Part shown: positions 1 through 64,000 of the stretch, piece after piece
How positions within the stretch are numbered: position 1 is the first letter of the stretch
Layout of the letters: the number at the start of each line of letters is the position of its first letter
Assembly (NCBI RefSeq): GCF_000001735.4
Contig: NC_003071.7
Location: forward strand, 7,681,151 to 7,745,150
DNA length: 64,000 bases
From: Arabidopsis thaliana
Lineage: Eukaryota; Streptophyta; Magnoliopsida; Brassicales; Brassicaceae
Reading direction: 5' to 3'
Notes under the pieces: generated by a model
The model's database searches: none
Seen by the model: the letters and a program-made list of their open reading frames with translations, nothing else
What the model was told of the DNA's origin: nothing
Translations under genes and position numbers: made by a program

Positions 1-700
1 ATTTAAGACTCGGTAATCAATTAACTATGTTCAGAATTTTTGGTTGTTTGGATTGACTTTTGGGTAAAAGAATTTAGAATTGCAAAGAATTGCAAACAAT
101 CGGTTTGTTCGGATTAGGTAAAAGCATTCCGAATTGAAAACCTAAGTTTGTCTTGGACCCCTAAAATTTAAGCTTAATTTATCAATTTCGGTACATTTGC
201 AAAGTTCAGTCCAATTCAAATATTCGGTTTAGACCAAAAGTTCGAATAATGAAAAAAAAACATCTGAAAGTTGTGGAATTTTTTTTTAAAGCAAATTGGT
301 AAACCATAAGAACTTCTTTAAAAGTCCACCACATCATTTATCCTTCAAAATCTCCCCAAATACGAAATCAAGCAAGTCTTCCAAAATTTAGAATCTCCAA
401 TACACCATGTTGGGAAACAAACCAACTTTTTACATCCGAAGATTATAGATATATTGTCTAATATATCAATCAAGTCCAACTCCAATTAGAAGAAAGTTTT
501 TTTGGAAAAAAGCCCTAAACAAATTTGTGCAAGTTTTACCACTTGGACCCAAAGCGGACAATATCATCCTAATCGAAAAAGTTGGAATGGGCTTGGAGAG
601 CCCAACAACCCTATTTTTTAGAAAACAATAAATTTATTTGCAAAACGACATGAAAATCATCGTACAAAACATTCAAGATATATGATGAATTATTTGATTA
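1..700. other. intergenic, no gene seen
   Basis: AT-rich sequence with stops in all frames and no conserved protein. It lies upstream of the SDC promoter repeats. I recognise no transposon termini here, although the repeated 'ggattaggta'-type words suggest old decayed repeat DNA. Confidence 0.5.
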
Positions 701-704
701 TTAC

Positions 705-938
705 CACGTCAGTAGTTATGAAGATAAGATTTTACAGTACACGTTGATATAAAGATGAGATTTCGCTGTACACGTCAGTTATTTAGATAAAATTTCACAG
801 TACACGTCAGTTATAAAGATAAGATTTCACAGTACACATCAGTTATAAAGATAAGATTTCACAGTACACGTCAGTTATAAAGATAAGATTTCATTGTACA
901 CGTTAGTTATAAAGATAAGATTTCACAATACACGTCAG
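705..938 (+). repeat. SDC promoter tandem repeats (7 units of about 32 bp)
   Basis: Seven head-to-tail units begin at 705, 740, 771, 803, 835, 867 and 899, and a partial eighth runs 931-938. Units 3 to 7 are exactly 32 bp and start CACGTCAGTTATAAAGAT or a one- to three-base variant. Unit 1 (35 bp) carries a 3-bp insertion and unit 2 (31 bp) is the most diverged. From published work on SDC, these direct repeats are the target of siRNA-guided DRM2 and CMT3 non-CG methylation that keeps the gene silent in vegetative tissue. The array ends about 36 bp before a TATA-like box, so it sits where silencing would block initiation. Confidence 0.93.
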
Positions 939-974
939 CCCTAACACAAAACATACTAGGGTTTGATGTGTACC

Positions 975-985
975 TATAAGTATAG
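975..985 (+). promoter_or_regulatory. TATA-like box of SDC
   Basis: CTATAAGTATAG at 974-985 lies just downstream of the tandem repeats and about 690 bp before the SDC start codon. It implies a long leader, which could be spliced (possible donor near 1478, acceptor near 1604). Placement is inferred. Confidence 0.45.
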
Positions 986-1667
986 AGGTTTAAAGCAGAA
1001 TGAGCAAAACAAAAAAATCTTAGAGACTCACGCCGCTTGGAAGAATTCCAAACATTTCAAGAGATCTCTAAGATTTGGCAATCCAAACACCATTAAAACC
1101 TAAACAACACAAAATAGTTTTTTTTACCAATCTGTAAAACTGTCTCGATCAGAAACATTTAAAATTTACTCAAACACCATCAAATCCCAATTATTTTCTT
1201 TCAACATCATAAACTGCGGTTCCAGACATATCCTCCGACTAAAATCTACCGATATAAATGTAAATCTAGCATAAAATAAATTTCTCTCTGTTAGTTACTT
1301 ATTTTTATATCATAATTAACATTTCACCGGTTTTCAATGATATTCAATTAGTTCACCTTACAATTTATTCATTTTCATTATATATTTTTTAGTCAGCAAA
1401 CTGATTGAGCTTTTTCTCAACTCTTTAAGGTTTGAAAGGAAGTAAAGTTGAACTCTCGTGCTCAAAGATCTGCACAGGTAAAAGTTTCTCGACTTGAGCT
1501 AGTGAATCCGACCATTTATTCATTTTCATTTTTTATAAGGAAATGAGTGAATTTTGTTTCCCTATAGACTAAAAATGCACTATCCATATTTTATTCTTTA
1601 ATAGGCCAAAGCATACAAACTATTTGGAGCGTTAAAACAACAATAGTAGCAAAAACAGGGGAGAGAA

Positions 1668-2933
1668 ATGGGTGATTGGTCAAAGCTACCAGAGGAGCTT
1701 CTTGGTTTAATTGCTCTCAGACTTTACTCCGTCATCGAACTCATCCGTTTCCGGAGCATATGCAAGTCATGGCGCTCCTCTGCTTCCGGCGTCAACAAGA
1801 ACCATTCCCTGAGCTCCCCTCTCATCTACTTCAAGCCGCTCCAAATCATTCTCGCTCGCGCACAAGCAAACGGACAAATTTTGAGCAAGTATCATGGCAC
1901 GGTCCTCTCACGTGCCACATTCTTTCGCGTCACACTCGCCTCCTCTCCGGACCAAGGGTGGTTGATCAAATCAGACACCGATCTCAAATACCGGAATTTC
2001 CATCTCCTAAACTGCCTCTCTCGCAAAGCACTAGGACGTTCTCGCAAGCTCATTTCTCTGTCGGAGTTCATAGTCTCCGAGATTCAAGAATCTTATGCGG
2101 TTGTAGGCCGCCGCACAAGAGAAACAGCTAGCGAATTCAAAAGAGTGTTTCTTGTCAGAGTCCAAGGAGGAGATCATCGTGTTCTAGTGATCGGCATCGA
2201 CGGGAAAATCAGGTTCTGGAAAGGAGGAATATGGAACGGAATCAAGAAACAAGTAGCTCAATTCTCTGACTTTGTACTTGACGAAGGTCTTACTTACGCT
2301 GTGGATACAAAAGGCATTATGTGGTGGATTAGTTCCGCTTACGACATCATCAGGTACGGAACTAAACTACATGAAAACATCACTAACGGTTCTTGCGGAG
2401 AAAAAAGGTTTGTAAGATGTCGTGGAGAACTTTACATTGTAGATCGTCTCATTGACGAGAATCTCCTAAAGAGAAAAGCTGATTCCTATGATGATAATGC
2501 CATTGTTCATTTCCGGAATGCTGATTATACCAATGCTGATCTCTGGGAAGATGGTAATGGCAATGATGATTTCTTCGCTGCTCAGGCTCATCGCTTTATC
2601 CATGTGCTACACGACAATCTTGGGAATGTAAGTTGTAAACCATTTGAACGTGACCCTCCCAAAACGATAGGTTTCAAGGTTTACAAGAATGATGAAGAAC
2701 TGTTAAAATGGGTAGAAGTCAAGTCCTTGGGAGATAAGGCGATTGTGATAGCTACCGATGCCTGTTTCTCGGTTTCGGCTCATGAGTTCTACGGATGCCT
2801 GCCAAATTCTATTTACTTCACCGACAAAAAGGAAGAAGAGGTTAAGGTGTTCAAGCTAGATGATGGTAGTATCACAACAATGTCGGAATCTGAGCAGAGT
2901 TGTTTCCAAATGTTTGTCCCTAGCTTTCTCTAA
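1668..2933 (+). CDS. SDC: SDC, F-box protein repressed by promoter methylation
   Basis: Single-exon gene of 421 aa. The N-terminus (residues about 4-40) is an F-box with the pattern LPEELLxLIxLRLxS...RxxCKSWRS, which would bind an ASK/SKP1 subunit of an SCF ubiquitin ligase. The rest resembles the DUF295/SKIP23-like F-box family, with the conserved C-terminal stretch around residues 330-400 (IxxDACFSV, PNSIYFTD, V-VFKLDDGS). The start is the first ATG of the frame. I identify it as SUPPRESSOR OF drm1 drm2 cmt3 (At2g17690) from the F-box sequence together with the seven promoter repeats. It is known that loss of non-CG methylation switches it on and causes curled leaves and dwarfing; its ubiquitination substrate is not evident from sequence. 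Confidence 0.93.
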   Translation: MGDWSKLPEELLGLIALRLYSVIELIRFRSICKSWRSSASGVNKNHSLSSPLIYFKPLQIILARAQANGQILSKYHGTVLSRATFFRVTLASSPDQGWLIKSDTDLKYRNFHLLNCLSRKALGRSRKLISLSEFIVSEIQESYAVVGRRTRETASEFKRVFLVRVQGGDHRVLVIGIDGKIRFWKGGIWNGIKKQVAQFSDFVLDEGLTYAVDTKGIMWWISSAYDIIRYGTKLHENITNGSCGEKRFVRCRGELYIVDRLIDENLLKRKADSYDDNAIVHFRNADYTNADLWEDGNGNDDFFAAQAHRFIHVLHDNLGNVSCKPFERDPPKTIGFKVYKNDEELLKWVEVKSLGDKAIVIATDACFSVSAHEFYGCLPNSIYFTDKKEEEVKVFKLDDGSITTMSESEQSCFQMFVPSFL

Positions 2934-3063
2934 ATCTTGTTTTAGGTCAAAGCTATATTTTATGTATTAAGAGTATTAACCATCTGAATAAAAATCCTTC
3001 CCTTTCATCTTCATTTTTGGTATAGACAAAGTGTTTATTCAAATATCTTCATTTTCGATGTCA

Positions 3064-3859
3064 TCACGAAGCATTGACATGTTTCAGCACAGCTTCAGAA
3101 GAATGACGAGCAAAGTGCTTCTGCCTTAGCTTCACATAAGGATACCCGAGGAACGACAAGAAATGAGCAGGCTTTGAGAAAGACGTTATCTCATACCATA
3201 CCTCACCATTTCCATCAAGCTCTATCGAAAACTTTTCTTCTCCAGCGAGTAAATGTCCCTGAAGAGTACCGCTTCCGTAACCGAAATGCGCAGGGCCTTT
3301 TCTTGATTTCCGGCTTTCGTCAACATAAACCACTTGTAGAGGAAGCATCACCCATGGAAGAACTTCTTTCACGCAAATGCAAAACTTCTTACCGGTTTCA
3401 ACAGGTGTTGCAGGATCAACAAATGCCCAATCCATACCAAAATGCCTGCAATTAGAAATCAATGAGAACAGAACCGATTGATGTTCCATTGATTTGAGAT
3501 GATAAAAAGCAAAACATACTTCCAATTCTGGAGAGCTTTTTTGCCCTTCTCATAACTCTCTCTACCAGAACCGACTAAAACACGAGCATGATTGATCAAG
3601 AATCCATCTTTATCAATCTCTGAATCTTCCTTAAGTTTAGCAATAGACCTAGACGAAACTCCTCTGTACTTGTTGTCATAATTGAAGGTTCCTGTTCTGG
3701 GATTATAAAAAGCACAAACTCAGAGAGAGAGAGAGAGCTTTCTAGTGCTCAAAAAGATATTGTTTTTTTCTTTCTAAGTAACGATTATGCTGATTCTTAC
3801 TTGTTGATGACTTGTTGCTGTTGCTCGGAAGATGGACGGCCCCAACTCAAGAACACCAT
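3064..3859 (-). CDS. UPF0548/DUF1990 family protein
   Basis: Three exons on the minus strand: 3801-3859, 3520-3696 and 3064-3445. They join in frame to 205 aa, starting MVFLSWGRPSS and ending KHVNAS. The family (UPF0548, DUF1990) has no proven biochemical role in plants. Visible conserved features are a glycine- and aromatic-rich core (FGYGSGTLxGHLLAGEE) and a C-terminal PAHFLSFLGYPYVKLRQKHFARHS block. I see no signal peptide or membrane span. The gene is tail-to-tail with SDC, about 130 bp between stop codons, so the 3' UTRs may overlap. Matches At2g17695 from memory. Confidence 0.88.
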
Positions 3860-4627
3860 CTCTTCCACTGCAATTGAAGCAGACCCAAAAACAGTCACCG
3901 GCTGATAAGTAAGTGAATCAGTTGTTTGTTATGAAGGTAAATTATAAAAATCGGAACTTTGAGCTATTATTCGAATATGGGAGATGTTAAGAGGTGTAGA
4001 GAGAAGAAGAACCTGCAAATCTTAAATTCATTCGGTTAGTGGAGCTCCAGAGATTTATTATCCTAATCATGATGTCGTTTTTTTGCATAGCCAAACGGCA
4101 CGGTGTCCGTTATTAATTGTTTTAAACACATAACCCGAAAGTGTTTTGGACACTTTCTTTTTTCTTCTTCTTTTGAGATGGAGAAAGATAGTAATTGTTG
4201 TGTCATTTTTGAGATGGAGAAACACAAATACACAACTAATTAAATGGTTCGTGCATAATCTAATGAATATGCAACTCTATTAAACTTCCTTTCTTATGAA
4301 GGTAAAAAAAAGAGGAAAACGTAATAGAGCGTTTCTAATTTCTAAGTGGAAAGGAATCAAAGAGTAACTAAAAGGAGAAAAACAGTCTCTAAGGTCAAAA
4401 ACTAGGTCAAGCAAAAAAGAAACTGTACAAGGCAGGCCAGAAAATAATGCCTTGAATCGTGTAACTGTTGATGATCAGAAGAACTAGTAACGGGGCTTTC
4501 TGAAGGGAGTAAAGAAAGATATGCAGTGCTTGTCCTTGCTAGGGTCCTCATCTCCAACCTGCTTTGTTTTCACCACATCCTGCTCTGAGATTCTCGCCCT
4601 TGTAAGGTGTTTTTTTTACTCGGGAGA

Positions 4628-7600
4628 TCACACTACGACGTTTACCTCTTTCATTATCTGTTGTAGCATTTCTATGATTTCCTCAAACAGTGGTCTCTGT
4701 TCTGGGTCTTGATGCCAGCATCTCTCTAGAAGCCCCTTCACTTTTGGGTGTGTTTTCTTTGGGATTTTGGGTCGAAGCCCCTGAAAAAAAGCAACTTCAA
4801 TTTATTAGCCTCTGGATCTGAAGGAAGATAAAAACCTGAATGACTCAACATTCTTCTCTAAGAAGCAGCATACCTTTTGGACAACGCCAACAGCTGCTTG
4901 TAGTGGAGTCAAGAAAGCATATGGGATCTGTTTTCATTTATAAATGCATGATACGTCAGTATCTCTCTAACTAGCATGAAAGATTCAGACAGAGGATTTT
5001 AAGTAGATAGATCCCTTACGTCACCAGTCAGAAGTTCCCATAGCACTATCGCATAACTGAACACATCTGCCTTGTGATTGTAAGGTTTGTGCTCAATGAC
5101 CTGGGTTTTCGCAAGTTTATTGTCAAAGTAAGAATGCCAGATCAAACTAAGAACTCCAGAAGCTTATTTTTCCACAAACACATAAGCCTGATCAAGATAT
5201 TTGAGGTATGAAACTCATACATACCTCTGGAGCCATCCACCGGTATGTCCCAGTTTCAGCAGTCATGACCCCTGATTCAATCTGCACTCTGGCAACTCCG
5301 AAATCAGCAACCTTGACAAGCTGCTCAAAATTATCCAAGTTAGAATGTGGCGATTCTAGTAGAAATAAAAGAGGTTCATAGAGACAAAGGATAAAGAAAC
5401 GCTTGCAGAATTTAAGTTCAATGGTTTAAAGACTACACTATGAGTCTATGAATAGCCAGAGAACAAGTCTTACTCCATGTTCATCCATAAGAAGATTCGC
5501 AGTCTTAAGGTCCCTGTGAATAATGTTGTTTTGATGCAAATAGCTCATTCCTTTTGCGACATCAAGTGCAACTTTGAGTAAAGTTTGAAGTTTGAAAGCG
5601 CATTTCTGTTTGTGAAGAAAATCATATATGCTCCCTCGAGCCATAAACTCTGACACAAACATAAAACCAGTAAACTCAAATGACATGTTTTTGTGATAAC
5701 AACTTAAATTCACATCTACTAAGAACTTACCAGTCACTATACAGAGGGTTGGAGATCTTGTGCATGCACCCAAAAATTGAACGACGTTTTTGTGTCGAAC
5801 TTTCCTACAGACAGTAAAAGCATCAGTAACAAATGACAATGAAGCAAGCATGTTGGTTACTTAATACATCAAAAGAGGTTTAATGTAGGACAAGGACTGA
5901 CAAAACACAAGCCTACTCGTGAATATAAATGTCAGACAAAGGCATCGTTGATGCCAGTCAGGCATGTTTCTGTATATAAAACTATGAACTACTATGGGAA
6001 TATTCACATGACGATGAGAATTAACTACACCGACCTCATTATAAAAACTTCTTGAGAAAATTCTCTCAGCATCTCATTGTTTACACGATCAGGCTTGAGA
6101 AATTTGATAGCTACTTCCTGACTGCAATAAGTGCCTCTATGCCTGTATAGTCATCAAAAACAAATTACTCTTAACTTTTAAATAGAAACTTACAGTTTAC
6201 AAAACGAGCTTATATAACGATAATACTCACAGATCCCCATATGAACCAGATGCCACTTTCTTTTCAATTTTGAGCTGAGTCACGTCGATTTCCCACTCAT
6301 CAGTTCCATCCGTGGGTATTTCAATGCAGGCGGGTATAAGCTCATTGCTTGATTTGTCATGCTCAAAGAAAGAAATAGATTTCTGTTTTGAACCAGGTTG
6401 ATCCTGTAGAACAGCCAGCAGAAAATAAAGTGAGGTTACAACTGTCAAATTTTTGAAGTAAAAAAAGCAACAAAACATAGCAACAAGACCTATGTCTAGT
6501 ATAATAACACTACGGTAGGGCATTGCATCCTCCAAATTCATAGTGAGAAAATACCTTAAGCTTCAGTATTTCTTTGCTCAATGCATCTCTTAGGCCATCA
6601 GTTTCCTATAATTCCAAAGTGCATAAGTTTCTCAGTTAGTAATAACAGAGACAGAAAGGAATTCAAGATCTTGTTAAGTCATTCTTGAAAAGTTAAAATC
6701 ACCATACCTCCTGAGACCAACCGTCAACTACAAAGACATCTAAAGAGAAACCATCTACAGTGGAAAAAGCATGAGCCTCTTGTATATTCAGTCCAAGCTC
6801 ACCAAGCAGGGAAGTTAGCTGAAACAGAAAACAATTTTCTCACTCAACTAATCGCAGATATGGAAGAAATACCCACCCATCCTCTACATGACAGTGTGTA
6901 ACGAAGCATAAACTGTGGCACTGTTTATGCAAGAAACAGTGATGTTAGACTAAGAATTACCAACCTGGCTAAGGAGTTTCGGTTTATCAATGGTTGAAAA
7001 AGTGATCTCGTGCATCGGTCTGCATGAATATACAACATAGTATAACATGAGTGCACATGGAACTAAAATTAAACATGACACAAGATACGAATAAATACAA
7101 AAACATAATGACCAACAAAACAAGAAGTCTCACCGTGTAGACAATGTTGCATTCACAACACTATCAACATCTTCAACAATTTTACTTCCCTGAGTAATAG
7201 CCTCAAAATTTGGAGAAGAACCAAAAGTTGGAGGAGCAAGAACCCTTTAGACAGAAAGAAACGGCATTTGATTAAAAAAACAGATTACAACAATGCCATA
7301 AAAATGTTCAAGATTGATCACAATTTAATATAAATCTATACCCCGGTCCGCTTGGTTGGTGAGAGCTTTGAGCATCTTCCTCCACCGCAGGGTCAGAGTC
7401 AGCAGAGATTCTGGGAGAAACCTGCAAGAAGAAAGAGAAACCAATTAACACAACAAAGCAAAAAACTTTCTTACGAAAGCTTTCAGGATCTTAGATTACC
7501 TGTACACTTCGAACTTCAAAGACAGGCCTAGTAGCAGGATCTGCAGCCAATTTTAGCAATCTCTGATGTGTGAGAACATCTTCCGCTCTCTCGACTTTAA

Positions 7601-8128
7601 CATCAAGAGCATATCTGCAACAACATGCAAGAATAATGCCAAATGCAAAACTCAGAAATCAACAACACACCAAAGAAAACTTGATTCAATAAAATCGTTT
7701 CTGGATCAAGACACGTGTTGAGAAACGCAAAAGATCAGTCACTGTCGATGAACATATACAAAACTTCGAAACAAAATTGAATAATCTAAGCGAAAGAGAT
7801 GAAATTTCAAGATACAACTACGCCCTAAAGCAAAACCCTTATCCACAAAATCGAATTTGATCAAGCCCAAAAAAAAGAAACGAAAGAAGAAAGAAAAAAA
7901 CCCTAATGAATGTAGAAGATTATACCGAGCAGGAAGACGATTGAAATGGAGCCAAAGTTGATCCTCGAAATCAGGAAGAGTGGCTTCTTCGTAATTAGAT
8001 TCTTGAAGTCGCTGTAAAACCTCACTATAGACATCAAGTTTCATCCGGTAATGTCTAGGGTTTTCTTGTGACGGCGAAGCAACGACGGCTCTGCTACCGC
8101 AACTCTCCGACTCATCTTTGATCGTCAT
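4628..8128 (-). CDS. STY8: STY8, ACT-domain serine/threonine/tyrosine protein kinase
   Basis: Fifteen GT-AG exons, from 7926-8128 (first) to 4628-4780 (last), give 546 aa. Order: an acidic N-terminus (1-70), an ACT domain around residues 171-240 ([17 protein letters not shown]...LGLNIQEAH), then a kinase domain from about 285. Visible catalytic parts are the glycine loop (ASGSYGDL), Lys313 in VAIK, Asp407 in HRDLKTAN and Asp425 in DFG, so the kinase looks active. The start MTIKDES is chosen over an in-frame ATG 42 bp upstream because it fits the known protein. The STY8/STY17/STY46 group is known to phosphorylate transit peptides of chloroplast precursor proteins in the cytosol. Other introns sit at 7501-7613, 7134-6965 borders and so on, all canonical. 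A GA-rich leader lies at about 8251-8268. Confidence 0.93.
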
Positions 8129-8289
8129 CGGAAAACAAAAATCCACGGCGGCGGATCGGTAAACAAACAAAAATGAAATCTCTCAAAATCAGTACAAAAG
8201 ACGAATGATCTCAGAAAGAAAGATCCAAGATTCCAAACAGAAAATAATGTGAGAGAGAGAGAGAGAGGATTCTTATAAACGCGAGATAA

Positions 8290-10430
8290 AAAAAAAAAAA
8301 AAGAGAGATTTTTGGGCTTAGAGTGAGGAGAGGAACGTTACTGTGTGTGGTGTTACACGTAGGGAATTGCCACGTCATCATTTGTGTGATTCTGTTTTCG
8401 TTTTTGTTTATCTAAAAATTAATTTAAGATCACGTCATAATTAGTGTTTTTATTTTAGATAACACTAATGATGGGATTTTATTGTATTTTTTTAAATTGA
8501 TACTATGATATGATAGGTTCAATTAATGTGTACATTTAATAAAAAGGAAGAAGAATAGGCTTAAATTGCTTTTAAATTTTTTAAGAAGTAGTTGAAATTA
8601 AATTAAATCGATTGGTTCAATATGTCAACTATACCACTCAACACAATGACCATACTTGTATTACTTTTTGTCGAATAGTAAAACAATGGGAATATCATAA
8701 TCATCCCAGCTACTTGGAGCTCAAAATTTTGAATCTATCTCTTGTAACAGTTGTAAATCTTTTTATGTAGTGTGTCGTTGTTGATTAGTAATATTATAAA
8801 CAAAAAGAGTTTTCTTTCTCATCCGTTAGGTTAGGTCAAACATATTCTTTTGGAAGCAATGGCCAATGGATATTTATTGGTGTAACACAATCTTGACCTA
8901 AACCAATGGTGTTGTTAATAGGAGTCTAAATAGTTAGGAAAAATGCTTTGTGTGACATTTTCTAATTATGCAATTAAGAATCAAGCAAAACCAAACATAA
9001 CTAGTGGAAGAAGAAATGAGGAAGTTTGAAAGAATTTTCCATACCAGCTGAGGAGATACGAAAAAGAAAAGAAGTTTTGATTAGTAAATTAAATAACTTG
9101 GTATCAATGCAGTATAGAGTTTAATGTTTTAATAATTATTAATCAAAAAAGCCGTATCAAAAATGTATTTTCAAATTTTTTTGTACTACTATATTTTATC
9201 TAGAGGTATCAAGCGGATCAGAAGGTATAAAATAATCATTGAAAAAAAATTGTCATTATTTTTTATCACTTTCAAACTATTTTGAGGGTATACTGCTCGT
9301 AGATAATCGGATACTCCATAAGAAGATAGTCGATCAACCGATCTTCTTATGGAAGGATTGTTACCAATGTTCGATTCTCTCATTATCCTTTTCTATTCGG
9401 CTCAGACGAACCTACATTACAAAGAATGAAAGAAAATTCTTGGAAAACAAAGAGCTCGAGTTACCACAAAATTCGATAATACAATATGCAAATTTAAATT
9501 TAGATAGTAACACAACTGCGAGATTAGCATAGAAATATTACATATCTTGATATAGTTTTCATCTACAAATATATATGTTTGTTTTTCTTCATAGTGGAGT
9601 TACTTTATTAGAAATAAATACAAAAATGAGTATCATTTGGTTAGAAGATTCAATGAATGATAATTCTACTATTTTTATGTTAACTTATTAATATGTTTTT
9701 GAATTGAATGTGTTGTTAATTATCCCCCTTGCACAAAATAAGTGGTCCATGAGCATATTAATATTTACAATATCACTGCTTGTTGTAATTTTATAATACT
9801 AATAACACAGTTAGCGAATTAGATTTGTCGATGATACCCGACATCATTAATGACAACTTCAAAACAGTGACTGTATCACAAATTATTGGACAAGAAGTTT
9901 ACCTTACTAATAATTGTGATTAATTAAGTAATCAAGAAGGAGAAGAAGAAGCAAATTGAGATTTGAGGACAGAGGAATATGCTGACATTGATTTTGCACA
10001 AAAAAAAAATGCTGACATTGACATTTATTTTATAAATACTAATAGTGCACATGTGTCATGTGTGATATATAAATACTGTATGTAGGAAATTTTGCCTTTT
10101 GGATTTGATCAAATTGGATTTTAAATAGATTTTGGCACGACGGAAGACGAAATGTGGTAGAAATCATATTTCTAGATTTCAAGTAGATTTTGAAATTTGC
10201 AACGTTGCAAGGCAACAAATTTATTTTGACTGTTTACGTCTCTTTTTGTTAGAAAAATTTCAGAAAATGTTTGATGAATATAATAAAATAAGCAAAAAAA
10301 AAAACTTGTTCATTTTTAAGAATTTATTAACCAAGCAAACCAAATCATTACTAATTCAAATATCACTCTGCTTAAATAGTGTCACACTATCACCATTACT
10401 GTCACAAATCTTACTTAACAACAAAACACA
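8290..10430. other. intergenic spacer with decayed repeat DNA
   Basis: Very AT-rich. Two overlapping open stretches of under 100 codons on opposite strands occur at 9189-9532, without recognisable domains. A 12-bp perfect inverted repeat sits at 9316-9327 and 9341-9352 inside them. No gene is supported. Confidence 0.5.
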
Positions 10431-10432
10431 TA

Positions 10433-11107
10433 CAGTGGAAACTCTATAAATTAATACTCGATAAATTAATAAATACAATAAAATAATTAATTTTGCTAGT
10501 CTCAAGTCGGGCCAATGTAAAAATTAAGCAAAATCGATAAGATAATAAGATAATAATTTTTTTGAAATTTCTATGTAAAAATATGGTTCCAATAATATCA
10601 TAAATTAATAATCATAGATCTTAAACAAATATTTTAAGACTAATTTTATATGAAACTTTTGTTAAAACTACAATTGCAATTCTTTTTAGATTACAGTTGG
10701 TATGATCTCTTTTGTACTCACACAACTCTTTGAGTATTTGATCCATCATATTTGGTTTTGTAACATTTTTTTCTATGAAAAATCATTGTTAAGATTTGTG
10801 TAAAGAAAAATTGGATTAAGCTATACGTTAACGTCGTAGATATACGAACACAATATCTTGTAAGAAAATAAATTAAAAAAGTCAAAAATAAAATAAAATA
10901 TATAACATAATTGAATATACAAACAACAAAATACGAGAAAATCTAAATTAAAAATATTGTTTAAAAAAAAATAATATTGTGTTTTACGTAAATATTCTTT
11001 AAATTAATATTTATTAATTTATCTTATTAATTAATATTTATTAATTTATTATATAAATTAATAAAATTATGTGGTCCTATCATTATTAATTTATAGAGTT
11101 TCTGCTA
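10433..11107. mobile_element. non-autonomous DNA transposon with short terminal inverted repeats
   Basis: GAAACTCTATAAATTAATA at 10438-10456 recurs as its exact reverse complement at 11084-11102, giving 19-bp perfect terminal repeats about 665 bp apart. The interior is AT-rich with no coding capacity. Outer bases CAGTG and the complement of TAGCA are hAT-like but not perfect, and I cannot find a convincing target-site duplication, so the superfamily is unassigned. Confidence 0.65.
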
Positions 11108-11355
11108 TATTTATAATTATCGCCCCAAAATAATAAAAACAGTACAGGAAAGTCATTATGAACATCATTACACAAAGCCCATTACAAAATTCGCCCATAA
11201 GCCCAATCTAACAACGGCAGAGATTCAGAGTCAGTTCCGACGGCGCTGACCAAAGAAACGCGTCTCTCTCTCTGGAGAAAATTTCCTCACAGAGAAAGAA
11301 GAAAAAGACGAGAGACGTGAAGAAGAAATCAGAATTCAGAATTGAGAAGCAAACA

Positions 11356-11739
11356 ATGGCTTCAACGATCTACACTTGCAAAGAATGCGGATCAGATCTG
11401 AATCTAAACCCTAACGATTTATTTCCACCGGATTTCTACTTCGAAGCCGGTAACAAAGGAACACTCTCATTCGCCGCCGTCGACGCCGAGAAATTCCGAT
11501 TCGAGAAAGAAGATAAGATCATGCCTTTCTTCGAAACCCTAAATTACTGGGGAATCCAACGGAAACGAACCAAGATCAAGTGCACTAGCTGCAACCACCT
11601 CATCGGTTACATCTACGACGATGGTCCTCCTCTCACTGGTGGTATTGGCCAATACGGATTTGGTCCGAGTCAAGTCATTCCTCGTGCTCCTCGGTATCGA
11701 TTCAAAACCAAGGCGGTTCAAGTCTCGTCCCAGACTTAG
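11356..11739 (+). CDS. small CxxC zinc-binding protein (Mss4/MsrB-like fold, putative)
   Basis: Intronless, 127 aa, starting MASTIYTCKECG. Two zinc-knuckle pairs are visible, CKEC near residue 8 and CTSC near residue 76, the spacing typical of Mss4-like/methionine-R-sulfoxide reductase B-like beta folds. The C-terminus is rich in Gly and Pro. I remember the locus (At2g17705) as described as a methionine sulfoxide reductase-type protein, but no obvious catalytic cysteine motif of MsrB is visible, so enzymatic activity is doubtful. An in-frame ATG at 11317 would add 13 lysine-rich residues; the 11356 ATG (context aacaATGGC) is preferred. A strong hairpin follows about 110 bp after the stop. Confidence 0.8.
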   Translation: MASTIYTCKECGSDLNLNPNDLFPPDFYFEAGNKGTLSFAAVDAEKFRFEKEDKIMPFFETLNYWGIQRKRTKIKCTSCNHLIGYIYDDGPPLTGGIGQYGFGPSQVIPRAPRYRFKTKAVQVSSQT

Positions 11740-11850
11740 CTAAAGCAGAGGGTTTAATGCTTTTACATAGATATGTATAAACTTGTTAAAAGGGTTAATA
11801 GGATTGTAGATGTTTGTTGCTTAAAACTCAGATAGTAAGGTCGTTAGACT

Positions 11851-11894
11851 TGCCATCGGTCTTGGCGCTTGCTTCAGCGCCAAGACGGATGGCA
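11851..11894 (+). repeat. 19-bp near-perfect hairpin in the 3' region
   Basis: Arms at 11851-11869 and 11876-11894 are reverse complements at 18 of 19 positions, separated by a 6-nt loop (tgcttc). The arms are GC-rich in AT-rich surroundings. It probably lies in the 3' UTR of the upstream gene. Confidence 0.85.
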
Positions 11895-12650
11895 ATACGG
11901 AGGTTTAACCGCCTTTTGGAACTGATTTTTGTTGCTTGCTTTTGAAGAAACATCTACAATCATATTCTCTCCTTTGTCTCTTGTCTATTGTAGCTAGTAT
12001 AGTTAAGATATGTATGTTAAGTATGTTGTTGGCTTGGATTTTGATCATATTTGTAGTGTTTGTGTTTGTTGTGAGTTTGAATCACATGGTTGACTGATTT
12101 GTTCAATGATTTGGGACGAATATTTTCGTAGTTTGTTCAATAATCATCGGTTGTTTTGTTTGGTGATTCGAGTTTTGTACGAGGAACTTTAGAAGCTGAT
12201 TGTTTTAAGAACAAACTCTATCGGCTTAAAGAGAATGTGAAGAACAGAACAAAAACCAATAGTGTTAGTTTAATGGAGGACGTCATTTGAAAATGACGTT
12301 TTGGTGATATTGATTGTGATGGCCATTTATGATTCAACGGCTGTGATTGAATGATGTAACATTAGTTGCTTCAAGACCATATATTTTATATTATCCATAC
12401 ACTACCTAATTGCTTAAAATATTGTTGATGTTGATGAAGATTGGAAGTTACATCTACTTGTCTACTTGTCGTTTCTTGTATAGTTGGAGTTTATAGTTTG
12501 TCTTAACGTACAAGATAATTTGAAAGGTAGACGTAGACGTTGGATACTTATTTGGTAGGCTCTTAAGAATCTTAGGTGTATCTCTTTAGTTTGAAGGTTA
12601 GATTCAGAATCTCTGTAGATTCATTAGTAGCTTTTTCTGTGTGATCTTTG
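11895..12650. other. intergenic, no gene seen
   Basis: Contains the likely 3' UTR of the CxxC-protein gene and the promoter of the next gene; a TATATATAGAT stretch near 12656 could act as its TATA box. No open frame of note. Confidence 0.45.
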
Positions 12651-12705
12651 TGTTGTATATATATAGATCGAATTGATTTTAGCTGGTGAAAGGTGAAGTT
12701 GTGGT

Positions 12706-13404
12706 ATGAATATGAAGAAACAGATTATGGATGAGTCTGTAAAGTCATTGATGCTGCCTCCTCCTCCACCGCTTCTTCCTCCATCTCAGGGATATGGATC
12801 AAGAAAGATCGATGGAGACAGCATAACCAATAAACAGATCAAGAAGTTCTGGAGACAGAAGCAGATCATTGAAGAGGATCATCTCTATTCTGCTATTAAG
12901 GCTGCAGCTCGTGTCAGAGCTCGTAATCTCTCTGTATGTCCTTTTGGTTTTAACAATTCTTTTCTTGTGTTGTTCTTTATTTCTTAATCTCTGAGAAGGT
13001 GGTTCTGATGTCTATATCTATTGCAGGATGAGGACTACAAACGCTTTGAAGAAAGCTTGGACATGGAGGACCTGGAAACCGAAGATCATCAGGGATTGAA
13101 AGACTGGTCTCTGTTTACTTCTCATCAATATAATCTTGCACCTTTATAGATATCTTGAACCATTCAATGAGCCTAAAACAAGAACCATTTTTGGTTTTTG
13201 TCTCGGCTGTTTTGCGATTTAACTTTGATTTTCGATGTGTATGTTGGATTCAGGTGGACAAAGAGCAAATACGCGTACTTGAACCAGCCGGCTCTTGGAT
13301 CTGCAGATTCACTGAAGAGAAAGAGGTTTTCGACTTATACACCAAACTGTTTCTCGTTCAAGCCTTGCAATCCTCTCTACGCAACTTCGCTCAATGTCTT
13401 TTGA
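12706..13404 (+). CDS. plant-specific unknown protein with N-terminal polyproline
   Basis: Three exons, 12706-12933, 13027-13106 and 13254-13404, join to 152 aa. The N-terminus has a proline run (LPPPPPLLPPSQG), then a basic helix (KQIKKFWRQKQIIEEDHLYSAIKAAARVRARNLS), an acidic segment (EDYKRFEESLDMEDLETED) and a short basic C-terminus ending TSLNVF. No signal peptide or membrane span. I do not recognise a functional domain; from memory the locus is At2g17710, with homologues only in plants. A second ATG two codons downstream would also serve as the start. Confidence 0.75.
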
Positions 13405-13559
13405 ACCATGAGCAGCAAACTCTGCAAGATCAATCGTCTTGCATATATGTATATATTTGTTCGTGTGTGTCTCTGTACATGTCATGTGTTATTGCTTCTA
13501 TATTAATGGATCTGGACTTTGGTGTGGTTGTTGATTTGTAACTGTTGAATAAAATCTTT

Positions 13560-16300
13560 CTATGGAACACTAATTTCTTCTTGTTCCATAGATGATAAGT
13601 ATTCTTGTTCTATATTGTATTTTGGTGGCTACAGTCTACAATTCTACGCATTAGAAAGATTTAATACATATCAGGTGCATAATGAGTCTCCATTTATCTT
13701 ATTTGAATTACAGAATTGTTGCTGAATTTAATCCTAGCTTATATACTTTAGATAGTAGATTTGAGTGACTAATAACCAGGGTTTGTTATATATTATCCTT
13801 CAAACTAAATCATACTTAACATGAGTTTCTTTTTTTCTTCATTTAAAATTTTGTCAATTGGTGGTTTTGCATTGAACTTCTTGCTTTAGGTCTGAAGCTT
13901 CATACTGTTTTAATCTGCATAAATTGCGACAGATATTTCAAATTAGGAGTATGAAAATGTAAAAAAGGTCTTCAAGATTTTTTTTTACCATAGACTTTTT
14001 TATTTTTTCATGATAACATTAATATGACCTTCTTTTTTTTTAACATCAACATAAATATACCTTGTCACCACAATATTCTTAGTTTCTTTTCAAAAATAAA
14101 AATCGTAATTTTTCTATTATTACATCATATTTTGTTAATTTTTTAAAAAACACCACATGCATATTACTGTAGCTTCACATATTGGAGATTTGGTTTTGTA
14201 TCACGACAATGGTTTTGTTGTTTGAGTATCAGTTTAGATAATGCATGTCAATTGGTTCACCCCACAAAAAGGCAGTTGTTCATTATGTCATTTTCAAGCT
14301 ACACAAGTAGATCATCAGACTCTCAACCATCAGCAAAGCAGAGCAACCATGATAATTTTAACTCAATAGTCACATTTGGATTGCAAGCATGGGTGGATGT
14401 ATGTTAGGAGTATGTGGGACACGTGCCCCACATTGATTATAATGTTTTGCGAGTATTAGAGTTTACAATGGCTACTTAGCATCTTTGGTCGTAATGTAGT
14501 AAAGTATTACCATTCCCATGTTTAGATCCCTTTGATGTTGCAATGTTTTCTTTATGTGTTTATTAGTTATCCAAATAACATTATTCTAATTTCTTTTTTG
14601 GTTGGTCTTTCTTATAAAAATGTCAATTCTAAGTTTTGTTATCATTATTTTGTATTTTACTAATCAAAAAAATATAATATTGAAACAATATATATATATA
14701 TATATATATATTTGAAATAAAACATATATTTTTTTTGTGCCCCATACAAAATACATGTTTAGATTTGTCACTGATTCTAAGAACTTATTTTGTAGAAAAG
14801 TAATTTTCTTAATATTCTATGAATCTTTCGAATATGTTATGCATTTACGTTGGAACTGTTAGGTTTCTCATAAAACATTGTAAAACTAAAATATAATAAG
14901 GGGTGTGTGGAATTTTGGCTCAAAAAGATTGTATACTTTGCCAGATTTATTGATTTTGAGACTATGTTGTGCAGCATGTGCACAAAATTTGTTGATTTTG
15001 GTAATAGTGACAATATAGATCCAAAGATGATTTTTAAAAAAATTAAGTGAATATATAGTTCATTTTTATCGTAAATAATTGGTTAAATTATAAAATTAAA
15101 ATATTGTATAAAGAGAAATTAAAGCGATTGTACCATTGTAGCAACCACAACCAGCATATATGTTTGCTCAAGATTTTTAAGTTGTTTTATACACGATTCA
15201 AGCATATGATCTTAATATCAAAAAGGATATATTAAGTTTAATCGGCTTTCCATTTTAGTTGGTAGCAATTGTAAAAATTTAATATTATATCCTTATTTAT
15301 TAAATATTATTATTACCTAACCTTTTTTGATTAACAATAATCATAAAAAAGCTGACCATCTCAATTTGAAGATAAACAAATAGATTTAAAGAAGTGATCA
15401 AATCATGTATTGGTAATGTCTAACATGTTCTTACCACATCTTAATTCACAGATAAACATATACATATACATTGAATATGTTTTTATATAACACATGGTTC
15501 AAGGGAACAAAGGTGGGATAAATCCTATCATATTTTCTATTCTTGACTTACCTTCATAAGTATCTAGGTTATAAGTTTAAATTTTCTTTATAAAAAATAA
15601 CAATATAAAAAGAAACAGTTAAATTTGAAATTTACTACTTTTTAACAAAAATTATTCATCCATCTGTCATTCAAGTATCAATATAGAAAATAAACAAATT
15701 CATGTTGTCAGCCATACTGCATGAACATGAATTTCTTTTATCTTTTTACTTTTTTTCGTAAACCCTCAAAATAACATCAGTAAAAATGGATAGCAACATA
15801 ACAGATAAATAAAAACCAAAAACAAAAACAAATCCAGGGTAAGTTAATATGAAACAAATGCATTAGATCAAAAACTTATTTATTAGTGTAGCAACTTAAA
15901 CAGAAATAATAAGTCTCAAAGTTAATTTTTTTTTTAATACCAAAAATTATATCTTTTATATTTTGAATGACCACGAATATCTTTTTCACTTGATCGATAA
16001 AATTACATCATACAGTACATCTTTTCTAAATTAAAACAAATCTAAAACATGGTTAACAAAACAAACGGGTTAAATGTGAATAAACAAAAAGTATCGGGTG
16101 CAAAACATAAAAAGACAAAAATAAAAGACTGAGTCCAAAATTCCAAAAAGTCAAAGCCACCTTCCTAACTTGTCTGCATAGACGAAGAAGACAAAGAAGA
16201 AGAGATTCGATCACACAAGAAAAATTACAATTCTTCTTAATCCTCATTATTATATATATAAATAAACTTCAATCTAAGCTTCTTCGTAATTTCTCTTTCG
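13560..16300. other. intergenic spacer with (TA)n microsatellite
   Basis: AT-rich and non-coding. A (TA)n run lies at about 14689-14710. The stretch around 14380-14450 and 14735-14775 (repeated 'gtgccccaca' and 'gtgccccata' words) looks like remnants of a repeated element, but no termini can be defined. A TATATATATA box-like run sits near 16251, upstream of P4H5. Confidence 0.45.
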
Positions 16301-16362
16301 TTCAATGTTATTCTTTTAGATCTCGAACAAAACAAAATCTCCAGAAGAAAAAACCAAATTCC

Positions 16363-18024
16363 ATGGCGTCTAAATCGAAGCAGCATCTTCGTTATCAGCC
16401 GCGAAAATCTGTGTCACGATCAACACAAGCTTTCACGGTGCTTATACTTCTTCTCGTAGTGATTCTGATTCTTCTGGGTCTCGGGATTTTGTCACTACCT
16501 AATGCTAATAGAAACTCTTCCAAGACGAATGATTTGACCAACATTGTACGAAAGAGGTTAGGGCAATTTTTTCGATCTGGGTTTTTGTTTTTGATTTGAA
16601 AGTTTTGATTTTTTTTTATTGATTTGGTTTTTTTTTGGAAATTGTTTTGTTAGTGAGACGAGTTCTGGAGATGAAGAAGGGAATGGTGAACGTTGGGTTG
16701 AAGTTATTTCTTGGGAGCCTCGTGCTGTTGTTTATCACAATTTCTTGGTAATTTCGTGTTTCTCTTTGATTTAGGACTTAAGATTAGTATTTCTTGTTAG
16801 ACAAGATAAGAGATTTGAGCTTGTTTTGTTTAGAAATTTGATCGATTGAGTTGACTTTGTTCTTCTCTAGAATTTAGATCTTTCATTGAAGAATGTTTCA
16901 GCGAAAATGGTTTAAGGATAGGGTTGACTTTGTTTGTTCTGCACTAAAGTGATTTTGGAGATATTGTGTTAGAAATGAGTTATTAAATTGGAATGTTTGA
17001 GATGTGATCTTGAGATTTCTGTTTCTTTTAGACTAATGAAGAATGTGAGCACTTGATCAGCCTTGCTAAACCGAGTATGGTTAAGTCAACCGTGGTAGAT
17101 GAGAAAACCGGTGGGAGCAAAGATAGCAGGTTTGTAGTGACTATTTACTTGTGTCCTTCTAGCTTAACTCTGGAGGTTTTATAATCGATGTTGTATCAAT
17201 CCTGTGTAGAGTGAGAACTAGCTCAGGAACTTTTCTTAGAAGAGGACATGACGAAGTTGTCGAGGTGATTGAGAAAAGGATTTCAGATTTCACCTTCATT
17301 CCTGTTGGTAAGTGCTCTTTGCTTTGTTATCCAATACTTAGATGCACAGCAGGAAATGTTGACACATCTTGAGGTCATCAGTTGCATTTACTCTTGATAT
17401 CTTGAGTTGTGTTCCTTTGGAAATCCCTTATTGAGTTTGTGGATGACGCTTTTGTTTGTAGAAAATGGTGAAGGTCTTCAAGTTCTTCACTACCAAGTTG
17501 GGCAGAAGTATGAGCCTCACTATGACTATTTCTTAGATGAGTTCAACACCAAGAATGGAGGACAACGAATAGCTACTGTGCTTATGTACCTGTAAGTAAC
17601 TCACAAAACTCATTATTCCTTTTTCTCAGAGCATTTCTGTGTTTAATCTTTCTTTTTTTTTCACACGATTCTTTAGCTCTGATGTCGATGATGGTGGCGA
17701 GACTGTGTTCCCTGCAGCAAGAGGAAACATTAGTGCTGTCCCATGGTGGAACGAGCTCTCAAAATGTGGTAAAGAAGGACTATCTGTTCTACCAAAGAAG
17801 CGAGATGCTTTACTTTTCTGGAACATGAGGCCTGATGCATCTCTAGACCCTTCGAGCTTGCACGGTAATAAGACTAAAGAGGTTGCTTTCTTTAGAAGCT
17901 AATACAAATATCAGTTTCTAAACTTCAATATCCTATGCATTGATTTTCAGGTGGATGTCCAGTGGTGAAAGGAAACAAATGGTCATCCACGAAATGGTTC
18001 CATGTCCACGAGTTCAAGGTTTAA
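16363..18024 (+). CDS. P4H5: P4H5, prolyl 4-hydroxylase (2-oxoglutarate/Fe(II) dioxygenase)
   Basis: Seven exons (16363-16556, 16654-16747, 17032-17129, 17210-17307, 17462-17591, 17677-17864, 17951-18024) join to 291 aa. Residues about 21-45 form a single hydrophobic signal anchor after a basic N-terminus, as in type II membrane enzymes of the ER and Golgi. The catalytic set is complete: iron ligands His181 and Asp183 in HYDYF and His267, and Lys277 (GNK) for 2-oxoglutarate, with the normal H-x9-K spacing. The family hydroxylates proline in extensins and other cell-wall glycoproteins before O-arabinosylation; P4H5 is known for its role in root-hair growth. There is no C-terminal ShK-type Cys domain. 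Confidence 0.94.
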
Positions 18025-18029
18025 GAGAA

Positions 18030-18960
18030 ACCAAACAAAGAAAGCTAAAATATGAGGAGGTAATCTCTTAAGTCTTAAATATCAAGCTATCTATCAATGA
18101 GATCTTCAAGATTGCCTGAAGTCTTTACCATCTATCTTCAACCTCACTCCTTTTTATGAATCTTTAGGTTTTTCATGGAAGCTTCGAATGTGTGTGGATA
18201 CAGTTAAACAGGTATAATGTGTATTTCCCTTTTGAAGTGAGAGATCCTTAGGAAATTGGAGGCTGTTCTTTCATGGGGGATATTTGAACTTTTTGTACTT
18301 TTTCTTCTAAATTATTTTGAATGATTTGTACTTTACGACATATTCGAATCTGAGTCTTGTAACTTTTAACAACTCAATACGAACCATGAATTTTCCGTTT
18401 ATACATGCTTGCTTTCTTATGTTGATTAAGCAAAGTTATTTCTGCAACCGTTAAATTTGATGTACTTCAGAAGAGCTCGCTCAGAATTCACAAACTTTGC
18501 AAATCATCGTTTATGCAATTCAAGATTCGGACCAACCGATCACCTCGGTGCAAAATATTTTTCGGGAAGCATGATTCTGAGAAATATCTCCCTATGTGTT
18601 ACTCGCAACGTAGTTGGGAACAGATTCAAACGTGTTGACCTCGTGTGAACTATGTTTTGGTAGTTTGACATGCCAAATGTGATATATTGTTACTTTCTTA
18701 GTCATTGTTATAAAGTTGTTAGTAAAATCTAGTATCAATTAAAATTTCACTACTTTTCCTTGTTTATTGATAGTGACTATTTTTAGTTAGTCAAATCTAG
18801 TACTAATAACACCTATACAAACAAACTTTTCAAGATTTTTTTTGGTCAACTACCACCTAAATTGGACTATAAAGAACGATATAGAGTACCTTCAGTTTCA
18901 CCATTGAAAGATATCAAAATAACAAAAAAAAAAAAACTTCACCACCGAAAGCAAAACAAT
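18030..18960. other. P4H5 3' region and spacer
   Basis: The first 350 bp or so are probably the P4H5 3' UTR. The open stretch at 18457-18648 shows no recognisable domain and I do not call it a gene. Confidence 0.4.
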
Positions 18961-18983
18961 AGAAAAATAACAATACTTTGAAA

Positions 18984-19525
18984 ATGAAGAGCAGCATATT
19001 CTTTAAGCTTCTGTTATTGGTTTCTCTTTTAGTCGTTATCTTCAGTAAGTATACCTTACCAACAATATGATTTTCAAATAAACCAATAAAAATTTACATA
19101 TCTCTTTACTCTTTACCAATGGTTAAAACTAAAATTTGTTAATAAAAAAAATATTTCACAAAATAACTGAGTTTGCAGAAAAAGAAATAAAAGTGTTTTT
19201 GTTGGACATCAATTTAATTATTTAAAGTTCGTCATTTGATTTTTCTTTTTTAATATAATTTTTCTTTTGGGTGATTTTATTTTAAGATCATTTTGTTTTA
19301 CTTTTGGTTGTGTTTAAAGGACAAAGCTATGCAGTCGCCGATTATTGTAATAGAGATGCTGACTGTAAGCGGGTATGCTTAAGACCGTACGCATGCAACT
19401 TAACCCGTCACCTTTGTATGTGTCATCCAAATGATGTCAGTTCTTCTAAACAACATTGTATTCCAGAACATAAAGGTTTTGGAGAAGGAGGACCTCCACC
19501 ACAACGATTGAAATTATATCGATAA
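18984..19525 (+). CDS. defensin-like (DEFL) secreted cysteine-rich peptide
   Basis: Two exons, 18984-19044 and 19320-19525, join to 88 aa. Exon 1 encodes a signal peptide (MKSSIFFKLLLLVSLLVVIF), and the phase-1 intron at the signal-peptide border is the standard DEFL layout. The mature part has seven cysteines (DYC, ADC, RVC, YAC, HLC, MC, QHC), then a Gly/Pro-rich basic tail. The odd number is unusual, since these folds need pairs. DEFL peptides are secreted, with roles from antimicrobial defence to pollen-pistil signalling; which applies here is unknown. The small exon 1 is easily missed. Matches the At2g17723 position from memory. Confidence 0.82.
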
Positions 19526-19529
19526 AAAC

Positions 19530-22500
19530 GTGTATGTATATATATATTCTGATAAGAAGTTATTTGGATAAAATAATTTGAGTAAAAAATTATTTGAATA
19601 AAATACATTTATTTCAAAGAAAATTTGATGGTTATAATAGGTGGATGATCATGTATATGAAACATGTCTTGATTTATTGAATGTATAAAATCAATATGAA
19701 TTAAGATCACTCAAACTGAAACATACAAAAAGAGTAATTTGACAAAAATTCCACCCGAGTGTTAAAACTTAAAAATCATGCATAGTTTCAAAATTGAAAT
19801 ATTTTAAATATAACTCCGATATATTCATACACGTTTTAATAATCTTGCAAAAAGGTGTTTTATTTTGTTGAAAATAAAGTGGTTACGTCGAAAGTTTTTC
19901 TTTGTATATTCCTTATGTAATAAGAGTGTAGGCTCATTTTATTTCAGAGCTAAAAAGAGTACAAACACATGTATCTTCTTTCGTCTACACACGTACAACA
20001 ACATGACGCCATACACAGAAGAGAAAACCATTCTTATCATAAATACGTATCCTGAGTTTTTAATCATTTTCCTTCGCTATTACCTATTTATGTAACTCTG
20101 ATATGTGTATGGGACTGGCCTAGTGGCATGGACCCAAATGCCTTTAGGATTAGATGAAAATATCTTCGGGCCGATATTTGTTGAAATGTCGTATACATTT
20201 ATGTATATACATCAGGATTAGAGTATTTATTATAAGGAAGCCACTATGTTACATGTATTATTTAAATAATACGTACTCTAGATATTTATTTATTTTTTGT
20301 TAAAAGAGAAATAAGTGTTTCAATACTTTACTTTGGAGATAGACAGACACATCCTTTTTCTGACATCGAATTCATTAGTATTAGATACGTATTAAATGTC
20401 ATGTGCATAGAAGATGTGTTACAAAGCTACTCGGTCCATTCATGCAGTTTAGAGATTGTCATTGTTAAGCTCGTTGGCTTTTATAATATATTAATTAAGA
20501 TCAATTGATAAGTAGTGAATTAATACGTATTACTTATGTACTTAAAATTTTAACTCATTCTTTTATATTCTTTCTGTTCCTTTTTATATGATTGTTTAGG
20601 AAAACATACATATTAATGTAGACATATCAAGTTGATTTTATATATATATTATTTTTTGTGTTTTATAATTTTCTATAACTTTAAATCAATAATATTTACT
20701 TATTTTTATTAAAATTTACAATTCATCAATAATAACTAATAAATATTGTATAGAAAATCTAAAAAATCAATCTCTTTGAAACAAATTTTATTTCTAGAAA
20801 ATTAAACAAAAAGAGACAGAGAAAATATAACCGAAGGAACTCCAAACCGTATTCCAACTAATTCTCAAGATCCATAGAAATTCAATTCTTATTTTCTTAT
20901 CATTAAAAACGTCTACAGATAGTCAACCTGTAGATATAAGATAATTTTTCTCATTCGTAACATAAATTTTGGTTAAATTAACTTGTTCGACCTATTTTAA
21001 GCCGAATCCATTGTAAAAACGGTTATGGTTATGGTGCTTAATTATGGTTAGTTAAGCACCATTAAATAATTACTTTTTGTTTTGAATGTCCACAAATAAA
21101 ATTTTAAATGCATTTTTGTTTTGTTTTCCTATGTTCTTTGCCTTTTAGATATATTATTTTTCACTATTAACCATAAGTTGGATTTTTAAAACCACGAAGG
21201 GGAAACAAATTGAGTGAAAGTTTTGTACGTGATTAGTGTATAAATTGATATCTGCAGTTCTTTCGAATACAATAATGGTTTATCAACAGTAAACTATCTC
21301 ACGAGGACTGGATTGTAGAAAAGCCAACAACAGTAAAAAATGTTTGGCAAAGTGTTCACGTTTTTTATTTGCTATAACTGAATGTGGAGACAAAGCTCAC
21401 AAGTCACAACTCACAACTGCTCATAATTATTTTTGTTTGAAGTAAACAAAGTCTGTAGTTCCCGCTATATGATGAGCAATTATAGTTGCATACTTGGATT
21501 AAGTGGATAATTTTTCTGAAAGATCAACTTAAGGGTGCTTGTTAAATCGATATATACATATAGAAGTGTTTTTTTTCTTTTTTTTGTCAATTTATATTAA
21601 GAGTGTTGTGGTGGTTAAATAAGCATATCTAAATACCATTTTTGAACTAGTGGAATGAGACAAGTGAACTCAAACCAAATTTTCACTATTTTTTTTTTAG
21701 TTGATGTGTGTCATCCTTATCATACAATTATCTAAAACTGTTAGGTGGATTATTATCACATCATATTTATTAACACACTTTATGAGAAAATCGCATAACC
21801 ATACTGCATTCAAGGTTTTCAAAATAATATGGCAAACTTTTACTATGACGTAGAGTGCACTAAATTGATTTTAAAATTAAACCACAATTTATAATAAAAA
21901 AACCTCGTTTAGTTGAGCTTCTGTTAGATTGAATATTCAAATTATACATTAACTTGTTACGATTCGATTCAGTTGTGAATATATATCGTCTAGACCTAAG
22001 TTGCATGGAAATTCTGTCTGATGTCCATTTCCTATTTCAAAATCAACATCTCTTAAAAACAGAGAAAACTTAACGTTCCTTTAATTTGCATTTTTACACG
22101 TTTTGTTTCCCGGTATGTTGTATCTGTTTTTGTTTCTAGGCAATATAGGTCTAGACGATTTTGAGACCACTTTATTGTTTCAAAAACTCATTGTAGACAT
22201 CCGCTAAATTCGTGTACAAAACTCAGCAAAAGTTAAATGCTGTCTGGTTGACGTCACTGTCTTGTGATATATGAAGTTAGAATACTTCAAATCGAAGTTC
22301 CTAAATGATGTTTAACATTTTTAAAAATCTAGTATTTTGCATTGTTACACGAGAAACTTATTTAAAATCATACTATTCTTAAGCCGAAATTTTATATGAT
22401 CAATTTTTTTTTTAATATTGTAATATTTTCTTTATAAAGGTAATTATTCTAATCGTTTAAGCACACGACTAGACGATTAGCACTAATACAAAATTAGGAT

Positions 22501-22900
22501 CTTATTCTTAACCCTTTTTTACTTTTCAAAGCAAAGTATATTGCAAATTGCAATGAATTAAACCTAAGAAATAACGTCCTCTAATTGGTTTACCTAAAGA
22601 AAAAATGTTTTAATTAATTTAAAACAAAATAGCTTTTACCAAATGAAAATAAAAGAAAGTTCTTTGCCCCGTGAGCTCATCTCTCTTCTCTTCTATCTCT
22701 GACTCGTGGTTTTCTGAAAACGAAAAGTTTGAAACTTTCGTGTTATTCTTCGTCACTGATTGTGACACATATAAAAGAACCCCTAAAAGATTATCCTTCT
22801 TCACCTACAACAAATTCTGGCCATGAAAGCAAACTCACCCCAAGCTTTAAATGCAAAGTAGCGAAACATCCCATCCCATCTCCTCCCTCTCTCTCTTAAC
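19530..22900. other. intergenic spacer, no gene seen
   Basis: About 3.4 kb of AT-rich sequence. Open stretches at 19865-20095 and 22619-22804 have no domain or coding look. A 14-bp inverted repeat (ATCGTCTAGACCTA) sits at 21985-21998 and 22146-22159 and may mark a small element. Confidence 0.45.
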
Positions 22901-22924
22901 CACTAAGCAAAAATCCCATCTTTC

Positions 22925-22932
22925 TATATAAA
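22925..22932 (+). promoter_or_regulatory. TATA box of NIP2
   Basis: TATATAAA lies 60 bp before the NIP2 start codon, preceded by CT-rich sequence typical of plant core promoters. Confidence 0.6.
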
Positions 22933-22991
22933 CCTCTCTCCCAACTCTGCTACTTCCCACCGTAAATCGTTTCTGGGTTCTTAAGAATAAC

Positions 22992-24162
22992 ATGGCCTCG
23001 TCATCATCATCATCTTATAGATTCCAATCTGGGTCTTACCCTCTTTCGTCAAGTCCTTCTCTTGGGAATTTCGTCGAACGCATTAAAGACGCTTGTCATT
23101 TCCTTGTCTCTGCTGTTTTGGGTACCATTATCTCCGCGATCTTGACCTTCTTCTTCGCACTAGGTTTGTTTTCGTTTCTTGTAACTCTTCTTGAGATTGT
23201 CTGTAGTTCTAAAACTCGATTTTGGATCTAATTGTTGCTCATCTTCGATTGGATTGAGTTGGATCATTGAATTGATTTGATTATTAGAAAGTTTGTAACT
23301 TGGAGCTAAGAAAGCTGATTCCTTTTTCATGTTCAGTGGGCACATTGCTAGGGGCACTTACAGGAGCTTTGATAGGTCAAGAAACTGAGAGTGGTTTCAT
23401 TAGAGGAGCAGCAATTGGAGCCATTTCGGGAGCTGTTTTCTCTATCGAGGTCTTTGAATCATCTCTGGATCTCTGGAAATCCGATGAGTCGGGTTTCGGA
23501 TGTTTTCTCTACTTGGTGAGCAACATTACTTGCTCTGTTTTTTAAGTAGCTATGAAGTTTGGAATGTGGTGATTAGTGTTTCTTTTGTGAATTTTTTGTG
23601 TAGATTGATGTCATTGTTAGTCTTCTAAGCGGGAGACTTGTACGAGAGCGCATTGGTCCTGCAATGCTAAGTGCAGTGCAAAGTCAAGTATGTTTGCTTT
23701 CAGAATTTTTCACCATTTCCTTAATGTTTTTAGGATCTCTAGGATCTCTGTAGTTATTTATCCCTTCTTGTCTTGTTTCTCCTGATCAGATGGGAGCTGT
23801 GGATACAGCTTTTGATGATCACACAAGCCTTTTTGATACAGGAGGCTCAAAAGGATTGACAGGAGACCTTGTTGAGAAAATCCCAAAGATGACAATCACT
23901 GGCAACAATAACACTGATGCTTCTGAGAACACAGACTCATGTTCTGTTTGTCTTCAGGTTAGTTCTATTGTCAGTTTGCTTCGTTTTAGTTCATTATGTC
24001 GAATCGAGTTCTAATTCGGGTTTTGTCTTTCTCCTTCAGGATTTCCAGCTCGGTGAAACAGTTAGAAGCTTGCCTCATTGTCATCACATGTTTCACTTAC
24101 CTTGCATAGACAATTGGCTCCTTAGACACGGTTCTTGCCCGATGTGTAGACGTGATATTTAA
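22992..24162 (+). CDS. NIP2: NIP2, RING-H2 membrane protein
   Basis: Five exons (22992-23163, 23337-23515, 23604-23687, 23790-23957, 24040-24162) join to 241 aa. A serine-rich N-terminus is followed by hydrophobic, Gly/Ala-rich segments (about 35-105; [20 protein letters not shown] and a GALxGALIGQ...[10 protein letters not shown] repeat-like stretch) that look like membrane spans. The C-terminus is a RING-H2 finger with Cys196, Cys199, Cys215, His217, His220, Cys223, Cys234 and Cys237, so it should act as an E3 ubiquitin ligase. NIP proteins are known to bind the plastid-encoded RNA polymerase RPOTmp at thylakoids, anchoring it at the membrane. Confidence 0.92.
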
Positions 24163-24182
24163 TCTCTTCATCTCTCCATCGT

Positions 24183-25730
24183 CCGTCTCTCATAATGCAG
24201 TTTAACCTCGCAGTTCAGATATTTCTACAGCTCGTACATCAAGAGTCTGCTCTGCTCTTCTTCCCTCCTCCTTGAGTTTCATGTAAATTCCAGTTCTTTT
24301 GGCTGTTTACAATTACGATACCTCTCTTACTCTTTCAGAGTCATTGTAGGACTCCTAGTTCTCTAATGTACAAAGAAACACAAAAATAGAGTTTTTGTTT
24401 TATCTAATTCTTTACTCTGGCTAATGTTGTGTGACTTGTGTTCCATTGAGCCAGAAACTAGTTTGGTCGGCTTTTTCTTAAGCACTTGAAACAAGAGACA
24501 CTACTCACGGGACCAAATCCATTGAACGATATTATTAGATTCTTGTCTGGTGTAACCAAACTAAGTACTTACGTATTTAATTAAAGCACTCTTTTGATGT
24601 AATTTGCTCTACCTAACAATATTTAACACCAATTGCTTTTTTTTTTTTTTGTGTGTGTGAAGTCTTTGTCTAGCACCAAAAGCAATATTCAATCGTATCT
24701 AATATGACTTCTACTCAAAATCGCTGTCGTCTGATTCTTCTGGTAGTTCTAGTACCCGAAGCCCTCTCCATGAGTCTTTTGCTACTCCTAATACTCTTAA
24801 TTTTTATCACATGTTATTGTTTTTTTGTCGCTGTCTACTTCCAGTTGTATTGCTATGAAAACTAAGTACCAAACGGATTTAGCTTTGCTAAGGCATCAAC
24901 TTAAGTGTTTTGTTCTCTGTTTACATGTTGTGAGTTATGAATTGAACAACCTTGCAACATGGTTGTACGCTGCGCCACCGTCTCTCATAATGCAGTCAAA
25001 CCGCGCAGTTCAGATATTTCTAAGCTCTTACCCCAACTGTTGGGTCTGCTCTTCTTTCTCCTCCTTAGGTCTAATATGAAATCACATTTTTCTTAGGACT
25101 CCTTATTCTCTAATGTTATGTTTTAGTCAGCATATGTACAAAGAATCACACATAAAATAGAGTTTCTGTTTATTTAAATTCTTTATTCTGGCTAATGTTG
25201 TGTGACTTGTGTTCCATTACGCCAGAAACTAGTTGGTCGGTTTTTTCTTGAGCACTTAAAACCAGAGACAAGAGTTCTGACACATTTAAAGCTCAAATAC
25301 ATACAGAATTAAAGCACTCTTTAATGTGATTTAGTTAAATACCTAACAATGTTTAACAACAATTGTTTTTGTGTGTGTGAACTGTGAAGTTGCTATCCAA
25401 CACCAAATTGCAAAATTCAGTCGTAACTTCTACTATAAATTTCCGACCTTAGTCTTACCTCAGTCTTAAACTACGTACTAAACCTAGTACTCTTAATTTT
25501 TATGACATGCTTTATTTTGTTTCCTTGGCCGCCAACTTGCCTTTAAATTGGTGTGAAAACCTACTCACTCTTGGAATAAAGCATGTCAAATTGTTCATTT
25601 TAAGCCAAAGTGTTCCAAGAGTGAGTAGTGAACGACCAACAAAGTTGATTTGCTAAGCATCAACTTGAGTATTTTGTGCTTAGTTTAATTTACATGTTGA
25701 AAGTTGTATCTTCTTTTGTTGAACATGGGC
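24183..25730 (+). repeat. noncoding tandem duplication, two copies of about 770-795 bp
   Basis: The sequence after NIP2 occurs twice head to tail: copy A about 24183-24975 and copy B about 24978-25730. Anchor words are 'ccgtctctcataatgcag' at 24183 and 24978, the 'ctaatgttgtgtgacttgtg' block at 24421 and 25192, and 'ctcttaatttttat' at 24794 and 25491. Copies differ by many substitutions and small indels. Copy A includes the NIP2 3' flank. Confidence 0.88.
25561..25628. repeat. 16-bp perfect hairpin in duplication copy B
   Basis: CTACTCACTCTTGGAA at 25561-25576 and its exact reverse complement at 25613-25628 enclose 36 bp. The equivalent place in copy A lacks the second arm. Confidence 0.85.
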
Positions 25731-25931
25731 AGTTAGCCTAGTTATGAGTAAACTCAGATTCATATTAAAAGATTCTTCATAGATAAAAATTACATAAAAG
25801 CTTGCAACAATTCAACGAAAAAAGGCCCAACAAAACAAAAGAGAACAATAATAAAAGGTTAAAGATAAGAAATAAAAACAAACAAAAAGTGAAAGAGTTT
25901 TATAAGTTTCAAGATTCCGAGAGTTAATATC

Positions 25932-26678
25932 TTAGATCATTTTAAGCATATGCTTTCTTGATTTCTTATCAATCTTAGCTCTTTGCATCTCCAAGTGAAG
26001 AGCAATTTGCATCTGCTCCATCTCTCTTTGTGCCTTTAACATTGCAGCTAGCTCTGAATTCGCGGAGCTCCTTCCTCTGTTCACTCCATTTCCACCACTT
26101 CCTCCTTCTCCTCCTCTTCCTCTTCCTCCTTTCTTTGACTTTTCCTCTTCTTCAGCAACGCATGAATGTAAATGAGCACCGTAGTCACATTTCTGGCAGT
26201 AGTACAACCACAGATTATGCGGCATAGTTTCATCGCAAACATCGCAGGTAAATATATGATCCTTTGGGCATGGAGCCTTGTAGATCAAAGCGAGCGGGTG
26301 AACGTGCTCATCATGCTTCATGGTCTCAGGCACAGACACACATCCAACATGAACATCGTACTGGCAGATAGAACAATTGTAAGTGAACCCCGATCCATAC
26401 TCACCGCATGCGTCACAAGTATACGTTGAATTATTATTCTGTGGGGAATAGAGGAGGATCAAAGGGTGATCAGGGTGAGACTTGTGACGGATCTCACGTG
26501 GGAGATCGAAACATGACTTGTGCAAGAAGTAATCACACTCTGACTTTGTGCACTTGAAATATGCACCGAGTAGGTCTAGGTCGCAACCAGAGCAGATGAT
26601 CTCATCTTCAACTTGGGCTTTGTGACCGCGTAATGGATGGTTGTGGCTCGGGTGTCTCACTGAAGGGCGGGAAGCCAT
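25932..26678 (-). CDS. VLG: VLG, DC1 (C1-like Cys/His-rich) domain protein
   Basis: Single exon, 248 aa. Three DC1 modules follow one another: about residues 13-58 (HNHPL...[15 protein letters not shown]...CDYFLHKSC), 66-115 (HPDHPL...CDACG...[14 protein letters not shown]) and 122-172 (HEHVHPL...CDVC...[15 protein letters not shown]). Each keeps the HP.L / C-x2-C / C-x2-C.(Y/F).(L/V)H..C zinc-binding pattern. A Gly/Arg-rich linker (about 180-205) leads to an amphipathic basic helix at the C-terminus. From memory this is VACUOLELESS GAMETOPHYTES (At2g17740), an endomembrane protein needed for vacuole formation in pollen and embryo sac. No kinase or other catalytic domain is present. Confidence 0.9.
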
Positions 26679-26699
26679 TAGAGGTAATATTCTTGATTT

Positions 26700-28085
26700 G
26701 CTATGAGGTCTAATTCTAAGTAAAAGGGTTTCAAAATATTTATAGTGAATATAGAAGAAGACTTTTGATTATCATTCACAGAAATAAAGTGAGCATAATA
26801 AGACCATCTCCAATGGAGGATTTGACTAACCAATTTTTTTTTTTTTGGTTTGAATATTATGATTTGACTAACCAAGTTGTAGCTTGTCTCTAACAATATT
26901 GGAACAAAAATGTCACCCTCTATATGAATATATTGGACATGGTTCAGATTGGGATTCAATCTAAAGAGGTAGATACTTGCAAAATAACGATTCAAAGTCT
27001 CAAATTATCATTTGAAAAAAAAGTCTCCAAATATCATTATCGACTTGGCTAAAAATTCAATAACGTTGACATAGTGAATGATGTGAAGGTCAAATAATCA
27101 CGCAATGTCTCTAATGCATATCGTCGGAAGAAATAATTGGCACGACGACTAAATTTTGTTTTTAAAAGAGAAGCTAATGCATGTAATTTCGCGGGAACTT
27201 TTTGTGACTTTTTTTATTAGTTCATTGATTATTATTTTTTTGACAAAGAGTTCGTTGAGTATCTTACTATTAGTTTCTATATATATAGGAGACTGTTAGA
27301 ATATATCTCATATCGAGACTTTGATAATTTGTGGAGTAATATATAAGTATGTTGTAAACTTCTACTTTTGAGGTAGTTTTTGGGTGTGAGTTAGGTTCAT
27401 ACTAATAGAAATTACAAGTCGTCTATTTTTTTCTGGAGAATGCCGGCTCTGTTCTTTAGATCTCCATCTCGCGCTAGACTTTGTTAATCTTTGTCGAACT
27501 CATGTGTAACCGTTTTAATGGGCAAATTGCCATAGAGATTAGCGATGTAATTAATCATTGTTAATTTAATTTTAGTTCTAAAAGTTTTTTTTTTTTGTTT
27601 TAATGTAACGGAAACTGTCAAAACTGAAAAACCAAACAATTTTAGATTGGTTTTCAAATTTAGTGTGGTTCTTGATGGGTTGAGTTTTTTTACAAATTTC
27701 GTGTGAGACTTTAAAATTGATTTTATAGTTTATTATGTCAACCAGATTTTTATTAAATGCGTAAACATATACTTGAAATCAGATTTTGTGGTATGTTATA
27801 TATTCATACTATGAGTGGAGATAGTATGTTATCTATTCTGACTATAAGCTACATGTATCTATCAAATAATGTTCATGCTACTCTAAAATTCAAGCCCAAG
27901 ACAAGAAGCATGATCACCAAATCAAAATTCATCTTTATCCAATTTGTTTCTCTTGCATTTACCAATTGGAGCCACTCCGATCCATATGGTCTAACGACTT
28001 AGATCAATAAGCCGAAAATTTATTTGCGTAATCACATATATTTTTATTTAAAAGTTTGCTTAGATTTTACCATTTATATAAATAT
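26700..28085. other. intergenic with possible MITE end and 3' flank of neprosin gene
   Basis: At 26811 TAAGACCATCTCCAATGGA looks like one end of a Tourist-like MITE, but a clear second end is missing. From about 27590 to 27985 the sequence is a diverged copy of 30530-31040 (see repeat entry). No gene is supported. Confidence 0.45.
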
Positions 28086-28087
28086 GA

Positions 28088-30001
28088 TTATTTACAATTC
28101 AGATTTCGACCTGGGCCACCATAATAAAAATAAACTCCCCATACTTTAGCATAGCCAGACCTGATGTTATAACAACTCTCTTGCGTCATATAAGAATAAC
28201 CTTCTTTAGGACTACTATGAATATCACGTTCATCAATTATCTCAACATCCTTGAAATAACTTGCTTTTTGATATCCAGACTCTGCAAAATGTCCACTCCC
28301 CATTCTCGTCGTGGTGTGTAGTGCACCATCTTTAAAATTTATTATTTCACCTCCCCACTGAATTTCTGTCGCACCATCTTTTAGATGGTTGAACAATATG
28401 GAAGGCCAATATCCGACAAATTCATCACCAAATTTTAACCACCAATTCCCTGAATTTGGATCCTATAATAATACAACACATTTAGTTATATATTGACTTT
28501 TAAAATACCATAAGAGAATCCGTACTTATCAAAATTCTATGTCTGAATTATACAAACCTTCCATATAGTTGTGGAAATATGGTATTGTTGACCATCGAAG
28601 GTGGAAACATTGCTAACGGCTGCACCAAGGGCAAATTTTTGGCTGACAGGAACAAATCCTTGGCAATCAAGATTGTAACAGCCTGAGTGGTACCCATCCG
28701 CCTATTTCCATATTGTGACCAGACAACACACAAAAAAGTTATCTTATAAATACATATTTGGACAAAATACAAAAGAAACCAAAATAATACTATGAACATT
28801 AACTTACAGTCCAAAAAATAAAGTATCTTGGGTTGTCATCGCCATAACGATCTTGATACACCTATAAGAATAGGAGATTATTGGATATAATGAAAGATAA
28901 TTATATAAATGTATTAAAATGTAGCTATACGAAGAAGAAGAAAAACCTGCCAACCAGCTTCAACGCTATTAACTTCAGAAAACGGACCAGCCATAACCCA
29001 CATTTGTGCTAGGCTAAACTCTTTTGGTGTTTGTACAAAAGGTTTCCAAACATTTATATCCGCATGGGCTCCATGAAACTTTCCTTTCGCTTGGATTTGC
29101 GCGTACTATATATACACACACAAACACATATCAATAAGTAAGACAATCATTACTTTCTAATTAATTCTTATTGAATTATGTATGCACCTCATGTATGGAG
29201 TTACTAGTTGATGCTTTAGGATGATTTATTATGTTTGGATTCTTTTTGTCATATCTTTGCATATATTCGGTTCGCAAAATTTCTTTTCTTCTCGTTCTTC
29301 TGATCGGAATACTGTTTTTGGGGCATTTCCCGTTAACTGTCCATAGTTGAGTCACAACACTTTGTTTCTCTTTGTCTGAAGATTCATTATTTTTACCTTT
29401 AGGGTAAGAACTTGGTTTCATCTATGACACACCAATGTTAGAAACAAATATCGAATTAAAGATAAGAAAGGCTAGCTTAAGAGCAGAATTAATCCAACCA
29501 ATTAAAACAATGTTTTAGAGTATTATTGACCTGATTTTGAATATAGTGTTAAGATTATCAACAATTTGTATAAATATTTCTGGTATAATATTATGAGAGT
29601 TTTGAATCTAATAAGATTAGAAAGCAAATATATAGAACTTTATGTTAAAAGTTATAATTATAAGAGAACTAAGTAAGAACCTGAATCGTGTAGTTTTTGA
29701 ATAAAGGATGATCATAAATTGGATGATTATTCATATGAACGCAGTCTATTATATCTCCATCTGGACTCTGTATAAAGATTATCGAATATTCACGAATTAA
29801 TATTTTAATGAAAAAAATTGTTAGGTGTAATTATTTTTGTGTGAACCAACAAATTTCATTAACCTTGATAGATTTAAGAGCAGGTTTGTTGAGTTTCTTT
29901 AAGATTTTTTCTACTTTTGCATCACGAGTATCAGAAAACTCACTACCAGAAACTATCGCCGCTACGATTAGAATGCTGAGCACAAAACGAGCAATCATCA
30001 T
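28088..30001 (-). CDS. neprosin/DUF239 family secreted protein
   Basis: Seven exons (29864-30001, 29681-29767, 29188-29421, 28947-29105, 28808-28861, 28558-28701, 28088-28462) all join in phase 0 to 396 aa. A signal peptide (MMIARFVLSILIVAAIVSG) starts the protein. Next comes the neprosin activation-peptide region (about 35-155, with DGDIIDCVHMNNHPIYDHPLF), then the DUF239 domain (from about 160) with typical stretches such as GAHADINVWKP, FSLAQMW, GCYNLDC, LGAAVS, WWLKFGDEFVGYWPS and a C-terminal GGPGRN. Neprosin of pitcher plants is a glutamic-type prolyl endopeptidase, so a secreted peptidase is plausible but not shown. Matches At2g17750 from memory. All exons being multiples of three is characteristic of this family. 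Confidence 0.85.
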
Positions 30002-30196
30002 TCGATTGATTATTAAGAGTATCCAAAATATTTTTTTTCTTTGGCTAAGTAGATGATTAAGGTGAGTGCCTTATATATATATCTACAATGAAGAATTTTT
30101 TTTGCAAAGCATATGTTAACAAATGGTAAGAAAATTATACTTCAAAACTTTTTATTCATTAGAGCAAGACTCTTAATTTAAAGCAAATTAAAGTGT

Positions 30197-30298
30197 ATTT
30201 AATTTGTTCCTTGAAATAGCTTAATCTATTTTTGACTAAATAAATTGTATATGGACATGTCAAAAGTCAAGTAAGCTATTTCAAGGAACAAATTAAAT
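30197..30298. repeat. 27-bp perfect inverted repeat (hairpin, 48-bp loop)
   Basis: Arms 30197-30223 and 30272-30298 are exact reverse complements (core GTTCCTTGAAATAGCTTA). The loop holds further short complementary words (ttttgac/gtcaaaa). It lies about 200 bp upstream of the neprosin start codon. Confidence 0.9.
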
Positions 30299-31039
30299 TT
30301 TGATTTAAGTTTTATTATTTTATCAAAAAATACAATTTTTAATGAAGATGAAAATAAGTTTTTATATATAGAAAAATACAGATTTAAATGATTTTAAAGA
30401 GAAAGGTTGGGTTTTTACTTTTGAAACCTTCCATTCAAATAGAAGGTTTAAGTATTTTCAGATTTAGCCAGATTTGATTTAGTCTTAGTTTATTTTCCTG
30501 GTTTTGAATTTGATTTGTTAATTTCTTTTTAAAATGTGTTTTTGTTTTAATGAAACGAAAACTGTTAAAAATTTAATCCAAACCGGTTTTAGATTAGTTT
30601 TTAATCTTGTTGTGGTTTAGGATTGAAAAGATTCATTTCATGTGGTTCTTTAAAATTGTCATATCTCTCGTTTGGAGTTTCTATAGTATTTCTGATATAG
30701 TTTTAGTTTTGATGTCAACTTGATTTTCATTTTACCATTATACATGTAGATGAAATCATATTTTGTGAACATAATTCTTTTTTTTCTGCCAAAGATTAGA
30801 CAATTAATATCCTCTTGAATTTTGAAAAAAATAATGTATAACACAATTAAATTTAGAGAGCGGTATGCTATCTATGTGTTACACATTGAAAGTGTCTGTA
30901 TTATGCTATCTATTAAAACTATGAGACGCATGCATGTATTTACCTAACAATTAATGTCCATGTTACTCTAAACTTCAAGTCCAAGAAAGCATCACCAAAG
31001 CTTCATTCAACTTGTTCATTTTGCATTTATCCATGATTT

Positions 31040-32330
31040 TTAAGCTCATTGATTGTAAATTACGAATTGTGGCATTGTATCGTAACTTTCTTCAGATTCA
31101 CATCTTTAACAGTTTATATCACTCATGCCAAACAAAAATCGCATCAATCATATTTCTATAAGTTTTATCAGTCTACCAAATAAACTCTGTTGATTTAATA
31201 TAATCTATTAGAGCATCCACAACACAAGTTATTTTTTCATCAAAAAAAAAAAGTTTTGGGTTATGGATACTCTAATAAACACAAGCTATTGAAGTGCCAT
31301 CAAGCCCAATACTATGAGACAAACAAGCCCATGTAATTAGGGTTCTCTAGCAAGTAGAAGTCATCCAACTCTCCTTCTTCATGTGATGAAACATCAAATC
31401 TAGAATCATTTGCTTTTGGTGAAAATTTAAAGTCTTTCCTTTTGCTTTCTATGCATCTTAATAAAGCTGCAATTAATGAGCTATTTATTTTCAGTTTTAG
31501 ATTTCTCCTTTAATAAGCTGAATGAGCATAAACCTATCTAGGTTTAGAAATGTCAACACAATCTTTTGAAGTATTATGAATCTCTTCAAACTCATGTACA
31601 CGCTCTCGAAACAACAAGACAAAGTAAATAAAGCAAGACACAACCATAAATTAATCGAGCAATATTGTACTATCTTGGTGTAATGTATGGAACTAATTAC
31701 CGACTACGGAGATCATAACACATTTATTAATACATAATTACGTTTTAAAAAACGAGAATGACGAAAAGTTGGTCCAACACTCCAACTACATATAACTAAT
31801 ATCAAGCTTTAAATACTTGAATGACGTGTTGACGAAACAAATATTTATCAATACAATTGCGTAACCATAATAATAATTCAATAGGACTTTTATTAATCGT
31901 GTGATTACAAATTTTACACACACGTTGAATATTCGACAAATATGACTTGATGTGGTCCTACTTCGATGACTTCTACGTTGACTTTTGCTGTTTGAGGTAG
32001 AGAAGGAAAATTACCTGCCATCTTTTTTTTACTATAATTAAATAAAATAAAATAAAAACTTTACTTTATTATATTTTCGGGAAAATAAATTGACTTCAAA
32101 GTTTCATCATCATACAAAGGAGAAAACTTTGAAGCTTCTTACTTTCTTTACTTCACGATCCTTCTTTTGCCTAATTTCTCGGTTTCATTTCCAAAATTCT
32201 CTTTTGATTCTTTCTTACTCTTTCGCTAGAGAAGATTTAGACTGGGTTTTGAGTATTTCTCGGAAATTTTCGTGTTTTTTTTTTCTGGGAAAGTTTCCGA
32301 GATCTCGGTGGAGTACTTTTTTTGGCGACG
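31040..32330. other. intergenic, with a tiny MITE-like palindrome
   Basis: No coding region. At 31209-31275 a 67-bp unit has ends TTAGAGCATCCACAAC and GTTATGGATACTCTAA, reverse complements at 14 of 16 positions, around a T/A-rich centre. This resembles a deleted MITE. The rest is promoter sequence of the protease gene. Confidence 0.5.
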
Positions 32331-32337
32331 AACCAGT

Positions 32338-35119
32338 ATGGTTTGGTACTCAAGCTGTAGAATTTTGTTTCTGGGTCTGCTTATTTTGTTGGCTTCGAGC
32401 TGGGTTTTGGATAGATGCGAGGGATTTGGTGAATTTGGGTTTGAATTTCATCATCGTTTCTCCGATCAGGTTGTTGGGGTTTTGCCTGGAGATGGTTTAC
32501 CTAATCGAGATTCTTCTAAGTATTATAGAGTGATGGCTCATCGTGATCGGTTAATTAGAGGTCGTCGACTTGCAAATGAAGATCAATCACTCGTTACTTT
32601 CTCTGACGGCAACGAAACTGTTCGTGTTGATGCCCTAGGATTGTAAGGTTTCTAAATTAGTTGTCAATTACTTACTTTGAGCTTGAATTTAGTTTTAAGG
32701 TTAATGTTTTTATGGAGACTTGTGAATTGTTTATGAGAGAGTTAAGGGTTTGGAGATTTTTGTGTTGAATTGTTTGGTTGATGTTTTGTAACAGTTTGCA
32801 TTACGCTAATGTGACTGTTGGGACGCCGTCTGATTGGTTTATGGTTGCTTTAGATACTGGAAGTGACTTGTTTTGGTTGCCCTGTGACTGCACCAATTGT
32901 GTTCGTGAATTGAAAGCACCTGGTGGCTCGGTATTGTTTCGTTTGGCTTATATTCATATACTTGTTGCATTTGTGTATGATTCTAGCTGATGTATGTTTT
33001 GTTCTCTTGAGTTTTTGGTCTAGACTGTGAAGAACTTGTTGGGTTTGTTCTTAGTCAGGGTTTAGCTGTGGTATAGAGATCAATTATTGGATAGAATCTG
33101 ACTTTGGGCAACTCTTAAATACAGTGAGATTGACACTAGACTTATCGAGGATGCTTCTATGTTTTGAAAGCTAATAATTCTGTGGAAGAAAAAAATTTAG
33201 TGAACAAGATATTCTTGTGCTTTAGATTTTGCGTTATTGAGATTTTTTTTTGTGTTACTCTTAAGACATGTTTCATATCTGCGAGTTGTTGGGTTCCTTA
33301 CATAGGTTTTTCTTTTCTTTTTTGTTGCCCAGAGTTTGGACCTTAATATTTATAGCCCTAATGCTTCATCGACAAGTACTAAAGTTCCTTGTAATAGCAC
33401 ATTATGTACAAGAGGTGATCGATGCGCTTCCCCTGAAAGTGATTGCCCATACCAGATCCGGTATCTTTCTAATGGTACCTCTTCTACTGGAGTCTTGGTG
33501 GAGGATGTACTTCACTTAGTTTCAAATGACAAAAGTTCCAAAGCTATTCCCGCTCGTGTTACTTTTGGGTAAGTAAATTCTTCCTTACAGACTTCCGAAT
33601 ATATGAAATAATAGAACTGTTTTATGTTTCTCGAACCATCTATTATGTTGGCAAGCCTAAACATTTGTGACTTTGTGTTTTCATCTTAACAATCTTTCTG
33701 TGCTGGAGCAGATGTGGTCAAGTTCAGACCGGTGTATTCCATGATGGTGCAGCTCCAAATGGTCTTTTCGGGCTTGGCTTAGAAGACATATCGGTGCCTA
33801 GTGTACTAGCAAAAGAAGGAATTGCAGCAAACTCATTCTCAATGTGTTTTGGGAACGATGGAGCTGGTAGGATCAGTTTTGGAGATAAAGGTAGCGTAGA
33901 CCAACGGGAAACACCATTGAACATAAGACAACCACAGTAAGCAAGCCGTTGAATCATATCTTCTTTATGTTTAACCGAACTTGTGTATCTCCTTGAATAT
34001 ACTTCCATCTTCTAACTACTATGTTGTTTTCCTGTTGACCAGTCCTACTTACAATATCACCGTCACTAAAATAAGCGTTGGAGGAAATACCGGCGATCTT
34101 GAATTTGATGCTGTTTTTGACTCTGGAACCTCGTTCACTTATCTGACTGATGCAGCTTACACCCTTATTTCAGAAAGCGTAAGCCTTCATCTATATTGTA
34201 ATATGAACTTGGATTGGTATTACATGGCTTAATAACCAAACATGATTTTGCAGTTTAATTCTCTAGCTCTGGACAAACGTTATCAAACAACTGATTCTGA
34301 GTTGCCTTTTGAGTACTGTTATGCATTAAGGTTGCCTCTTTACTCTGGTCACCATCAGTCTGATTCTCTCTAAAACCTTACTAACTTTTTTGGATCTATC
34401 TATATGCAGCCCAAACAAAGACAGCTTCCAGTATCCAGCTGTGAATCTGACAATGAAAGGCGGGAGCTCGTATCCCGTTTATCACCCGTTAGTAGTAATC
34501 CCCATGAAGGTTAGTTAGGCCTCTGTTATATTACAGCGCACCTCTGTACAGTCTCTGCTATTACTTAAGCTCTCTCGTATTGATAATTTCAGGACACAGA
34601 TGTCTACTGTTTAGCCATTATGAAGATAGAAGACATTAGCATCATTGGACGTAAGTATCAGTTTTGGAAAACTCAACCAAAAAATGTTGTCTCACTACAC
34701 TTCAAATGCAAGATTTTTATCGGAATTCTTCCTTGTTACAATTTGCAGAGAACTTCATGACTGGCTATCGCGTTGTCTTTGATCGTGAGAAACTGATTCT
34801 GGGGTGGAAAGAATCTGATTGTGAGTTCCTTATCACCTGTTCTTCCCTGTAGAGCATAGTTTGATCAAGAACACTACGATCCTAATCTTCTTTCTAATCT
34901 GACTTTATATTCATGGCTAAAGGTTACACCGGTGAGACATCGGCTCGGACGCTTCCATCGAACCGTTCCTCCTCCTCGGCTAGACCGCCAGCTTCTTCGT
35001 TTGACCCAGAGGCGACAAACATACCATCTCAAAGACCAAACACGTCGACGACTTCTGCTGCTTATTCTCTCTCTATCTCACTTTCATTGTTCTTCTTCTC
35101 AATTTTGGCCATCCTTTAA
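32338..35119 (+). CDS. GPI-type pepsin-like aspartic protease (A1 family)
   Basis: Ten exons (32338-32642, 32795-32930, 33333-33568, 33712-33936, 34043-34178, 34254-34330, 34410-34509, 34593-34650, 34749-34820, 34923-35119) join to 513 aa. A signal peptide (about 1-29) and a propeptide (to about 100) precede the two-lobed protease with catalytic Asp122 (DTGS) and Asp327 (DSGT). The N-terminal lobe has the cysteine-rich insert usual in plant atypical/nucellin-like aspartic proteases (WLPCDCTNC, CNSTLC, CASPESDCPY). The C-terminus is Ser/Thr/Pro-rich and ends in a hydrophobic tail (LSISLSLFFFSILAIL), as for GPI anchoring at the plasma membrane. Matches At2g17760 from memory. No plant-specific saposin insert is seen. 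Confidence 0.92.
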
Positions 35120-35124
35120 TTATT

Positions 35125-36320
35125 ACACGTATATATTTAGCCATCAATTTGTATTCTTTAGAAGATAATTGGGTTAAATCACCAAAAACATATTACACTA
35201 CAGTTGTATTACTTTTTTCTATGTTGTATATGATAATTATTTTTTAACAATTATATACTAGTTATTTGGTGAAGTTTTGTTGTAGATGGGGTTGTGATGT
35301 AAATAGATTTAACCAATAAGATACAGTGCAATGAAGAAAATAGTAATTTATCTTATATTAAAGTCTCATTTACAAATTTTTTTACATCAAATCTTATTTA
35401 CTGTTTTGAAATTCATAATGAAAGTATGTAATTATGTGTTGTTTTTTCCATTTTGATAAAAAAATCTGTTAACTTTTTGTGTTTACATTTTGCAAAAATA
35501 TACAGTATATATACTTAAAATGTATTTATATTAATATGGATTTAATATGTATACAAAATTCTTAAATTTTCTGTCAAATAAATTGAAAATGAATAAACAT
35601 TATATACTTTTTTAATATTACTTGACAAAATATATAAATGGCTGTTTAATAATATATTATAAAAACATGTTAAAAGGGGAAATGTAATAATTGTTTTTCG
35701 AAAAAATATTTTTTTATAAAATATGAAAATGCTGAATTTAATTTTATCTACTTCAAAAATTCGTTTTTCATATAAAAAAAAAAGAGGAAGTTAAAAACCA
35801 TAAAATCATGATAGGAATATGTGTGCGTAAATTATTTTTTTACCCCTAATTAAACTAGACAAAATGTTTGCATAACTACTTAAAAATGATTTTTTTAATA
35901 TAATCCATAATTCGTATATATTTTTTTAAAAAAATCCCATTGATGTAGTATGTCAAAATGGTGATTCATTAGCTCAATTCGTTTATTTTTAAAGAATTTT
36001 GAAGAGGCGGAGAATCGAATCCTGTACCTTACCCATTTGGATTCCTGTAGAACTTGCCTGTTTGCTTCATGTCAAAATACAAACAATAAGACGCAGAAGA
36101 ACAGATGCTTCATTCCTTTGGCAACATATGTCATAGGATTGTTTGTTCTCTTACTCGCATTACACTTTGTTCTGATTGTTTAAGAAGAGACAAAGAAGTG
36201 GGTAAACATAAAGAACTGACCAGAATGTTTTTTTTTCTCTAGTATTTCTTGTGACAAAAGTTCTAATGGTTTTCTTTATATCCGATCTACCTCGTTTAGT
36301 GAGTGTTGTCAAAACCCTTT
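35125..36320. other. intergenic, no gene seen
   Basis: Extremely AT-rich sequence after the protease gene, with long A and T runs. No coding potential. Confidence 0.5.
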
Positions 36321-36321
36321 T

Positions 36322-36595
36322 TGAGTAACTGATTCTTGGCTTGAAAGAATCTGAGTGTGAGTTCCTTATCAAATGTATTATAAGGCATATTGGTGAAGAA
36401 CACTAAGAACAATATTGTCTTCGCTCATCTTCTTTTTTTTATCTGACTTTACTTTCATGGCTTAGGTTACACTGGTGAGACCTCGGTTTGGAGGCTACCA
36501 TCCAACCGTTCCTCCTCCTCGAGGCCACAAATTAAACATACCATCTCAAAGACCAAACACGTCTTCTTCTTCTTTTTATTCACTTAACTAACGGT
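36322..36595 (+). pseudogene. broken copy of the last two exons of the aspartic protease
   Basis: This stretch aligns with 34790-35075, the end of exon 9, the last intron and most of exon 10. Shared anchors in order: 'gaaagaatctga.tgtgagttccttatca', 'gaagaacacta', 'ttcatggct.a.ggttacac.ggtgagac.tcggc', 'ccgttcctcctcctc' and 'acataccatctcaaagaccaaacacgtc'. The copy has lost part of exon 10 (the Ala/Ser/Phe-Asp-Pro segment), starts without the catalytic lobes and has no start codon, so it cannot make a protease. It lies 1.2 kb downstream in the same orientation. Confidence 0.88.
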
Positions 36596-36599
36596 TACA

Positions 36600-39500
36600 T
36601 AATTCAAGTTTATTACATTATTTAATAATGGCTATATTTTACATTGGTTAACTGTTATATCGTTTAGGTTTGTTATTTGAAAATTACATGAGAGTTCGGA
36701 TTGATAAATGCAAGAGATTAGAATTTGGGTTGGAAAAAACCGTGTAAAAATAGTTGAGATTGATTTTGTCGTTTTTATGTAAATCTCCCTCTCTTTTTTA
36801 AGTCATCTAATGTTCATCTCGACTCTTGTTTTCAGCTGAAATCTTTTCTGGTTCCGATCGAAGACGTTTTCCCGATTTTTTCGCATATTTATGGTGATGA
36901 TGTCTTGTTTTCTCGTACTTGTTGTTAAAGTTTTCAACAACTATTTATCACCATTCATTTCATATAGACAAACTGCATATAATACTTTATTCATTATCCG
37001 TACAAGCATACCCTAGTCTCTCTCCTATATTTCATGAAATATACTTTGGTATCAGGTTGTTGAAATGGTTTTCTTTTGTAATTTTTTTAAAAAAATATTT
37101 CCCTTTTTGTTAATAAGTTTAAGGTATTTTTACATGGATATACTATCTTCGTTTGATTAAGAACATGAAAACTATTGAACATTTTATAACTGTAGAATCA
37201 TTATCAAACATTCGAAATCATATATTCTTTACGTTGTTACCAAAGGTTTGCCTTGGCCATCATTTGTTTTGATAAAGTATTGACCATCTTCAGTATTTCA
37301 GTTCAACCTATCGATTATTATCCTTTAATTAGGTTGTTCTACAAAATGAAATGACAATTTTCATACACAAATTTAGATACCAAAATTCCAACTCTCTCCT
37401 TGCAAGATAATATATATGTATATTGTTGAAATTCATATGTAACTTGCGTTTACTATTAATGCAACATTTGTTTTTAAAGACTTTAAAAAATTAAACACTC
37501 TTAGATAGAACTTCTTTTTCTCTTAACTAGAAATTAAATTATTATAATGCAACATGTATTTTTTTATTTTTTTATTATTGATCAAAATTATATATATATA
37601 TATATATGTATATATAGTAGCTATATGTGGAAGAAGACTGAAATAGAAACGACCAAACCAATAGCTTCAGGTCACGGTGACCTGGTCATGACCATGTCTA
37701 CGAAACCTAAACTCACAATTATTGATCAAACAATAAATAATTGAAGAAAACAATAAATAAAACCTAAATATCAATAAACAAAGTACACAAAGAAAAAGAA
37801 AACAAAGAGAGTAGTTTTCAAATGATTCTTACCAATTGGAGTTGCAGAGCACAGAAGACAACCGTCTTCTCCATCCAACGGTTAGCACTCATTTGGCATT
37901 TAAACTCTTACTTTTTCTTTGTTTTTTTTTCTGTTTTGTTTTGCTTTCTAGTTTAAATAATATAATATAATTATTACAACTACTAATGTTACCGTCGTAC
38001 GATTCAGAGACAACCTATTATTATAACATGTGCATATCCAAGTGAAATCATCACAGTCAAAGAAACTCATGGGGGCATTCTCGTTGTCCATCGGTTCATA
38101 TTAAGAAGATAAAAAGATAATAAAGCAACAGAAAAACTTTTGGAACTTTAGTCATTTATTGACTGAGATTGATAGTAAATTTTTATAACACTATAGGCTT
38201 TCATGTTTTCTTTTCTCCTTTCTCGTATATCTTTATGTTTATATATAAAATAGTACATAAAATTTTAGTATTTTCGAATGTATTTTCATAAATCGTAAAT
38301 GTAAAAGCCAAATGCAAATAGAAGTGTGTTTTTTCTTCTTCTTTCACATTTACATTTATAATCGATAATATTGGTTGACGGCATATTATATAAACTTTTT
38401 AACCAAAAAGAACTTATAAAATACATTTGAAACATTATATAGAACTAATATAACTCAATTTAGAATACCTTTATAAACATACCACATATCACCTTAAATT
38501 CAATATTTTTACTAGTTGTAATTAAAATAGTGATAACATGTCTTTTTCCTGAAACAGTAATATACATGTTTTTAAAGCCATATAAGCAGGTTGAGCAGAA
38601 TGAATTAACATCATCACCTATGAAAAGAATAGAAAGAGAAAATAACTTACCAATGAAGACGTGCTAGATAATTGTGAAGAATTGTAGGGCGGTTTTGTAT
38701 AGATATTAGGGTTGCAACCACACCATACAGAACAATCATCATTTGAAATCTAGAGCTTTGGATAGAGACATGCGGTTTAATTGCGAATAAAATGCAATGT
38801 GATTTTAATAATAACGAATATATATATAATTATTTTCGTCACTATTAGAACCACACTGTACTTTGCGATTCTGTCTTCTTTTGAAGCCTACGAGTCACGT
38901 CTACTGAATCATTTTAAGACTATTTTTTGTTTTATTTTCCTAATTCTTTGTCATATCTAAAGTTGAATCAATTATGGAATTAGCACTTTAAAGTGTATGT
39001 TTTTGTGATTTTAGGAACATTTCAATGTACTCCCAAAAACAGGTAATTATAGGTGATAGTGTTTTATAATTTTCACCCCTTTCAGCTTACACTCACTCTT
39101 TTATTTTTTTTCTCGCCGTCGCGACTACCACCTCCGCCGCTGCCATTGACGGAGCCAACTGCCTCCCTCTCATTATAGCCAAATCCCAGAAATTTTGATT
39201 ATTTTGCTGGCTCTTCAATGACATGAAACCTACTGTTGAACTCACCATTGATGCTCAATTACTTCTCCATCACCTCAACCAAAATTTCGATTCAGATCTA
39301 GCGTGGTTGATCTTCTTCTTTGACGAAGCAAGCGATTATCATCCATACCTTTTCTGAATTTTAATTTCTCGATATCAATCAGAATTCTATCATCTCTCGT
39401 TTTATTTTAAAAGAGGAAGAAGGAAAACCATTGGAATCTTAATAGATTTGACTATTGTTTAAGATTGGATCCTTTGGGTTCACTATATAGTATCCATTTA

Positions 39501-41800
39501 GGATTTAACTTTCTTCCATTAAAAAGAAGTTACTTGATTTTATTGGGTTGATTAGAACAAGGTTGTTGGTATAGAAATGTTTGTGAAGCCATCGAAAAAG
39601 AAGAAGAAGATGACATTAATTAAACTCTAAAGTAATTTTGTCAATTCAGTTCATAGAAAATGCATAACTCTATAAGCCCATTGTAAAAATGCTCAATTTC
39701 AAATTTTTGGGCCAAATATTACTCATTTCTGTAAAAGCTCCATCTAAAATTAGTCTAAACTAGGTCTAATATGTAGTGAAACGAAAGGTCCATAGGATAT
39801 ATTGGACAAAGATTAATACGAAGAGAATTAAAGCTAATGAAGTTTGGGGAAAGAGTAACACAGACCTGACACTTGTTCTATCCATGGGAGCTTGCCACGT
39901 CAATCTCATTGTCTTTGGACTCGTAGACAAACATAACTTTTTTTTTTGGTCCGTAGACAAACATAACATGGGTGGGTTATTACTTTTTTTTTTTTTTGGA
40001 CAAAAAGGTGGGTTATTACTTATTAATTTCGATTAAGAGATTTTCATGGTTTCGTATTCGATTTTATTTTTCTTCTACCGAATCAGAACGGGTACTTCTT
40101 TTTGGGTTCAGAAACAAATTCATGTTTGATTTGGCTGGGGTATTATTAGTGGTATCAAAGCTATATAGAAAATGATTTTTTTTTTTCGGGTGGTGATCCA
40201 TACCCTTACTATCCAACTAATTCTCTCAAAAAGTGTATACTTCGGCTCGCCGAATTTTTTAATGAACCTAAAATATAAAACAACTTCGATTGGTTAAGGG
40301 TATTTCCAATAGTGATCTTTATATTTTTCTCTATTTACAGAGGTGACTTTATTTTAGAAACATTGTGCTCTAATGGTTGTTGGGTATGTTTCTCATTGGG
40401 TCTTTTATAAAATAACTAAGCTTTAATTCCAACAATAGTTACCTCTAAAATAAAAGAAAAATAGAAATATCTACATTGTATCTCTATAAATAGAAATGTC
40501 TACAATTTATCTCTATTTTTCCTTTATTTTTTAAAAAACTCTATTTTAGAAGTGACCATTGGAGCACAATGCCTCTAAATATAATCATTTTTAAAATATA
40601 GAAAAATATAGAGGTAACCATTGGAAATGGTCTAAGTGAAAGTGATTTAGAAAGAAAATATTTTTTTTTATGCTAAGATATGGTGAAAATGCGAAATTGT
40701 TTAGATAAAAACATCATTTATGAAATGAGGAACATATAACATATCTGTTAGTCACAATTGAATAGTTTTCTCAATGATCTAAAACATAAAATAAATTAAT
40801 CAGAAAAAGAATATGATGATGAGGAAATGTGATTATTTGTAAAATATATAAAATTTCATGACCCTGTTTTATTTTCTTTTTTTCAATTGTCCTTTGGCAT
40901 TATAAGCCTCTCCATTCTGGGAACTTTGAAAAATCAATCACATCAGGCTCAGTTATCTTTTACTCAACCAATAAGTTGCTTTCCATTACCACTACCAATA
41001 TTAATGTATAAAATAGATAAATATATACAGTTATATCTTTCATATTCATAATCACATGTTGTGACATTATTGTAATGACATAATACAAATATACACTTCT
41101 TTCTTCTTTTCAAAACCATATTTAACTCGAAATGAGGTCAAACTCAAATTATGATATGATATGGTGCTCATAAGTCATGGATCTAGTTTTTTATATACGT
41201 GTTTAAGTGGTTGTAGTGCATTAATCTATTTGATCGGATTTGAAGATAGATTAGAGATATATTATGTAAGCAAAACTATTAGAAAAGTTGAAAATATATA
41301 ATTACAAAAAGGTAAAAACAAACAGAAAAGTTGGTAAAAATTAAAGCAAAGATCACACACACTTGAAAGCGATTTAAAGGGTCTATTGAATTGTTGTGAT
41401 ATTAAAGTGAGACCAAAACCATAGCTTATTGGTTACCTTTTCAAAACAAAGAATCTCTTTACCCACCAACTCCAGATTTAAGTATCATGCATTCATGCTA
41501 ATTGGTAAATAATTCCTTCTGTAACATAAAAATGATTATCTTAGGAGAAAAAGTTTGACGTCACATAAGTCATAACTATAGATTTATCACTATCAAATTT
41601 TGGATTAAGTGACAAAAAGTCATTACATTAACATATTTTGATTTTGTTTTTTTTCTTTCTAGAACAATTACATCTCTGTTTCTTCTACTACTGGACCCAA
41701 CCATCATGATACTAGAAATGACCATTGAGAGACAAGAAGTTCACAATCTTTCTCTCTCTGTCTCAAAGCTATAAGACATTTGACATCCCAAAACCAAAAA
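36600..41800. other. 5-kb intergenic spacer
   Basis: No gene found. Contents: TA-rich microsatellite near 37585-37617, two abutting palindromes at 37668-37693, a more GC-rich island at about 39115-39330 without a continuous frame, a short local duplication at 39922-40020 (16-bp unit repeated at a 30-bp spacing), and a MITE at 40298-40632. The last few hundred bases are the BZIP27 promoter. Confidence 0.5.
40298..40632. mobile_element. Tourist-like MITE with TAA target duplication
   Basis: A 335-bp element whose halves fold back on each other over about 85 bp. The left end GGGTATTTCCAATAGTGATC pairs with the right end ...ACCATTGGAAATGGTC, and inner words (attttagaa, cattgtgctc.aatgg) also pair. 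TAA at 40295-40297 is repeated at 40633-40635, the 3-bp target duplication of PIF/Harbinger elements. No coding capacity. Confidence 0.8.
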
Positions 41801-41835
41801 ACAAAGCATTCTATGCTATTCTGTTCTGTTCTCCA

Positions 41836-42801
41836 ATGTTGTCATCAGCAAAGCATAATAAGATCAACAACCATAGTGCCTTTTCAATTTCCTCTTCATC
41901 ATCATCATTATCAACATCATCCTCCCTAGGCCATAACAAATCTCAAGTCACCATGGAAGAAGTATGGAAAGAAATCAACCTTGGTTCACTTCACTACCAT
42001 CGGCAACTAAACATTGGTCATGAACCAATGTTAAAGAACCAAAACCCTAATAACTCCATCTTTCAAGATTTCCTCAACATGCCTCTGAATCAACCACCAC
42101 CACCACCACCACCACCTTCCTCTTCCACCATTGTCACTGCTCTCTATGGCTCTCTGCCTCTTCCGCCTCCTGCCACTGTCCTCAGCTTAAACTCCGGTGT
42201 TGGATTCGAGTTTCTTGATACCACAGAAAATCTTCTTGCTTCTAACCCTCGCTCCTTTGAGGAATCTGCAAAGTTTGGTTGTCTTGGTAAGAAAAGAGGC
42301 CAAGATTCTGATGATACTAGAGGAGACAGAAGGTATAAGCGTATGATCAAGAACAGAGAATCTGCTGCTCGTTCAAGGGCTAGGAAGCAGGAATGTGTCT
42401 CTCCTCACTCTTCTACTTTCTAATTCCTCTAAATCAACAGAATCTCGTATTAAATCAACAATTCCTCTGTACTAAAATTGGTCCATGGATCTTTCAGGCA
42501 TATACAAACGAACTTGAGCTTGAAATTGCTCACTTGCAGACAGAGAATGCAAGACTCAAGATACAACAAGAGCAGGTAAAACTAACACTGACTTCTTGCT
42601 TTAATGCCTTAGTCTAATTTTGTCTTGAGAAACTTGTGCATTACTTCTTGCAGTAACTTTTTCTTGTGAATGTAAGATTCTGCTACTTAAGGCCAATATT
42701 TTTATTTTTCTGTTTTTTGGAAAATACAGCTGAAAATAGCCGAAGCAACTCAAAACCAAGTAAAGAAAACACTACAACGGTCTTCCACAGCTCCATTTTG
42801 A
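41836..42801 (+). CDS. BZIP27: BZIP27/FDP, FD-like bZIP transcription factor
   Basis: Exons 41836-42390, 42498-42575 and 42730-42801 join to 234 aa. A Ser-rich N-terminus and a proline run (about 91-100) precede the bZIP: basic region with Asn173 and Arg181 (N-x7-R), first zipper leucine at 191 (x9 after Arg), further leucines at heptad spacing. The protein ends RSSTAPF, the motif through which FD binds 14-3-3 proteins and FT in the florigen complex, so a role in flowering with FD is expected and known. Oddity: the first intron begins GA (42391-42392) instead of GT. Reading on without splicing ends at 42423 (195 aa, no zipper). The start is the second in-frame ATG; an upstream one at 41725 would add 37 residues. 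Confidence 0.9.
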
Positions 42802-42809
42802 GAAAAATC

Positions 42810-44000
42810 TACTATTTCTTTTTGGGGGAGTTTCAAGTGTTTCTTATGAAGATGAGAAAAACAGAAAAAGTTTGTACATTTTAGCTAAGTTAAATTTGTG
42901 GTGGTAAGTAATGTAAAAGAAAAGTGTGTGTAGAAGAAAAGTGTCTAGAAAAAGAAAGCAACTAACTTTCTTCTTCTTCTCTGGTTTCCTATCAACTCTT
43001 TTGACTTTTGTACTTTTTTTCTTCTCTACTTAACCTCTATTATTGTAATGCCAAGTCAAGTCCTTATCTAGCTAGTACATGAGTTTCTGTTTTCACTGGT
43101 TAAGCCATTACTGCACTGTATTGTCAGATGATATAAGTCTTCATAATGATGCTAAGAAGATTTTTTCTTGGTTGACTTCTTTTTGTGTATGCTTTATTAG
43201 CAACCAGAAACAACAGAGAAACAGAATAAATACCTAAGAGCAAATTTGGTAGCATCTAATGTTTTAATAAAAGTTGGGCCATGAATATGCTCACATTATA
43301 AAGTTGGCTTTATTAGTAACCAGAAACAACAGAGAAACAAAATAAACACCTAAGAGCAAATTTGGTAACATCTAATGTATAAATAAAAGTTGGGCAATGA
43401 ATTTGCTGACTTCCTTCTTGTAGCAACTTTAAAGATGCTACAAATGCTTGCTTCATTCTGATCCAATAATATTTGTTCTTCTGATGCATCCACCTTCTTC
43501 CTCAAACATTTGGAACCAATCTAAAGGAATAATTAACAACAATATGATAGAGATGACATGTTATTCAGTGTAAATTTCTTAACTTTATTTAGCAGGCAGC
43601 ACATAAAAAATGGGAAAGAATCAGCTAATCTTGATCCTCTATTTGACGAAAATAAAATCTTCAAAATACCAAAAGCTATGAACAAAATATTCAATCTGCA
43701 AAACTAACGTGAAAAACTCTTTTTTTTTTTCTTTGGTCACAACATGAAACCTTATTTTTCTGCACTGAAAATTTCATATTATAACTTACAAATTCAACCA
43801 CAAATGTTTGTTTTTCTTCTTCAAAAGGTCTATTGTTAACAATGATTTGTCACCTATTTGCATCTAGTATAGAATAAGGAAGGTTTTAGAATCTCTATGG
43901 AGTATTTTTCCCAAACTAATTTACGTTAAATCTTAATGTCAACAATGAAATAAGAAGATTCATTTCATCATAATAACTGGGTTCTGTTTCGTGCTGGACA
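42810..44000. other. spacer between BZIP27 and MCA2
   Basis: Contains the BZIP27 3' UTR, a two-copy tandem repeat (43190-43411) and the MCA2 3' UTR. No gene seen. Confidence 0.5.
43190..43411 (+). repeat. two-copy tandem repeat, 116-bp period
   Basis: 'GCTTTATTAGCAACCAGAAA' at 43191 recurs with one change at 43307, and similarity continues for about 105 bp (caacagagaaaca.aataaa, agagcaaatttggta, aaataaaagttgggc.atgaat). Confidence 0.9.
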
Positions 44001-44004
44001 AGTC

Positions 44005-45802
44005 TCATTCTTCCATAAACTGAGGTGTTGGTGGACTCATTTCCTTATTACTCTTCTCTGTACCTGCTTTAAATACTAATTAGATTCAGAAGTATGTTAA
44101 TATATCTGTAAATGTATATATTTTACCGTAAGAAGCTCGATGAATCTCGACTTCTCTCAGTTCTTGGACAAGGGCACAACAACAACACATTAGATGTGAC
44201 AAAAAGTCGTCAATGCACCCTCCCTGCAAATTCAAGACATCCGTAAAAACCTTAGCATCACGACCTTAAGAAAGTAGAGGTTTAATTGATGTACCGTTAT
44301 GTTCAGTGTCTTTCGAAGCTTCTTCCTTATGCAGCAAGTATAGCAACAGCATGAGAGTATCAAAGAATACACGATTAGGTTCTTACACACTTCAGTTGAA
44401 GCTGTAAAACCATAAAATCAAAATTTTGTATCAAATTCTTGATAGCTCATACATGGAAAAAAAACTAGTCTGCATTCATATAAGATTTCTTACAGATTTG
44501 CCTACTAGTTGCCACAGTGGAAATCTTTGCCAATGTACCACAGGGGAAAAAGAGTGTCTTCAAGCCTTATTTTACAAATTCAAAAGTAGATAAGTATGAA
44601 TCTTGAAGTGTCACTCGTCAATCTTAACGAGAAAAGAAAGCGTGGAACATTGTTTGGTTAGATAAAAACAGAATGAGAGGGCTTACAAAGACAAGGTTCT
44701 GAACAACAATCCAGCAAGTCGGCGTGCCAATTTCCACGGTGTTGCAATGATCTTCCCGAAAGTAGTTCATGTCCGGATGAAACATAAGACGTTGATCTAC
44801 ATTCAACCATTAGACACCAATCAAACATTAGCCTTCAATGATCAAACGTGAACAACACGTTTTGTGAGAACACATTAAGTATATGAATATTTTCATCTAT
44901 ATCGGAGTAAATGGGATTAACCTTGAATCTGCTCGAATACTACTACTATCCGTGTCATACAAATCATCTCTCTTCTTGCTAGAGGTAAGCTCTTCTTTCT
45001 TAGTCAACACCTTTTCAAGATTAGGTTCAACAGTAGCAGCAGTTTGTGTAACATCAATCAAACGTTGTATAACTTCACATTGATCAGCATCATACCGCGC
45101 CCGCGAACGTTGCAACTCAAGTTGCAGTTTCTCCTCCTCGGTTTTAAGCGCTTCGCAGAACCCCATGTTCGGGTATGAACGAGAGAGCGTCTTCTTTAAA
45201 ACCGATGTAGCAGCTTCTCTAGTAGATTCTTGTTTCAAAATAACATCTTGCACCTTTCTATCCTCTTCATCAAGAGTATACTCACGCTGATCACGTTCAA
45301 TAGCTTCTAGCCTCTCCTGCATAACAAATCATTATAACTATGGCAACAACAAAAAGAACAAGAAACCAGTAAACAATGCAAGCGAATTTACCCGAATCCG
45401 AGCATTATCCGCCATATTTATTAGTGGAACGATCTTGAGAAACAGATCAATCTCATTCTGAGCTTTTTCAAACTGGTTAACAATGTTCCAGCCCATAGCC
45501 AACAAGTAAAGATAACTTTTTTCTTGACAACTTTTGACTAAAATGTAAGATCTTCTAAGAGCATCATCAAGTCCTTGAAGCGGCTCAAGAATCTCTGAAC
45601 GTTGATTCATCTCAGAGTTTTTAATCTGCTCTAGCAAATTACGGATGAGCTTAAGATGGTGAGCGAATTGACGACAATTCTTCTTGTGCATTCGAGCTGT
45701 ATTCGCAGCGTTTACTATCATTCCAATCAGTTTCAGAGCGTCTATGCCTGTAAGCTGAGCCACTGACGCAATTTCTCCTAACTGATCCCATGAATTAGCC
45801 AT
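44005..45802 (-). CDS. MCA2: MCA2, putative mechanosensitive Ca2+ influx protein
   Basis: Seven exons (45392-45802, 44922-45316, 44687-44796, 44494-44565, 44295-44401, 44127-44223, 44005-44063) join to 416 aa. The N-terminal half (ARPK-like region, about 1-135) is helical and carries a hydrophobic start (WDQLGEIASVAQLTGIDALKLIGMI) reported as the single membrane span of MCA proteins. A coiled coil rich in Glu, Arg and Lys follows (about 138-245). The C-terminus is the Cys-rich PLAC8 domain (about 285-390: CCSEPCLCLKTLFFPC, CCCYTCC, CCCCALVQELREVE). MCA1 and MCA2 are known plasma-membrane proteins mediating stretch-related calcium uptake. The start MANSWDQ is used, not an ATG 27 bp upstream. 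Confidence 0.93.
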
Positions 45803-46349
45803 TTCTCTTCCTAACCAAAAACAGCTCAAAAACTCAAATTTTGAGACCTAAAACGAAGCAGAACATAAGAAAGTTTGAGACTTTTACCTCGTGTGAACAG
45901 ATTCTGATTATGAATAACAAAGAGATTTGAAGTTACCAAGGAATCACATTATGGTTCGACTGCGACAATAAAATTCTCTACTACGTTAAAGATCTTCAAA
46001 ACAGAGAACATTTTAAGAATTTTTTTCTTAAAGTGAAAATTTTATCTGTTTAAGTGTAAACTCATCGGAGAAAAAAATGTTTCTTGGAGAGTGAAATCAA
46101 AGTGAACAAACATGGAAAATCATAGAAATTTAGAATATTTTTGTAAGAGAGGAGATAGTGTTGAAATGCTTCACCTCATAGGTTGAAGAAAGTCAAGAAT
46201 TACAGAGATGGTACTTGTGGAGAAGGTATTAGTCTTGGAACGAGAGGTCAAAGTGATTATCCAAAAAAAGAAGAAGAAAATAAGAAGATAGTGGAGTAGC
46301 TAATGTGATCGTGAGAGTACACGAGTCACGAGAGTTTCGGTGATGGTTT

Positions 46350-47030
46350 GGTCGTATTATCGAATGTAGATTATTCTTTTTTCACTGCCACGTCGGAGTC
46401 TGCTTGCACGAGTTGCAAATTACGAATTAGCCATTCTACCGCGTTTAGCTTTACGCGTGAGTTTTTAGCTAAATATTTATTTTGAAAAAAAGTGTAAAAC
46501 ATGCAGCCATCATCGTTAAGCATCATCCATCAACGTAGCTTGCACCACTTATGGTAAATCAAACTCATCATCATTGTTCTTATTACGTTACTTTTCATTT
46601 CCCGTTCTTTATCACTTAGTTAACTCGTTATATCATTATCTCATTACCTTTATAATCTTGTCACAAGCACCTATAACAAACAAATTAAACGTTTAGTCCC
46701 TCGAACCAATTAACAAACTTTGTACCGTACCAAAAACTCAAATTCATCCCTAATCGGTATTTAACCCTTCGTGATAACTATCTTCCATCATTTGATAAAA
46801 CAACTAATTCTTTTTCACGTGTCTCATTTGGTTTGCCTCAGACATATCACTAAGCACACTTGCTAGTTTGTACCGTTGTATGATGTTTCCTGCTTAGCTA
46901 TCGTTAGGAAGAGAAGGGTTCTCTATATGTAGATTTTAAACCAAGAATAACAATCTCCTGATAATATGCTAAACTGTATTTCCACAAAACAAACATGTGA
47001 ACAATGTCTAATAGAACTAAGAGATATCTC
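46350..47030. other. spacer upstream of MCA2
   Basis: Holds the MCA2 promoter (minus strand), with a CACGTG G-box-type hexamer near 46816, and the 3' flank of the PLATZ-like gene. No gene seen. Confidence 0.4.
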
Positions 47031-47035
47031 GGAAA

Positions 47036-47780
47036 CTAGTATGATGCATAGATGTCTTCGTAGTAGCTGTCAAAAAACTCTCTTCTTCTTCGAGACCTCT
47101 TCTTTAATGGAAAGATTCTCTCTGGATCACCACAAGGATGGATTGCTAAATCACCAACGTGTTCTGACAGTTCTCTCGAATCATCCTCCGACGACCAAAG
47201 TCTAGTAATGCTGGACAAATCACCTTCATGCTCCAAAACATGTTCGATCTTGCAGGTGAAAGTGCAGAACTTGGAATTAATCCCTTGGACATGTTTAGTG
47301 CAACCTTCTGTATTTCTTACACAGTCTCTCCATGGCCTCAACATTATAAACTGCTTCCCTCCAACGTAACCATGATTCTGTAAAAAAAATATCAATCATG
47401 TGTTTAAATAAATTACCTTTAGAGAAATTGGTGGATGAGAACAATTTGTCTATTTTGTTACTTGAATTTGGGAACAATCAAAGAGATCAGAGATTTGGTT
47501 CAGTTCAAAGGCGTTAAGATCAAGCATGGTGCACACCTGCACTGATTCAAAGATGCAAAATTTATGATAAAGTAATATATATAATTAGGGCATATAGAAA
47601 AAAATTAGAACATACTTGAACATGAGGTTGAATATGGTTGGGATCTATGCCCTCGGGGCACACTACGTCGCAGGACTCGAACCTGAAGATGTTTTTTCGG
47701 AAACCACAAGTATGCTTTTGGTAGTTTCCATCTAAGTCTTCCTCTGTCAATACTTGAAACCATCTCGGTTTACTCATCAT
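47036..47780 (-). CDS. degenerate PLATZ-family protein
   Basis: Three exons (47616-47780, 47462-47536, 47036-47377) join in phase 0 to 193 aa. Family hallmarks are present in order: PRWFQVLTEEDL (PxWLxxLL-like start), a middle stretch ending FDCSQIQ (compare the PLATZ xDCSxIQ), VGGKQFIMLRPW (normally KVVFLNxRP), and C...FCTFTCKI (normally FCSLxCKV). However, several Cys/His zinc ligands of the first half (C-x2-H...C-x2-C...C-x2-C) are missing; only Cys in KHTC, ESC and VVC remain. The C-terminus is acidic, then basic (KKRSRRRR). PLATZ proteins bind A/T-rich DNA and repress transcription; this one may have lost zinc binding. All splice sites are intact, so it is not an obvious pseudogene. Confidence 0.65.
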
Positions 47781-48810
47781 AAATCTATGAGGAGAAGCGA
47801 TGAATAATAATAACAAAATTGGTGTTGAAGGATGATAAATCTATGGAGAGGTAGGAAGAAGAAATGAGCGATGTTCAAATCTAGGGTTTCACAAAAATAG
47901 AAAAATAAATTGTTGTTTCTTTTCTTTTTTTCTCTAACAATACAATTATAATTTGTGAAGACAAATATAGTATATAATGATTTGTTCTATTCATTTTATA
48001 TTAATTAATATTTATATATTTAGTAATTTTATTATATAAGTTTTAGTTTTGGAAAGTTAGTCATTAACATAAATGAGAGACATGCCAAATTTAAATTTGT
48101 TCATATATTTATAAGAAAAGGAAAAAATTTTAATTCTAAAATCTATCTCTACATTATTAAAAGAGAAATACAAATGATAATATACCCTTTAATTTGGAAT
48201 ATATTCTTGAAATACTATTGATTTTTTATTTAGATTTTTTTTTTAGAAACTTCATTATCGGATCGTGTTGGTTGGCAAATATCCAACAAATATTTTAGAT
48301 ACAAATAATATAAAAATGTCGAGAAAATAAATTAGTGAGTGCATATTTTGTCCATTCACCAAAATAAACTCAGTTACGTATGTACCAGTGAGAGCATGTT
48401 TTGTACATGAACCTTTTTTATACTCTGTAGCTCAATAACTATAAAGGACTTTTCTCGTGTACCAATTCATGAGACATGTACTTGAGCTCTAAGACAGTTA
48501 TCAAGAATAGAGTACCGGTTTCTATGTCTCTGCGCCATATGCCCACAGCTCCCATGCCTGGTGTAATCCAGCAATGCTTAAAGCTTGCTAGCTGTAATGA
48601 ATGTTCCTTCAATCCTTCACAAGAAGAAAGCCAGGTTGGACTAACTAGGCTATCTTAAAATATACGATCAAGAGATTTATATTCCAGCTGAGAATAAAAG
48701 AAACCTGGCTTAAGTCACCCGTAGTCTCATCCAATGTGTTGTACTGTTTTTAAATGTCTTGAAGGATCTTGCGCTGCAACCAAGTCTGACCCTTTCACAT
48801 TTTGATCAGG

Positions 48811-48945
48811 TTACTTGTGTGTTTCGCACTTTCTAAAAACTTCATCCAATACATGAAGCATGGCGTTATAGCTCTCTTCAGATAAAGATGGCTCCTTACT
48901 CAATTTCAAAGAACGGACACAGAGATCTGTGCCACCGTTGAGATA
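48811..48945 (-). pseudogene. coding-like relic inside the Helitron
   Basis: A 44-codon open stretch (YLNGGTDLCVRSLKLSKEPS..., ending RKCETHK then TAA) without a start codon. Codon-like composition and the LSEESYNAML segment suggest a captured exon end. It faintly recalls the C-terminal part of FAR1-related proteins, but I cannot confirm the family. Confidence 0.35.
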
Positions 48946-48949
48946 CTAA

Positions 48950-49243
48950 GAATATAATTTCTCTATATTTTTGCATCTTTTATCACAGTTGACACATACT
49001 GAGAAGGGATACTAAGAATTTAAGTTATTTTTCTTTGAATATAAAATAAATGTGGATTACTATTTATTATTCAAATATCATCCATACATTTTATATCTAA
49101 ATATAGAATTTAATTTCTCTACATTTTTGCATCTTTTATCACACTTGACACATACTGAGAAGGGATACTAAGAATTTAAGTTATTTTTCTCTAAATATAA
49201 AATAAATGTGGATTACTATTTATTATTCAAATATCATCCATAA
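48950..49243 (+). repeat. two-copy tandem repeat, 156-bp period
   Basis: 'ctctatatttttgcatc' at 48961 returns as 'ctctacatttttgcatc' at 49117, and similarity runs on through 'gacacatactgagaaggg', 'aataaatgtggattactat' and 'caaatatcatccata'. It sits within the Helitron near its 3' end. Confidence 0.9.
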
Positions 49244-49732
49244 GATTGAGTGTGTAAAATAATAATAGAATGCAAAAGACTGAAATGAAGCAAATTTTAT
49301 TAAGTTAAATATCAAAGAAAAAATATTGATTACTATTGTACTATTCAAAATTTAAATATTATCGATCAAAATTATTTTTTTTTACCTTACACCCGCCTAA
49401 ATATGCGGATCTTATCTAGTATTCTATAATACTAAGTTACTAACATTAAAGAAACTAACAAAAATTTTGGTCCAAGAAAAAATTATCAATTTTTTTGTTT
49501 CAATGATTGATCGACCATTTCCTAGATTCCAAAGGTACCTCCCCCATCGACCATTTTACACACTTGTCTACTTTAGAATTGTTTGTTAGATTGGTAAGTA
49601 GGTAAGCTTTTGTAATCTCCTTTTCTTGTTGTTTTAGCTGGGTTCAGCTTGGAATCTTTTTTAATTAATGGAAATTTAAAATACAAAAAAAAAAAGTTAT
49701 ACAAATGGTTCTAATTTCTATTTAAAATTTTA

Positions 49733-49816
49733 TGGGCCTGCTATGTATAAAAAATAGAAAAAACATTTTAATGGGCCTAATGTCAAAAAAACAGAAACAA
49801 TTGTTTTCTATGGGCC
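49733..49816 (+). promoter_or_regulatory. three TGGGCC (site II) motifs at exact 39-bp spacing
   Basis: TGGGCC occurs at 49733, 49772 and 49811, each as (t/a)aTGGGCCT and 39 bp apart. Site II (TGGGCY) elements are known in promoters of plant growth and ribosomal or mitochondrial protein genes. They lie about 150-230 bp upstream of the TATA box of the next gene. Confidence 0.6.
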
Positions 49817-49959
49817 TGCTTTTGGGTCTTATGGTTCGAAACAATGGTCCATGTGAAGCGTGCACCGTCAAGTAACCTACAAAACCACGACATCGTTTAG
49901 TGCTATTCCTGTTTCCAAACACACCTTAAGTTCGTTATCAACCCCATCCTCTTTTTTTC

Positions 49960-49967
49960 TATAAATA
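49960..49967 (+). promoter_or_regulatory. TATA box of the Lys-rich protein gene
   Basis: TATAAATA follows a CT-rich run and lies about 260 bp before the start codon at 50224, implying a leader of about 230 nt. Confidence 0.6.
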
Positions 49968-50223
49968 ACGAAGCAACGAGTTAACGAGAAAAATTCTGGA
50001 TCGGAGAGAGCTACGAAGCCTGGGAATTTTCGTTACCTCCTTCGTTCTTCTCTGATCTCGAATTCAATACCAAATTCTTCAATCTCCCGAATCTGATTTT
50101 CTTATCACTATCCCTGGATAACAAAAGCCCCCAAAGTAAAAACCCAATTGCGATTCCCTCGTAAACCAATCTAGGGTTTTCGCGAGTTCGTCTCTGAGCT
50201 TGTTTGTTTGTGATCGTGTGAGA

Positions 50224-51703
50224 ATGTCTCGGTGTTATCCGTTTCCACCACCTGGTTATGTTTGGAAAGAAAGTCTGATCGAATCGATCAAGGTTGATTT
50301 GTTGAGCAATTTAAAAGTCCATGACTTTGGTTCTTTTTTATGTTCTTGGTTCATGTGATTTTTTTATTGCTCAGCTTCCTGCTTCTTTGATTTTGATAAT
50401 CTTTTGTCAAAGTTGGAAACTTTGATTATCATGGAGAAGTAATTTGCCATATAGATGGGAATTCAAATCTTACTTAAAAAGTTAACTAATTTATCTCAAA
50501 GCATGAAATTGATTCATTGGACTGAATACTGACAAATGTGGTTGAAATTGAATAGCCTCCTAAAACTTATAGAAGTAGAGTAAGTCATTGACAATTTCTA
50601 CATTGTTTGTGTGTTTCTACTCTCCTTCTTTGTCCTTTGGAGGTTTACTGGATAAGAAAGTTATGGACACTTATTGTTGTTTCTTTCATTGGTTTGGAAA
50701 TCCAGGGGGCAAAGGAGGAAGTGAAGAAAGATAGAAAACACAAGAGGAATGAAAAAGATAGAAAGGATAGGGATAATGAGGCGGGGAGGAGCAGGAAGCA
50801 TCGGCATAAGAGACGGCGGAAAGATGAAGGCGCCATTGCTAGTGGCAAATTAGTAAGCAGTGAGGTCGAGTTGTTAGAGAAGAGCTGCCAGACTGTGGAA
50901 CTTGAGCTTCAAACATCGTCTCAGAATTCTTGTGATAGCACTCTTCATAGCAATGAGAGACCAAAGCAAATTCAGAGTCAGCCCCTTGATGGTAGGCATA
51001 ACATAACGACTCTGGTGAGCTTGTTTGCTTTTACTTGTTGTTGGGTCTGTTTGCTTATGGTGTCATTCTTTCTTGGTTTAAAGAAACCAGCATACGGACT
51101 CGGTTACCTGACAAAGGGCAGGAAGATCCTGAGGATGGGGTGATGATGACCAGCAAGGATCAAAAACAGCGCTTTTCCCGGGAAATGTTAGATGCTTCTC
51201 AAGCTGCTACTGCTCCTAATGAGTCTGTTGGTCATTCAAGGGTCTGTCAAGAGAAAAGAATAGATCCAACTTTTGGTTCGTCGAGAGAGATCACAACAAA
51301 ACTCAACAAAGAGAAGAAGTCAGTTCCTTCGAAAGATAACAGAAAAGTTAGTAAAGAGAAGAAGATGCCATCATTATCTTCATGTAACCCTCTGGAACAA
51401 GAGAAACCGACCTCTAGTCATCAAGAAACCCCTGGACCTTCCAAGCTATTATGCAGGAAATGCCCTCCTTCCATGGCTGGGCAACTCTTGAATCTTATCG
51501 AGAACTGGGCTCCTGATCGGGTTGAGAGCAAGCTCACTGACTCTGAAGATCAAGAATGGTGGTTGTTCATCAAGTTTGGAGCCAAAAGTCCACAAGTTAG
51601 CAATCAGAAAACCAACCAGGGAAGTAGTTCCATGGTGTGGCCGACTGCTAGATTTCTTCCTGAAGCCGAAGTACACGCATTGCCATTCACTGTCCCGTTC
51701 TGA
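50224..51703 (+). CDS. Lys-rich nuclear-type unknown protein (cylicin-like description)
   Basis: Likely exons 50224-50292, 50706-50991 and 51084-51703, giving 324 aa. The protein begins MSRCYPFPPPGYVWKESLIE, a start shared by a plant family of unknown function. A highly charged stretch follows (EEVKKDRKHKRNEKDRKDRD, then SRKHRHKRRRKDE), with several nuclear localisation-like clusters. The C-terminal region is more ordered (LLCRKCPPSMAGQLLNLIENW, DQEWWLFIKF). The second intron's donor is chosen at 50992 (GTAGGC) because it alone keeps the 3' exon in frame; a 24-nt microexon near 50555-50578 in the first intron cannot be excluded. From memory this is At2g17787. Function is unknown. Confidence 0.7.
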
Positions 51704-51722
51704 TTTCAACAAAGTTGGTCGA

Positions 51723-51750
51723 GAGAGAGTGAGAGAGAGAGAGAGAGAGT
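51723..51750 (+). repeat. (GA)n microsatellite
   Basis: An imperfect GA repeat just after the stop codon of the Lys-rich protein gene. Confidence 0.85.
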
Positions 51751-51759
51751 GGTTAACAT

Positions 51760-52500
51760 GACCAACATATAGTTTTCCCAAGTATTTTAGAGTAGCCTTG
51801 AAACTTAAGAAACTCAGAATTATGTGTGATTCTTTGTAGATGTACTGGTAATATAGTAAATCACCAATTACGTAAATGGTAAATATATGTGCTGGTTAGA
51901 TAGTAAATTACATGAGAGTTTCGAACTTCTTTGGCTACTTCCTTATCAATCGTAAATCTTATTTACGATCTTTGTTTTTTTTTTCTCATAAGTGTTGCCT
52001 CTCATTATAAAGAGTTTGCCAACGGTACAAAAGTGGAACAATCCACTTTCAAACTACAGACAACACATTAAACAGAAAACAACATTGGAAGACCAAACAG
52101 GTGGTATCCATGTTGCAGAGAAAACTATTTATAATTTGATTTGGTTCGATTTTAATCAAAATGCAAATCAAAAATATAATAAAATAACAAAGTAGTTACA
52201 ATATTTTATATTAATTGATATGTTTATTCATAATACATAAAATATAAAATTGAAATAAATTTTGTTTATCCGGTTCGGTTGAGTTCCAATATAGCAGAAA
52301 CGATTGCGGTTAAAATTCTGGATTTTATTCGGTTTGATGAAATAGAATATGGACCGTTAGATCTAAAGTTAAGTAGAAACAACGAACGGTGGATAGCGAG
52401 GAAAACGTACACGTGTGAAGCATGACATAATTTTTTTCCCATCCAAAGACTTTCACAAGGTCTTTTTTTTGAAACCTGAAAAGTGAGAAACCCAGAGATC
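51760..52500. other. spacer and VPS35A promoter
   Basis: No gene. A CACGTG hexamer (G-box core) lies at 52410-52415, about 120 bp before the VPS35A start codon. Confidence 0.45.
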
Positions 52501-52534
52501 GAGATTGAGATTTAGAGAAGACGAAGATCAGAAG

Positions 52535-55500
52535 ATGATCGCAGACGGATCAGAAGATGAAGAGAAATGGCTCGCCGCCGGTGCTGCTGCTTTCAAGCAA
52601 AACGCATTTTACATGCAACGCGCTATTGTAAATTCTGCTTTTCCCTTCACTTCTTCCTTTCGTTTCTCTGTGACTATTTTCGTTGAAATTGAGAAATTTC
52701 CAAATTTGTACTTTTCATTGATGTGTAGAATTGAAGGAACCCTAATTTTGGTTTTGGGAAAAAACTTGTCTTGTTTTTGGTTAATTAGGACTCGAATAAT
52801 CTGAAAGATGCTCTCAAGTATTCGGCTCAGATGCTAAGCGAGTTACGGACTTCGAAGCTATCACCTCACAAGTACTATGATCTATGTGAGTTGTTTCCGT
52901 CTTCTGATCTACCTTGATCATATTTATTTCGCTCAATCCCTTAATTGACTTAATAGGGTTTTGTTTGTGATCTGATTTGATGGTTTTTAGATATGAGAGC
53001 TTTTGATGAATTGAGGAAACTTGAGATTTTCTTTATGGAAGAAACTCGTCGTGGCTGCTCAGTCATTGAACTCTATGAGCTGGTTCAGCATGCTGGTAAC
53101 ATATTACCGCGTTTGTAAGTTACTCTCATACAATTCCCTTTCGCTGTCTGTTCCTATGTTTTGGCAAGTTTTTTTTTATCGATCGTATCTTCGTAAAGAA
53201 TCATTTTGGTCTTTCTTAGTTCAAATTCATGTTATCTTAAAGATGGTTTATTTGATTACTACTTGATGTTGCTAGCATTTCTTCTGATATTTAGTCTGTT
53301 CACTTCTCTAGCTAAAGTAATATTTGTTCATTTTATTTTCCCTTCCCTAGGTATCTCCTATGTACAGCAGGATCCGTGTATATCAAAACCAAGGAAGCTC
53401 CTGCCAAGGAAATTCTTAAAGATCTTGTTGAGATGTGCCGTGGGATTCAGCATCCTCTACGTGGTCTCTTCTTAAGAAGTTACCTTGCGCAGATTAGTCG
53501 AGATAAATTACCTGACATTGGTTCTGAGTATGAAGGGTAAGCATGTAGACACTATTGTTGGGTTTCTTCATAGCAGCTGGGACTCCCATGGGGTTCTTGC
53601 TTGTGCTTAAATTATCTTCTTAGACAAAGATCCCTAGTTTCTTTCGACTTCATATAGAATGTTGGCTATTAATTAAAATCATTTTGATTCATCTAGTTGG
53701 TGACTCGTTTTCAAATCTCTACAGAGATGCTGATACAGTCATAGATGCTGTGGAGTTTGTACTACTGAACTTTACTGAGATGAATAAACTCTGGGTCAGA
53801 ATGCAACATCAGGTGAGTTATGATTTAAGATTGTTATACACCCTTCTACTCATTTTGGAAACGAGCTTGCCAGAATGTTTGCACTTCATGGAGATTTAAT
53901 TGGACTATGAGAGCATGATTCTGATCATGCAGGTGTTGTATTGCTTGTGAATCATTACCCTTTGATGATCCTGAGTTGAAGCTTCCTATCGGGCTTTCTG
54001 GTCTGCAGGGACCTGCTCGAGAAAAGGAGAGACGGGAGAAAGAGAGGGGCGAGCTTCGTGACCTTGTAATATGACTTTCTTTCAGCTGGTAACAGTGAAC
54101 TGAAGTGCCGACCGTTTGTTTTGTACTGATGGAAGCGTACGTTTTCCCTCACTTATCAGGTTGGAAAGAACCTTCACGTGCTGAGTCAGTTAGAAGGTGT
54201 GGACCTTGATATGTACAGAGATACAGTTCTTCCTAGAGTCTTAGAGCAGGTAAAATATTATATCCTGTAAACACACATACACTTGCAAACTTAACTTATT
54301 CCCTAACCAAAAACTAATGTTTTTCTGATGATTTCTCAGATTGTGAACTGCAGAGATGAGATTGCCCAATATTACCTAATAGACTGTATAATTCAAGTTT
54401 TTCCTGACGAGTATCACTTGCAGACTCTAGATGTACTTCTTGGGGCGTGTCCTCAACTTCAGGTAGTCTGAGTAGCTCTCTCGTAGTTAGCATTATGCTC
54501 TGCTCCTAATCATCTAACTTGATTGCAACTGCACTGTCGGGGTTTTTGGTGTCAGTGGTTCACTAACCTCCTGTTTTTTTCACTTTCTCTTTGGTTTTCT
54601 TCTCAGGCATCAGTTGACATCATGACAGTGCTTTCCCGTTTAATGGAGAGGCTGTCAAATTATGCTGCCTTAAATGCGGAAGTATTACCTTATTTCCTGC
54701 AAGTGGAAGCTTTCTCAAAGTTGAATAATGCAATTGGAAAGGTAACATTACTTGTAGGCTGTGAGTCCTGTTACACTTTTGTTTCTGTATGAAAGTATGA
54801 AAGTAATGACAGCTTAGAAATCTTGTTGACTGGACTTGTTAGCATCACGAAAGACATGGAGAAGGCCCAACTATTTTTTTGCTTGACATTTCTTTTTTAA
54901 GTGAAACTCTTCACTTTAGACGATTCCGTCAACATCTAGAAAGATGCATTGTTCTTTATCTGTTGGATGTATCCGCTGCAAAGCGTGACCCTAATTAACA
55001 CAGTTCTGCATGTGTTCACTTCTTAAATTATGTGGTTTTGACGCCTTTTTTCCCAATGAATTTTTTTTCTTAAGTGGGAATACTATGATGTTGCAGGTGA
55101 TAGAAGCACAAGAAGACATGCCTATTCTGAGTGCAGTAACCCTATATTCCTCCCTTCTCAAGTTTACTCTTCACGTTCACCCTGATCGGCTTGATTATGC
55201 GGACCAAGTGTTGGTCAGTTTTCTTATAGCGACTGTATTTACCTATTGTTCTCTTCTTAACTCAAGTTTAAATACTCCGTCTTCTGTCAATGTTGCTTAG
55301 TGGCCTATCGATCTCATTATTTAGATTATCTTGTCATTCTATTCACATTGCTGAGACATTGCTAAATTTGTGATACTTGTGTCAAAAGATGCCAATCTTT
55401 TTATATAAAAAAAAAAACAGATTTCAGGTTCATCTTTGTTTATCATTCTTGTAGCGGATATTGGTTCAGGAATTTATGTTTTATTCTGTTATATGTATGT

Positions 55501-58194
55501 GCTTTTTTATACATGTTTATGGTACGCTACATTTGCAGAAAACTTCCTACTACGTATCTTATACGAATTTTTTGCTGGAATAGGGTACATTGGGTGAAAG
55601 AGTTTGAATTTAATGTTCTTCACTAACTCTTCCCAGGGATCATGTGTTAAGCAACTGTCCGGAAAAGGAAAGATTGATGACACTCGTGCAACAAAGGAGC
55701 TTGTCTCGCTTTTAAGTGCTCCCTTAGAGAAGTATAATGATGTTGTCACCGCCCTTAAACTAACTAACTATCCCCTCGTGGTGGAGTACCTTGATACCGA
55801 AACAAAGAGAATAATGGCTACTGTTATAGTTCGAAGCATTATGAAAAACAATACTCTTATTACTACAGCGGAGAAGGTAGGATACCTTTATGCCATTACC
55901 CTTTGGGTTGAACTATTTGTGTGGTAAAATTGAATTTCTTTGTCTTGTTTTACTTTGGTAGGTTGAAGCATTGTTTGAACTGATTAAAGGAATTATCAAC
56001 GATTTGGATGAGCCGCAAGGTCTTGAGGTTGTTATAAGCATTTTGAGATACTTTCTATCTTGTACTTAATATCCTCTCAATCACTTGTGACCCCAATATT
56101 AAGTTGTATTTTGACTTCTGTACATATTTTTCTACGCTCTTAGGTTGATGAAGATGATTTTCAGGAGGAGCAGAATTCTGTTGCGCTTCTCATTCATATG
56201 TTATATAATGATGACCCAGAAGAGATGTTTAAGGTGCATTGAGCTCTTGCACATTCAGATTCATTAATGTGTGTCATATCTTTATGCTGACTTTAGGCTT
56301 TCTAGTTATTGGCTTACATTAATATTTTTAATGTTTAATGGCATTTATTCCCAGTTGCCTTTATTCTTTGTTTGTAATTTTCAACTGAGACATAGATTAT
56401 ACTTATCCCCAGGAGTCATCATTTCCTTCAAAATTCTATTAAGGTTTTGGCTTTCAGTGTTTGAAGCTGTTTAATTGAATTTCAGATAGTCAATGTCCTG
56501 AAGAAGCATTTCCTGACAGGAGGGCCAAAGCGCTTAAAATTCACCATTCCTCCCCTTGTTGTTTCTACTCTAAAGGTTTGATTTCTTAAGCGAAGTTATT
56601 CTTTAAAGCCCCTCATAATTTATGTTGAGCTTAATTTGCGATGACATGGTTTGGTTGTTTCTATTTATGTGCCATACCGCATAGAAGAGTATCTGATATA
56701 GTTTGTTAATTTTGTTCTTCTTCAAATTCTGTAATTTTTGTTGTCTGTTTTGTTTAAATTGTAGCTAATCAGGCGATTGCCAGTGGAAGGAGACAATCCT
56801 TTTGGAAAAGAGGCTTCCGTTACTGCTACTAAAATATTCCAATTTCTAAATCAGGTAAGTTTCATAACTTTTCACTGCCTTGTGTGTTCAGATCTGTTTT
56901 TAGGTAGAACAATGTGTCTCAGAGCTACATTACTTTTTTAAAACTTAGCCAAAGTTAGTTCATACAAGCTGATTGACAACGTTGAAAATTCTCAATCAAC
57001 AGTTTGTAGATATTAGCTAAAGAGACTGCTGTTATTGCTCTGTCTCCACTACAGTCATCAGTTCTTGTATTTATTGTTGGATTTTTTTGCTTGTTGCAGA
57101 TTATCGAAGCGCTACCTAATGTTCCATCACCTGACCTGGCATTCCGGTTGTACTTGCAATGTGCTGAGGTAAAACTACGTACCTGTTTATTTAGTATGCA
57201 CTTGCTCGGTAAAATGCTCACAGATCTTTCCTATTTCATCAGGCTGCGGATAAGTGTGATGAAGAACCAATTGCATACGAATTTTTCACCCAGGCATACA
57301 TCTTATACGAAGAAGAAATTTCGGTTAGTTATGTTTTCGCGGACGTTCATATGTCTCGTGTCTAAACCAAAGCAAGTAGGTGAGTTTAACTCTCTCTCGT
57401 GCGTCAAAAACTTGCCTTTTGAACAGGACTCAAAGGCCCAGGTGACTGCGTTACAACTTATAATTGGAACTCTGCAGAGGATGCAAGTATTTGGTGTTGA
57501 GAATAGAGATACATTAACGCACAAGGCTACGGGGGTATTTCATCATGATATGATAATTAGTCTCTTACCATATTCAATTGTCTCTGCTTAAAGGCTGACA
57601 AGGGAAAACTTATACTCTTGCAGTATGCAGCGAAACTTCTAAAGAAACCTGATCAATGTCGAGCTGTTTATGCCTGTTCTCATTTGTTCTGGCTGGAAGA
57701 TCGTGAGACCATACAAGATGGAGAAAGGTAATACTTTCTTCTGTGCGATAGAACACAGTGTGTTTAAAATAGCTCATTAGGTTTCTTACTTGAAATCAGG
57801 GTTCTACTTTGTCTGAAACGAGCGCTTAAAATTGCAAATTCGGCTCAACAAGTGGCCAACACAGCTCGGGGTAGTACAGGGTCTGTTACCCTCTTCATCG
57901 AGATACTAAACAAGTAAGCGCTTTTTATTGTTTGTTTTACTTCTCATTTTCCCAGATCAGCAAGCAGCATTATGTAATGTGAATTATGGCAGGTACCTCT
58001 ATTTCTATGAGAAAGGGGTTCCACAGATAACAGTTGAATCAGTAGAAAGCCTGATAAAACTGATCAAGAACGAAGAATCGATGCCCTCTGATCCATCTGC
58101 TGAATCATTCTTTGCAACTACGCTTGAGTTCATGGAGTTCCAAAAGCAGAAAGAGGGTGCCATTGGTGAGAGATACCAGGCGATCAAAGTATAG
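52535..58194 (+). CDS. VPS35A: VPS35A, retromer core subunit
   Basis: Twenty-one GT-AG exons, first 52535-52627 and last 57993-58194, join to 787 aa, the normal VPS35 length. The PRLYLL motif that binds VPS26 is at residues 103-108; the rest is alpha-solenoid (HEAT-like) sequence, and the C-terminal part (from about 480) is the VPS29-binding portion. Retromer (VPS26-VPS29-VPS35) recycles vacuolar sorting receptors and works on late endosomes; in Arabidopsis it also affects PIN protein traffic and seed storage protein sorting. Other exons include 52789-52885, 52991-53114, 53351-53536, 53725-53812, 55637-55876 and 57427-57534. The start is the first ATG (MIADGSED). Confidence 0.95.
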
Positions 58195-58199
58195 AATCT

Positions 58200-60792
<2,593 letters not shown>

Positions 60793-61291
60793 TTTCTCTA
60801 CGCTTCTCTTACGTATCTCTCTCTGTCTCTCTGTCTCTTCCACTCTTCTAGTGAAGGCTTAAGAAGAAAACACATTGGGCTTAAAAATTGTTCCAGAGTT
60901 CGTTGTGATAAGCTCTCTTAATCCTTAAAAAAACGATTATTTCTGTTTATTGATGAATAGTTTCCAGCTTTAGCTGAGACCTAATATTGCACTTACCACT
61001 TCTCTATTCTTCCTTCGATTTCAATGACTAGTTGAAGAAAACAGAGATGATGGATTTTCCACTTCAACTTTACTTAAGTCTACTAATTTGAACATATTAC
61101 TTGTTCTCATTCTTCCAATTCTAATTTAACAAATGGTGCAATTTGGTATATTTTATTGTCTTGAATACTTCATCCAAAAAATTGTGATGCATATAAGTCT
61201 TTAAAAGTTCTGAATGTTTCAGTATTGTGATACAAAAATCAGAATTTTGCATTCAACTATGCCAGTCATTACCTTCTTTAATATATTTTCT

Positions 61292-61299
61292 TATAAATA
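61292..61299 (+). promoter_or_regulatory. TATAAATA box upstream of a short ORF
   Basis: A perfect TATA box 91 bp before the ATG at 61383, followed at the right distance by a CA/CT-rich initiator-like region. Confidence 0.5.
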
Positions 61300-61382
61300 A
61301 ACCTCTCAAACTCCACTTCTCATCCATCACACAATCCTCAAAACAAGAGAAACAAACCCAAAAACAGAGCAATCTCAAAAAG

Positions 61383-61535
61383 ATGAAGCTGCTCTCTTCA
61401 GTCTTCACCATGCAACTAGCCAGCGCCTCCGTTCTTACCTCGTGTAGAACAACATATAAGTTCCAAAAAAAAATAGTCATGTTGCTAAACGATGCCATTT
61501 CACAACATGCACTTCATTTCGCTTTTGAAGTTTAA
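61383..61535 (+). CDS. possible short ORF of 50 codons
   Basis: Starts MKLLSSVFTMQLASASVLTS, so the N-terminus is mildly hydrophobic like a signal peptide, and ends HFAFEV. I recognise no family. It is listed because a good TATA box precedes it at a normal distance and the leader looks like a plant 5' UTR. It may be the first exon of a decayed gene; expression evidence would decide. Confidence 0.3.
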   Translation: MKLLSSVFTMQLASASVLTSCRTTYKFQKKIVMLLNDAISQHALHFAFEV

Positions 61536-61561
61536 CTGACTTGTGAAGAATTTGAACAAAT

Positions 61562-61635
61562 GGCCCATTAGCTCAGTTGGTTAGAGCGTCGTGCTAATAA
61601 CGCGAAGGTCGCAGGTTCGAAACCTGCATGGGCCA
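61562..61635 (+). tRNA. tRNA-Ile (AAT)
   Basis: 74-bp cloverleaf. The acceptor stem GGCCCAT pairs with ATGGGCC, the D arm is AGCTCAGTTGGTTAGAGC, the anticodon loop CTAATAA carries AAT (61596-61598), and the T arm is GCAGGTTCGAAACCTGC. Internal A and B boxes are complete. A TTTT terminator follows at 61636, and CAA-containing sequence precedes it as is usual for plant tRNA genes. No intron. Confidence 0.97.
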
Positions 61636-61639
61636 TTTT

Positions 61640-61980
61640 AGCTAACCCTTTTTATTTGGCCGGTTTACAACTGAACTACATTTTCTCTTACTTACCATCG
61701 AAACAACATGCATTGTCTGAACTTTGCTTCCGCAAGGGAAACATAAGCTGCAAAAGCTGCGAAACTTTGTCTTGGTCGTTTAACTTCTTCACATCTTTAA
61801 AACAAGTATACAATGTTTAAGTACAAAACATTCTTCGTATTGCAGTAAACAAAAAATGACCAAAAAACAGGATTTTCTTTACCCCCAAAAACCTCATCGT
61901 CAACTACAAATTCACATATATACAAAATGCAAGATCCTGAACCTACTAAAAAAGTTCACTTGTTAGATTTTTACCCGATT
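61640..61980. other. 3' flank of AHK1
   Basis: Spacer between the tRNA gene and the AHK1 stop codon, mostly AHK1 3' UTR on the minus strand. Confidence 0.5.
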
Positions 61981-61982
61981 CT

Positions 61983-64000
61983 TCAAGCGGACAATGAAGT
62001 TTGGAATGCTGATGGTTTAGTGAGTGACAAAATGGTAGAGACCATAAGCTTTCGATCAATAGGCTTTGTGAGATAAGCATCCATTCCAACCTCCAAGCAT
62101 TTCGCTTCATCAGAAGACATTGCATGCGCTGTCAACGCCACGATTGGAATGTGCAGCTCTGTGCCAATCTCTGCTCTCCTTATCGCCTTTGTTGCCTCAT
62201 ATCCATCCATTTTTGGCATCTACCATGAGAAAATGTTTAATAAATTGTCATGTCTTCTTTACATGTGGAATTGAAAAAAGTAATTGTACCTGGCAGTCCA
62301 TGAGGATCAAGTCATAAGGCGAGGAATTCCGTAAACTAGTCTCCCGAGTTGTAACTTTGTTAGCGGTTTCTTCTTCGAACGATTTGTGTTCTTCAGTTGG
62401 AGCTTGAGCATTGATAGACTTGTAGTTGAGGGAATCAACTGCTTGTTGTCCATCCCAGACTGCAGTTACAGTTGCTCCCATTTTCTCAAGCATTATGGTG
62501 GCTACTCGTTGAAGAACGGGTGTATCCTCTGCCAGCAAGATCCTTATACCTTCAAGAGATTTCTGATTCTTTCCATCCAACGCAATTCCTGAATACAGCC
62601 GATCCTTCCAATCTTCTTCTTCTGGGTTCTTTTGAGTCATACTTGCAGATGTTGAGTCATCATTGCTGGTAGTGGCATCGATGAGATAGTTCTTAAGCAC
62701 TGGAGAGTGCAAGGTGCTTGGTTTAACAGATTTATCTACTTGTTTCTCGCCAGATGTCTCCGAGGAATCATCGGAACTGCAAGTGTCGAATTGTGTTGGA
62801 TCAATTTCTAAGCAATCGTGGGATTCATCACTTCCGTTTCCTCTGTTTCTTAAGTCATTACACAAGCCTCTCTTCCGGTTTTTTATTACAGCCTCCAGAA
62901 TCTGGATCATTTTGGCCTTGTACAACGGTTTGTTAACCATCATGACATGCCCTTTTCGTCTAAGTTCTGTTTTAACTGTATTGGAGGTGTCATGCTTCAG
63001 TAGCCAAGCAAACTTTGCTTTGTTGGAGAATCTGTCGAGGTAGTTAAGCTGTTCCTTCCATATATTTGTGGTGAGATCAAGTACTCCGATATCCACCACT
63101 ATGACAAACACAGGGTTCTTGATTTCTACTATATTTGAAAGCTCTGCTCTCAGTGGATCAGATATATTGTGCTGTGAATCAAAGCTGTTGTCACGGCTTC
63201 CCGTCTCCAAGAGGTCTCTAATGATCTGAGTCAGCTCGTTCCAGTCTGATGCTTCAACAGTTGCAATGCCGTGTTTTCGCAACCACTTTGATGTGATCAT
63301 TCTTGCTGTACTTCCATACATGGAAAGCATAACCTGTAGCATTCAAAACCATTAACACTTTCACAAACACATAAGCTTTAATTTATGATGCATTCGTCAT
63401 TATTTCTTTCCCAAATTTACTTACCACGAGACCGTATTTGGAGAAATCTGGCTGGATGTTTTGATCTACAGTGTCAGGAGTACTCAAAATCAAGTACAGT
63501 CTCATAAGAGTCCCTAAGCCATTCTTCTGCACTACTTTGATTTCTCCACCCATTTTGTTAACCTGTAAAGTTACAAAGTAGGTTTCAGATCATATAATTG
63601 CTTCTATAAAACAATTCTATTCTAAAGTTCCAAAACTTGACGCACCAAGTTTCGCACAATACATAGTCCAAGTCCAGTTCCTCCGTGCCTGAAGAAAAAT
63701 AAGACTAGTGAGATATAAGATTCAACTAACGGCAAAGTTTTGCTTAAACATTCACTGCGTGCAGTTAATCATGATCACTTACGTCCGAGTGGTAGAAGGA
63801 TCAGCTTGCTCAAAGCTCTCAAAAACAGAGTCCCATTTGCTTGGATCTATTCCTGAAGATAAGATTTACACAATAAAGAGATTTTCAGAATCTGGGAGAT
63901 CGATGAGGCGGATAGCGAAATGACATATAATTAGGGAACTCAAGTGTCATACCACATCCAGTATCATCAACCTCAAACCAAAGAACCATTTTGTTCGCGT
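61983..64000 (-). CDS. AHK1: AHK1, hybrid histidine kinase (osmosensor), 3' part
   Basis: The last six exons are visible: >63953-64000, 63783-63852, 63646-63688, 63425-63562, 62290-63333 and 61983-62219. They encode the end of the HATPase domain (DDTGCGI, then [15 protein letters not shown], the N/G boxes of histidine kinases), a diverged receiver-like spacer, and a C-terminal receiver domain. The receiver has the acidic pair in LLAEDTPV, the phospho-acceptor Asp in LMDCQMPKMDG, and Lys in YLTKPID, so it looks functional. AHK1/ATHK1 is known as a plasma-membrane osmosensor in drought and seed responses. The sensor, membrane spans and the phosphorylated His lie beyond the right edge, so the entry is incomplete, not truncated in nature. 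Confidence 0.93.

Follow-up and report, generated by a model that had tools for sequence, protein, structure and literature searches.

The tandem array near the start of the analysed stretch is, with a probability of about 95%, the known promoter array of SDC, a TATA-driven promoter that is silenced by siRNAs and DNA methylation. The SDC locus serves as a standard model for RNA-directed DNA methylation recruited by tandem repeats, and the role of the array, its copy number and its position before the TATA box have already been published. What we add is small and consists of a +3/-1 drift of the first units, a richness in CHG sites and an LTR-like copy 98 bp upstream. This analysis itself established that the array exists, where it lies, that it occurs once in the genome and that it is rich in CHG sites; methylation, siRNAs, silencing and start sites at SDC are taken from passages of published papers. 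The precise unit map can be used for repeat-deletion constructs, and the neighbouring LTR remnant is the sole new question that the analysis raises.

Positions refer to the window, the whole 64-kb stretch of Arabidopsis thaliana DNA that was analysed (C2:7681151-7745150); the array itself corresponds to C2:7681856-7682088 on chromosome 2.

Table 1. Coordinates of the features at the SDC promoter (window positions)
Feature	Position	Strand	Remarks
Diverged solo-LTR-like copy, TRIM-type retrotransposon family	408..607	+	98 bp 5' of array
SDC promoter tandem array	706..938	+	7 unit bodies of ~32 bp, 8 ACGT-type landmarks
Unit 1	706..740	+	35 bp, +3 insertion located after the unit 1 landmark
Unit 2	741..771	+	31 bp, one base lost; the most diverged unit (22/32)
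Units 3-7	772..931	+	period exactly 32 bp
Closing landmark ACGTCAG (partial eighth unit)	932..938	+	
TATAAG box	975..980	+	36 bp (939-974) 3' of array
Predicted transcription start	1006	+	C/A step, 31 nt 3' of the TATA box T
F-box / KIB1-4 beta-propeller ORF, SDC	1668..2933	+	421 aa

The repeat array and its units

Seven unit bodies lie between eight landmarks, which bears out the seven 32-bp direct repeats described in an earlier, sequence-only reading of this DNA. The landmarks begin at 706, 741, 772, 804, 836, 868, 900 and 932 and read ACGT in seven of eight cases, the one at 836 being ACAT. Their spacings of 35, 31, 32, 32, 32, 32 and 32 bp agree with the claim that units 3-7 keep an exact 32-bp period and that the first two units measure 35 and 31 bp. 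The boundaries given there, 705..938, hold at the end, where the closing ACGTCAG accounts for the reported partial eighth unit, and are off by one base at the start, the first landmark being at 706.

Judged from the unit lengths and from where the landmarks and bodies fall, the drift consists of two small indels: unit 1 has gained 3 bp and unit 2 has lost 1 bp. Compared with the reference unit at 804 in the best ungapped register, units 1-7 match at 26, 22, 29, 32, 31, 30 and 30 of 32 positions, and the more uniform end of the array is the one proximal to the TATA box. TRF calls the array at 714-938, with a period of 32, 7.1 copies, 85% matches and a score of 338; its figure of 0% indels arises because the call begins inside unit 1. 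Under stricter TRF settings the array scores 308, against 33-56 for the best array per window in 40 dinucleotide-shuffled 64-kb windows, which confirms that it is real and non-random. No relic units were found 5' of the array, where the best match (16/32, starts 301-673) falls under the chance background of 20-21/32 elsewhere in the window. Units 3, 5, 6 and 7 differ from unit 4 at eight positions (three G>A, two C>T, three A>T), and each of the five that affect a G or C turns C:G into T:A; we make no claim of a deamination scar, since plain mutation bias would yield an identical pattern.

The sequence of the unit also invites another reading, in which the array is mainly a multimer of putative transcription-factor sites (GATAAG plus ACGTCA per unit) and silencing is secondary. 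We take these motifs to be an I-box (GATAAG) and a bZIP core (ACGT). A GATAAGATTT-like core occurs in all seven units and the exact GATAAGAT in five of them, ACGT stands at seven of the eight landmarks, and in drm2 cmt3 the signal from the promoter is strong (PMC4238952). As an account of what the array mainly is, we consider this reading doubtful, and it leaves the silencing role standing. It is compatible with the reading of the array as a silenced promoter, as such sites may drive strong SDC expression when unmethylated.

The SDC gene, its core promoter and its paralogs

Directly 3' of the array lies an F-box gene. Its reading frame (1668-2930) scores 24.4 bits against PF12937 (cut-off 24.3), 21.8 against PF00646 (20.5) and 106.1 against PF03478 (27.4), and the protein-coding match in the genome, an F-box plus KIB1-4 protein, spans C2:7682818-7684080. 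The gene is thus SDC, AT2G17690, on A. thaliana chromosome 2, as the sequence-only reading had named it; the placement at AT2G17690 uses what we assume to be AGI coordinates. Eleven further reading frames of the window were scanned as well: DUF1990, At4g08330-type, C1 and MCAfunc domains score above the curated cut-offs, matches to bZIP, Vps35 and response-regulator receiver domains lie below them, and four of the eleven frames have no domain match. These matches agree with the gene order on this stretch of chromosome 2, which we take to be bZIP27, MCA2, VPS35A and AHK1.

Bases 939-974 separate the array from the TATAAG at 975, the same 36 bp that had been reported before. Unit phase, drift and this distance had been put forward as new, and all three are correct. 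The unit-by-unit phase and the 36-bp figure were not found in the literature searched and may well stand in the original SDC paper, Henderson and Jacobsen 2008; the TATA box 3' of the SDC repeats, part of the same claim to novelty, is already in print (PMC7319988). From the spacing to the TATA box we predict that SDC transcription starts at 1006, with alternative pyrimidine/purine steps at 1002 and 1011. The leader (1006-1667) would then be long, with four upstream ATGs (1258, 1337, 1543 and 1575) as well as a donor-like AGGTAA at 1476, which together make a 5' UTR intron likely. It also holds a perfect 12-nt inverted repeat, whose arms (1015-1026 and 1065-1076) are 38 nt apart.

The array occurs once in the genome. 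In the A. thaliana assembly searched (119.66 Mb, seven contigs), the sole match of the 233-bp array is the array itself. The 32-bp unit with at most three mismatches gives five hits, all within the array (the divergence of units 1 and 2 puts them beyond the reach of this search), and a reversed control pattern of the unit has no hit in the genome. The SDC protein has 28 genome matches, including SDC itself; the best others show 48-50% identity over about 270 residues and lie on C1, and several shorter ones reach 61-73%. For 13 genes whose match starts at residue 1-4, we compared the upstream 1,500 bases (1,353 for one), correctly oriented beforehand. There were no array hits upstream of these 13 paralogs at E 0.1, and the best ungapped unit identity was 17-19/32, versus 32 for SDC. 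A strand-blind scan of 16 of the 19 paralog loci, which left out L013, L014 and L017 as overlapping the genes of L009, L008 or L010, found a best array match of 13 bp (E 0.43). Derivation of the unit from SDC paralog promoters, or its sharing with them, was rejected, because no copy of the unit was found upstream of the 13 paralogs.

Tandem repeats as such are frequent in these promoters: seven of the 13 paralogs carry one within 1.5 kb upstream (TRF score of at least 40), all of other sequence and, one AT run excepted, of at most 2.6 copies. Short promoter repeats are thus not peculiar to SDC; the multi-copy array of the SDC unit is. The commonness of short arrays could suggest that the SDC array is a neutral minisatellite without a role, though none of the 13 paralogs has the SDC unit. 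We give this reading next to no weight, as genetic evidence links methylation of the array to SDC silencing (PMC2582956, PMC3431836, PMC4899616).

Individual repeats of this kind include one upstream of an F-box paralog encoded on the minus strand (L022 2467-2542, C2:11139656-11139731), with a 35-bp unit in 2.2 copies (score 134); it lies at -292 to -217 from the first matched codon and is unlike the SDC unit. The paralog L048 (C1:24092413-24094213) has upstream repeats of 102 bp in 2.0 copies (score 307) and of 64 bp in 1.9 copies. Within the window, TRF also reports a 156-bp unit at 48949-49242 (1.9 copies, 96% matches) and a 116-bp unit at 43191-43407 (1.9 copies, 92% matches).

Cytosine context and silencing of SDC

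Counted on both strands, the array contains 22 CHG, 16 CG and 33 CHH cytosines, compared with 1, 8 and 67 in an equal length (233 bp) upstream and 9, 6 and 62 in an equal length downstream. None of 2557 overlapping 233-bp windows with a GC content of up to 33% reaches 22 CHG sites, though 6.7% of all 233-bp windows of any GC do; CG is unexceptional, as 91 of the 2557 low-GC windows reach 16. The array is therefore rich in CHG given its low GC, and this is because each unit carries two CAG. The richness may be incidental and is no proof of selection. It fits a locus controlled by CMT3 and DRM2 together, and it may underlie the double (DRM2 plus CMT3) lock on the gene.

On the published evidence, silencing very probably proceeds as follows. 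Vegetative tissue produces repeat-matching siRNAs via the Pol IV pathway; they guide Pol V and DRM2, leading to CHH methylation, and CMT3/KYP maintains CHG methylation of the array. CHH and CHG methylation jointly silence the TATA-driven promoter 36 bp downstream, and this same promoter fires upon loss of the silencing pathways, upon heat or in the endosperm state.

Published work on SDC describes much of this scheme. Non-CG methylation of the promoter repeats silences SDC, the methylated sites there are mostly non-CG, and siRNAs hybridise to the repeats (PMC2582956), an account that agrees with the earlier statement that the repeats recruit RNA-directed methylation. CHH methylation at SDC is lost in suvh2/suvh9, and SDC is activated 10,000-fold in suvh9 suvh2 kyp (PMC2582956). 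An SDC -1200 promoter::LUC construct gives a suppressed signal in Col-0 and a strong one in drm2 cmt3, and this 1200-bp promoter reporter mirrors the behaviour of the gene (PMC4238952). CHH and siRNA profiles at SDC are named in a figure legend (PMC6753486), 24-nt siRNAs to SDC are reported in sperm cells and pollen (review PMC6627097), and SDC is described as an F-box gene whose promoter tandem repeats are silenced by RdDM and CMT3 (review PMC3431836; PMC8154917).

Published accounts of the lock differ. According to PMC2582956, release of SDC requires failure of both the DRM2 and the CMT3 pathways, whereas PMC4899616 describes a strong SDC increase in nrpd1 or nrpe1 single mutants, with loss of Pol V in nrpe1 cutting CHH methylation there and leaving CG and CHG methylation unreduced. 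In met1 and ddm1, CAGE start sites of SDC are activated (PMC7319988), so CG methylation or DDM1 matters as well.

Across a subset of accessions, SDC typically has seven or eight repeats (PMC4238952). The seven units found here fit this range, and the comparison of repeat number across accessions that the sequence-only reading had proposed has thus already been published. In the same source, repeat number (7 or 8) does not account for accession differences in heat-release kinetics, and heat activates SDC even in mutants of siRNA biogenesis (PMC4238952); the array alone therefore does not account for heat control. The nucleosome density of the SDC promoter seems low already before heat (PMC4238952).

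Among known repeat systems, the SDC (AT2G17690) promoter repeats are the identical locus, with the same F-box gene, promoter tandem repeats and downstream TATA box. The SINE-related direct repeats of FWA resemble SDC as promoter repeats silenced by methylation and in their CAGE start sites in met1/ddm1 (PMC7319988). In FWA, however, the TATA box and start lie inside the repeats, whereas the SDC TATA box lies downstream of them (PMC7319988), and FWA methylation is mostly CG, that of SDC more CHG/CHH (PMC2582956). The MEA-ISR tandem repeats share DRM2-dependent non-CG methylation with SDC, but depend mostly on SUVH2, while SDC depends on SUVH2 and SUVH9 redundantly (PMC2582956). The maize b1 hepta-repeat likewise comprises seven tandem repeats linked to silencing; unlike the SDC array, it is a distant enhancer ~100 kb upstream and is involved in paramutation (PMC7714444).

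The LTR-like copy upstream of the array

The copy at 408-607 has the ends TG...CA and aligns over its whole length with 11 LTR pieces, with full-length homology to the LTRs of short two-LTR elements that possess a PBS and a PPT. Among the 23 other genome matches listed, 21 show 68-73% identity, and the remaining ones reach 78% over 95 bp and 82% over 57 bp. No target-site duplication flanks the copy, as 403-407 (CACCA) and 608-612 (ACCCT) are equal at two of five positions; we therefore class it solely as a diverged LTR-like copy, which is old or altered. The literature searched makes no mention of it at SDC, and the term solo LTR is absent from the text of PMC7319988.

A TE-like piece 98 bp 5' of the array could itself be the primary nucleation site of RdDM, with methylation spreading from there into the array and with the 23 other listed family matches giving siRNAs in trans. 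We judge this to be very improbable. For siRNAs to match in trans, the 68-73% identity seen in 21 of the 23 listed matches is low. In the title of their paper, Henderson and Jacobsen 2008 credit the repeats with recruiting methylation and initiating siRNA spreading. Published siRNA probing likewise names the repeats (PMC2582956). A contribution of the LTR remnant to setting up SDC silencing is unlikely. A composite switch, in which the TRIM-like LTR attracted silencing first and the CHG-rich array then made the dual DRM2/CMT3 lock, is a long shot as well; if it were true, the LTR would still matter for the establishment of methylation. Derivation of the repeat unit from the TRIM family was rejected: the best matches against 19 TRIM loci are 20 bp at 90% (E 0.038) and lie outside the LTRs.

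TRIMs of Arabidopsis have been named Katydid (PMC4717578). One relative of the copy, L030, has two LTRs, with a tRNA-type primer site TGGTATCAGAGCC after the first and GGGGAGAT before the second, and is flanked on both sides by the 5-base repeat TACTA; this is how a TRIM element is built. The exact primer-site string is present in three of 12 inspected loci, and another relative, L037, lies between AATAC repeats and resembles a solo LTR.
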